The notes under the pieces were generated by a model. The model was not told where the DNA came from, did no database searches, and saw nothing but the letters and a program-made list of their open reading frames with translations. From contig OY783206.1 in assembly GCA_963678705.1 (NCBI GenBank), positions 19,169,807 through 19,233,806 on the forward strand: 64,000 nucleotides of DNA. Reading direction: 5' to 3'. Both the position numbers and the translations under genes were made by a program. This DNA is from Panorpa germanica. Lineage: Eukaryota > Arthropoda > Insecta > Mecoptera > Panorpidae. The first letter of the stretch is position 1. Each line of letters begins with the position of its first letter. Of this stretch, positions 1-64,000 are shown piece after piece.

Positions 1-347
1 CTGTCGGGTCCTCTTTATGACTGAAATCAACTGAAATTGACTGAAATTAAGCATAACATTTTACGATACTGTTAAGGATTATAAAAAAAAATAAGTCAGT
101 TAACTAGATATATTAAAAGTTGTAAAATGACATATTCTATCGAATAAAAATTATGTAATATTTATATAATATTTGTGTTTTAATATAAATACAAAAGAAA
201 TATATTTAGAGTGTAGCGGAACGTTTTATTACGTAAAGAGAACATTATTAAAATAATAGTTATTTTAAAGCACATTGCAAAATTATACAAACAAACATAA
301 AACATCGTATAAATCTGGAAATTAATATTTTTTGATTGATTTTATAG

Positions 348-795
348 GGGAAGTCGAACTAGAGAATTTACCATTAAGAAAGGATGCCCTACGATCACTG
401 GGGCTACCTTTACAGGTTCGAGCTGGTTTTATTGGCCGAGTTCGACTCCAGGTTCCAGTTCGACAATTTAGATCAGCTCCATGGGTGATTTTAATTGAGC
501 AATTAAATCTAGTTGCTGGACCAATAAATTTAGACGAGGTAATTAAAAAATAATTTAAAATATTATTTCTAGATATTAAATATAAATTTGTAACTATTTT
601 CAGTGGGATGCTGATTTTGAACATAATACTGCATTAGAATTGAAATTAAGTGCATTAGAATCGATAGAAACGCGATGGAGAGGTGAACGAGAAAATGACG
701 GGGCTACAGGAGGCCCTGGATATTATGCCTCTAGTTATTCATCATGGGTTAACTACGGGACTGGTTTAGTTACAGGAATAATTGAAAATTTACAA
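348..795 (+). CDS. Vps13D: Vps13D exons encoding the N-terminal chorein region
   Basis: Two exons (348-538, 604-795) encode the start of the chorein/VPS13 N-terminal module that caps the lipid-conducting groove. Visible hallmarks are VELENLPLRKDAL and AGFIGRVRLQVP, then a tryptophan-rich stretch ending GIIENLQ that runs into LKIRDVHIRYED in the next exon (1552). These match the VPS13 family consensus closely. The first base of exon 348 completes a split glycine codon, so an upstream exon must supply the first 30 or so residues and the start codon. Confidence 0.93.
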
Positions 796-3700
796 GTAAT
801 GATTTCACTATGTTAATAATTATAAAAAAAATAACTAAATGGGCTTGTGTCCTCATTTTTTAGTGGTCGATTTTTCAATTGTTGATTGATATTGATGTGA
901 ATAAATGTGTATTGGCGTGTTTATTGTATTAAATATCAGCGCTAAAAATGGTCGGTCATATTTTTATGACGTGAAATGCATTTTAACGTCAGTTATTTGT
1001 TGAGTAGGTTAGTGCTGTGGTAATCTTCTGTAGCTGTTGGTAGTCGAATAATCAAGTCAAATCAAAGAATAATAAGTTTTTATTTTATTTAACCCTGCTA
1101 AGGTAGACATAATATTGGAATTTGAGTGTTCCTTGAAATAGCTGTAAATAATATTTGATATTTTGATATATATATTCATATAGCAGAGATTTATGAGCTG
1201 TAAGGTTGGTAACCTTACACAAGGATTGTGATGTCACATGCACTTGGAATGTGTACAACGTTGAATCCCTTTAATAATTAAAGAGACAAAATTACTTTTT
1301 TAATTGTTAATATCTCTTAACATATAAGGAGTTATTAAAATATAATTGAACATTTGAGGTTGTAGTAACCCACTTTATCAATATATAGTACAGTTTTATA
1401 GAAATTAAGACATAGGACACAAGACCATTTAATAGATTAGGTTCAAAACCCAGAATTGAGGCTGGAAAATAAACTTGTCTGATAGTTTGAGTGTTCTGAT
1501 ATTATTTGCTACCCTCAATTTTAGACTATTAATGCGTTCTAATTGTTCCAGCTCAAAATTCGAGATGTACACATTCGTTATGAAGATAACATATCTATAC
1601 CCGGTCAAATTTTCGCCTGCGGTATCACTTTTGGAGCTCTTACTGCTCAAGGCTCTCCTAATGTATCTGTTGGAACAAGTTCTAAAATATTTGAGCTGCA
1701 AAATCTAACAGTGTACTGGGACGCTTTGGAACCCCATGATTTACTTGGAGAATTGTCTCTTGGTGATTTAGCTGTATGTATCTTTTTTTTTTAAAAGGTT
1801 GCTATGTTTATTTGTTTGAATCTTTAATAAATTTAATTTTATATTTTAGATTGCAATGAGTAAGAAGCAGTCTCATCAATATATTCTTCAACCTGTCGGA
1901 GGCCGAGCTCAATTAACAAGAGACCGAAGTGAAATTCCGCAATCTTCTAGAGTAAAACCTCGTCTCGTTTGTGATTTAACTCTTGATATGGTTCCACTAT
2001 CGTTAATAGATGTAAGTAAATTAAAATACCAACTAAATTTCTATAAAATTGTTGTAATATATAAATATAGTAAAAAGTTTATTTAACACAAGAAAATGTA
2101 ATTGTTCTATAATATTTTACGTAACAAAGGACATCAATTACGTTTTCCTACGTTAAAGAATCTTTTTATGCAAGTTTATATTATGTCCCTCTAAACACAA
2201 AACGTAAACTATTGTATTATTTTTTACGTAACGTTACATTTTGTTATGTATCGACATTAAACTTACGTAATTGTATTATTTTTAAATATTAACATGTATC
2301 TTTTCAGTGGCAATATGAACAAATGGTTGTCTGTAGTCAAGGATTGGAAAATATAGCTAGAATTAGAAAATTCCGTGAAAATCGACCGTCAGTTAATGTA
2401 AATGAGGATCCTAAAGCTTGGTGGAAATATGCATTAACTTGTCAAGGTAATTTATTTATTTTTTAAAAGATTTGCAGCTGAAATAACTGAATTAAAAAGG
2501 AATTGCTCGCGTTGCAGTGGCATATTTCTCAACACTGAATTATAACTGTAGAGTAATTGTTGAGCAACTGTGCGTAACATGTGGATGAGGGTTAAGAACT
2601 TGTGTGACATAATATATGAATGATCCCTAAAAGAAAAATATAAAAACTTATCTTTTGTTTAGGTTTTAGTTTTTTCAAACGTCCTACCTGGGGTAGTTGC
2701 CTTCGAAGAGCTAGAAATAATGTCAAATACGTTGAAATTTCCTCCAAATTATTACTAGCTCCTTCATCGTCATTAACAGCCGAACAAAAGGAGGTCAAAG
2801 AATTAATGGAAAACGAATTAAACTTCGAGGAATTAAAAATACTGAGACAGGTTCATATTTACATGTAAATCACATAAAAGCTCTATAAGTATAATCAATA
2901 ATAATCTTTTTTTTTTATATAGATCGCAATGGATTCGATACCAAAACCAGCAAAAGCAACAGTTGAATATAACCAAGGACGTAGCATGTTATTCCATTAT
3001 TTCCCACAATGGTGGGGCTGGTATTCAGGAAGTAAAGCAACAAGTCCTACAAATCAAAATCAAATACAACCTGATTCTAATACTAGTGAACTAGAAACTG
3101 AAATATTAGATGCACTTGCTGATACAGTGCAGGATAGTACCAGGTTGAAACAAGATTCCGTTTTGGGGCAATTCAATTTCACATTAAAACGGGGCACTTT
3201 TAATGTTTGCATGGGAGAACCCTTCAAAGAAAGGTAATAACTGATAGAACAATATTTAGCAATTTTTTAAATTATCCACACCTTTTGTTTTGAAAGTTGT
3301 AAAATAACTAGTGCATTTTTGTATGTTTTATGAAGATTGTTGTATTTTTTATACCACTTTTTCTTTACAAATTGACATTATTAACGATTTAAGTTGAAAT
3401 TTCAAATTGGAGGTTAAAAATAAAATAAAAGTGTTTCATGTACTAATGAAAATGGAGTCATATTTCACATTTATTGGTCAACCTTTAACCAATAAAATTG
3501 TCTATTTCTTAATTAAAAGTGGTACAATGAATATTACGTACTGATTTGTTCATGTTTTGACTATATTAAAAGCGCCATACGAAACTACCGTAGTTTTTGT
3601 ACATGTTTAAAAACAAAAGGTAGATAATTATCCAATAATGTTTTTTATAACTACTACTATTTTAAAATTACTTACGTACTAGTTTGCCTATGTTGGAACT

Positions 3701-6700
3701 ACACTTCGAATCTGTTCACGTTTTGTTTGAAACACGACCTAGGCTTGGATCTTATCAACTACAACTTGCACTAGGAGGTTTATCAATTCAAGACCGAGTA
3801 ACCAAAAACTCTGTATTTCCTACACTAGTATGTCCACAGGTAAACCACACTTTATTTTCACACAATTTTAATGCTTAAAATATAACCTGTCAAAGAAAAC
3901 ACTTGTAACTCGTTCTGGAATTGACACTACAAGACAATTAAAAACGTTTAATTATATACATATTTAATAAAATAAACACGCTAATACACATTTATTAACA
4001 TCAATTTCAAACCACAATTGGAAAATCGACCACTAAACTAACCACTAAAATGAGGACACAAGCCCATTAGTACTTTTACAGGTTGCAACAGGTTAAATTG
4101 AACCTGCTACGAAGTAAACTTTGTAATGCTGTTTATGAAATCGTTTGACACTCAAATATGTGTATTATATGTTATATCCGGCATTAAATAAATAATTTAT
4201 ATATAAATTATAAACTTTAATGAATATTTGCAATGTTAATTTTGAAATCGCAAACACTCGAGCAATAGCTACTTACTTTACTGCTCCAAAAGTATGTCTA
4301 CTTCCGCCATGCCATCAAATTTTCGAACTGAATTGACATCTATGACGAAATTTTAAATTTAAATTATAACACTATTTCATGCAGCTTTTTAATTGTCTTT
4401 TTTTAATATTTAGGGTAGAGAAGGTGCACCATTATCAAGAGTTAGACCACCACAGGTTCCTCGTCCTACGAGGAGTTCGTTGTCGAATTTATTATATCCA
4501 GAACGAGCTTCGTCATCTACGACACCTAGTGAACCATTATTTCAATTATGCTATGAAATTAAACCATTAACGTATAATACTGATTATAGGTATATTGTTA
4601 TTATTTAGTTTTCTTTAAATGTAATTATCGATGCCAGGAAGTCCACCAAATATATTTTATTTTATAGATTAAGCGTAAAAACACAAGCTCTGGATGTTGT
4701 ATACAATCCAGGTGCTGTTCAATGGTTAATAGATTTCTTATCTAGACCTCACCAGACAACTTCAACCCGTAGGAAAATAGAAAATATGAAAATGAGGACA
4801 AAAATGGAATTAATTAAAAATTGGGAACATATTCTAGAAGGAGATTTGGTTAGTAACAATTTAAGAACAATATAAAGTTGTATTTTTGTATTTTCTTTAA
4901 TTATTTCTTAATTTTTATCAGAGTGATAGAAAATCTTGGTGCTTGGAGTTAGATATTTCTGCTCCACAAATTATTTTTCTTGAAAATTTTACTGATCGAA
5001 GTGGTAGCGTTGTCGTGCTTGATTTTGGAAGACTTCTTTTAACAAATAATCAACAGGAAGATAAAAATGTAACTCTCGAAAAACAGAGAAGTGAAAATGA
5101 TCTCAGATTGTCTCAGAAAGATAGTGAAGATGATGGTATAATAATAATTATATATAAAATATTTATTTAACAACGTTTTAATAATCATTCTTCTGTAGAA
5201 ATGTTTATGACTCCATGCTCGACACCTCCAGGAAGTGAAGCAAGTGCTTCTGATTCGCCGACGTTATCGAATGCAACTCTAAATGATGTAACAATAACGG
5301 AAATACCTGAACAGAAAGCTGGACCAAGTCAAGGAGCGCTTCTACAGAAAATATATGACAGGTAAGAAGATTTGTGACATTGTTGTTTAAAAATCCATAT
5401 TTTGTTTATATATTTTGTTGTGTTTTCAGGTATTCAGTAGAACTATGTGATCTGCAGGTCTTGGTAGGTCGGGCAAGAGACAACTGGAGTTTCGCACATG
5501 CAAAGGGAACATCAATTCTTCATGTTTTAGATCGCTTTAATATATCTTTAAAGGTACTCTCACGAAATGTCACATCCGGTATACCCGTATGGTAAATCAT
5601 TCAATTATTTATGAGTATTATTAAATATATTTTTGTTAAATTTACAGATAGAGCGACGATTGGTTCATACTATTGACCCCCAGTATCCTAGTTTGTTAGT
5701 TTCTGGAATATTACCCAGACTAGTCGTTCATTTAGCTGAACAAAAAGTTGCAGCTCTTAGAACATTAATAGATATCATTGGAACTAAACCAAAACATTCA
5801 CCATTTAGGTAAATACTAATATTTGAGTATTAAATATACAAAATGATTAATATTTTAACTAATTTTAGAAGTCCTACATCAGAGTCGTTATTAGTTAACG
5901 AACCTCCACTTGAATTAACAAAATCACTTCCTGATCACTTGGAAAGTAGTAAAGATACTGCAGCGAAATTATTTACGTTGCAGTTTTCGGTAGAGCAGCT
6001 AGCACTGGAGGTACTTAATAGTATACGAGTATATTTAATGTTTCTTGCATTAGGTCTGACACATTCCTTCACATTTCTTCAACTGTTACCTCTTCCCCGC
6101 ATATCCTGCTTCCACTCTCTTTACTTCCCAGTCTGAACTTTGCGAGCATCATGTAACTCCTCGTCCACAATCGTTTATACCTCGTATTGCATATGTTGTA
6201 CATTTTATAAAGCTATTAGTTCATCTAGCATCTTAATAATTCAAATTTTAGGTACAAAGTCGTGGTAGAAGTGTTGCAGAGTTGCAAGTAACAGGCGTTC
6301 GATTAGGTTTTACGCAAAATCAAAAAGAAACGCAGGCTACTTTATTAGTACATAGTTTGTTATTAGTAGATGCATTGCAAACTTTTGGGCCAGATTTTGA
6401 GCTACTGGTAGCTAGCCATAAGCATGTAGGTATGGATTCAGTTTCCGGAAGTTTAAGAGATAGTGAACCATGCTCGCCAACTTCTCCTGCGAGTCCAGAT
6501 CCGTTGCAAATTCCTAGAAGAGCAACTAGTCCACATCAGTTATCGCAGGCGTTATCTAGCTTGCAACGAGGTATGTCCAAGTATTTAGATGCCTCACTGG
6601 AAATATTTCATGAATTTTAAATTAAAAATTATAATTTTTGTAGCTGTATCCCCTACATGGCCTTTAAATGAGGCGGGCCCCATGCGAGATATGGAAGCCC

Positions 6701-9700
6701 TAATCACGGTTGAAGTTCTTCTGGTGACTCCTACGGAAGGCGATGAGAAAATTCAAGTAGCTAATATACAATTTAATACTTTGGATATAATAGGTGAACA
6801 CTGAGAATTATTATATGCTGATATTTTAGGAAAAATATGTAATTTCCTTGTTTTCTTTTGTAGCAAATCAAGAAACAATTGTAGAATTAATGGGATTCGC
6901 AAAAAGAATTTTTCCAGAGTTTAAGTCTGCACCAAAAACCGACTACAAATCAACAAATTTAGATGGAAGCCGAAGACAAAATGTAAAAGAACCTTTCGAA
7001 GGAAATAACGATTCAATAACTTCGGAGAGTTTATCAGAACGAACTAGAACAGAAATTACGTTCGATTTTCATCGATTAAATGTTTTGGTGCTGCGCGCTA
7101 TTTTAAAAGATGGTGTAATGTCAGGCAGAAAGGTTGCAACTGCTACCATGTCTGAAGCACGGATACAGTCAACAATTGGATCATCTGTAACTGTAAAAGG
7201 TTCATTAGGAGGACTCCAGGTGTTAGATTTAACTCCAGCAGGTGCAATGCATCAGCGGGTTTTAAGTGTTGGTAAAGATCCTCTTACAGAACCACCTAGA
7301 CCTCCAGCGGATTTACTGCAAACGTTAACTTCTGAGATATACACGCTACAATGCAATCAAAATCCAAATGAGACTGAAACACAAGCTCTTTCTTTCTACA
7401 TAAATCGCGATTTAGAAGACCAAAGCGCTTTGGAGGTGCAGCTGAGAATGGCGTCCGTTTGGTACACACATTCACCACATCTTTTAGTTGAACTCGAACG
7501 ATGTGCTACCGAATTTCAAACATATATTTCAAACCTAGCGAAAAATATAAAGGCCAGAGCTACTGGAATGGCGATCGGGCTTGTCCAAGCTCGTTTAGAC
7601 ACCATAAATGTAGTAAATGATAACAGCTATTCACCGTGGAAGAAACATTCAGTAAGTTATGACACAACAACACCACCCATTCGAAAGGAAACCGTTAAAA
7701 TGAGAGTTAAAATTGATATTACCCTAGACACACCCGTTGTCGTTTTACCACGTTCTGCTCAAAGTACCAAAGTATTTGTAGCACATTTAGGAAAAATTTC
7801 TGTTAATAATAATAAAGAATATAATTACGAACACGATAATTATATTGATGTTAATTTAAAAGATGAATTAACCAGAGTAAACACAGATTTCGAAACCTAT
7901 GTCATAGATATCCGAGACATGAATCTTTATTCATTGGATACAGCGAGTCGAAGAGGTTTCAGCTTTTCTGGGGCACTGTCAAGAGCTCAACAACTTTATA
8001 ATTCAGAAGGAGGGCAACCTGTCTTACATGACACAGCAATTCATCTCGAATTTTCCAGAGAACCTTCTGATAATCTCGTAGAAATCGATGAGATTGATTA
8101 TGTACAGAGTTATCGGGATTGCTTGCAGATTAAGGGGTCCGTCGTCAGTAATTTAAGGGTTTCATTAAGTAGGGAACAATATGAACAATTACTAGATACT
8201 GTTGATAACATAACAACGCGGAGCAGTGATATTTCAGAGCCCAAAAGGAAAGCGGAAGATGCATATGACTTAAACCGAGTTGATATAGATACAGGGCAGG
8301 GTACGAACTTTGACATTAAGGCAGATTTCGAGTTACCTTGTTTAACTTTAGAACTCAGGGGCAATTTAGGAACCGGAAATCAAGGATTAGTCGAAATTTC
8401 TTTGAGAGACTTTAAATTAAATTACGAAAAAAGTAATTTATACGAGACAAATATTCAAGTTTCGCTGCGCTCTCTGTTAATGGAAGATTTATTAAAAGAG
8501 CCTGATAGCAAACATAGATACATGGTTGTTTCCAGCCCCGAAATTTCAACAAATTGGGGAAACTTTATATCAAAATCTTGTCCAAATTTAGTACGATCAA
8601 GCTGGCCGCAAGAAACCTTCCGTGGCAGTTTACCAGACCATTTAAAAACAGAGAATATTTTTGGTAATAATTTAAAAACTTGTGGACTGTGTCCCGGAAC
8701 GCCTCCACCATCTCCCAGACATGATTTATCCAAAGTTCGGATGGATACTTTAGTGAGGATATCAGCATTATTAGTAGACCCAACTGTCCCGGAATTTGAG
8801 AGCAAATATAATTCATTAAGGAAGACCATCTCAGTTGATTTCAATAGCTTGGATATGGTAGTTGGGATAGAAAGTTGGCTCGTTGTTTTAGATTTCTTCG
8901 GTTTATCCGATGATAATTCGGGGGAAACTGAACTTAAAGAAGAAGATTTGTCTCAGGTTGTTCCCAAAATTGGTAAAAGCGAGATTGAAATTGATGTACG
9001 TTCCCTGACACTAGTTTTAACGAGGCCTGGACAAGAATTAGCGAAGGCCAACATATCTTTAGCAAGGGTTACGGTAAATACCGATGGCACCACAAGGACA
9101 ATCGAAGGTCATTTAGGTTCCATGTCTCTACTAGATCTTACAGCACATGGGGCCTTGTACAGAGAAAGATTCGCAACTGCCGGTAAAGAAGCGTTCAATT
9201 TTACCTACGTAACATACGATATAACAAATGGAAAACAAAAATTAAGTGATTCGAAAGATTCGAAACGAGATATCAATCGAAATAAAGAAATAAAAAGTCG
9301 GGAATATAGTTCTAGTTTACGACTACAGATGTCTTCGGTGAGATACGTCCACACGAAGAGATTCTTAACAGAAATTCAATCATTTTTCGGACATTTTTCG
9401 AGATTACAAAATATTATGAGTAAGTTGAAATCTAGTTCGAAAAATGATTCTCCGAAAGTTTATAAAACACCTTCCAAATTGTATTTGGATATCAGAGCTG
9501 GATCCCCAGTTATTTTGCTTCCTGTTAGCACACGTTCGGAACATTTTCTAGTTGGCGATCTTGGTGAATTAACTATAAAGAACAAGTTTTTAAGATCAGA
9601 TGAACCAGGAACTATAACTTCGCGGAAGGATGTTAACGGTAAGACTTTTTAAATAAAATATGTAATGGGCCATTTGTTGGTTTTTTAAATTCGCTGTTAA

Positions 9701-12700
9701 AGCTGCACCTTGGAATATTTTGAAATAATTGTTGCTTTGTTCAAGAGAGTACACATTCTACTTATTTCTGAAAGAAAGAATCAGTTAAATAGTTTTCGCG
9801 GCTAGTTTGGCGGTAACCCAATTTTCTAGTACATTATCAATTGTTTGTGGGTCTATTTCACGAATAGATCGATTGATGTTTAGATTACGTGCGTCAATTA
9901 TTAGTAGATCGGTGGAGAAACAACGGTAAATTAACATTTCTCCATAAAATTCCAAATCGCAGCTGTGCGATGACCAATTACAATTCTGTCAATATGTCAA
10001 GCGCGTTATTCACTCCAAAAAGAAACCGGCGGATAACTCAAATATATTATTAGTTTTGGTTTAAGGAAATTTTTCATTTGTGCTTCTATATTTTAGGTCC
10101 AGTTGAACATTTGGATGTGATGATGGTGAATTTAGTGAACACAGATATTTTCACTGGGATGAGAGATACAGGCAAGATATCTAAATCAAATCGAGAAGAA
10201 TCTGGAATAAATCTGGTAGGATTTAAAATGATACGTCTTGGTTCGTCACTACTCCCTGATAAATGCCATTTGGAAATACAAATTGAGAGAAATATCGATT
10301 CTGGATATTCTCATAATGGTAAATATATTTATTTATTTATTTGCCTCGACTTTTATTCGTCATAGCCATCATCAAACATTTTTTTTACATATTTCACATT
10401 TTCTAATTTTATTTTACAAATTTCTAAATATTTAAATAGTTCACTAATTAATTTTGAATCACTTAACAAAAATTTAGTATTAACAGGAAAAGTTTTAATC
10501 ACATCTAATACTTCACTATTTAATTTTGATCTTTCTAAACTATAATTTATGCATTCAAATATAATATGATCCAAAGTTCCTTCTTCACCACATTGACTCA
10601 TCTATCGTCAAATTTAATATTAATTTTGTACAGGTGAGCTGGAGTTTTGCAATGATTACTTTTGATTTTGATTATAGTTGATATAATTTTGCGGGACTCA
10701 TTTCTAAACCATCTCTTCTTACTTAAATTTGGATGTAACATATAATAATCTCTTCCCTTTAACTGACTTTTGTTAATGAAATCTTGGTTTCTCAAATTGA
10801 AGTTTAACTTTTTGATTATATTAAAAAATTTATATGAAGGTAATTTCACTTTCATCTTAATTTCCAAATTTATTGATTCCTTTGCCAATTTGTACGCAAT
10901 TTCATTTCCTCTTATTCCACTATGTCCTGGTATTCACATAAATTTTATGGTATTATTTTTATTGATTATATTGAAATACAGCTCCTTAATTTTGTATGTC
11001 AAAATATCATTATTTGATTTGTAATCATTAGAATTTAAATTTTTTTAAAATACTTAAAGAATCCGTTATTATCATAATTTTATTATTGTTCATATTTTCA
11101 TTAATTTCCAATGCTTTTAATATTGCTAATTTTTCTCCAGTATAAGAGCAAACTTTGTTATTTAATTTAAATTTATCATATAATAAATGTATTTGTTCAT
11201 ATATAGCAAATCCTGCTTTATTTCTTTCTAAATCAATGGATGCATCTGTATATATTATTTTCGCAAAATTTGTATTAAATTGATGCATTAGGTTTAAAAA
11301 ATTGTCCTTATTTATTGCATTACTAAATGTTTTTGATAATAATATATAATTAATATATAATAAAAATATTTAATAAAAAAGTTACCACACAAAAACTCTC
11401 TAAATCAGGCCTCCCTTGGTTCCTGTCTCGTTGGCAAGTGTAAAACAACCAAGCTGTATATCTTTATCCAACAGTAATTAATTTGTTTTCTTTCAGTTGC
11501 TGATTTGTCAGTGCAGTTAACATTATCAAGATTGGCAGCTGCATTAGATTTAGAACAGTATAAATTAATCCGTGGCTTACTTATGTACAATTTAGGCGAA
11601 TGTGTTACGGATTTGACACCTGTGGATATTGTACGTTATGAAGGACAAGAAGAAATGGTATGATAATAAATATTACATATGTTTAATGGTATATACCATA
11701 TTGCAACCATTTTTTAATCAAATTATTTTTTTAAGCCAACTGAGGGTCACCTATGGACATTAAGTTGCATTAGAATGCATCTTGATAATGTGTCTTTAGA
11801 CCTAGAAATTAATCCTGGAGAACCTTTAGCTTGCATCAATTTTATAAAGTCTCGACTGACTGTCGAAATATATTCAGATAATACTCAAGATATTGATTTG
11901 GTTTCGCAAGTAAGTACAATTTAATGACGTTTGTTTCGTTACGGTTTGATCATGATCGTTTTTGCTTGATGTTAAAGAAAAAATAACACTGACAAAACTA
12001 TTTGCGGAAAGCGATATTACTTTCTTTGCCACCAGAATATAAATTTGAAGTTGTATTGCTTATTAATTTTTAGGAAATTTTAATCAACGACACCAGGTAT
12101 CGTCACAAAGCAGCTAATAACAGATGCAACGTTTTCTCTAAGGTTTTACAGCCCATCAACTTTCAATCTGGAGCGAATTTAGTTCAAGTAGAAGTGCATT
12201 CTAGGTAAGAAACCAATCCCAACACTCTTATTATAAACATTTCTATAAAATAGAATTATTTTACGATGTTTTTCTTACTCTCGTAACCTGTTGCCATCCT
12301 TTACTTTTAACTTAAACATCATCCACTAGATTACACCGATTTTTATTACAAATATTAATTGATTCTTTTAATTGTTCCAGAAAACGACGCGATAGTTCAA
12401 AATTCACAATTCTCCTCAACAATATGCGATTAATGGCGATTTTGGATTGGTTAGAAGCTGCGAGAGATTACCTTCTGCAAAGTGAGACCCCCCCTGATTC
12501 AACACCAAGTCCTTTACGGGCGCAAGGGGGCGATATAAGCTACCCCATCGAATTAAAATTAAATATTACTGATTCTGAGTTAGTCTTCGTGGAAGATGCC
12601 TCTCAGAATGACACAAATGCTGTGATTTTGAAGGTATTGGATTATTTTGGGGAAAAATATAGTTGTGGAGCATTGCGGAGATAACTGCTTTCTTCTTTAG

Positions 12701-15700
12701 AGCACCAGTGTTGTTTCTTACCGCCCTGGATCAAATCGACCCCTTTCTGTTAATTTAAATCAATTGGAACTGTTCTCTTGTGTTTTGGGGATGGAAGATG
12801 ATTCTGCTTTGTCCATTATTGACCCGGTTACTGTCCAAGCAGACCTGAACCATCAGGGTCTTTTAGAGGTAAATATAAAGTAGAAGACAATTTTAATTAT
12901 TAAAGGATCAACGTTATAGAAAATTCTAAAATATGGTACATAACATCCGACGATTTGCCATCTCTTTTATACAACAGAGATGCATACGAATGTGTGTGCA
13001 ATACGCCATTTACTACTAACAGCTGCTTTGAGTATTCCATCAAGTATTATATTACGAATGTTGTGAAAAACGACCGAAAAAAAAGACCTACTGAACGGTT
13101 TGAATCCCAAATAAATAATATTTAGCTCTGTATGTCATTTTCTGCGGTGATAAAATTTCTCCCCCTGAATAATGGAACCCTGTGACCCTTATAATTACTT
13201 TGTCATTGATTTCCATTTAATATATATTTTATTTTAGATTCAATTGAACCTTTTAAGTGTAAGATTGTCCTATCACGATGTAAGGATGTTCTCACAAATG
13301 CTGAGGTCACTTCCTGGACAAACTCTTGGTGCTAGAAACAGCAAAAACCCTCTAAGCCCTCCAGCTAATACAAAAAGTAAGTTTTTGTTTATCAATGTCG
13401 AATATTTATCAATTAGGTTGTAATCCACGTTTTCTTTATTCTAGATCAAATTTCGAAGTTAGTTGCACTTGGATTCGATCGAGAGGACTGCATTTCTGCA
13501 TTGGAGAAATGTCAGTATCAGCTAGACGAAGCTGCACTTTGGTTAACCAAAAATGCGGAACACCAAAAAAGCCCTGGGTCCGGATCTGGTATACAGATGA
13601 CGCAGTCTAGTATTAATGTTAATGCCCTAGAGGTCAGTCAACAGAGGAACATCTGTTTTAAATGAGATGATACCATTTATAATTAAAATATCTTTTTAAT
13701 TATTGAAGTTAAATTACTTTTTATTTCTGCATAATATTAACACAATTCATAACATTACATATTGTATTTATTTTTACAGATAAAAGCAAACTGCTTATCA
13801 ATTTGTGTGATTGACGATTGCCGCGATTCTGACGTCCCTTTGCTCGAGTTATCACTCTCTGATTTAACATACCAACAAGATCTCGGTCGTCTTCAGCAGT
13901 CTGATACTCCAGATTTATCTCCAAGTCACACCAGCGTCCACCAAGCTATCAGCAACATGCAAAATGACCTCACCCAACTAGCAATACCAAAATTAACTCA
14001 AATTGTTAATGAAAAGTTTATTGTTAAAAATTCGAAAACGGATTTAGCGCTGCTGCAAAAAAGTTTTAATGGGTATGGATCCAGTCGGGAGGAAACTGCA
14101 TCTGTGGATAGCACAGGAAGTGAGATACAAGGGCAGGGGGTGCATCTGCAGGCCATCTTAGCTAGTGACTATTATAATAGGACCTTGTCTGGCTGGGAAC
14201 CGTTTATAGAGCCTTGGAAGTAAGTATACAATAGGGGATTATCCTTTAAATTATTTAATGTGACAAATTGGCGGAAAGACGCGCTGTTTTTTCGCAATAT
14301 CTCCTTACCACGGCGTCCTACGTTAAAAATAGTTATTATCAATCTTATAGAGGAGGACTCAGTTTCCTACAACTTGTGCATACAACATTTTTTTGTATGT
14401 TTGATAGATATGGAGATGCACTACTGTAAAGTAGAGCACTTGACCGACATTCAACAACGAGTGCATGCACAATTTTGTCCATATCTCTTAAACCCATTAC
14501 AATATCTAAACTTATCATATATCATTTGAAAGGATTTTTAACGTTCTACAACTTTTATTTCAATATTTTTTTAATAAAATAAATTGTTTACATATAAATC
14601 GTATGGCCAGAAATTTAATTTTATTTTTAGTTATATATTCAAGTTTTTTTTTAATTTTCAGATGTGAGGTGGGTTGGAAATATGGCTTAACTTCCGCTCT
14701 GACTAAAGACCGTCTCCAGGTGCAAGTGAAGAGTCAAAATGTTTTAAATTTGAATGTCACAAGTACTTTGCTTGAACTTTATGAGACAGTGCGAAAAAAT
14801 TGGACTCAAGATTATTACAGCCAGTCAAACACAACAGGTAGTTGATTGTCTCTACCCTTAGTTCCCTTGGAGCCTTTGATGTAGGACAGTATTTTAATTT
14901 TTGCGTAAACTGTACCTAATATATGTAAGCTTTTATATACATACTAGAGTTTACCCCCGTCGCAATGCGACGTCCTTTTGTCGTGTATGATTTGAATCCA
15001 ATAAAATAATTCGTAATTACATTTCATATTTAACTCTATTTTTAAATTGAAATAAATAAACTCGCACACATATACATTAACACATATAAATTGACTAAAA
15101 AAATATATTTTTTTATCAAAATAAAAAATATTTTCAATTTATGCGTTATTCGTAAATAACTTACCAAGGTCAGCCTATATACAAAATTTCAACTTTCTAC
15201 CACAATTTTTACTCTCAGCAAATACTGCCCCCAATAAATTTTTTTATTAATAATATACTTAATTATTCTAGAATCCAGAATATGAACTTTCTCCAAAGTT
15301 CCCTACCAGGCCCAATTTCTAATTTTTGAGGAATGCAAAATTTCATATTAATAATTATACAGCAAAAAAGAGCCCAACTTTTTTCCAGTTTTTTCAAAAT
15401 TACGGGTTTCCAGGAAATTCAGGGAAAAATCCAGTGATGCCAAAAGTCTTAGAATTTTTTTCTCTACAGAATAGGGAATTTTATATAGACTAAATACAAT
15501 CAGTGGGTTGAGAAAACACTGTTTTAAGAAAATATTCTACTTCAAACCATTATATCTTTTTAAATAACTGGTCATATAATCCGAAAGAACACTCAAAACT
15601 TTTCTAATTTATTTCTCTACAACATATCGGTTTTTTTAATAAAATACTGTAGAACCGTTCTCGAGATATCCTTTAGGAAATTCAGGGGAAAATCCGAGGA

Positions 15701-18700
15701 CGCCAAAAGTCTTAGAATTTTTTTTTCTACGAAATAGACGATTTTCAAGAAACTGCGCCTAGCGGTTTTCGAGCTACCATACTTACTTGGAACATTATAA
15801 TATAGAGATTATTTGTTTTTGTATGTAAAATTAATACAGAATGAGTTAAATATTTCAATTGAAAAATGAAATTAAAATTTGAAATGAAATTCAATTCACA
15901 CACAAAAAGACAATCGTCGCTTGCGACAGAGGTAAGCTCTAGTCTTTTCCAAATTCATGTGCTTTTGCAAATAAGAAAATGTTAATTTCTTATGCATTTT
16001 TTCATGCAGTTATGTTCCTTATACTTTAAAATAAATAACTGCTTCATTACATCTTCAATAACTATGCGGGTCTGGCTTTTGTGCCACCTTTATTAAATTC
16101 ATAGACTTTTTTTTATTAATAATTAAAGTAAACAAAGCATATATATTTGAAATGTAATGAAGTAGTTATTTATTTTAGAGCATGATAAACATATCTGCAT
16201 CAATTTTTTTTAATAAATCTAAAAGTAAGTTTGAAAGTGGTATGTGTGTACTTCGCATGCTAACAAGCGCAAAATATGACAACATACTATGTTGCCAAGT
16301 TGCGATAGATATCCCTACTATACGTACGCTGTTTAAAATAAAGGATCCAGTATAAACCTGTATATTTTTTCAATAACTGATCAAACAATCTTCAAATGAG
16401 CTAAAATTTTCACAAGAAATATTCTTTTTTTTTAGGGTCCAACAAAGTGGTGGGTTCACCGCTAGGTTATAGGAGGCGCTCACCGTTTGTGCCGTTTTCT
16501 TTAAAGAACGATACGGGCCATAAATTATGGCTATACACTTTAGTAGTAACCCCTGATAGGTAAGTCCAAAAACAAAATTAAATTAAATCTATTTTTAACA
16601 TTGTCTTAAAATATAAAATAATAAGATTTTTGATTGATTGTTTTTTATATTGTTATGCGTATATTGCAGCCATTGTTCTCAGCATCTCCCAGATGAAGAC
16701 GAGGTAGAAAAATGGAAGATCGTTAAACCAGGAGAAACTGTTCCTTTTTCTTTCTCTGGACATCACAAACAGCGCCATCAGGATTCGCACAAATTGTCTT
16801 TGCATCAAGTGTTCGTTCGTGTTGAAGGATGGACGACTGTTGGTCCTGTTTCAGTCGATAAAGTTGGGGTTTATTTCCGTCATGCCAATTTCAAATTTCA
16901 AACAGGAGTAAGTGATATCCCCGATAGACACGGCTATCCTATATTATAATGTTTCAAGTGTATATTTATATTCTTATAGTCTTATTTTCTTATATGTTTG
17001 GTACTGAATTTTGCATGGTAGCTCGAAAACGGCTCCAGGGAAGTTTCCTTGATTTGACGTCCCCGCATTTTTCCTTGAATTTCCTTTAAACCCGTAATTT
17101 TGATAAAACTAGAAAAAACTGGGCTCATTTTTGCTGTATAACTTTGTATTTATAAAAGATAGAAAGGTGAAATTTTACATATGTATTACGCTATTACATA
17201 CGAACATATTTCAAAGCATAGAAATTCAAAATTTAATAAAAGGGGCCCTGAGAAAATTAGGGGGCTCGGTAGGAAACTTTGGAGAAAGCTCAAATTTTGA
17301 ATTGTGTAATAATTGAATATAATATTTAAAAAAATAAATTCAAAATTATATTTGGGGGCTAATTTTGGTATGTAATTTACAACTCGAAATAAAAAATTCC
17401 AAATTTTTAAAAAAAGTTGGTCAAATATTTTTTATTTTGTTCAAAGAAATATATTTTTTTTGTCAGTTTATATGAAAAATTATTTGTTGTTATATGTAAA
17501 ATTAATATAGAACGAGTTAAATATTTCAATTTAAAAATGGAATTAAAATTTGAAATGAAATTAGGAATCATTTTATTGAATTCTAATCATACACACTAAC
17601 AAGATTTCGCTTGCGACGGGGATAAACTCTAGTATATTATAACACATAAGAAGCATATTAGATTCTTTGAAAAAGATGTCCGAGAATTTATAGAAGCTTC
17701 TCTTTCTATAAAAAGCACGCTTGCTGTATAAAATATATTTAAGATTATTTATTATTTAAGTCATGTCATTACAAAACATGTTTTCAAATTCCAGTATCTA
17801 TATTTTGTTAGTGTAGAATCGATTTGAAATAAATCTTGTGAAATCTTGTACAGCATGTTACAACAGGTGAAAAAATTCATGACAAATAATGTTAGCGAAA
17901 GTTTTCTAGTAACAAAAATTAAGCCTTTAAATTAGATCTCTGTACCTTTGGATCTAAAGAATTGGCTTTAACCACCGCTGCTAGTATTAAATGGTCAGCG
18001 CTTTAGCCAACTGAACTACTAGGACACGCGGAGCGCAAAGAATTATTCTGTACTCTAACGTTATGTAAAAAATATAATCAAATTTATATTAGAATGTTAC
18101 TAATTGTTTTTATTTAACAGAATATCGAGCTGCCCAAAGCGAGGATTGTTTTCTCAGTGACTCTTGAAGGTTCCGCACAAAAGTTAATCACCGTCCGATC
18201 CGCGCTCCGATTGGTCAATCAAATTGGGAGTCCAGTACAAGTGAAAATAGAAAATTTAGCTGGACATTTAGGAGGTAAGCCCCCTATTGTGGTGCAGTAT
18301 AATTAAATTATCAATCCGTAAAGGATTTCTTACAGTCCTTTTTATTATTCTGCCATACATTTCTAAACTTGTTTAAATTATATTATTTCTTCATTGTTTC
18401 TTTCTAGTTGTGAATTGGCCACCAGCAACAGAGACCGTATTATCACCCGGAAGTTACTATTCAATCCCTCTCAGTCACGCCCACGGTCAAATAAGAGTAC
18501 GTCCGCTACTGGATTCAAAATCAAATTACGAACAAGAAGATTTCGAAACACAAAAACTACTCTGGAGTAAAAATACAAATTATAGCACAAATCCAAACCA
18601 ACAATTAGAATTAGCAGGGACATCAACCTCAACTTCAAAATGGGATGCATCAGTACAAAATGCTATAAAAAGTTTACAAAGTAAAAGTTTTTCAGGTTTA

Positions 18701-21700
18701 TCGCGGCAATTAAGTGGTTTTCAATATTGTGGACAGCCTATTTTATGGTGGCAGGTTTACAAAAGTGGTGAGGTTGCCCAGGAATTAAGGGCTTGTTATG
18801 AAAAAGATAAAACTTATAGATTTGTAGCTTCTATAAGGCGGGAGAATTATCCCATGAGTCAAGGAGGAATGAGAGCGCAACCTGCGCACACTATTACCTT
18901 GCTACCTCCGCTGATGGTTCTGAATAGACTTCCTTGTGACCTTATGTACAAACCAGGGTATGGACAGGGAGGCCGAGTGGGCCCCAACAGTTCAGCAGCG
19001 TTAACTGAGGTAGGCGTAATTCACAAATGACAAACGGAGGCAAGAGTGTTGGAAGTTTTACGGTTAGAATAATATTATTTTTAATTTCAGATCGATTTGG
19101 AAAAAAGTATCGAATTGCATATAACGCTTGATAATTTTCCTGGCCCTGGGTATATAGTGGTGCCTTCTGGCAGTGCTGGAACAGTCACACAAAGAATCCG
19201 GCTTACCGACACTTCCAAGCGTCATCTTTATCTTAATGTCACCGTCACGGCATCCAAAGCAAATGGATTACAGGTATCATGGTCTTTTGGATTTACGAAA
19301 GTATAAAATTCTATGTAAAATAATTTTTATTTATCTTGTTATAGCTTGCAATTTGGTGTCCATTTTGGCTGGTAAATCGTACAGGTTTGCCGTTGGTGTT
19401 TCGACAAGAGGGGGCCAACCAAGATGCATCGGGACAGGGTTCAGAACACGAGGGGGCAAGAATGGTAGCTCCCTTATTATTCTCCTTTGCTGACAGCGAC
19501 GCTAGCCCCAGTCTTATAATGAGAAGAGGCAAATATTATGAAGAAGGGATCCCACAGGTTTGTAAATTAATATATATTAGCAGCTGTATGTAAACTTTGC
19601 AATTGATCCACGTTGAAATATAGAATAAGGCTTGTGAAAGCTTATACTTTAATGTTTATCAATACACCACATAACGATAACAATATTTATTTTATTTTTT
19701 ATATTTTAGTGGAGTAAACCAATGCATCTACAATCTGGGATACAAGTCAGACGTCTTGTTACTGTTTTAAGAGATGGTCGTCCTGAAAGAGTGGCTTTAG
19801 TGGGTGTAGAAGTCCGTCAAGGACGTGGATCCTGTCAGAGCACTATCGTCACCATTACTCCACGATACCAGTTATATAATAGGAGTTCACACAAACTGCA
19901 ATTCTCCCAGAAATGCTTTGCAACAACAGTGGTATGTTTTTAATTTTTATATATTTCTGTGATAGTAATTGCATATAATTCAGGCAAAGATGTTTGGTTT
20001 AATTCTTTGCTTGATTTTAAAATTTATTATTGTTTTTTAATTTTATTTTAGAGTGATCCTGGCGCTCAAGCCACGCACCAGCAATCAACTCCAGGTTGTC
20101 ATCAACCTTTCCATTGGCCACGGCTTGATAAAGAACAATTATTATGCATAAGAATTATAGATATCCCTGGTTGCCTCTGGTCAGGCGGAATTAGAATTGA
20201 CAAAAATCATTCGCTACATGTTAACATCAGGTAAATTAAATCTCAAAAACTTTTTGTCGATTAAAGCTTTATATTTATTAAATAATATTCATTTTTGTGG
20301 TAAGAACGGTAAAACGGTAAAGTGCTCACTGTATTATTTTTTAGAGATGGAACTGGAGCCATGCATTTTCTTCGCCTGGAGGTTCTCATCCAAGGTGCTA
20401 CATACTTTGTGGTTCTTGGGGACGCTCAAGAGTTACCTCCTTCTATTAGAGTTGATAATTATTCGCAAGTTCCTATAACAGTCTATCAGGTATTGTTAAT
20501 GCTTTTAAAACTTGAATAACTTGAAGACTGTATGCTTAAGCTAGCATAATTTCATTACTATTTGATTTATAACAATATTTTAATAGAAATCAGTTTTCAA
20601 ACAAGAGGTGCTCACAGTTTTGGTTAAATATATCCATTTGTAGCTATTTGAGCATGTATAAATATATATCAAATCCCTTCTGATAGTGTAATGAATGGTA
20701 TAAGAAATCTATATTGTTTGTGTTTTTATTTTCAGGCATGTTGCAAAGATCAGTTCCACAGCGTCGCTCGTCCAAATACAGCAATTGCTTATGCACTAGA
20801 TGAACCTGAAGGGCAGCCTATAGTATGTTTAGGTCCCCCAGGAGGTGTAGCTAACGCTTATGATATTTACGATCTAGGATCAGCAAAAGAACTAACCTAT
20901 GAAAATTTTATATACATTGCATTCTCTGGAACATTTAAAGAGTAAGTTGTGAGCTTAATAAAAATATAATGTAAGCTAAAATTATTTACCCTGGAAATTA
21001 ATCAATGTTTCTTTCCATTACAATTTTAAGAGCATGCCGGAGTTTAGGTGTTTAAATCTATTGATACTAAATTATTTTTTCAGTAGGCAGGATGTAATAA
21101 GAGGCTCAGATTTTGATATAGATGATCAGCGTCTAGTCTTAAGCGTTCCGCGTGGTGATAAAGTGATATTATCACCGAAACAAGGAGGTGATAGAAGTCA
21201 ACTGTGGCGAATGACAAGTTCTGGTCAATTGCAACACGAAGGGAGCTCTCCACCTACCGAACCAGGGCGGAAAGCACCGAACCCCAATAAAATACTGGTA
21301 CAAAATATACAAATATTTTATGACACCATAGTAATTAGTAAAATAAATTTAATTTTGGAAATTTAGTTGTGAAGATCTGTCTTTAAAAAGTAAATGAAAA
21401 ACGCATTTTTTTGTTGATGTTCAGAACATGACCTTGAATGTATTTATATATTGTTATAATTATTTTCGAATTCAATTTATACAAATTTTGTCTATATGAT
21501 ATAAATAAGTATTTAATAGTAGTTATTGTATTTGACTGCTTTCTCTTTTGGATTAATATTTCTAACTCTTCCGCGATCCGGTTGGTACACCTTCTTCTTC
21601 ATCGACTGAGACAATCTCTTAGTCCATTCATTTGTGAATCTTTTGACGATCCACAAGTTTTTTTTCGTTTCATTTTGGGAAGTTATATCAGCTTGCTTAT

Positions 21701-24700
21701 GTCTCAATTTTGTTGATTCGTATTCTTTTCCAAATATTGTGCTAGCATTTCATTTGCTCGCGCGTTCCATCTTGGAATTCTGCAGTGGCTTCCTCTCCAC
21801 ATTATAAAATCATTAATATCAAACTTAACCCGACAATCCTCGCAGAAGTTTCTCACGCTGTCCTTATCAACAAAACCCAATACTGAATTCACTGCTTCCG
21901 CAATTTGTACTATACTTCGTTGTTTCAAAATTTGTTTGTAAGGTTCTTTTCCTTGACGCGCTTCTTTCTGTATGCTCAACAATCTTCTGTATTGCAGAAT
22001 CAACACCTTTCTTTTATAATAATATTCCACTAATTGTTGAGTATTAAAGCAGCTTGAAAAATTGTGGAATTTCTTACCGCGATCTTTCACATTATTATTA
22101 AAGTTTTTATAATCCTCATGCCTCCAATGTACTGTTACAACAGGCTGATTTATTACGGAATATTTCACAGCACGAGCTATGTCATGTTTCTTTAAGTGAA
22201 GAATTCCTAGAGCTTGAGTGAAATTAAATTGGGATTTTTTTAAAACCTTGTTTATATAATTTTTTAGAGTTTTGAAATTTTCTTCGGATTCATATCTGTT
22301 ATCGGGTTTCCATAAAACCGTGACTTTTTCCTCGATTTCCGTTTTTGGTCTACTAATCATATGCGGTATTTCTGCTTGATGGTCTTTTCCTATTTTAACT
22401 TTGTGTTTTCTGTTATAATTACTTTGTGGATATATTTCGGGACCACACTCTCGAGTATCTCTTCTTACCTCTTCTGCATCACCTCCTAGAGCAGTATCTA
22501 CGTCGTCAACAACAATAATTGGTTCTTGCGTATCCATTTCTTCGACCTGGTATTCCATTTCACCAGTTTTAACATTAAATACTATCATCAGATGCGCAAA
22601 CGTTGGAAGACGGCAGAAATTCTATTGGAAATACATGAAAAAACATGAAAAGTGAATTGATGTTATTTAAATTAATATAACTTCAAAATAAACGCATGTG
22701 GTCTGTTGGGTTTCAGAAACCTTATCAATACCAATAGGACGGAAATCAATAATTTAAAATTACTCACGTCGTAGTTTAATAAATTAACAGATTTCTTTTT
22801 GACATTTTAAAATATTATATTTGCTTCTGCACGTGCATTATAAAACATAAATTACGAATTAAATATTTGTCAAAAGAGTTGTCAGTTGTCAGAAAACAAT
22901 ATAATACAAAAGAACTTAAATTTATAGATATTAAACACAAAAGTTTTGAAAACAATGGCTGCTCCCATTGTTATTATTAAATTAGTTGTCTTGCTATAAC
23001 GGACCTTATCGGTAGAATATTGTAAACCTTTGTACAAATATAAAGGATGTCATTATGATTATGTCATTACCCTTAAAATTTAAAGTCGATTGACTCGAGA
23101 TAGTTTTAACGAAAGTTCTAATCATTTCCACGGTAGTATACATTGGACGTGTGCTTATGCCAGTCTTTTATTCTTTAATAAAAAAAACAAATCATTATTA
23201 TATTATCATATTTTTCCAGGTTTTGGATATTGAAGGACCCGCCCCACAACCTTCGCAGTATGTTAATTTGGTATTGAGGCGCCCAGATCCTCGAAGGAGG
23301 TCGACACAAACATGGAAATTTACAGAAGAAGGTCGACTGACATGCGCTCACAACAATATGTGTGTTCAAGCTAAAGATGGCTTCTTTGGATTACGTACTG
23401 GTAATTAAACGTTCAAATTTCTAATTTTCTCGATATCCACTAAAATATTCATGTATATTCCAGACGTAAAATTTAATTATTTTCCTAAGACTCAAACCAT
23501 TTGATAATATACCGGATAAGTTTTTTAATTTTTTTTTAAAAGTTGACTGGATTTACTTGAAACTTTGCGAGTTTATTTATTATATATTAGGGTATATTCA
23601 TGAATTTTTTCACTGAGCAAACAAATTTATTTATTGAGTTATGATAGAGAATGTATACTACCATCGGAGATGTGTACTGATATGATATACACGATAATTG
23701 TCCGTAATAAATAATATTATATAAAACGGTTTTTTAAATCAGAAAATAGGTCCGCCTCGAGCGGAAATATGTCTTACAGTAACATACCAAATTTGAGCTT
23801 AATCGTATAATTAATTCTCAAAATATATGTACTTATTTAAGAAAATAATTTTCCACTTGATTAATAGCCATCCATATAAGCACTAATGCCATTACCTCAC
23901 ATATTATTTGTAATGTAAATATTACAATGCTTTTATAATTTAATTTGCCTTTTTTTTAATTTCATGGTTGCAGGGCCTGGCACTAAACATGCAATGTGGC
24001 AACCGTGTATGTATTTTTAAAAAAGAATTGTATATATTTATAAAAGAAAATAACTCAAAATATATTTTACAATTTTTTTGCGAACTTTTTTGTATTCATG
24101 GTTTTTTATTTTCTTAGGGAGTGAAGCTGTGCTTGGCCTACCCCAGCCTGTAAGTCATCGTTTTACTGTAACGGGGGTTCCCCTAGAGCAAGCTGTATCT
24201 AAACAGAGACTACGTCCTGGCTCCGGCTTTCTCCGGGTCAATATCACAACTGATGGCCCTACGAAAGTTCTACAAATCCATGATATCAAAACTCCTGTAA
24301 GTAACCTAACATTATCAATCTTCAGGTGCTCTCAAATCGTTCGATCTTGGATATCTGCATTTAAAAGAATTATCTATTATTATCTTGTATAGATCTCAGC
24401 GCCTCTTCAATGTGATTGGAATTTGAATATGCCGTCATCTTCAGTGGCTCGTGGATCCTTTTCTCCGAGAACTAGAGAACTACAGGTGCATGTTAATCTC
24501 CAAGGCGGTCTAGGAGTGTCTTTAGTGTCAAGAACACCTCCTGAAGAATTGTTATTTATGTCTCTGTCTGGTATTTTAGTCAGTGTGAACATGTCCAGAG
24601 TTGCACAGGCGTTCGAAATGAAAGTAGAGGATATACAAATAGACAACCAGGTAAAATACAGTCATTTTTTATTTTAATGTATAATTTTTAAAATGTATAT

Positions 24701-27700
24701 TCAATGCCCCTGCAGAAAATATGTATGCAACTATTGTAACACTTATTTTTATTTCAGCTATTTGAGGCGCCTTCTCCTGTACTGCTGCACTCTAGGGCGT
24801 TGCGTAATGAAGGAGGTGCTTGTGTTTTTACTCCGGCTATTCATATAACATGCGAAATATCTCCTAGCCCTAATTTAAACGCTGTTATTTTTAAGGTAAA
24901 TATCGAAAACCTTCAATTTTGACTTATTCCATATTTTAATTCTAAGAAATTACAAAATCATTTTATATATTGCAGCATTTGATAATCCAACTTCGTCCTC
25001 TATCAATATTCTTGGAGGAGCGTCTCCTTCTCCGTCTGGCGGACTTCCTAGGTCTCTGGCAGCCTGTAGATCAACCTGGTTCTTTGGAGGATACAGATTT
25101 TGAAGCTCAGAGAATTGCAACTCAAGTGACAGCTGCAAATGCTAAACGGTACTACTTCAGCGTCCTTCAATTGATCCCAGGACAAATTCGATTGAGTATG
25201 ATTACAGCTAGTAAACTGCCACCGCAGCTGCAGACTATAAAAAGACATTTAGGACTGACACTGATTAAATTTGAGGATGCAGCTGTCGAATTGGAAGCTT
25301 TCACTAGAAGACATCCGTTTGAGACGAGTCAGTCTTTGCTGCAGTCCATCGTAAAACACTACAAGGATGTAAGTTGATGTTTTTACTCAAGATTTATTCG
25401 GTCTCTGTTTGTCGCTTATTTTACAACATAAGAGCAACTAACTCTTCGACTTAATATGTATGTGTATCCAGGTACAACTGAAAAAGTAACAAACCAATGG
25501 AGATTAGGATTTTCTTAGATTATTTTTTTTTATATATATTTATTTATTTGCCTCGACGTTTATTCGTCATAGCCACCATCAAACATTTTTTTTACATATT
25601 TCACATTTTATAATTCTATTTTACAAATTTCTAAATATTTCAATAATTCTCTAATTAATTTTGAATCACTTAACAAATATTTAGTATTAACAGGAATTAT
25701 TTTTATTATTTTTATTTTATTTAATTATATATATTATTTTGATCTTTCTAAATTATAATTTATGATTCTGATTATAGTTGATATAATTTTGCGGGACTCA
25801 TTTCTAAACCATCTCTTCTTACTTAAATTTGGATGTAACATATAATAATCTTTTCCTTTTAACAGACTTTTGTTAATGAAATCTTGATTTCTCAAATTGA
25901 AGTTTAATTTTTTGATTATATTAAAAATTTTATATGAAGGTAATTTCACTTTCATCTCAATTTCCAAAATATATTGATTCCTTTGCCAATTTGTCCGCAA
26001 TTTCGTTTCCTCTTATTCCACAATGTCCTGATATCCACATAAATTTTATAGTATTATTTTTATTTATTATATTGAAATACATCTCATTCGATTTGTGATC
26101 ATTAGAATTTAAATTTTTTAAAACAGTTAAAGAATCCGTTATTACTCTAATTTTATTATTGTTCATATTTTCATTAATTTCCAATGCTTTTAATAATGCT
26201 AATTTTTCTCCAGTATAAGAGCAAACTTTGTTATTTAATTTATATTTTTCATATAATAAATGTATTTGTTCATATATAGCAAATCCTGCTTTATTTGTTT
26301 CTAAATCAAAGGATGCATCTGTATATATTATTTTGGTAAAATTTGTATTAAATTGATGCATTAGGTTTAATTTTTTTTCTTAGATTATGTAATGAACCTT
26401 TAGAAAGGATTTGAGATATAAATCATCAAGCTTTGAATCAAAGAACTTGTGCAATTTAAATAGTTGTTATATTTATTAACAGTGTAATCGTATTTAGTCT
26501 GTATATGTATATAAAAGCTTACATGTATTTACTTCAGCCTCCGGAAAAAATTAAATGCTATCCTATATGGAGTATACGTAACGTTTGCACTTAAAGCCCG
26601 ACTATACTTTTGCATACAATTGCCACAACTGAACTACTTTAAAAATATATTTTAAAAACATTTTTTAATTATTTTTCTAGGAGCTGAAATGGCAAGCCGC
26701 TAGTATTTTAGGAAGTGTAGACTTTTTGGGTAACCCCCTAGGTTTTATGAACGATGTTTCTGAAGGAGTTTCCGGTTTGTTTTACGAAGGAAACGTAGCA
26801 GCTTTGGTGAAGAACGTGACGCATGGAATCAGTAACTCCGCTGCTAAAGTGACAGGTGATTTTCTTGAATAAAAACATGTCTTGATTTCCGGATGATTTT
26901 ACAATGCTTAAATGTAATGTTTCAGAATCATTATCAGATGGCTTAGGTCGAGTAATTATGGATGAACAACACGAGGAAACCCGACAACGTATTCGGGGAA
27001 GTTCGGGTGGTTCTGGAAGCCATTTAGTTGCTGGAATAAAAGGATTAGGCTTTGGATTATTAGGTGGTGTTACTTCTATAGTAAAACAAACTTATGAAGG
27101 TGCTTCCAGTGAAGGAATTCAGGTATTTATTACCTTCTGAAAATGGCGGATTAGAGTTTCAAGGTGTTGTCTTTATTTCTGCTTTTATTTAGGGATTTAT
27201 ATCCGGTCTTGGTAAAGGATTCGTTGGAACTGTAACGAAACCAGTGGTTGGCGTCTTAGACCTAGCTTCTGAAACAGCCAGTGCAATAAGAGATTCAAGT
27301 AGGAGGTAAGAAAATTTCAATATATATATTTATTAATGTCGTTTATTCGTAGAAACGTGTCAATGCTCGTTTTGGTACTAAATTTTTAGATTTTGACATT
27401 GACTTTTTAAATTTGGTATTTTTAATATACGAACCCTACACCGACTTATGTTGAAACGGAACGGATGTTTTGTGATATAACAATGGTAAATTTCTTACGA
27501 TAGTGTTGAGGACGTTAGAATTATTCATTAAGAATATGGCAAATATTGTTCTGTAAAGAAAATGACAGCAAGCGGCAAGCAGCACGATAGCATTGCTTTT
27601 TTATCCTTAATAATATTAAACGAATTTTAAAAAGTGAAATCTAAACAAGATCCGTTATTCGAAGTGTTACTATATAAAAATGATGTAGCTTCGTTAATTA

Positions 27701-28498
27701 TGAAACGTTTTGATTAATATTTTAAGACAATGTTGAAAATTAATTAAATTTCATGAAAAACATGTCACTGTTCGATTTGGTTACCTCTAGCGCGGATGCT
27801 GGCATAAAATCTTTCGATCCAATGGTAACATTTCGACTGACGTAAATATATTTTTTATTATACAACATATCTTTATTTTCAGTTCAAGTCGACTTCTTCC
27901 CGAACGTCGTAGACTCCCCCGTTGTATAACAAGTGGTTTAGGGGGGTTGTTACCCCCCTTTAATGAAATTCAAGCCCGAGGACAGCAAGATATGTTCACC
28001 CTTAATAAAAGAGACTATTCAGAAATGTTTCTGGGTTATGAAATTGTACTAGGCGATCTCAGAGTACTCATTTCTTCCGAATGGGTCCGATTCTTTACGA
28101 AATCGAACGAACATATTAAAATTGTTCTTCAAGAACATTTGCGGTAAATATCATTCAAAATTTTGGCTACTAACTTATCAATATATAAAAATTAATGAAA
28201 GCCAAGTTCAATTCTTTTGCAAGTTTAAATAGCCACTTTATTTTTCAGTGACGTAATAGACTGTCAACCAATCAGCGTTCCGGAGCAAAAGACAACACGT
28301 CATTATATTATCCTTACAAGTATAAGTCACGCACCCGCGCCTATCACAACACCAGGTTCAGCAACAGGACTCAAAAGTCCTCGCGTTCGTTGCGACAATG
28401 CCACACTAGCGGGAATAATAAGTAGGCAAATAAACTACGCTAAGAGTATTTACGAAGAAAGACTACAAACATTAATTTGTGATATTAATGACGAATAG
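348..28498 (+). CDS. Vps13D: Vps13D, bridge-like lipid transfer protein (5'-partial, 50 exons)
   Basis: Very large VPS13-family lipid-transfer protein of ER-organelle contacts, in animals linked to mitochondrial and peroxisomal homeostasis. I traced 50 exons whose phases all join, giving about 4,224 codons here (human VPS13D is about 4,390 aa). Exons: 348-538, 604-795, 1552-1773, 1850-2011, 2308-2446, 2663-2850, 2923-3233, 3683-3839, 4414-4589, 4668-4848, 4922-5135, 5199-5361, 5430-5553, 5648-5808, 5869-6010, 6252-6570, 6644-6793, 6864-9638, 10097-10318, 11497-11657, 11736-11909, 12074-12204, 12381-12633, 12701-12868, 13238-13376, 13445-13632, 13780-14219, 14662-14837, 16436-16559, 16670-16907, 18121-18274, 18408-19009, 19091-19273, 19345-19557, 19710-19931, 20052-20230, 20345-20489, 20736-20941, 21084-21297, 23220-23400, 23974-24006, 24118-24296, 24393-24650, 24758-24895, 24976-25368, 26681-26855, 26926-27122, 27193-27305, 27883-28143, 28249-28498 (TAG). 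UBA plus lectin-like exons identify the D paralogue. The initiator exon lies upstream of the window. Confidence 0.95.
840..1427 (+). mobile_element. Family A MITE, copy 1 (intron of Vps13D)
   Basis: Short non-autonomous DNA element. It begins TGGGCTTGTGTCCTC and ends with the inverted complement, slightly decayed (AGGACACAAGACCA). Internal landmarks shared with the other copies include ATTGACGG-less spacer decay, GTGATGTCACATGCA and CGTTGAATCCCTTTAA. No coding capacity. Flanking 8-mers (TAACTAAA and TTTAATAG) do not match, so the target duplication is lost or never existed here. Confidence 0.82.
3955..4069 (-). mobile_element. Family A MITE fragment (inverted 5' end)
   Basis: Reads in reverse complement as the first 115 bp or so of family A: it ends in GAGGACACAAGCCCA on the + strand and continues through AATCGACCACTAAA and TAATACACATTTATTAAC. 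The element's other end is absent, so this is a truncated copy in a Vps13D intron. Confidence 0.75.
6864..9638 (+). CDS. Vps13D: Vps13D giant exon 18 (middle repeating beta-groove region)
   Basis: A single 2,775-bp exon, more than four times longer than any other exon of the gene. It encodes about 924 residues of the middle VPS13 region, which in this family forms the elongated beta-sheet groove that conducts lipids. The reading frame is open throughout, enters with a split alanine codon and leaves through GTAAGA at 9639 after the first base of a glycine codon. Recurring units (for example GSLGGLQVLDLTPAGAMHQR and GHLGSMSLLDLTAHGALYRE) are internally similar, as expected for repeating-groove modules. 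Confidence 0.92.
10321..11375 (-). mobile_element. Non-LTR retrotransposon 3' end with RNase H domain, copy 1
   Basis: Antisense to Vps13D, in the intron after exon 10097-10318. On the minus strand the 5'-truncated ORF2 C-terminus shows an RNase H domain (IIYTDASIDLERNKAGFAIY, YTGEKLAILKAL, IITDSL), a basic region (LSKKRWFRNESRKI) and a terminal zinc-knuckle-like CGEEGTLDHIIFEC. Stops and shifts break it. Its 3' end carries an ATTTA/TAAA-rich tail next to GTCGAGGCAAATAAATAAA, as in I-like elements. Homology to copy 2 ends near 11290, but a sense frame continues to about 11370. The element family is inferred from RNase H being inside ORF2. Confidence 0.8.
13445..13632 (+). CDS. Vps13D: Vps13D UBA-domain exon
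   Basis: This exon encodes a ubiquitin-associated domain: KLVALGFDREDCISALEKC followed by a helix ending in AALWLTKNAE. The LGF-type loop and three-helix spacing fit UBA domains. Among VPS13 paralogues only VPS13D carries a UBA, so this exon fixes the orthology. In the family the domain binds ubiquitin and matters for mitochondrial clearance and size control. It is followed by a serine/glycine-rich linker. Confidence 0.92.
14262..14470. repeat. Dispersed repeat F, copy 1
   Basis: About 200 bp in a Vps13D intron resembling 59975-60170. Shared landmarks are AATATCTCCTTA, TTATTATCAAT, CTACAA followed by TACAACAT, and TTTTTGTATGTT next to GGAGAT. No coding sense; probably a decayed transposon piece. 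Confidence 0.5.
14944..15942 (+). mobile_element. Family B MITE, copy 1 (about 1 kb, TIR CTAGAGTTTACC)
   Basis: A 999-bp element in a Vps13D intron. The left end is CTAGAGTTTACCCCCGTCGC; the right end is its inverted complement with a few changes (GCGACAGAGGTAAGCTCTAG). Both ends point to a TA target dinucleotide, as for Tc1/mariner-like elements, although only the left side clearly retains TA. Internal sequence (GGGTTTCCAGGAAATTCAGG, GCCAAAAGTCTTAGAATTTT) recurs at 17 kb, 29-30 kb and 43 kb. No transposase frame is visible. Confidence 0.78.
16027..16177. repeat. Inverted repeat, 26-bp arms with 99-bp loop
   Basis: Arms at 16027-16052 and 16152-16177 are reverse complements with one mismatch; the arm core is AAATAAATAACT. 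This could be a small MITE or a hairpin-forming intronic sequence. Confidence 0.6.
16436..20489 (+). CDS. Vps13D: Vps13D VAB (Vps13 adaptor-binding) domain exons
   Basis: Exons 29 to 37 encode the VAB (SHR-BD) domain. Six repeats are recognisable, each with the invariant asparagine known from the family: LKNDTGHKLW (exon 16436), RLVNQIGSPV (18121), MVLNRLPCDL (18408), FWLVNRTGLPLVF (19345), YQLYNRSSHKL (19710) and IRVDNYSQVPI (20345). In other VPS13 proteins this domain binds PxP-motif adaptors that set organelle targeting. All six asparagines are intact, so adaptor binding is probably retained; that is inference. Confidence 0.88.
16937..17632 (-). mobile_element. Family B MITE, partial copy 2
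   Basis: The right end is intact (GCGACGGGGATAAACTCTAG followed by TA). Inside, the piece GGTAGCTCGAAAACGG is shared with copy 1 and with 43 kb. The left terminal repeat is missing and the left part appears inverted relative to copy 1, so the copy is rearranged or a nested fusion. Confidence 0.65.
17880..18035 (-). repeat. tRNA-derived SINE-like sequence
   Basis: On the minus strand, from about 18030, the sequence GTCCTAGTAGTTCAGTTGG then CTAAAGCGCTGACC resembles a tRNA 5' half with a good pol III A box (TAGTTCAGTTGG). A matching B box (GGTTCGAATCC) is not evident and no cloverleaf closes, so it is not a functional tRNA. It lies just upstream of Vps13D exon 18121. Confidence 0.45.
21084..24296 (+). 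CDS. Vps13D: Vps13D ricin-type lectin-like (beta-trefoil) exons, with a 33-bp microexon
   Basis: Exons 21084-21297, 23220-23400, the microexon 23974-24006 and 24118-24296 encode the ricin-B-like segment characteristic of VPS13D. QxW-like signatures are visible: DRSQLWRMTSSGQLQHEG, STQTWKFTEEGRLTC and HAMWQP. The microexon of 11 codon-equivalents is required to keep frame between GLRT and WSEAVLGLP; its flanks are TTGCAG and GTATGT. The 1.9-kb intron between the first two exons contains the antisense CoREST-like gene. Confidence 0.8.
21704..22588 (-). CDS. CoREST-like (ELM2-SANT) intronless gene nested antisense in Vps13D
   Basis: Uninterrupted 294-codon frame, ATG at 22588, TGA at 21704, antisense within the Vps13D intron 21298-23219. 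Residues 63-146 form an ELM2 domain (VKIGKDHQAEIP, then VLWKP and FNFTQALGILHLKKHDI). Residues 155-197 are a SANT domain (W155, GKKFHNF, TQQLVEYYYKRK). Residues about 222-268 match the second half of the second CoREST SANT (RSIVQIAEAV, KFDINDFIMW). CoREST proteins scaffold LSD1 and HDAC1/2 on chromatin. Compared with CoREST the inter-SANT linker is drastically shortened and SANT2 lacks its first helix. Lack of introns suggests a retrocopy. A +1-shifted frame continues about 64 codons after the stop. Function is unknown. Confidence 0.8.
   Translation of the reverse strand: MIVFNVKTGEMEYQVEEMDTQEPIIVVDDVDTALGGDAEEVRRDTRECGPEIYPQSNYNRKHKVKIGKDHQAEIPHMISRPKTEIEEKVTVLWKPDNRYESEENFKTLKNYINKVLKKSQFNFTQALGILHLKKHDIARAVKYSVINQPVVTVHWRHEDYKNFNNNVKDRGKKFHNFSSCFNTQQLVEYYYKRKVLILQYRRLLSIQKEARQGKEPYKQILKQRSIVQIAEAVNSVLGFVDKDSVRNFCEDCRVKFDINDFIMWRGSHCRIPRWNARANEMLAQYLEKNTNQQN
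25510..26388 (-). mobile_element. Non-LTR retrotransposon 3' end, copy 2, with 14-bp target duplication
   Basis: 5'-truncated insertion in a Vps13D intron, antisense. It is flanked by a perfect 14-bp direct repeat TTTTCTTAGATTAT at 25510-25523 and 26375-26388. The minus strand encodes the RNase H domain with all signatures (IIYTDAS, YTGEKLALLKAL, VITDSL, and FMWISGHCGIRGNEIADKLA). Relative to copy 1 an internal segment of roughly 150 bp is missing (around 25700-25765), removing the zinc-knuckle region. The 3' tail is ATAAATAAATATATA-like. Confidence 0.87.
26681..28498 (+). CDS. Vps13D: Vps13D C-terminal ATG_C-like and PH-like region
   Basis: The last five exons encode the VPS13 C-terminus. 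SVDFLGNPLGFMNDVSEG, then glycine-rich helices (GIKGLGFGLLGGV, GLGKGFVGTVTKPVVGVLD), match the ATG_C/amphipathic-helix region shared by VPS13 and ATG2, which contacts membranes and lipid droplets. The final two exons form the PH-like tail (GYEIVLGDLRVLISSEW) and end at TAG 28496-28498. An AATAAA poly(A) signal candidate lies at 28777-28782. Confidence 0.88.
27333..27560. repeat. Dispersed repeat E, copy 1 (Vps13D intron)
   Basis: About 230 bp shared with 44110-44310 and 50527-50765. Landmarks are AACCCTACACCGACTTATGTT, CGGATGTTTTGT, ATATAACAATGGTAA and AAATATTGTTCTGTAAAG. No coding potential; the family is of unknown class. Confidence 0.65.
27640..27835 (-). repeat. Dispersed repeat G, copy 1 (Vps13D intron)
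   Basis: Sequence such as GATGTAGCTTCGT, TTTAAGACAATGTTGAA, AATTTCATGAAAAACATGTC and TCGATTTGG recurs at 48290-48790 (both orientations) and 52040-52190. At 48 kb it sits beside a mariner-like transposase remnant, so it is probably the 3' end of that element. Confidence 0.6.
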
Positions 28499-28776
28499 AA
28501 AAAATTACTTACGTCATCAAAAGTGAATGAGATAAAAGACTGAAAGAAAGAGAAAGGTATATTTACTTGAATTTTTTTTTATGACAAAGATGAAAGATAG
28601 TTACTTCTTGAGGAGTGAAAGAGAAAGCTTATACATACTGTTTTTTAATAGAAGGTTAGTGAGGGTTTTTGGATTATAGACGACCAAATATTTAGTAACC
28701 AAGGTTATTATGTTAGTTAATATGTTTTGTAGGAAATTATATATCACTAATTACTAATTGTTAATATATTTTTAAA

Positions 28777-28782
28777 AATAAA
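28777..28782 (+). other. Poly(A) signal candidate of Vps13D
   Basis: AATAAA about 280 bp downstream of the Vps13D stop codon, in AT-rich sequence. Another occurs near 29104. Confidence 0.45.
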
Positions 28783-29280
28783 ATTTACTTGTTGTCTAAT
28801 TTTTCTAGGTTAACTTTTTTTTAACTACATAAATATATTTTTCAATTTCAAATTTTTTTTTAAAAATATATGTATATATATATATAAATAACGAAACACA
28901 ATTTTTGATATATGTTAAAAAATAGTGTAAGAGTTGTTTTAGCATATTTTAAAGCAGCGGTGGCCAAGTTTACGGGCCACATTATCGAAAACAACTCTAT
29001 TAGTTTTAAAAAGAAAGTAAATATTGTATCTAGTTAGTTTCTAAATGTACAAAATAATAATAATAATTATTTATTTATTTTGTTAATATTAAGTTTTACT
29101 TGTAAATAAATGTGAATTCCAGAATATACATTTTTTGTTGCCCCCATTTTGTTGTTAATTCGTTGGTACATAATCGTTTGTTGTTTAAATAATTGGTGAA
29201 GACACTACTGTCTTAAAATTGTTGTAGTGCTATTAGCCTCATTGGTAGGACGTTATAAATTTGTACAAATATAAAGGATA

Positions 29281-30274
29281 CTAGAGTTTACCGACGACTA
29301 TCTTTTGTATGTGGATTGAATTTCATTTTAAATTTTATTTCCATTTTTCAATTGAAATATTTAACTCGTTCTACTATATTAATTTTACATATAAAAACAA
29401 ATAATTTTTCATATAAACTGACTGACTAAAAAAATATTTTTTTTTCAACAAAATATAAAATATTTTCAATTTATTCGTTATTTGATCAACTTTTTTTAAA
29501 AATTTTGGAATTTTTTCGATTCGTAAATCAGACACCAAAGTAAGCCCATATATCAAATTTCAAGTTTCTAGTACAATTTTTACCCTCAACAAATACCGCC
29601 AAATATGCCCCCAAATAAAATTTTTGAACACTTTTGGCGTCCCCGGATTTTTCCTGGAAACCTCTAACTTTGGAAAAAGTGGAAAAAAAGTGAACCCTTT
29701 TTTGCTGTATAACATTGTAATCATAAAAAATATAAAGTGAAATTTTGCATATGTATTACGCTATTGAATGCGAACATATTTCAAAACTTAGAAATTTTAT
29801 AGAAGAACGCTAGTGTGGCATTGTCGCAACGGCACTGAGAAATTTAGGGGGTTCGGTAGGAAACTTTGGAGAAAGCTTAAATTTTGGATTGTGTAAAATT
29901 GAATGTCATATTAAAAAAAAAATTCAAAATTTTATTTAGGGGCACGGGGGCGGTTTTTGCCGATGGTAAAAATTGTGGTATAAAGTTGAAATTTTTTATA
30001 TAGACCAATTTTGAAACCTAATTTACAAATCGAAAAGAAATTCCAAATTTTGAAAAAAAGGTGGTCAATAAAGGAATAAATTTAAAATATTTTTTATTTT
30101 GTTGAAAAACAAATATTTTTTTAATCGGTTTATATGAAAAATTATTTGTTTTTATATGTAAAATTTATATAGAACGAGTTAAATATTTCAATTTAAAAAT
30201 GGAATTAAAATTTGTAATGAAATTCCATTCAAACACAAAAGACAGTCGTCGCTCGCGACGGGGGTAAACTCTAA
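29281..30274 (+). mobile_element. Family B MITE, copy 3
   Basis: About 990-bp element between Vps13D and the next gene. It starts CTAGAGTTTACCGACG after ATA and ends CGACGGGGGTAAACTCTA. The inner subterminal regions are themselves inverted: the left part (AAATATTTAACTCGTTCT, TTTTCATATAAAC) mirrors the right part (AGAACGAGTTAAATATTT, TTATATGAAAA), so the whole element can fold as a long imperfect hairpin. Confidence 0.8.
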
Positions 30275-30558
30275 TTTAATTATAATGCAGATAATCTTAT
30301 TAAAAATGTTTTCTTTCTTCTTAATAACTCAATCTTTGGAGTTGTCTCACTAATGAACTGGACGATTGATATATTAACCTATCTATATATGAAACATAAA
30401 TTTAAAAAAAACACCCCTTATAAATTAATTCACAAGCCCTTTGTTTAAATATGGAATGTTTAAGAAAACTACAGGAAAAATACGAAAATAATAATAATAT
30501 ATAATTAAATTAATAATTTCTGTGTTTTAACAATAAATAAATGTAATAATTAATTTAT

Positions 30559-31159
30559 TTATTTGTTAATTAGTTGTATAGAATTGTCCGATCTGTACAA
30601 ATTCTGCAAATGGTAGCTGTCGGAGGATAGTTTCCTGATGTCCCCATTTTGAAAAACTTGATCCAATTGGTAGCTTCCTGGCGCAGACTGCAATAGCTCC
30701 CTGGAATCAAACATTTTCTGCAAGCCATAGTTTTCAGAAGATTCTTTTTTTAAGTCCTCAGATTTCACCAATTTCCCATCATCATTATCTTGCGTCGCTA
30801 TCTTCTTTAAGTCTTTAGGTTTTAAGATCTTCTCTAAATGATAATTTCCGGAAGTGGTCGCTCTTAGTTCACCGGATTTGAACAATTTTTCAAGCACGCA
30901 ATTCTCCAAGGATAATGTTTTTAATTCATCCGGCGTTATGACTTTCTCCAAACGATAATTTCCTGATGGGGTGGACTTCAATTCACCAGTTTTGACGAGT
31001 TTTTGTAAGTTGTTGTAACCAGATTGTTTCTTCTTTGATTTTTCTAAATTTGGCAGCAGTGATTTTGAATCTACTTCTTCTTGTTTGAAGGATGTCTTCT
31101 CAAAATCGGTAGATTCAAATATTTTCTCCAATTCATTACATGGAATGCTGGTTCCACGA
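30559..31159 (-). CDS. Terminal exon of an unrecognised protein with about 20-residue tandem repeats
   Basis: The minus-strand frame follows a good acceptor (ATTTTTCAG, exon from 31159) and ends TAA at 30559. It begins mid-codon, so upstream exons must exist; I could not find them. It encodes about 199 residues, mostly degenerate repeats of the type GNYRLEKVITPDELK, CVLEKLFKSGELRATTS, GNYHLEKILKPKDLK, NYGLQKMFDSREL, SYQLDQVFQNGDIRK and YHLQNLYR. Each unit has an aromatic, a Leu-x-(K/Q) helix and an acidic-hydrophobic turn. Lysine- and serine-rich, no membrane segment. I do not recognise the family. Confidence 0.6.
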
Positions 31160-31234
31160 CTGAAAAATATTGAAATCATTTTAAGTATTTCTTAACCAAG
31201 CTTACTTACAACCAAACTTAAGATTCTGATAGAT

Positions 31235-31520
31235 AAAGTAATATTAAAACCAGTGATAGTACATGAATCGGAAACTTGGAGTTTGGGGAAGATCAATTGT
31301 GCTTTCCTGCAGATTTGCAAAGAAAAATGTAGACATTAGCGAATAAATATGAAAATACGAAGGAAAAGAAAACCAATGACCAATGGTTACGACATGTGAG
31401 GCTTCTGGAAGGAATCAAAGTGGAGGAAGACCGAACGAAAATGGGCATTACGAATTGGAAGAGAAAGAGAAAATGGTAGACAGTCATAAAAGAGGCAAAA
31501 GCTTTACAAAAACTGTAGAC
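31235..31520 (+). mobile_element. Degenerate non-LTR reverse-transcriptase C-terminal remnant
   Basis: With several stops and frameshifts the + strand reads ESETWSL, QWLRHVR and, at the end, KW then TVIKEAKALQKL and a stop. These match the familiar C-terminal signatures of insect jockey/CR1-type ORF2 proteins (GSETWTL, W.RHV.R, EAK.L.GL). It is a dead fragment between two minus-strand genes. Confidence 0.55.
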
Positions 31521-32259
31521 CCATTTTGATGATGGTGCCTATAACGTTTCGAGTGTTTATATTTTATAAATTGTTTCAGGCTTGCTTCAAACTAATCCCA
31601 AGCTTCATTTTCTACCTCTTACCTCGCTTTATAATTTTACCTGGGTGCGGTTAATTTTAAATTCAGTATTTAATGAAAGTAAATTAAATGAATGATCAAT
31701 TTAAGAACTCTATCATTTGTAGCACGTATATTTATGGAATTAACCTACATTTATTGACTCGCAACCATTTTATTAGAATAAATCATACACATCATTGAAC
31801 TTCTGTTGCAGAAGTGCAGAATTTACTAAACGTGAAATCAATGTACTTAAAAAATAATGCAGTGATTGTCACTTTAAATATTTAACTTTTAATTTATAAT
31901 ATCCCATATAATATTACGCAGATAATTAAGCATTACTGGATATTTGAGCTCTTGGTCAATCTTATCGATATAGTACACTTTTATAGAAATTAAAGCCTAA
32001 TAAGTCACTGTCAACAGAAAATCTCGCTAGTCGTATTTCCTTGATTCCGCAATAAGAAAATGTTTCCAAATTTGTTATAAATGTTATATTTTAAATAAAT
32101 ACATTTATATTAACAATAATTTTAATATATGCTTTGAAAGTAAGAACAAATCAAACGGTATTTCTTATTTGAAAAGATTTAGTTTTGAGGTTATAAAATC
32201 ATCTATCATTTAATTTGTATAGAACGAAATATATATTTGTATATATCTAAATAAATAAC

Positions 32260-34105
32260 CTAACAAAAATGAAAATATGGCGAAATATAAGGCGTTAAAA
32301 TATATGCCATAACATACGCGAAACAAACAATCATTGCACCACAATAAACAAATAAAAATTCTGTTCTTGGGACCATAGTCTTATATAAAATGCAATTTAA
32401 TAAATCGTACCAAAAACACGTTTCTCGACATGGCCGACATTTGCATATTTCGTTATCTGAATCATCCTCTTCTTCCTGACATTCTTCATCATCACTTACT
32501 TTATTTTCATCTTCCTTAACGATATTTTTGGTAACCTTTACATCAGAAGACTTTTTTACTTTCTTCGTACATTTCTTCGTTTTTTTAACTGATGCAATAT
32601 TTTCTTTTTCTTTCGGTTTAATTATTTCTTCCTCTACATTAGTTACAGGTTCTTTTTCTTCAATATTTTGTTGAGAATTCGATTTTTTGGTAGAACTGTC
32701 GACTTTTATGACAGATGCTATAGTCTTCGGCGCTGATTCTTGAGAAATTATCGGTAAGTTGTCTTCCATACTCTTTCTATATATCTTCGAGTTTAAGTCA
32801 GGAAGAATAGAATTATTACTGTCTACAGAAAATAAGTTAGAATCTCTCTGCAATTTTTCAGAAGTTTCACTTTGACTCGGATTCTTCAAAATTCCAGAAT
32901 TTTTCACTAAGTTAGTATCAGAGATGCTTTCAATTTCAGGAATTCCTGGTAAAACTATATTTTCGGTAGGTTTTGTATTTCGTCGAGGAGGTTTTTGCTC
33001 AGGGGGTTCGATTTCTTGTTTCGGCTCTGGTTTTTTACAAGTGCAGACCCATTCAGGCTCTTCATATTGACTGCAAGTGCATTTTCTAGGTTTTTCTTCG
33101 AGATCTATGCAGCTTTTCATGCAATTGCAACATAATTTAGCGTTATCTCCATCAGATACGCACACACAAAATTGCGGTTTATCTTGCGGCCATTTAATTC
33201 CTGGAAAAAATTACATGTTAGTCAAATAGTCACACTGCTTTTCATAGAGTTTGCATCAATTATTGGAGAAGCTAAGTCGTTAAGAAATTAGATTGATTTT
33301 AGATTAGCCATTTTCTGCTCCACAGACACTGCTTACCTGTGTTAATATTAAAACCTCCTCGGCGCGGCGTTATCGTGGTGACACTGTTTAGAGCCAGGTT
33401 TCTAATGTTCCTGAATTCATCTTCGCACGCTTCGCAAAATTTCGGCTGAATACAAAGTTCATTACATTGATTGAAGTCATCTTCATCATCATCGTCCCAG
33501 GATGTGAATCTATTGTTACAGAAATTGACGCAATCTTCTTCACAGCTATCGCACCCATGATCAGAACAGTCGTCCAGGTATTCTATGCATTGACACCTTA
33601 TTTGTGGACGGCTGTCGTTTCTACAACAAAAGATTTTGTGTTAGAAATAATATTTAAGTTTTTTTATTATTATTTTTCCACATGGGGAATTAAAACAAGT
33701 GTTTGTTATTTAGAAACTAGGGTCTTCTTCTTGCTCTGTTAACAACTTAGAATAACACGTGATTTGACATTGTCTTTCCAAATAATATATCAACAATTCC
33801 AGTGAACTTTCTGGACATTTCCCTTCAGATTCTGATAATTAAAGGAGATGCTATTCTCCTTATTTTTAAACCACAAAGCTTCATCAAAAATGATGCAGTT
33901 TGTTGCGTTGATGAAGAATCTCGACTGTGGGACAAATTTTTACGAAGTATTCGAAAGTTTACCTCAATCTGGATGAGCATTGCTTCTGGCATCGTTCCCA
34001 ACTTTCCCGAACGTCCAGAAATTCCCTTGGAACTAAATGGGAGGCTCTGCGGCTACAACACCACTCACATAAATTTTCTGGGATATCATCAAACACATTC
34101 GCCAT
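32260..34105 (-). CDS. Cysteine-rich protein with acidic/basic linker and C-terminal membrane segment (unrecognised)
   Basis: Likely multi-exon minus-strand gene. ATG at 34105 opens MANVFDDIPENLCEWCC. Exons supported: 33963-34105; tentative 33872-33924 and 33831 down to about 33720 (introns would be only 38-40 bp); 33337-33620; 33200-32260 (TGA). The junction between the third and fourth exons is unresolved. Exon 33337-33620 is dense in cysteine (CQCIEYLDDC, HGCDSCEEDC). The last exon continues with FCVCVSDG, KLCCNCMKSC, KCTCSQYEEPEWVCTC, then a long Lys/Glu/Ser linker, then CKCRPCRETC and one hydrophobic segment (LFVYCGAMIVCFAYVMAYIL) near the C-terminus. Possibly tail-anchored. Family unknown to me. 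Confidence 0.6.
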
Positions 34106-34856
34106 ATTTGCAAGAAAGTTATTAAATTTATTTTTAAAAATTATTATTAATTGAAATGGAAATGTTACATCTAAATTTTTACATAGTTGTTTTTAATTTT
34201 TTGACATTTCAAATTATTTTTGAAAAATTTTGTATTTTTATTTATATTACTTTTATCCAAGCAATCATTTTTCCATCATAGTAAAATATTTGATATCGTA
34301 ATATTTTAGCGCAACAATTGAGAGCAGAATTTTGTATTACGTACACATTTTTAGAGTACAACAATTTATTAATTGGGTGCTGCAGAGCCGTATCAGCTGA
34401 TATTGAACATTGGTGATTAATTTGTTTAATGTTTTCTGTCGCATTTACCAGTAATATACAATATTGAAAGAGGAAGCTGGCCAAATACTTTAGTTTTGAG
34501 TTATTCAAGCTCAAATATTCAATGTACAATGTTATAAAACCCTGTATTTATATATTTTGTCAAATAGAGACTATTGCAGTAACAGTACCAGAAATTAGTC
34601 CATAGAATATACATGCATAAAGAAAGCACAACGATTTTGTGTGGGCAGCAGTGTGATCAATAAAATAATCCTAAATTCTTATATTTCATTGTAGGCAAAC
34701 TTTTTACACCACGTAATCAAGTTACCTTTGATTTTTTACTAAACAAGCCACCATAAAACAAAATCATATTTTACTCCTAAGGCTAAGGATCTATTTTTTT
34801 AACTAACATTATTTTTAGAGTTTTTTTTTCTTATTCTTTTTTTTTTGAATCTTATA

Positions 34857-36036
34857 ATGGCGGTAAATGGAGCACGGCTGCTGCTAGTGGCGGTAGCCAT
34901 GGCATTGTTTTTTCTGACCATCGAATCGCGCAATGATTTAACACGGCACCCCAACCTCCTAAACGGAACGTTAGTTAACTGTAAGTATTTGAATGATATC
35001 TTTTTACAAAATGAATCCGCTCCAATTTCCCGTCTTAATTGATGTTTTCTTTTTTTGCAGTAACTCTAAACGAAACGCCATCTTTAAAAACTCCAGCAAA
35101 GTATGTATACCCCTCAAATGACGAACCCCGCAAAACGGAAATGAACGAATTTATTAACAAACATGTCTCTCCCAATTTAAACAACAACTACGGTAAATAT
35201 GATTGCACATCTGTTGTTGAAATAATTCGCCATTTAATGAAGAGACCATGTTTTAATTGCCTTTATTTTTTTAGTGGAAACCGATCGATCTGCTACAGTA
35301 AGTTCAAAGAAACTTCACCGTGGACATCAAAAATCGCATAAACACAGCGACCACCAGTCTATGAAAACCCATAAGAATAAGCATCAGGTCCACGACTTAA
35401 ACCAACGACCAAGTTTGGCAAAGAAACATAGAGGTGAGTACTGCTTAATATATCTTATTTTTATGCTACACCCCGACCCACAACGTTTCCAATGCTCCCT
35501 TATTTTATTTTTTAGGTTTTCCAAATTAATTTAGATTTTCACAGTTACAAAATAGCCACTAGTTAGTTTAGTTAGTTTTATGATTCCAATTTGTTAACCG
35601 AGTTCTATGTAGAATGCGGCACTGGTTGGTCGGTTTAATTTATGTTCTGGTTTTTGTGTTGAGCTAATTATTGTTTTTGTTTGCAGCTTCAACTATACCT
35701 CCGCCAGATAACTATCCTTCAAAACAAAATAATGAAGATTGGTCGTGCGGCATAAACCTAAACCTGTTGTGCTGCCCAGCAGTAAACAAAGATATTGATG
35801 ATTTGAACAAATTACCGACACCGGGTCAAACACCGTGCCGATGTCGATGTAAGAAAATGCCAGTAAAATACACCGATCCTAATGATTCTGCAAAAGCGTT
35901 AAAAGTAGAAGTGATGGCTGCTACAGATGAGGACGTGATGAATACCGAATATCCATATTATGAGAATACCGATCGCGGCTGGACAACTGCTGACGTTGGC
36001 AGCGAAGTCAAAAGAAAGAACGCTGGACGAACGTAA
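34857..36036 (+). CDS. Small secreted protein with CCxxx/CRCRC motif (unrecognised)
   Basis: Four exons with matching phases: 34857-34980, 35061-35192, 35275-35433, 35687-36036 (TAA); about 254 aa. The first exon encodes a typical signal peptide (MAVNGARLLLVAVAMALFFL). The middle is hydrophilic and histidine/lysine-rich (KKLHRGHQKSHKHSD). The last exon has its only cysteines: WSCGINLNLLCC and PCRCRCKKM, six or more cysteines that could pair or bind metal, then an acidic tail. AATAAA at 36218-36223 is a good poly(A) signal. I do not recognise the family; probably an insect-specific extracellular protein. Confidence 0.72.
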
Positions 36037-36217
36037 GACTGGAACAACGTCCTCCAGCTCCAGACAACAATCTTCAAATTCCCAGTACCAACCAGTGACA
36101 ACTTCAAACCACTAATTTGGACGACCGCTAAATTCAAACGCAACACCACGTCTGTGTGTACGGACGGATTCGATTTAATTGTCAATGTGATGAGTAAAGA
36201 GTAAGACAAATTGCGGC

Positions 36218-36223
36218 AATAAA
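36218..36223 (+). other. Poly(A) signal candidate
   Basis: AATAAA about 180 bp after the stop codon of the secreted-protein gene. Confidence 0.5.
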
Positions 36224-36959
36224 CAGTGCAAAGAAACACTCAACAAATATTGTGTTTCAAAAATACGTAAGATGCAAATTAAGTGTTGAAGACGTTTTCG
36301 AAACGTGATTATATGTACTTAGGGTAGTTTCCAAATGGTAATCATTCGTACTAAGAGTATATGATGTAATATTACACTTTCAGTGAAATTGTGTTATTTA
36401 AAGTGATAGTGATAATTGTTACGTGTTTAAAGGATGTAACTACAGAAGGTAACGTACCAGAAATGTATTATTTTTATATTATTACCAAATTAGTTGATTT
36501 AAATTGATTAACATCGTTAAATTTTGTCCAGTATGAAAAATCGCACTAATATATCATAAGTGATGGTCTAATGCAGATATCGATAGTCTACTTCATTATT
36601 GAGACATTTCCGATAAATTGGTTTCCTCAAAATAAAGATATTTTACTAATAAACTGGATGATCGATATATAACATAAAAGCTGTAACAGTCAGTTTTTTA
36701 AATCGCACAGTACAATTTATTATCAGAATAAAAATATACTAATTTTCAAATTTAATTTCGATGCTGAAATTGTATTTAACGCCTGAACGAATACTACAAT
36801 TATAACATAAACACAACTGCCATCTGTTAAACAAATACATGACTATAAAATAGTTTAGTTTCTATAGTACAAACAAAATAAAATCACAATTATTTTAGTA
36901 ATTGTCAATAGCTTTTAGAAAATAAATTTTATAATATTTTTAACAATAAAATAATAAAT

Positions 36960-39575
36960 ATGTATGAAGAAATAAATCCAATTCATCTTGTGTGTTATGC
37001 AGACAAAATGAATAATAATTTATCAATTTCTGAGAATGGTATGGTGTCAGTGGCCCGCAGTGGAAATGTAAATGTCATTCCGATAGATGAGAACAGTGTG
37101 AGAAGATCTAAATTCATTTCTTGTGCAGGTCACGGTGTCTTTCCAAGAGAATTTGTTACCCAGGTATAACTTTTTTCTATAGAAACAATTCATTAAACGT
37201 TATTGTTTGCTGATAAATTTTCTAATTAACCAAAATTATATATTTTTAATAATACATATCTTATTAAAAACATACATATATTAATTAAGTAATGTTCAGA
37301 AACGAAGTGTATATTTGTGTTATTAGACTGGATGGATGGAACTTATGGATGAAGACTATTTAGTTATTTTATCAACGCTGGGCCTTCAAATTTATGACCC
37401 TGATGGATGTTCAGTCGTATTTTCACATAAATGCAAAGACACCTCTAAAGAAGGTTCGTAAACCGGATTTTATATAATACAAATCATGCAAAAGTTAGAC
37501 AGAGTAATGAAAGTTGCACAAAATACAGTGCTTTAAATGTCTATCTAATCGCAATTTCTGTCGAGTTTTAATTTTGTGCCGTTCATGAGATATTAGTATT
37601 TTAATTTTATAGCATTGATGTACTTTAGTACTACAGATTGATTTTAATATTTTATAGGTTATGCTAGAGGCCTTTATTTTTATAAAAATTATTTATGTGT
37701 TGGCAATAATACGGGACATATAATGCCGGTTTCACACCAAATAGACAGTTGCAGTTGTATGCAACGTTGCAATGTGGTGCAACACAACGAGTTGCACTTT
37801 TGCACGTTGCACGGCAACAGACTATTTGCATGGAACAGACCCATAATACCGCGTTCACACCAAATAGACAGTTGCATTACACTGCAACAAAAACTGGTTT
37901 TTTTTAAAAGTTGCATCACTGTTTACACCAACTAGACAGTTTCTGCAACTTTTTTGTCATTTATTGAAGTTGCTTGCAACACAACAGAGTCCCATCTCGA
38001 GTCGGTAAAGATCAAAAGAAACACGGTTGCGTTGCTTTATTCTTCTTGGTTTGAACATGCAATTTTATTTTGTGTATACGTTTGACTGTACAAATATACT
38101 TCAGAGAAATACTCATGTTTGGATAGAAAGAGATAAAAGTATATTCATTTCGTGTTTCCCCTTCTCTTGTATCGAACGCAGTGGGCAGTGTACCGTGTGC
38201 AGAAAAAAATAACACTGCGTATTATTAATAACATTTACATACAGCAAGCTTGTTTGGTAGAAAGAGATAAAAGTATATTCATTTCATGTTTCTCCCCTCT
38301 CTTGTATCGAATGCAACCGAGTTTCTTTCATCTTTACACTTTACCGACTCCGTGTTGTGTTGCAAAGGACTGCAATAAATGACAAAATCGTGTCTAGTTG
38401 GTGTAAACAGTGATGCAACTTTTAAAAAAAACCAGTTTTTGTTGCAGTTGCATGCAACTGTCTATCTGGTGTAAAACCGGCATAAGAGTCTTTCAATTTA
38501 TGAATATTTCAAATAAACAAGTAAGTGATTTTTAACTTTGCTAAATCTTAGACTTAAACCTTTTTACACTGACATAAAAAACTGGAATTTTACCTTACTA
38601 ACATAATAGTTTTTTTCAATTTATGTATTTTCTTTTTAGTTTGATTCTATAATCGTTAAATTTACAGATATATAGCTATTTCAAATTTGTATGCGTTTTC
38701 TCATGAGAAATGGTTTCGCGTCATTTTTGCAGGCGTAGCTTATTATATTAGCCAAGTGATTAACCTCCTATGTTATTATTTAATAAGAATTCAGCTATTT
38801 ACGCAAACAACTACATAAATATGAAATTATTTTGCAGATTTCTTTGCGAAGTTCTCGCTCAGTGCATGATAGCCCAGTTCTCTGGATTTCTGGCTCCGAT
38901 GAAATAGTAGCTTCTTCAGCAGCTAATAAAACAATAGCTGTACACGATACATCTCAAGGAAAACTTAAAACTCTCCATTTTCTTTTACCAAGGTAATTAG
39001 TCACTTTCCGAACTATGTGGATCTATGATAACAACATAAACATGTTTTAATTTTATGTCTTAGTTCTAAATGCCTCAGTTTAATAATTAACCAGGATGTA
39101 ATGTATGCAGCTTCTGGAACAGGATTTATATATCTTTACGATTTTTTTAATATAAAAACTACTAAAAACGCACCAATGTTATTAACGGAAATAAAAGCGC
39201 ACAAAAGTGAAATAACTAGAATGAGCTACGCCGCAGATACCTTATTAACAGCATCGTCAGATGGATGTATAAAAATTTGGAAAAGTCAGAAAACTAATAC
39301 AAGGGTAATATAATTATTTTAATATATTTCAGGAGGTGAAAGATTTCTGCACCTAAATGGTTTGCGTCCTTAATAGATAATTACAAATTTTATAATGAAT
39401 TATGTATTATTTGCAGTTAGAGAATATATTTGAATTAAAGATTAAAGAAGGTATATGTGGTGCTTCATTTGCTTCGAAATTAGCAAAGCGCTTTTTTATT
39501 GCAGTGCCTGAATCAACAGAAGTAAAAGTTTTTCGATTTAATGGAGTAAATAGGTCAACTCATATAACTATTTAA
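36960..39575 (+). CDS. WDR54: WDR54 orthologue, third coding exon split by a MITE
   Basis: Exons 36960-37163, 37327-37453, 37658-37723 + 38486-38520 (one exon split by an element), 38838-38992, 39064-39304, 39417-39575 (TAA). Without the insertion the frame is 328 aa, close to human WDR54 (334 aa). WDR54-like blocks: GLQIYDPDGCSVVFSH, ARGLYFYKNYLCVGNNTG, a beta-propeller segment ending ASSDGCIKIWK, and the C-terminal GICGASFASKLAKRFF then VKVFRF, all collinear with the human protein. The family is a WD40 protein of poorly known role. The 759-bp insertion brings an in-frame stop at about 37936, so this allele is either broken or depends on splicing the element out. Confidence 0.85.
37724..38482. 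mobile_element. PIF/Harbinger-like MITE (family C) inside WDR54 coding exon
   Basis: 759-bp element with 30-bp terminal inverted repeats differing at two positions (both ends start TGCCGGTTT and contain ATAGACAGTTGCA). It is flanked by a 3-bp direct repeat TAA (37721-37723, 38483-38485), the TWA target typical of PIF/Harbinger. Long inner arms (about 37877-38022 versus 38336-38460) are complementary. The centre holds a direct duplication of about 70 bp (from 38117 and from 38254; GAAAGAGATAAAAGTATATT). A second left terminus, preceded by TAA, starts at 37847 (TACCGCGTTCACACC), suggesting a nested or tandem insertion. No transposase. Confidence 0.88.
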
Positions 39576-39602
39576 ACAATTTACTGCACTGTTATATATT
39601 TA

Positions 39603-39608
39603 AATAAA
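39603..39608 (+). other. Poly(A) signal candidate of WDR54
   Basis: AATAAA 28 bp after the WDR54 stop codon. Confidence 0.5.
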
Positions 39609-40060
39609 TTATTTACTATTTTAGTATATTCCCTTTAATTATAAAGTTGTTCTGAATTAAAAGAAACATTGCCTTTTAGTTTTAAAAGAACCGCTAAATT
39701 GTAGATCATTGCCATATGCTGAAAATGCAGGGTTATATTTCTGTGTATCATTTTTAAGTCATAATTTTCTGGTAAATAGTAATAGCTAACTGTAATTAGA
39801 AGGATATTTATTTATATAAATATTTTAGTGGATTTCGTATCAGTAGTTATATGCTGTCATTTGTTATAAAGTGTTTATGAATATACAAATACATCTGGCA
39901 ATACTGTTACAATTTCATACTTATTTTTTAACTCATTGTATAAAATTCAGTTCATGTAGTGTACATTACACGTCAAAAAATTCTAAATATATATATGTAA
40001 ATATATATATTAAAAAAAAATTAAATTATAGTGTTAAAAACATAAGTGTAAATAATAAAA

Positions 40061-43000
40061 ATGTCAATAAGAACAAAAGTTTTGGGTTTAGTTGATGTAA
40101 TATTAAGAGTTCCACCATTATTTTTATTAGATGAAATATTTAAAATTGGACTTGGTTTACCAATATCGACAGAAGATAATTATTTAGCTGCTAATGAAAC
40201 AACGGGATCATTTAATGATTCTGATAGTATAACATATGATGCAGATTTTTACAGAGTTCTTCTTATGACAGCAGGCAAATTTTTAATTTGTTGTTTGGGT
40301 AAGTCTTTCTATTGATATTCTATTTCAACATAACCTCAATTCGTGATATAGATATTTTATACATTAACTTAGATACCTATCTATTAATTATAATTACATT
40401 ATTTACAATTGTGTAAAACTCTTTCCTTAATAAAGTAGAACATACTCCATATATATTTGTGTCTGTTAACATATTTTGGCAATTTGATTTTTTACAGTAT
40501 TACTTAATTTGTTATTTCAACATAAACATAATAAAATAATAGTTCCATATATATATTAGTACATATTAAAGTTCTTTTTTAATGAAATGTCATCGATAAA
40601 AATAAACCAGATCTTTTTTTAATAACTTAATTTAAGGTTATATACATAATTAAACTACTTTATTTGATGAATATAATAGTTTTAAATGACTAATAAAGCA
40701 AATTATATATTTATAGTGATACTTTTACTATTTGAAGTCTTTAGTCTGTATATATTTATGTAAAAATAGAGAAACCTTTAATTTCAATGAAGTAACCTTG
40801 AATTTTAAATATAATAAACATAAAATATTTTGCATGAACTTTAAAACCACTTGAAAATATGGTATACTTTTTACGTTTAAAATCTTAAGAATATTGTTAG
40901 TTGATACTGTTTATTATTATTTTGTTGGGGCACTTAAAATAAGTTCAGGGAAATGGAATACACAAAGTGCATTTGTTAATTATATGTTAAAGAGTGTTGT
41001 TAGAAATCATGCTTTGAATTAGTATACTCACAACACTACTTCTGAAGAATTATACAATCCCAACACTTAAGTACTTTTTAAGGAATAAAAGCTTTGGAAT
41101 ATTTATAAAAAATAAAGACACTCTTAGATTAAATATTGCTAGGTTTTGCTTAAGGGGGAGTAAGGTTTAAATTTTTTAAATTTATTTACATTAATGTACA
41201 ACCTATTAAGTTTATTGTGTGAAAATTTGAAATCGATTGGAGTAAAACTGTCGGAGTTTTAAGTCTTCACCTCTCTGGTCTGGTTTCGTCTTTTTTTGAA
41301 ACTATTGAACGCGTTATTTTGACTTCTAAGTGCTGTAAAAAATTGAAAAGAAAACAATAAAGAAAAAAAACTCAACAGAGTTACCTGCACAAACTTATCA
41401 ACTAATGAAATCTTTTTGATTTTTTTATTTTAAATAATCCAGTGATGAGTTATGAGTGACACCGTAATTAAACTTTTTTTTGTGACGTCTGCGGAGATTC
41501 GCTGTCAATGGCTCATTTCTTGATATTTATTTATGAAAATTTCACAAAGTATTCTTTAAATGTCATTTTATCATGTAGTAATTTTAAAAATAATTATAAA
41601 TTAACTGTGTCGTCAAAAAACATTATCGAAAATATGCTTTTTTTTTGTGTCGATTTGACCTTATACCCCCCTTTAAGTAAAATATCATATGAGTGTATAG
41701 TATAGTTCAAACAAGTTGTACCGTTTAAAAAAGCACTATTTTGCTAATATCTTTATATAGGGAACGAATAAGATAAAATTCACCATTGCCTCTTATAGCC
41801 TCTTTTAACATGAGTGACGGCCGAACTCTCGTAGTTTGAACTATCCATTCACATTTTGTGTTTTGCGGGTATATTATGTAAACAAAACCTGTCTTATGTA
41901 TTATTTAATGTAATATTCTTTACCAAATGTTATGTTTTATTATATACCAATGTTTAATGTATTTTTTAGGTATATGCTTTATAACTTTAAACTTTATATA
42001 TAACTTTATATGCGTATAACTTTAACACTTGAAAATATGGTATACTTTTTGAGAACTATATCTTAATTTCTATAAAATTGTATTATATATTGATAAAGTT
42101 GGCTATCAGCACATCAAATGTACAATTATTTTTAAATAACTCGCTATATTTTAAGAGATAATAAAAATTAAAAAATGAATTTTGTTTCTTCATGTTATAG
42201 AAAATTCAATGCATGGTATGCATCAGAGAAGCTAACGAATGTGTTTGTCATTTACTACTAACAGCTGGGTCGTGCACCCCTCAAGTTTTTTTTATGATTG
42301 TTGTTAGAAAGGGAAAATAACTTCTATTACTTATGCCGTATTATGCATTAAGATCACTGTCTCTATTTTCATATCGTTTTTTTATAGTAGTTTAATTGAA
42401 ATATTGGTTGCAACGTTAATTTTTTCCTGAACTAAAATCTAATACGATATAATTTAGACGGTCACCCTTATTTTGCAATAAAACACAAAAAAACCCCTCA
42501 GGGTTGCGGAAGTTCCAAAAGACAGCACTCTATATCTTGACAACACGTTGTAAGCCTAAAGACACTACCACATTATGACTTATTATTATATTTTTAAGTG
42601 GACAACTTTCTTTACAGTTCGTACTATCAGCTGTACTGATGTTGTAACAGTCTAGTGCGGTGCGTGCTGAGGAGTAGTTGTATGCGATGAACTTTGCCCA
42701 TGATACGATAAATTTTAATACCGCGAAGTCATTATGAGTATTTAAATTTAATACACGTTTTTTTTTTATTAATAATATTATTTCACTTTTTATTTTTTAT
42801 GACAGATATTAATTTTTGAATTATACCAAAATTTATTTGCACTCATTTTTTAATGGTCGATTTTTCAATTGTTGATTGAAATTGATGTTAATAAATGTAT
42901 ATTGGTGTTTTTATTTTATTAAATATCTAAATGTTGACGGAGATATAGCAATTAAAAATTCGAGTTGTAATTTTAGCGCTAGAGATGGTCGGCCATATTT

Positions 43001-46000
43001 ATGACGTAACATATTGCACTATTTTGGGATAGGTCAGTTATTTGTTATATGTATAAGAGTTCTGTGTTAAGTATGCTGTCTGATATATAGAAAGCGATGG
43101 CAATATAACGGACGTGACGTTACATGTACTGGAATTTTCTATAGCGTTGAATCCCTTTAATAATTTAAGTGAAAAAATGACCATTTTAATTGTTAATACT
43201 CCTAAAATATAAGGAGTTTCTATCTTTTATGAATACAAAGTTATACAGTCCCACTTTTTTCCAGTTTTTCCAAAATTACGGGTTTCCAGGAAATTCAGGG
43301 GAAAATCCGGATACGCCAAAAGTCTTAGAATTTTTTTTTCTACGAAATAGGAAATTTTTAAAACTTTCCTATAGCCGTTTTCGAGCTACCATACAAAATT
43401 GACTACCAAACATTTAAGAATATAAGATCACAATAATATAAACATACAAATAACACCTGGAAAATTATAATATAGGATATCACAATTTTAAAAAGGCACA
43501 TCAAAATGGTTTGAATCCTGAATTATTTTTTTTTCTTCTCTAAACTTCCACGAAATTTGGGTATGCCGGGAGAGGGGAGGGAGGAGTATCAGAATAGCAG
43601 TAATTTTGTTTGACATAATTTATGAGTGACCCTTAATATATAATCAAATTTCTGTATCTGTTTTTCTTTTTATAATCATACCCTCTACTTGAAATTCCTT
43701 TCGAGCCATCACTGTGTTTTGGGAAACATATTTTTCGGGATCTTTTTTGGATCGTTTTTATAAAATTAAGCAAAATTTCTTGAGGCTACAATAATTTCAT
43801 TTCCTAATCGTTGCAAAACGTTTATAAAAGTAAAATACAGGAAAGTATAACCATGAAACTAGCGCTTGCGTATTTAATGCACGCGTTTGTTAATTACGTA
43901 TAATTATTATATAAATAATTGCAATTGTTGTTACTTAATTAGCGAAACCAATTTATGTTAAACGTAAAAACAAATCACAATATTATTGTGTAACAATAAC
44001 AATATGTGCAGGTGCCAAATGAAAATCTATTTTTTTTTTGACTTAACAGTTCTCAATACCTCAAAAAAATCACTTGAAATATCTTGAAAATTTAAATATA
44101 TGTATATTTATTAATATAGTGTATGTAATATGTTATACGTAGAAAAGTTTCTATTCTTCTTTCTGTACTATTTTAAAATTTTGACCTTATTCCGACACTG
44201 ATCTATGTTTTGTGATATAGCAATGGTAATTTTTTTACGATTGTTTTGAAAAATTTAGCATCGTTCATTGAAATTATTACAAATATTGTCCTGTAAAGAG
44301 AATTACAACTAGCTTTATTTAATGTTTATAAAATATGTTGAAGTTTTCGATTCACCTCGCGTACCGACGTGCAATAAAGTGTCGTAGAAACGTAGCTTTA
44401 AAAAGAACTTATTAATAAATATGTCTTCTTCTTCTTTTCAGGTTGCATCAGCTCTCTATGTATCTTCACATTATGGACCAAACATTTAGTCTTAGTATAT
44501 ATGTACCTTCTGTCAGTGGGCTTAGTATTTATCAGCTACTGGTGCAATGTTTCAGCGATGAAATTAATCACATCAGGTCCAAGTTTGTTAGAAGAACTTT
44601 TATCCCTAAATATAAAGCAACTATTGGATCCTGGTGGTCTAGCTAGTTCCCTAATTCCCCACTTCGTAATACAGCTTCTAATGGCCGTAGCCTTCCAATA
44701 CATCCACCTAGGCCCTAGATACAAGTCCACGCAAAAAATAATCCCGTATAGTTTTATATTGCCTGTAATATTAGCAACATTACCTCTGCCTCAAGCGACA
44801 ATAAAGCACGCGCCAGTTTTTGCTGCTTTACTGCCCTTAACATTGGTGAAAATCGCGTTATGGGGGTCCGTTTTCGAAGTTCTACAAACCCTCTACGGAG
44901 GGTACCAACATGCGAGAAGTTTCGCCAGTAATTTTGGGCTTTCAGCGTTGGTAGAAAGTCAATGGCAGCGCTTGAATGTTCCTTGCGTTTTGCGGGCGTT
45001 TTGGATATTACGTCTTCTGGAACAAACACTCAGCATAGTTCTCCAGAATCAAACTTCAATCGCTAATATCATTCAAACTCTTCTGGTAAACGGATGTGAA
45101 ACAATCACCGCCGTCCTTGGGATGACCAGTGTCGTTAGTTTAATTTGTCATTATATTGGAAAGTATTTTCAAATATTCTTGTTAACGGACGATGATGAAG
45201 ATAAATCGATTGGGACGGTGTCAGCGATTCTTTTTTATATATTGGCGTTGCAGACTGGGCTAACATCTTTATCGCCAGAGAAAAGATTTGGAAGATTATG
45301 CAGAAATTTGTGTCTTCTTGTTACGGCGCTGCTGCATTTTATCCATAACATTGTGGCGCCGTTATTAATGTCTTTGAGCGCAGCTAGAAATCCATCGAGG
45401 TAAGCGGAATATTTACTCTATTTGTCTCCTTTTATTTTACATGATGGTGGACTACAATGCATCTACTTTCTAACGAAAATCGCGTAAAATAGAACAACTT
45501 TAAAGAAATCGTGTTAAATTTAAAAAAGAATTATTTTATGTTCTAAGAACCATACAAAAAGAAATAATGAAAACCCTTAATATATAAATTAAGCACTGTT
45601 CCTAAGTCTCTAAGGGTGTAATTATTATTTTTTGTTTCTCTGCAAATCCATAACTTCCACAAAAATTTTGTCAAACCTTTTTTGTAGATAATATTATTAT
45701 CTATATGTTTTAATTTTGTTTAAAAAAATTATACGCTAATATATATCTTGAAATGATATATTTTCTATTTTCAGACGTCGGCATATAAGGGCACTTTTAG
45801 TGTGTCTATTTTTGGTAGCTGCACCTTTAGCATTATTGGCAGCTCTTTGGGCGCGGCACCCACCTTCAACTTGGTTATTAGCCGTCACTGCTTTTAGCGT
45901 GGAAGTTATCGTCAAGGTAAGAATCAATTCACATCTTCCTTATCCAAAAACTCTTTGAGATATTTACGCCAAATTATTTATTCCAGGTTCTAGTGAGTCT

Positions 46001-47922
46001 GGCGACGTATACACTGTTTCTTTTAGACGCTCGTCGCACCACATTTTGGGAGCGTCTTGACGACTACGTATATTATATCCGAGCTTTTGGAAATGGGGTG
46101 GAATTTCTATTTGGCATATTCCTATTCTTCAACGGGGCTTGGATTTTAATATTTGAATCTGGTACAAACCAAATTTCATGTAATATAACAATTTAATTAA
46201 GAATGGTTTTCAATATGTTAGTTCATGATTTGTTTTATAGGTGGTGCCATCAGAGCAGTAATGATGTGTGTCCATGCTTATTTCAATATATGGTGCGAGG
46301 CACGTGCCGGTTGGGGAGTATTTATGAAAAGGAGAACCGCTGTACATAGAATCCGTTCTCTACCGGAAGCTACAGTTGAAGATTTAGAGAGATTAGACGA
46401 CGTTTGCGCTATTTGCTACCAAGAAATGACTGCAGCTAAAATAACTAGGTAATTCATGCATTTAATGCTTAATTTTATTAAAACTCTGCTTAAATATTCT
46501 TTGATTAAATACAAATCATATAAGACTAATTATTTTAAAATTTACCACGCCGTTTTTATAAAACACGAAATCAAAAATCTGAATCTTAAGGAGGTGTAAG
46601 ACGTAAACGTAAATGATGAAAACGTCGTGAAATTTGGAGGGTCGATACAAATAGTTAAAATACATGTAGTCTCGAAATTTTAAAAACGTTGGGTTCATAG
46701 TTTTCTTTTTCTACATGATTAAAAATAGTCATTTTCCATACAAATCATAATTTTTAGCTCAATTTCACCACATAATATAACTTTTAACTATAAAAAAATG
46801 GTGACTCGGCTTTCAAAAACTAACTGTATATAAAAGAATCTTTTCTGTAACTTTTGCAAAAAAAAAATTATCAAAAGGATACCTATATACGAAAATATTT
46901 AAATAAAACCTTTAAGAAACAGTAATTGTGGGTTATGAGCCGGCAACGTTGCAAATGCCAATTTGAGCGGGAAATTCAAAATCTCAATAAATATTATATA
47001 AAATATAACAATTTATTTGTCGAAGAACCAAATCACGCATGCGTTAACACACGTAAATTTAGTGCGTTGCTAAATTTATTATTCCTTTTTCAAAATATTT
47101 AATTTGAATTTAAATTGAATTAATATAAATTTGATATTAATTATAGATAATTTTTCATTTATTAAACTATTATATGCATAAAAAAATTATTTTAACAAGC
47201 AAAAAGCAGTTTAATAGGGAATTGAAAAATTCATTTTCAAAGGTACAGTCCTAATATTTGCTCATCCCTCGTGTACTTCGTATTTTGCATTTCGTATTAC
47301 CGAGAGATAAACTTTTTCCATTGACGGTACGTCCTGTACCTCCTTAACCCTGGTTTATCGAGATTAAAGTTGTAAAAAGTGTTTTTGAAAATTGAAAATT
47401 TAACATGTTATAAAAATCGTAGTCACAGATCTCATAAAAAAATGAACAATTATTGACCACGTCGTTATTGAGATTTTATTATTTGAAATGTGAATTTTTT
47501 AATTAACTCGATAGATGAGTCGAACAGTAGTAGTAATGTGACAACAGCGCTTTCATATTGCTACGAAATAATCGTTATATCGATTAGCAGTTAGCGTAGT
47601 TGTCACGATCATATCTGTATTTACTACCTTATTTCTTCACCTGTTTCTGTCCTCTTCTTTCTCGCTCCCATTCCTTCTCTTTCCATCTTCTCTGTACCAC
47701 CACCATCCACCTTCTTCCTTTCTTGGCTCCCTTGACCAATTTCTTTATCTTTTCAGGATCTTTACGTGCACTAGGTGTGAATCTTTACTTACTAATTTAA
47801 TATTTTCTTTCTATAACAGATGTCGCCACTTTTTCCATGGTGTGTGTCTCAGAAAATGGCTCTACGTACAAGATAGTTGCCCTCTATGCCATAAGCTGCT
47901 ACATACCGAACAAGAAAATTAA
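40061..47922 (+). CDS. Trc8: Trc8/RNF139, ER membrane RING-H2 E3 ubiquitin ligase
   Basis: Six exons, phases consistent: 40061-40298, 44442-45399, 45775-45916, 45987-46161, 46241-46448, 47820-47922 (TAA); 607 aa. The N-terminus (LRVPPLFLLDEIF) and a dozen or so hydrophobic segments match TRC8. The most conserved block is ETITAVLGMTSVVSLICHYI, LFYILALQTGLTSL, LLHFIHNIVAPLLMSLSA, ERLDDYVYYIR and MMCVHAYFNIW. The C-terminal RING-H2 is complete: CAIC, CRHFFHGVCL, CPLC. In animals TRC8 is an ER ligase that turns over membrane proteins and is sterol-responsive. Compared with human RNF139 (664 aa) the tail after the RING is almost absent, ending TEQEN. The first intron is 4.1 kb and repeat-filled. 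AATAAA at 47930-47935. Confidence 0.95.
42033..42190 (-). mobile_element. Family A MITE fragment (inverted 3' end)
   Basis: Reverse complement of the family A right side: TTAATTTCTATAAAA, TATATTGATAAAGT, then a TTAAGAGATA region. The terminal repeat itself is not present. In the first Trc8 intron. Confidence 0.6.
42838..43240 (+). mobile_element. Diverged family A MITE copy
   Basis: Starts CTCATTTTTTAATGGTCGA and follows family A through TTAAATATCTAAATGTTGACGG, GAGATGGTCGGCCATATTT and GCGTTGAATCCCTTTAATAA. Both terminal repeats are missing. It passes directly into family B-like sequence at about 43250. Confidence 0.7.
43247..43484 (+). mobile_element. Family B fragment in Trc8 intron
   Basis: About 240 bp matching the interior of family B: ACGGGTTTCCAGGAAATTCA, CCAAAAGTCTTAGAATTTTT and CGTTTTCGAGCTACCATAC, ending near TATAATATAGG. 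No terminal repeats. Confidence 0.65.
44110..44310. repeat. Dispersed repeat E, copy 2
   Basis: Diverged copy of the 27333-27560 repeat just upstream of Trc8 exon 2: GTTTTGTGATATAGCAATGG and AAATATTGTCCTGTAAAG are retained. Confidence 0.55.
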
Positions 47923-47929
47923 GATTTAT

Positions 47930-47935
47930 AATAAA
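47930..47935 (+). other. Poly(A) signal candidate of Trc8
   Basis: AATAAA eight bases after the Trc8 stop codon; a longer 3' UTR is possible. Confidence 0.4.
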
Positions 47936-48289
47936 TGAAAAATATATAATAAGTGTATAGTTATATATATTTAAAAAAATGGTATCTCAACAATCACGAT
48001 GGAAATTATTATAAAAAAGGTGGGTCCAATATTTTACCACACCCTACAAAATATTTCAAATAATTGAGTAATTTTTTTTTTTTTTTCAAATTTTTTTTTT
48101 ATGCAGTTTTTTTTAATTGTTTAATTATATATATTTTTGATAAATTAAAAAAAAAAGTTATTGTTTCCTTTGTAATTAAATATTCTAGTATTTATATACA
48201 TAGATTATATCTAATAAACTAAGGTAATATTAGTATATTTTAAAAACATTTTGTATATTGATGATTTTCTATTATAATTAGACAGAATC

Positions 48290-48790
48290 AAAGAAATGAA
48301 CGTCACTCGAAGTGTTACTAATTAGAAATGAGCTAATGTTGACAGTACACTAAATTTCATGAAAAACTGTTTGATATGACTACCTCTGGCGTGGATGTAA
48401 TGCATTTTAATTCCATTTGGAATATTTCTTTTCAAGTACGACGTAGAACGATATGTTTCCCTAAAACTTATAAACAACTTGACACTAACACCTGTCAAAA
48501 AATTGTTTTTAATCTGAAGTTTGTAACATACAAGTTCATTCCTTTGCAATAGTGGTCTCCATACTCACCGGATTTTAATAGGATGGACTTTTCCAAGTGA
48601 TCTATTTTCTCGGCTAAGGTATTAACAACAAAATATGAGAGTGTGGAAACATTGCCAAACATTGGGAAGATTTTATGCCAGCATCAGAGGCAGAAGTAGC
48701 CAAATCGAACAGTCACATGTTCTTCATGAAATTTAATGTATTTTTACCATTGTCTTATAATATTAGATAATAAGAATCTTAACTGACGAA
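48290..48790. mobile_element. Repeat G inverted pair around a mariner-like transposase remnant
   Basis: Left arm (TGTTACT, AAATTTCATGAAAAACTG, TACCTCTGGCGTGGATG) and right arm (TGCCAGCATCAGAGGCAG, CAAATCGAACAGTCACATG, TTCATGAAATTTAATG) are inverted copies of repeat G. Between them, at about 48552-48590 on the + strand, the translation WSPYSPDFNRMDF resembles the catalytic-end motif WxPYSPDLNPxDxF of Tc1/mariner transposases. Stops on both sides show it is dead. Confidence 0.5.
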
Positions 48791-50046
48791 ACTACAGCAT
48801 CTTAAATTGATAACGTTTCGAGCGATAAAGACTTTATGTTCACTTTTTTACATTGATTTACAAATTTGTTTCATTTATACAAAGAAACAAATTTTAAATT
48901 CCAATTCTCGCTGCTGGAACGAGCTATGATGAGGTATAAATAAAAAGAAAGAAAATTTATATTAAAAAATCATCAATATACAATAAATAAAATATTTTAC
49001 CCAAAATACAACAGTCAATAAGTCAAGTTTCTGTCGAAAAATTGGTTCCTTTTTTTAAACTAGTTGAAATTTATGCTGATTTCAAATTTTTGAGTGTTTT
49101 CATAAACTAAACTTAAGATTCTCTACTAATACGTCACGCTTCTCTGTTAACTCGGGGCTGTGGAGTCGGAAAAACACAGTTACAAACCCAAATTTAATAC
49201 TAGGACATTTTAGAAATTCAAACCCAACACACGACCGTTCACTTCTGATGATTTTTCAAAGGTGTTTATTTTAAAAATTGGGTTTTATTTTGCTCTTTAT
49301 TTAAATCCGGCTGACAGTTTTTGGTAAATTTACACAGCCTAATTTAGAAAATATATGCCTTTGAAAAATCATCAAATGTTAATGGCCCCTAACTAAACAA
49401 TTACAAAATTTGTATACTTTTAAAAATAAAACTGTGTACTAGTGTAGCAACGAATGGCATCATTTTATCCAGCGCTAATTTGTCGCAGATCTTGTCACAG
49501 ATTTATCTGTCAATGTCTCGCTCTAAAACTTGAGAAACGTTTCACACCACGTCAAGAATTGAATTAAACTATCAATTGACCAACATGCTGGTGCTCGGCT
49601 CGTGTTCATAGAGACTCGTTACTTACCAACACAATATATTCGACAACTCTCTTAAAGAAATCAGTATAAATCTAGTATCTATTAATAACACAGTCGTTAA
49701 TGCGCGGGTCATTTTTCATTTTATATATTTGTTATTATTTTATAATATATTTTTAGTTAAGAAAGACAATGTTGGACTATACTCAACTTTAAAAATATAT
49801 GTTGTAGCAATTTTTTTTCATTGTATTGGAAAATGCGTGTTCCTTTATTGTGTCTATTTAAATGTGCTCCGTCAGTGCAATTTTTCTGCACTGTCTATGA
49901 ATCAGGGTTGTTATTCTTCTTCTAATTTATGCTTTAGTTTACTATTTAACTTGATTTCCAGTGAAAATGAACTGTAAAATGAAAATGATTGTATAAAATT
50001 AATTTCGTGGGTTCTAATCTTTGGTTGAGTGTAGTTCACAGAAATG

Positions 50047-50100
50047 TATATGTATATAAATATATATATGTATATATATATATATATTATATATACATAA
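50047..50100. repeat. AT/ATGT microsatellite
   Basis: Run of TATA and ATGTATAT units, for example TATATATATGTATATATATA, about 50 bp. Confidence 0.8.
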
Positions 50101-50526
50101 AGTTAATTTTATTTATTTTAAGTCGGTGATATAGAAACTTAATTTAGTAACATAATATGTACATATAAATATAATAGGTTAATATTTTAATTATTAATCA
50201 AGAAATTAGTAAATAAGTTTAAATTTAAATTAACTAGATAAATGAATTTTGTCTGCATTGTACATTTATATATTAATAGCGCCTTGAAAAGAAATTTAGC
50301 AACCATAGTAACACCTCCCTGTGGACTTACTGTGGCGCAAATGGTTTTCATTTTTTTTTTAAATAATGTTGTTGTTTTTTATTTTTATTGTTGTAAATAC
50401 AGATTTTGCAAAGGGACGCTTTTAACGAGGTTTTACGTTATGTATTTCATGTTTCTATCCGTTAGGATCGCGTCAGTCTAACACACTTTTTACACATGGC
50501 ATAAATGATCACGCTGACGATTCTTA

Positions 50527-50765
50527 ATATTTATTAATGTCCTTTATACGTAATAAAAGTTTCAATACTTCTTGCGGTATTACATTTTTAGATTTTGACT
50601 GTTGAAATTTGCATTTTTAACAAACGAACCCTACACCGACTTATGTTAAAACGGAAACGGATGTTTTGTAATATAACAATGGTAATTTTTTGCGATTATT
50701 TTGAAAGACTTAAAATCATTTAATCACAAATATTTTTCTGAAAAGAAAATTACAGGAAATGCTCT
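50527..50765. repeat. Dispersed repeat E, copy 3
   Basis: Close relative of 27333-27560: TTATTAATGTC, AACCCTACACCGACTTATGTT, AAACGGATGTTTTGTAATA, ATAACAATGGTAATTTTTT and GAAAATTACAG. Class unknown. Confidence 0.65.
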
Positions 50766-51527
50766 TTGGAAACTTTTACAAAAACTGCGCGTTGCAAGAT
50801 CTGTATGTACGACCCTGCTTAAAACAAGGCCCTGTTAGATTATACAAAGGCTCTGATATAAATAAGTGTTTTCTATAAATTAAGAACTAAATGTCAATAA
50901 ATTCGATATAAAATTTTGTCACTTTATAAAAATAGTGTATGTACCTTCTTAATAGCATATCTGGAATTCGAAAAATAAAATTTTTAATAATGAATAAATA
51001 AAAATTGAGAAATAAAATTTAAAAAAAATTTGATGTGATTTTAAAAATATATTTAATGTAAAAATGATATGAATTTTTAAAAAATATTCTTAAACTTTCG
51101 CATATGTATGTAATGTGACGTCACAAGCATTGACGCTTGAATATAGTACACCCATTGCAACAAACATGGAATACATATATTAATATTGGATATTCTACCA
51201 GTGGAGACACTTTACAGCCAAAGAGCCTTCTCTCTAAACGTAAATAATTTATTATTAACTTTAACAATAAAAATTAAACAAAATATAAACTTTTTAGTAC
51301 ATTTAATTTATTTGTAGAACACAGTCAATAATAATAAATATTTTTGTAATCATAATTTTTTTTATAAATATTTGCTAGCCTATTTAAATTTATTTTAAAG
51401 AAAGCAACACCCCGATTAAAAAACTATGCATTTCCAATATCAAAGCTACATAAATAATTCTTTTGAACTTTCAAAATGGCGTCTAAATTGAACAGCTGAT
51501 TACTACATATTTAATATATTTTTATGA

Positions 51528-51533
51528 TTTATT
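51528..51533 (-). other. Poly(A) signal candidate of the F-box/LRR gene
   Basis: AATAAA on the minus strand about 60 bp downstream of the stop codon. Confidence 0.5.
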
Positions 51534-51593
51534 TAATAATTACTGTACAAAATTTGGTAAATTTTAATTTTTTTTTATAATTTCCAGTGGCAC

Positions 51594-54500
51594 TTAATTG
51601 AAAACTAAATCTTTGTAGTTCTGCAGGAGGTGGTAGGCTGACACTCTACAACATGTTGTTGTCCTCACTACGGTAACGCGATCTGCACGCTCAAAATTTG
51701 CTTTCACGGTTTCATAGTATCTTCCATCACTAAAAGAAAACAAATTAACATGGTATGAGAAATAGATATTACTTACTTTTACTTAGGGTCTGATTTTATA
51801 ACCTTTTTTCTGACGTCATACGTCATGAATTGATGATTACTATGATATTAATTTGTTTGTTAATATTGGTAAATAAAAGCTTAAGCCAAAGGTGCATTTT
51901 CGCTACCATTTTATTTGTCAATATTTAGAAACAAATGAATATCACACTAGTCCAATTCATGACGCATGACGTCAGACAAAAGGTTATAAAATATGCCTCT
52001 AAGTATCCACTTTACAAGGTTAACATTTTAAATCTACTGGGGCCGTCACTCGCAGTGTTACCACCATAAAATAGTGTAGCTTCGTCAATAATGAATCTTC
52101 GTTCTTCTTTAACTTTTTAAGACAATGTTGAATAGATATTAAATTTTATGAACAGCATTAATTGGTAACACTTCCAGTGATGGGTCCTATATATATATTC
52201 GTGTTTCTCATCTCAACCTTTTATCATTATTACACTCTTTCCTGAAAATTAGTGACATTTTTGCCCACTAAAGTAACTTCCCAGGTAGAAAATTGTTTTG
52301 CAATGCAGTCGCAAGCTAATTCTAAACTTTATTTTCCATTTCTCATATAGAAATATTCTTGCAGTGCAAGGTTCACTCTTTTAGCTAATTAGAGAGTTAC
52401 ATTGCGTTAAATTTTTTACGTGGGTTTCATTAGATTATAACATTCTAACCTCAAAACTAAGCACTTCATTTTCAAACATTTCACTCTCATCAAATCGATG
52501 GCTTTTTGACTTTTATCAGAGAAACGAAGATTATCGGGGTCCCATCTATAAAAAAAATCGTAAAAAATATAAAAATTTAATATAACTTTAAAAAGTAACG
52601 GTTTTTTGTACAACCTTAGTTCCAGTCTCTCCAATAGGGGGCAACCATTAGCAATTGCGTCCATGAGTTGGTCAACGTGAATATTGACACCTAACCTTTC
52701 ATTTGTACCCATTACTAAAATTCTGAAAAATAAATATTGTTTTTGTAAGACCTGAACAATTTAGGATTAAAGCGGGAAATATTAAAATAAGCGGTTTACT
52801 TAGCGTTTGTCAAAACCGGAAGAACACTCATCCACAATTGGTCAGTAATATGCCCCATTCCGCTTAAAATAGCAGCGCTAAGTTGGCCACCATGTCTGGA
52901 TAAAAATTTATGCAAAATTTCGTCCGATAAGTTGTCACTACTGTCCAAATTCAAAGACACCAAGTTCCTGTAACGTAAAAATTAGGTTAAATTTTTTATT
53001 TTAAAAGTTGAGACAAAAAGTTATTAATAAAAGTTGTAGATAATATTATTATCTACAAAAAAGTTCTTTAGAAATTTTTTGTGGGAGTTATAGTTTTCAA
53101 GATAAATAAAGAAAACTGACTACGCCGTTATTTTCATGATGGCGGCCGAATAGCAGCGCCATCTTAGTTTCTAATAGCAGTATTGCCGGTTTTTTTTACC
53201 TTGCATTGCCATTTTCCATCCACGCTTTCAACACACTGTCGTTGAACCCGTTTAGTTGGCCGGCGCTAAGGAATCTTAGATTTGGTATTCTTGTCAGAAG
53301 GTCAATTAGGCATTCGGTTGATAAATCTGTAGCCGTTATGTCCAACTCCTGCAGGGAGCATTTGTCCCATTCGACTTGTTGAACATGCTCGCTTATTAGA
53401 TCTGTCAAAAATATAACCTCAAAAGTATTTGTAGACAAAAGTATTGTCGTGTATTACATTCTGTAGAAAACTGGTTGTACCTTAAATTTGTTATACTTAC
53501 TAGTGCCATTCATTAGAAGACATCTTAATCTCTTAGACCTTTGGATTAAGGTTTTTAAAGTCGAGCCTGTAACCTTACTGCAGTAATTCACAGCTAGGCA
53601 TTCCAGCTAAAATGAGAGAAGTATTGCATATTATTCAGGCGTTTGCTCGGTTCGATTTTTTACTAATGTACCTGGATGCAATTAGAGCTGAAAGCATCAA
53701 TATGGGAGTCATCAACAAAGTTAATTCCGTAGAGATTGATGACACGGAGATTAGGGGTCGCCCCTTTCAATTTGTGGACGTTAATTACTTCATAAATTTC
53801 CTCTTCTTCCTCTTCAACCTTCTCATAAGTTCCAATAAGGTGCAGAATTTCTAAACCATTAATAAAGTTGTAAATTTTTCTCATAAAACCTTCCATGAAG
53901 ATGACCTCCGAAAGACAAATGCACATGTATCTTAACTTGGTTGGAAAGGCTTGCATTTCGCTGAAATCGTGGAGCTGCATAGCTGGGAAATTAAAAAAAA
54001 TTATTAAGTAGTAGTCTCTCTGGTTGGTATAACTGATAAATTAACCCGCGAATTTATGTAAATACCTGTAGAGAAGTCCAAAAGCATATGCGTTAAATTT
54101 GGGCATTTGGCGGCAAGTTCATGAAGCACGGTGTGGGTGATCAACTCAATCGGCAACTCAATGTATCTTAGAGAAGGTCCAAACCGCACAGAAATCAACG
54201 CTAATAAAGATTCCAAAGATCCTACAAGGAAATTTTGATAAAGTAGTACATATTATTAATGGAAAATCTTATATTTTCGTTACGTACCAACGTGGAGTCC
54301 TGAAACTTCCGGTCTTAGAGATACATGCGTCCATAATCTTGTATCATAAGCTACAGTACGCCATCTTCTACAAACGCGAGCGACACGACAAATCTCACGG
54401 TGACTTAAGTAACTAAATACGTTCAATAAAACTTTGTCTGGCAACTTCTCTATGGTCTGAAATTAAAAATAATTATATTTATTTATTTTCTGAAGATTTA

Positions 54501-54655
54501 TACATAAATATGGAGATTTTCACGAGCTCCTGAAGCTATTATTGATGGGTGATTATTACCGTGTCTGCAAATGGACTTCTAACAGTGCCATCTGTGAGAT
54601 AAACTTGTGAAGCTTCCATGGCCAGTTGGCCCCATACATCCGTAGGAATATCCAT
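51594..54655 (-). CDS. F-box/LRR-repeat protein (SCF substrate receptor)
   Basis: Ten exons on the minus strand, phases all join, 515 aa: 54655-54560 (ATG), 54456-54288, 54221-54066, 53982-53672, 53606-53501, 53401-53200, 52967-52800, 52722-52615, 52545-52450, 51729-51594 (TAA). Exon 2 encodes an F-box (IEKLPDKVLLNVFSYLSHRE, then CRVARVCRRWRTVAYDTRLW). Later exons are leucine-rich repeats (NLRVINLYGINFVDDSHIDA, LQELDITATDLSTECL, LVSLNLDSSDNLSDE, LERLELRWDPDNL). The tail is SDGRYYETVKANFERADR then TTTCCRVSAYHLL. The F-box would bind SKP1 and the repeats a substrate. It resembles a highly conserved animal FBXL-type protein whose formal name I cannot fix. Confidence 0.9.
52040..52190. repeat. 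Dispersed repeat G, copy 3
   Basis: Located in the last intron of the F-box gene. It shares GTAGCTTCGTCAAT, TTTAAGACAATGTTGAA and TTAAATTTTATGAA with 27640-27835, but is diverged. Confidence 0.5.
53025..53110. repeat. Short palindromic repeat in F-box gene intron
   Basis: GTAGATAATATTATTATCTAC is nearly self-complementary. Related sequence occurs at 45680-45705 (GTAGATAATATTATTATCTA) and weaker at 55 kb. Likely decayed MITE cores. Confidence 0.5.
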
Positions 54656-54784
54656 TTTAGAAAATACAAATTCTCTTTTTTATTATTCTTTAACCCTATA
54701 TGATTTATATTAAAAACTTGTAGTATAATTATTATTAAATATGTATGTATTCATCCGGTCAAAATAAACAATAAAATATGGGTA

Positions 54785-55820
54785 AATTAGCTATATTTCG
54801 CATAGAGCTGAAAGTTAGTATACACCTTGTAGACATCATTACAAATAAAATACTAAAAGTCCTCACCGATCGCACATCTGCATAAAAAGGTATTCAAGGT
54901 CAAAGGTCAATAAAAATGGGTTTTCTAATTTTTACGGTAAACGGCAAGTTTTATCATAAAAATATATCAGACCAAAGTTGTAGATCATGAAATTATCTAC
55001 AAAAATTGTTCTTATACTATTTTTCTAAGAGTCACCATTCCTGAGATATTGCGATTCTAATTCACCGAAAACAATAATATGTACGCAGAACCGCCTATAT
55101 AGTATACACGCCATCGAATGTTTAATATGAGTAAAAATATTGGTTTGTGTAACTCGTAAATACAAATTATACGATTGTGAGAATATAAACATTGATAAGG
55201 AAAATATGGACATTTAAGAGTATTCCGAAATTACACACTTATGCAATGTGATTTGAATTGACTCTTTAAAGTAAAAGTTAAAATATTTTATGTAAAGCAC
55301 CAATAAACTTAACAGATGTTAAGATATTCACATAATACAAGAATTATGAGATCATTTTACTTTCATTTGCTCAAGGATCTCTAGGATAACACCACAATAG
55401 TATTATCTTGATTCAGTAATAGTCAATTTTTATCGCATGCTATTGACATTACCACAAATTAGATTCAAAAACAAACGAAACAATACCTTACAGGTGGTAC
55501 GGAAATGTGTGCATATTATGTAGAATAAGACTTCTTCAACTTTTATAATCGCAATATCTCAGGAATGGTGATTCTTAGAAAAAAAATTATAAAAATAATT
55601 ATTGTAGATAATTTCATGATCTATAACTTTGTTCTGATCTATTTTTATGATAAAATTTACCGTTTACCGGAAAAATCCGAAAAATCATTTTTGTTACCCT
55701 TAAATCTTGAATAACTTTTTTTTGCAGATGTGCGATCGGTGAGGACTTTTAGTAATTTATGTGTAATAATGTACCCAAGGTCTGTACCAAGTTTTGAGGT
55801 TATAGCAATGGTTTAAACCT
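54785..55820. mobile_element. Long-arm inverted-repeat element (family D)
   Basis: Arms of roughly 270 bp at 54785-55058 and 55545-55820 are imperfect reverse complements. Matching pairs include TAAAAGTCCTCACCGATCGC versus GCGATCGGTGAGGACTTTTA, GATCATGAAATTATCTAC versus GTAGATAATTTCATGATC, and CCATTCCTGAGATATTGCGA versus TCGCAATATCTCAGGAATGG. About 490 bp of unrelated AT-rich DNA lies between, with no transposase. It sits immediately upstream of the F-box gene start, so it may overlap its promoter region. Confidence 0.75.
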
Positions 55821-56960
55821 AATATATATTTACGCCTAAAATAATATTATGCGTGCAACAGCGTGGCAAGTACTTTATATTTACTAGATCCTTAATTAAA
55901 GATTTAATTAAGGATTGCGCCTACATAGGATTTCTAAAAACTTTAGATCTTAGGTAAAAATTAACTTGAAACTACACTTTTATTTTTAGTGTTTGAATAA
56001 ACCGATAAATTTATGTTTTAAATAATCATAAAATTAAAAATAATAATATAATTCACAAACAAACCGCTAAAACACTAATTTTTAACTATATTTTCAATAA
56101 ATTACACTACGTTGTATGTTTTTATTCAATCACAGAACTTTCCTGCCTAAAAATATTAATAAAATGAAATTTAAAGTTAAAAATAGATCAAGCATTAAAA
56201 TAGTTTACTCAGTTTCTGCCAAAACTCTCTGTCCCTTTCTAACCAATGTAATTTGTGTGTTAATTATTGTTCTGTCAATTAATTGTATTTATTAGCGATT
56301 AATATGTAATTGATCTATAGAAACATCATATAATCGTATAAAGACAAAAACATACTCTAAAATTATTAGAGAAATATATTTTTTATTGAAGAGTAATATA
56401 TAGTTAAGAAACAAACTTTTATATTATTTTTTCAATTTCTAACTAGAGATGTAGGTACTATAGGTATCATTACATTTTTAAAATAAGCGCGTTTATTTAA
56501 AAAATTAAATTAGATTCTATCTGGTAGATTCCAGCTTTATTAAAAGTTATATAGATAATTTACAGTTGTTTACAATTCAATATAGTTTATGTTTGTAGGT
56601 GTGGTTTCGCGAGGTATAAGGCTGTTGCATGCTGTTCTGCTTTAAAATATTCTTATCTCATCACGTTTTATATTATGATTGTTATGAAAAAATCAAAATA
56701 ATCTAGATTACTTATTCTTTTTGTGACGTCATACGCAGAACTTAAACAGCCGGCAAACTGATATTCAAATTTGATATAGTTATGATTCTATCTATCAGCT
56801 TTTAAATATTTAAATAAAAGGGTACATTTATTAACCTATATTTCAAGAATTAAAAACAAAACGACTCCTAATATGTATTTTAATCAAGCCAACCTTTTAG
56901 TACGGATTTACATCCGTGATAGTAGATGCGTATATATCAGGCGTTATTATTTTTTAAAAA

Positions 56961-57602
56961 TGGGCTTGTGTCCTCATTTTTTAGTGGTCGATTTTTCAAT
57001 TGTTGATTGAAATTGATGTTAATAATTGTGTATTGGCGTGTCTATTTTATTAAATATCTAAATATTGACGGAGATATAGCAGTTAAAAGTCTGAATTGTA
57101 GTTTTAGTGCTAGAAATGGTCGGCCATATTTGTATGACGTGAAATGCATTTTAACGTCAGTTATTTGTTGAGTAGGTCAGTGCTGTGGTAATGTTCTGTA
57201 GCTGTTGGTAGTCAAATAATCAAGTCAAATCAAGATATAATAAGTTTTGATTTTATTTAACCCTGCTAAGGCAGACATAATATTGAAAATTGATTGATTG
57301 AGTGATTGAAATAGCTGTAAATAATATTTGATATTTTGATATATAAACACATATAGCAGAGATTTATGATCTGTAAGGTTGGTAACCTTACACAAGGATT
57401 GTGATGTCACATGCACTTGGAATGTGTACAACGTTGAATCCCTTTAATAATTAAAGAGACAAAATGACTTTTTTAATTGCTAATATCTCTTAACATATAA
57501 GGAGCTATCAAAAAATAATTGAACATTAGAGAGGTTCTAGTAACCCACTTTATCAATATATAGTACACTTTTATAGAAATTAAGACATAGGACACAAGCC
57601 CA
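56961..57602 (+). mobile_element. Family A MITE, copy 2 (642 bp)
   Basis: Complete element with perfect ends TGGGCTTGTGTCCT and AGGACACAAGCCCA. It is the longest copy and contains the full interior (GACGGAGATATAGCA, GAAATGGTCGGCCATA, GTGATGTCACATGCACTTGG). It is part of the first tandem unit. Confidence 0.88.
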
Positions 57603-58003
57603 TTTACAGGTGTTTACAATTCAATATAGTTTATGTTTGTAGATGTGGTTTCGCGAGGTATAAAGCTGTTGCATGTAGTTCTGCTTTAAAATATTCTTAT
57701 CTCATCAAGTTTTATATTATGATTGTTATGAAAAAATCAAAATAATCTAGATTACTTTTTCTTTTTGTGACGTCATACGCAGAACTTAAACAGCCGGCAA
57801 ACTGATATTCAGGTTTGATATAGCTATGATTCTATCAGCTTTTGAATATTTAAATAAAAGGGTACATTTATTAACCTATATTTCAAGAATTAAAAACAAA
57901 ACGACTCCTAATATGTATTTTATTCAAGCCTACCACCTTTTAGTACGGATTTACATCCGTGATAGTAGTTGCGTATATATCAGGCGTTATTATTTTTTAA
58001 TAA

Positions 58004-58612
58004 TGGGCTTGTGTCCTCATTTTTTAGTGGAAATTGAAATTGATGTTAATAAATGTGTATTGACGTATCTATTTTATTAAATATCTAAATATTGACGGAG
58101 ATATATCAATTTAAAGTTTTAATTGTAGTTTTAGCGCTAGAGATGGTCGGCCATATTTGCATGACGTGAAATGCATTTTAACGTCAGTTATTTGTTGAGC
58201 AGGTCAGTGCTGTGGTAATGTTTTGTACCTGTTGGTAGTTAAATAATCAAGCCAAATCAAAAAATAATAAGTTTTTATTTTATTTAACACTGTTACGGCA
58301 GATATAATATTGGAATTTGAGTGTTCCTTGAAATAGCTGTAAATAATATTTTATATTTTGATATATAAATACATATAGCAGAGATTTATGAGCTGTAAGG
58401 TTGGCAGCGGTTGCGATGTCACATGCATTTGGAATGTGTACAACGTTGAATCCCTTTAATAATTAAAGAGACAAAATGACTTTTTTAATTGTTAATATCT
58501 CTTAACATATAAGGACTTATTAAAAAATAATTGAACATTTGAGCTTCTAGTAACCCACTTTATCAATATGTAGTACACTTTTATAGAAATTAAGACATAG
58601 GACACAAGTCCA
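58004..58612 (+). mobile_element. Family A MITE, copy 3 (609 bp) with 8-bp target duplication
   Basis: Flanked by a perfect 8-bp direct repeat TTTAATAA (57996-58003 and 58613-58620). Ends are TGGGCTTGTGTCCT and AGGACACAAGTCCA. An 8-bp duplication suggests hAT- or P-like machinery, but the termini do not give a definite superfamily. Its right flank lies nine bases from the apparent splice donor of the 58630-58719 exon. Confidence 0.87.
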
Positions 58613-58629
58613 TTTAATAAAATATTTAC

Positions 58630-58719
58630 CATCTTAGCTCGTCTTATGCTTGTGTTAAGATCATCCCGAGTTATTGCTGAAGATGCAATATCTACTTGAA
58701 GAGCTCCCCACGAATCCAT
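58630..58719 (-). CDS. Possible alternative first exon of the F-box/LRR gene
   Basis: ATG at 58719 opens MDSWGALQVDIASSAITR, and the 30-codon exon ends AAG ATG followed by a GTAAAT donor, in phase 0. F-box exon 2 (from 54456) is also phase 0 and starts TIEKLPDKVLL, so splicing would give a join of RRAKM to TIEKLP. No other acceptor with a recognisable partner was found downstream. It could instead be the first exon of an unrelated gene. The 4-kb gap is filled by families A and D. Confidence 0.5.
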
Positions 58720-59204
58720 TGTAAGAACAATGAATCTTTAATAAAACTGAAATTAATCTATTTCTCAATAGATGTCACTATATATTAATTTAAAATTATT
58801 TTATAATTTATTTAATTTATACACTTTTTAATATCACTTATTTTATTCACGATAGTATCACTTATTTTTGTATTTTTTAAATTAAATTAATATTTAATTT
58901 AATATATGGTCATATATTTTTATTATTAAAAACTCAAAAGACCTCTTTGATGCGCCGCTAGTTAATTACTACTGTAAAATTAATTAAAGTCAAGACAAAA
59001 ATAATCACAGCCCGGCTAGAGAATAGTATGGTTTTAAACGCTAACTATATATTTCTTTATGTACTTCTTGATAGATAGCCACAGCTCGAAATTGCAGTCT
59101 AATTATATGAATATATCAGACAGGGGGCAGGCAAGGTTCTCTCTTCATGTGAACCGGAGTGTACGCACTTTTACACTCATTTCTACATTGAATAAATTCT
59201 AGAA

Positions 59205-59788
59205 TGGGCTTGTGTCCTCATTTGTTAGTGGTCGATTTGTCAATTGTTGATTGAAATTGATGTTAATAAATGTGTATTGGCGTGTCTATTTTATTAAATA
59301 TCTAAATGTTGACGGAGATATAGCAATTAAAAGTTTGAATCGTAGTTTTAGCGCTAGAGGTGGTCGGCCATATTTGTATGACGTGAAATGCATTTTAACG
59401 TCAGTTATTTGTTGAGTAGGTCAGTGCTACGGTAATGTTCTGTAGCTGTTGGTAGTCAAATAATCAAGTCAAATCAAAGAATAATAAGTTTTTATTTTAT
59501 TTAACCCTGCTAAGGCAGACATAGTATTGTAATTTGATTGTTCCTGGAAATAGCTGTAAATAATATTTGATATTTTGATATATAAATACATATAGCAGTT
59601 ATGAGCTGTAAGGTTGGCAGCGGTTGTGATGTCACATGCATTTGGAATGTGTACAACGTTGAATCCCTTTAATAATTTAAAGAGACAAAATGACTTTTTA
59701 AATTGTTAATATCTTTGAGGTTCTAGTAACCCACTTTATCAATATATAGTACACTTTTATAGAAATTAAGGCATAGGACACAAGCCCA
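59205..59788 (+). mobile_element. Family A MITE, copy 4 (584 bp)
   Basis: Complete ends TGGGCTTGTGTCCTC and AGGACACAAGCCCA. Flanking 8-mers TTCTAGAA and TTCAAGTA agree at six of eight positions, compatible with an old 8-bp target duplication. Internal deletion near 59715 relative to copy 2. Confidence 0.86.
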
Positions 59789-59974
59789 TTCAAGTACAGT
59801 ATAAGAATTCTGCACGTTTGCTAATTATGATGTAGTAAATGAAAAAATGCGAGGCACAAACTAATGTACAAGGTATTTAACATGTTTGATAGTTACAATT
59901 TTTGAATATGTTTTAAAGTTTCAGCTTATAATGAAAGTTTTTGATCTCTGGTATTAACCGCGGATGTTGCCATC

Positions 59975-60170
59975 TTGAAAAAATGGCGGTTAAAAACATA
60001 TTTCTTTTAATATCTCCTTATGAGTGGGTTCTACGATAAATTTAGTTATTATCAATTTTATAGAGTGCAAATTTTTCTACAATTTTTGCTTACAACATCT
60101 TTTTGTATGTTCAATAGGTACGGAGATATAGCACTGCAAAGTTGAACACTTCGCTGAAATTTCAGCACAG
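59975..60170. repeat. Dispersed repeat F, copy 2
   Basis: Diverged copy of 14262-14470, with AATATCTCCTTATGAG, TTAGTTATTATCAATTTTATAGAG, TACAACATCTTTTTGTATG and ACGGAGATATAGCACTG. Confidence 0.5.
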
Positions 60171-60179
60171 CTACAAAAA

Positions 60180-61350
60180 ACAGGCTTTTTGCTGTTACCA
60201 TGTTGAATTTTGTATAACCTTCCTCTCAGGTGGTGATACAGTTTGTGACCAGTCATGTTTTCATTCACTACATCATTGCCAGAACGCAGACAGAAATTTC
60301 GTTTTTTCATTTTTGTATGTAATGAATAGGAAACCGATATTACTTGCTCTGATTCAAAGACAGCGCAGTGAATTCCAAATATATATATATAAAGGATATT
60401 ATTCCGTATTCCGCTATTTTGGGGTAAGGTCTAAAATATACAAACTCAAACAAGTAAATATAAATGATTTTAAAATTATTCTGGGTGTTCGCATTTTCTA
60501 AGTATCAAACTATTGTATTTTTCAGAGAATACATAATTAGTAAATATTTTAAAATCGGCCATTTGCAATTTCATTGCTTTAAAAGTATTTATACAATGAA
60601 AAATGCCGATCTAATAGACAAAGCAAGTTATTTATATCATACAGTATTTACTGAGGTATTATTTTTCTAAAGTGATGGGCGATTTGCCACAAAAAATCTA
60701 TTGACGGTTTTAAATAACCATACTTCGTAAAACATATGTTAAATTCATTGTCAAATGCATAAACGTATGGCTATAAAATAAACTTAATTTTACATATGCA
60801 AATTAGCAGATGTAAAACAGAAATCTGATTTATCAATACTTTTTTATAGTTGAATTAAATATTTATTAAATAGCGACTAAATTGCGTGATTGTTAAATGT
60901 GTTTATTGCATAATAGTTATATCTTATTTTATTTATACAAGTAATATTTAAAATGAACATTTGCGATGTAGGAAATGCAATATTTGTATTAGCTAGAGTC
61001 ACAACCTTTAGTTAAGAGTCGAACTTTACTTTGCAGAGTTCGAATACTTCGTGTTTTGAATAAGAAAAAATAATTATTATATAATATAATTAATTATATA
61101 AGTATTTTAAATTATATGTCGTATATACCGTAATTTAATTGCTTTTTTTTAATTTTCACTTTTTAAAGCGTAATAGTTTTAAAAGTAAACCGGACAAAAC
61201 CGAGAATATCCGAACGCATATTGTCACGTGAGATATACAATCTTCAACATGTATTTCAGCTGGAACTTAGAAGATAAATCATTGAAAAACAAGAAATTGT
61301 CAAGTGTGTACTTTTATATTAAATAAATAATTAAAATTTATTCGGTACTA
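60180..61350. other. AT-rich intergenic stretch, nothing supported
   Basis: About 1.2 kb between the repeats and the ZIP13 5' end. Open frames here (for example 60142-60501) have no domain, no splice context and low-complexity composition. ZIP13 promoter elements presumably lie in the last few hundred bases, but no clear TATA box is seen. Confidence 0.5.
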
Positions 61351-61409
61351 CTGACTGAATCTCAGTGTAGGTTAGTCAGTCGTCCCGTTGCGAACAGTTA
61401 ACAACAAAG
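61351..61409 (+). promoter_or_regulatory. Putative transcription start and 5' UTR exon of the ZIP13 gene
   Basis: The stretch TCAGTGTAGGTTAGTCAGTC contains initiator-like TCAGT sequences. The exon ends ACAACAAAG at 61409 before a GTATGT donor. A matching acceptor (TTCTTTCAG) ends at 61608, giving a 199-bp 5' UTR intron and a second exon that contains the start codon. Start-site placement is inferred. Confidence 0.45.
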
Positions 61410-61753
61410 GTATGTTTTTATTAATATTTTGGCCGCCATTTTCATTGTTTTTATGACATTTCTTTTCAATTAAATATTAATTTAAATACGCATTACATTG
61501 AACTTTGATATATTAATGTATGTTAATAGTTGATAATATATTTGTTGTGACTGGATTTATTTATAAATACATGCAATATTTATTAATATTATGTCATTTT
61601 TCTTTCAGGGATTTAACCTAAAATTACAACAGTATAAAAACAAAAAACAAAAGTGTTTTTATTAAATTTTATGTGACATAATAATAATTATAATATAAAT
61701 AATATATATTTCTTTAATTACTAAGTGATAGTGCGTGTTCTAGTGGGTCTAAA

Positions 61754-61961
61754 ATGAATATTTCGACGGCGTTGGTAAAAGACGACGCTCTGACATTTAT
61801 TTATAATGAAATTGTTACAAAATATGTGCCCGATTTTTTACAAAATTGGCAATATCGTCCTTGGGTATTTTCGATGATTGGATCCATTTTAATAGGACTT
61901 AGTGGTGTTTTACCTTTATTTATAATACCAATAGACAGCGGAGTTAATTTCAAAACTGGAG
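61754..61961 (+). CDS. ZIP13 (SLC39A13-type) zinc/iron transporter, first coding exon (3'-partial)
   Basis: ATG at 61754 opens a 69-codon exon ending in a GTAAGC donor after 61961 (phase 1); the rest of the gene lies beyond the window, behind an intron of more than 2 kb. The sequence PWVFSMIGSILIGLSGVLPL followed by FIIP matches the first transmembrane helix of ZIP13-type transporters (PWV.SLLGS.LVGLSG.FPLL.IP). In the family ZIP13 moves zinc or iron in the ER/Golgi; the Drosophila homologue is Zip99C/dZIP13. The metal-binding helices IV and V are not in this window, so substrate cannot be judged. Confidence 0.8.
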
Positions 61962-64000
61962 GTAAGCCATTATTTTTGTTTATTTGCTTTCTTTGCCAAT
62001 GACAAATGGATACTTTGTCGCTGATTTAAGATGTGACAATGTATACATAAACAATCTTGTTTTGGTATAAATCACTGTTTTTTATCTTATATTTTTGTAA
62101 ACCGGTGTAAAATATCTTTCATGTTAATTTAAATAACCAAGCAATTTTTATTGTGTTGTTTTTGTAATAGAGAAGTAGAACTTTACGATTGCTAGAAGCA
62201 GGAGCTTAGCTTTTTCTACTTAAAAACTATTTTATATTAAACTAAGTGCCTTTTTCTGTCTTCTAGTATTGTTTACGTATGATATAGCTAATATTAGTAT
62301 AAAATGTACCTTCTGGTATGATTCGTTTTACGACCTCTTGCTTGAAAGGCCTATGGTATAATTAAAATGAAATGTATTATTATGAATATTATTTCCTTTT
62401 ACGAACATAATTCGAAAGCTAACATACATAACAAAGTATCTCATTGTTTTAAATAATTGTTAAACAATGTCTTTGTTTTCGTAATAATAAATAAGATTAT
62501 TAATATATGTATATTACTAACTCAGCGTTGATACTCGTACTTTAAAAACAAATAATAACTCATATAACAAAACAAATATTTCAAACAACAAAATAATATT
62601 TATACTGTACAACATATTGTTACTATGGCGTCAAAGTAGCAACAAATTTAACACCTTTTAGTTGAAAATAGCAACCATTTTTAAGAAAAGGTTTTACCAT
62701 ATAATATTTTATGAAGGCTAACAATAAACTAATTATTTTCGCATACTTTAAGCCAACGACATTTTCATTTTGCTGTTTATATTGCAAAACATTTAATGTT
62801 AATTTACATAAGTGTGAAACCGGAATTTTAAAATTTAATTTTAATGCTACCTGGTTTAGATAGCTCTGACCTTAACAATTGTGATTTAAAAGTGATTTCA
62901 GAAAATATGTACTACATTTTGTACTTGGTTAATATTTCTAAGAAAATGAAACATCATGTTAAAGATTTAATTCTGTTAAACTAGTAAAATCACTTTTCTA
63001 CAGAATTCAATGAAATTAAAATATGATGTTACTATAAAGCTCTATTCCCACTCACTGTTTTTAGTTTTAATTTAAGGTTTTAATCTGAAGTGTAATTTTG
63101 AACTTGTCAAATTATGCGTTATGCGTCGGTAATATACATTATTTTGTGATAATTACTATCTTTATTTAATATAAATTATTGTATTTAATATAATTCGTTT
63201 TATTTATTTATATTTCAAAAGTTAAAATTTACATTTTGGGTTAAAACCTTAAATTAACACTAAAACTCAATAAGTGGGAATGGGGCGTAAGTGTCCTTAA
63301 TTTAGTTACAAAATTTCGAATGTTTTGACCAGCTGTGCAGCGAGATATTAATAATTAAAGTGCACATAATGCAGAAGTCCTACGAAATACAAAAGAAGAA
63401 GGCTTTGTTTTAACGTATAATAGTTATAATATATAGATATAATAGTACGTATAACGTATATAATATATAGATATAAAGTTGATATTGTCAACAGTTTGGT
63501 TGTGTTTAGTCTGTATATGCATATAAATATTTATAACATTAAAAAAAAGAATTTATCACTTTCATAATTATTTTACATAACTAAAAAACATTTTCCAGTC
63601 GTGTAAGACACTGGAACAAATTATAAGCATCAAAATCACAAAAAGGTATCGCTTCATTTGGAACACTTTGTTTTATCACTTGAAGCATTATTTGGAGCAG
63701 ACTTTTAATCTGTTTATCGTCTACAAAGATGACGAAATATTGATATAAAAATATCAATATAAACAAATATTACTTTGTTACAATAATTATTGTTTTTAAT
63801 GGATGATCAATATAATGATAAGACGATTATAAAAATCTCGTTAATAGATCTGTTTAAGTGAAAGTTTTTAGGTAGCTTTTTGCAGTCATTTTTATATGAT
63901 ACAGCTGGTAATGTAATCTGCAGATTATCTAAGCAGTGTTGGCCAAAAGAACCGTCGCATACCGCATCTAGTAATTTTTAACTCTTTAATTATTAAAGGG
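61962..64000. other. First coding intron of ZIP13 (open at window end)
   Basis: AT-rich; no second exon with ZIP13 helices was found before the window ends. An imperfect inverted match (ATTCCCACTCACTG at 63050 versus AATAAGTGGGAATGG at 63269, with TTTAAGGTTTTAA versus TTAAAACCTTAAAT) suggests a small MITE of about 250 bp at 63040-63290. Confidence 0.5.
63040..63290. repeat. Small inverted-repeat element in ZIP13 intron
   Basis: Left arm TCCCACTCACTGTTTTTAGT and right arm ACTAAAACTCAATAAGTGGG are complementary with gaps, and continue into TAATTTAAGGTTTTAA versus TTAAAACCTTAAATTA. The interior is AT-rich and non-coding. Confidence 0.6.

Follow-up and report, generated by a model that had tools for sequence, protein, structure and literature searches.

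Exon 3 of the WDR54 gene contained in the analyzed window, a stretch of 64,000 nucleotides of Panorpa germanica DNA, is split by a 759 bp insert, which we regard with good confidence as a recent cut-and-paste insertion of an internally deleted, non-autonomous PIF/Harbinger element, probably resulting in a null allele. This is a known kind of mutation, of which the locus is a clean example: a base-perfect insertional mutation, natural and still young, in a conserved gene that appears to be single-copy, with the likely mobilizing element located in the same genome.

The gene lies on the + strand and is composed of six exons, whose localization is reported in Table 1, along with the features of the insert. 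When 37724-38482 is removed together with one TAA, the two halves of exon 3 join into a 101 bp exon, in frame with both neighbours, confirming to the base what had originally been predicted. The insert-free model encodes 328 aa with no internal stop, and no other lesion is found in its 987 bp of coding sequence. The joined exons score 46.4 bits against the Pfam WDR54 family (PF21031), above the curated cut-off of 26.6; the score is 37.1 bits if the right half of exon 3 is omitted, 36.3 when a 41-codon piece of the insert is added, and only 22.7, under the cut-off, for the truncated product expected if the insert is retained. The restored residues CVGNNTGHI/RVFQ form one of five matches, spaced by 45, 41, 47 and 47 residues, to a loose WD-type motif, chosen after the WDR54 sequence had been seen; the insertion junction falls inside this one. 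Frame, Pfam score and motif spacing, all evaluated within this gene alone, support the derivation of the two halves from a single ancestral exon, as the original prediction held.

Table 1. Localization of the WDR54 exons and of the features of the insert (window positions)
Feature	Positions	Strand	Remarks
WDR54 exon 1, coding part, 204 bp	36960..37163	+	open frame; donor CAG/gtataa
WDR54 exon 2, 127 bp	37327..37453	+	
WDR54 exon 3 including insert	37658-38520	+	
WDR54 exon 3, left half, 66 bp	37658..37723	+	
Left target-site duplicate TAA	37721..37723		
PIF/Harbinger element, non-autonomous, 759 bp	37724..38482		ends TGCCGG...CCGGCA
Outer left unit, 120 bp, folding back on itself	37724..37843		present in 28 of 28 aligned copies
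Internal TAA	37844..37846		precedes second, internal left terminus (37847)
Long left arm	37847..38033		pairs with 38310-38482, ~79% identity
First in-frame stop, TAG, if insert is retained in mRNA	37933..37935	+	five more follow
Internal-deletion junction, element 360/361	38083..38084		~481 bp of the 1,763 bp class missing
Second internal-deletion junction, element ~511/512	38234..38235		~522 bp missing
Long right arm	38310..38482		
AATAAA within element	38374..38379	+	possible premature polyadenylation signal, putative function
Right target-site duplicate TAA	38483..38485		
WDR54 exon 3, right half, 35 bp	38486..38520	+	
WDR54 exon 4, 155 bp	38838..38992	+	
WDR54 exon 5, 241 bp	39064..39304	+	
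WDR54 exon 6 with stop codon	39417..39575	+	

The insert starts at 37724 and finishes at 38482 with inverted termini, matching at 28 of 30 bp. The whole window was scanned for pairs of 14 bp inverted ends flanked by TAA or TTA, with at most one mismatch, at a distance of 80-1500 bp and with low-complexity ends excluded: the only pair found is that of the WDR54 insert, while in 20 shuffled windows the same scan gave one hit in a single window and none in the other 19. Neither Rfam nor tRNA scanning produced a match in the window. An assembly artefact is very improbable: transposition accounts for the exact target duplication, the precisely matching family ends and the private internal structure, and the contig carrying the insert is 27.8 Mb long.

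The genome (464 Mb, 249 contigs) was searched for further copies of the element. At least 40 left ends are present, each matching the element from base 1 to base 355 or beyond; they come from the 40 scored of 615 first-look candidates, and are therefore a lower bound for the family. The 30 of these 40 left ends examined, WDR54 copy included, belong to copies featuring both ends in all cases but L043, where only the left one is seen. Identical 3 bp target duplications, either TTA or TAA, flank 28 of the 29 two-ended copies, the exception being L016, whose two flanks differ (TTA and TAA). L020 and L021 share their flanks, suggesting the duplication of a single insertion event; L038, being a portion of the L025 copy, was left out; L028 was counted with the closer of its two left ends. 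The inverted termini are kept across the other copies, with a few base changes in L026, L039, L042 and L044.

A much longer relative, 4,746 bp in length and flanked by TTA, is found on contig C237. It contains two genes: a DDE_Tnp_4 transposase frame (PF13359, 100.2 bits, E 1.1e-28), from a domain family which we take to cover Harbinger transposases, and, on the opposite strand, a MADF frame (PF10545, 65.4 bits, E 5.9e-18). A sequence search of PDB with the transposase frame gave no match. Known PIF elements are distinguished, according to PMC9710019, by the presence of two genes, a transposase and, in insects, a MADF protein. The 3 bp TTA/TAA duplication, the terminal inverted repeats, the DDE transposase partner and the MADF second gene are all found here. 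The assignment of the insert to PIF/Harbinger, proposed in the original prediction, is thus supported at the sequence level, because of the 28 target duplications out of 29 and of the longer relative, which carries both genes characteristic of the superfamily.

The description as a MITE, in contrast, needs amending. Copy number is high (at least 40 left ends), but MITEs are described as short, under 500 bp, in PMC4561436, while the WDR54 copy is 759 bp long and is derived by deletion from a family of longer elements, the 27 other aligned copies ranging from 1,105 to 2,954 bp. The insert is better called a non-autonomous deletion derivative than a typical MITE. Compared with the 1,763 bp class, it lacks two internal segments of about 481 and 522 bp, and it looks like a relative of that class with two internal deletions; the 759 bp form is seen only once among the copies examined. 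Scans of public prokaryote and viral collections with the terminal motif found no copies of the element.

Some other copies are worth reporting for their organization. L041 (280-3233) and L042 (290-1824) are deletion derivatives in which the initial portion of the transposase is retained; in addition, an apparent fragment of Tc1/mariner type, recognized by eye from the frames, lies in L041. In L009, a partial copy (443-598, element bases 1-156, 100% identical) directly abuts a full one, an arrangement suggestive of the insertion of one element into another.

The internal structure of the element is unusual. Its long arms fold into a strong hairpin, and the outer 120 bp unit has inverted arms of its own, with a score reached by none of 1000 shuffles. 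A second left terminus, preceded by TAA, is located 123 bp inside the element in all 28 aligned copies (the WDR54 copy and 27 others), at exactly the same offset in 26 of them and shifted by small indels in two; the C237 copy was kept outside both this alignment and the count of private substitutions given below. Such an arrangement might be read as two elements inserted in tandem, 120 bp and then 636 bp long, with a common TAA: the internal TAA, the second terminus which follows it and the inverted arms of the 120 bp unit all fit with this. Yet unit, TAA and internal terminus are also present in the 27 other aligned copies, and in three of them identity extends throughout the first 360 bp, past the border postulated between the two elements. 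As an event at WDR54 a tandem double insertion is accordingly refuted, and overall this reading is extremely improbable, although it could still describe the origin of the family. Judging from the aligned copies, the internal terminus is an older family feature, the element having moved as a whole.

The same comparison bears on age. The left 360 bp of the WDR54 copy show no differences from three other copies, and in its 759 bp only three substitutions (0.4%) are private, being absent from all 27 others; in each of these the private changes number 0-10, with 579-758 bases compared. The count of three is imprecise; one of the three sites, at base 516, is comparable with only nine other copies. 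Private changes may predate the insertion, so that age tends to be overstated. This near-identity to other family copies supports a recent insertion, in line with what had been anticipated. If the gene died when the element inserted, neutral divergence can be at most 1.7-3.1% (95%), given that no further lesions are seen and assuming indel ratios of 0.05-0.15. Conversely, simple arithmetic indicates that at 0.4% divergence a dead gene would remain lesion-free in 49-68% of cases; the clean frame is therefore uninformative on whether the gene is alive or dead. The earlier statement that the rest of the gene carries no lesion stands in that no other stop is found, while at such an age it cannot separate a dead gene from a live one.

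The original prediction called for a search of the assembly for a second intact WDR54. In a loose, first-look search no other full-length WDR54 was found: the 38486-39700 DNA, and likewise the protein segments encoded by exons 2-6, match the assembly at one place only. An empty-site allele was not found either, the inserted allele being the only one seen. Protein scans with WDR54 of public prokaryote and viral collections gave no relative.

Exon 1 behaves differently from the rest of the gene. The region 36010-37171, composed of upstream DNA and exon 1, is repeated at four further places (L045-L048), located at 19.39, 19.42 and 27.04 Mb on contig C3 and at 22.43 Mb on C4, with 76-94% DNA identity; all four repeats end 7-8 nt into intron 1, while a fifth match covers only 53 bp upstream. 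In the protein search, three places match exon 1 only, two with frameshifts and one with an open frame. These repeats are either decayed partial duplicates or a captured promoter.

The presence of the inserted allele only in the assembly also fits with a different history, overlapping with the preferred one, where WDR54 was already dispensable in this lineage and the locus is a young pseudogene, not a polymorphic null. WDR54 is reported at cilia in both human cells and C. elegans (PMC11317154). According to the same report, C. elegans single mutants, wdr-54 included, show no cilia-length defect; an osmotic-avoidance defect is ascribed to cank-26 alone, and cank-26 is the only gene named for chemotaxis. 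Because worm single mutants show neither a cilia-length nor, cank-26 excepted, an osmotic defect, a WDR54 null could survive. Knock-down in human RPE1 cells, in contrast, leads to longer cilia (PMC11317154), so the gene is not idle everywhere; moreover, no other lesion has accumulated in the coding sequence, although at this age the lesion-free outcome calculated above is quite common. Prior dispensability is therefore possible, although on the unlikely side.

As to the WDR54 product, transcripts retaining the insert meet six in-frame stops in total. Insert and duplicate add up to 762 bp, a multiple of three, and partial removal of the insert could keep the frame. Splicing might thus be imagined to remove the insert as a new, introner-like intron, leaving a near-normal protein: 22 in-frame, stop-free GT-AG pairs pass loose limits (donor >= -4, acceptor >= -6), and the long-arm hairpin could bring splice sites together. 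The two best in-frame pairs score 6.3 and 6.0, the range of the five real introns being 9.8-16.2, and would lengthen the protein by 40 and 36 residues inside the WD motif; the acceptor created by the target duplicate (CATAAG) scores -2.0. These values are obtained with matrices not trained on these genes, and weak splice sites can be used. Good frame-keeping splice sites near the element ends, as in introners, are not seen with the same matrices, and removal of the insert as an intron appears quite improbable. Skipping of exons 2 and 3, which keeps the frame (228 bp), was also considered and rejected, as its product scores 15.6 bits, under the Pfam cut-off of 26.6.

In the scheme which best accounts for these data, a deletion derivative of a family having a two-gene member in the same genome would have been moved, by the transposase of the 4,746 bp relative or one like it, into a TAA inside exon 3 of WDR54, in a recent cut-and-paste event. 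Transcripts retaining the insert would stop 70 codons into it, producing a protein of 202 residues, or be degraded; because of this the allele is predicted to be null or nearly so, and the insertion most likely switches off this copy of WDR54. Excision could restore the exon, as may be expected by analogy with mPing and with about half of the mJing excisions described below, making reversion plausible. Since all 28 aligned copies carry the TAA-preceded second left terminus 123 bp inside, an allele with three states may also be envisaged: null with the full insert; with a WD blade carrying an open insertion of 41 codons after loss of the inner 639 bp; wild type after full excision. This extension is improbable; if true, activity of the two-gene relative would make WDR54 switchable in the cells concerned. 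WDR54 being reported as a cilium protein, carriers of the insertion would represent a natural loss-of-function test of this role, and the locus could reveal whether this Harbinger family still moves.

Two further features of the window are reported. A long open frame with an ELM2 domain (PF01448), without visible introns, is located at 21704-22621 on the - strand, in a region also containing a VPS13-like gene, and is possibly a nested retrogene. At 56558-59793 lie direct repeats, about 0.6-1 kb in length and 85-90% alike, with relatives near 837-1434 and 42842-43046 (79-92%).

When the literature was searched for the terminal sequence, the matches listed look unrelated, judging by title; likewise, no case of a MITE in an insect coding exon appears among the matches listed, again by title, a statement which applies to those matches only. 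Several described systems share some features with the WDR54 insertion. Coral CMITEs are MITEs with repeated units, but they feature TTAA duplications, of piggyBac type, and arrays (PMC2872659), while the WDR54 family repeats its left terminus only, and only once, in the 28 aligned copies. The insect PIF/Harbinger sequences with transposase and MADF genes have the same two-gene make-up as the 4,746 bp copy; they are discussed as domesticated genes (PMC9710019), whereas a mobile family and its deletion derivative are found here. Precise excision is described as the general behaviour of PIF-type elements (PMC4561436). mPing, which also generates 3 bp duplications, excises precisely through microhomology of the duplicates and may serve as a model for WDR54 reversion; it was tested in yeast (PMC4561436), while the WDR54 element is known here from its sequence alone. 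Another case is mJing, a rice MITE located within HTD1 (exon 6); its partner element, Jing, has been compared with both Pong and PIF (PMC6850418). Differences are not lacking: mJing is 246 bp long, comes from rice, features a TAC duplication and was observed to excise, with one duplicate kept in 48 of 97 excisions and footprints or deletions left in the other 49, which being imprecise did not rescue HTD1 (PMC6850418), while WDR54 excision is only predicted. In both cases, a short non-autonomous element with a 3 bp duplication interrupts a coding exon, introduces a premature stop and generates a mutant allele (PMC6850418, for mJing; predicted for WDR54), and by this analogy mJing in HTD1 may be considered a close precedent for the WDR54 insertion.
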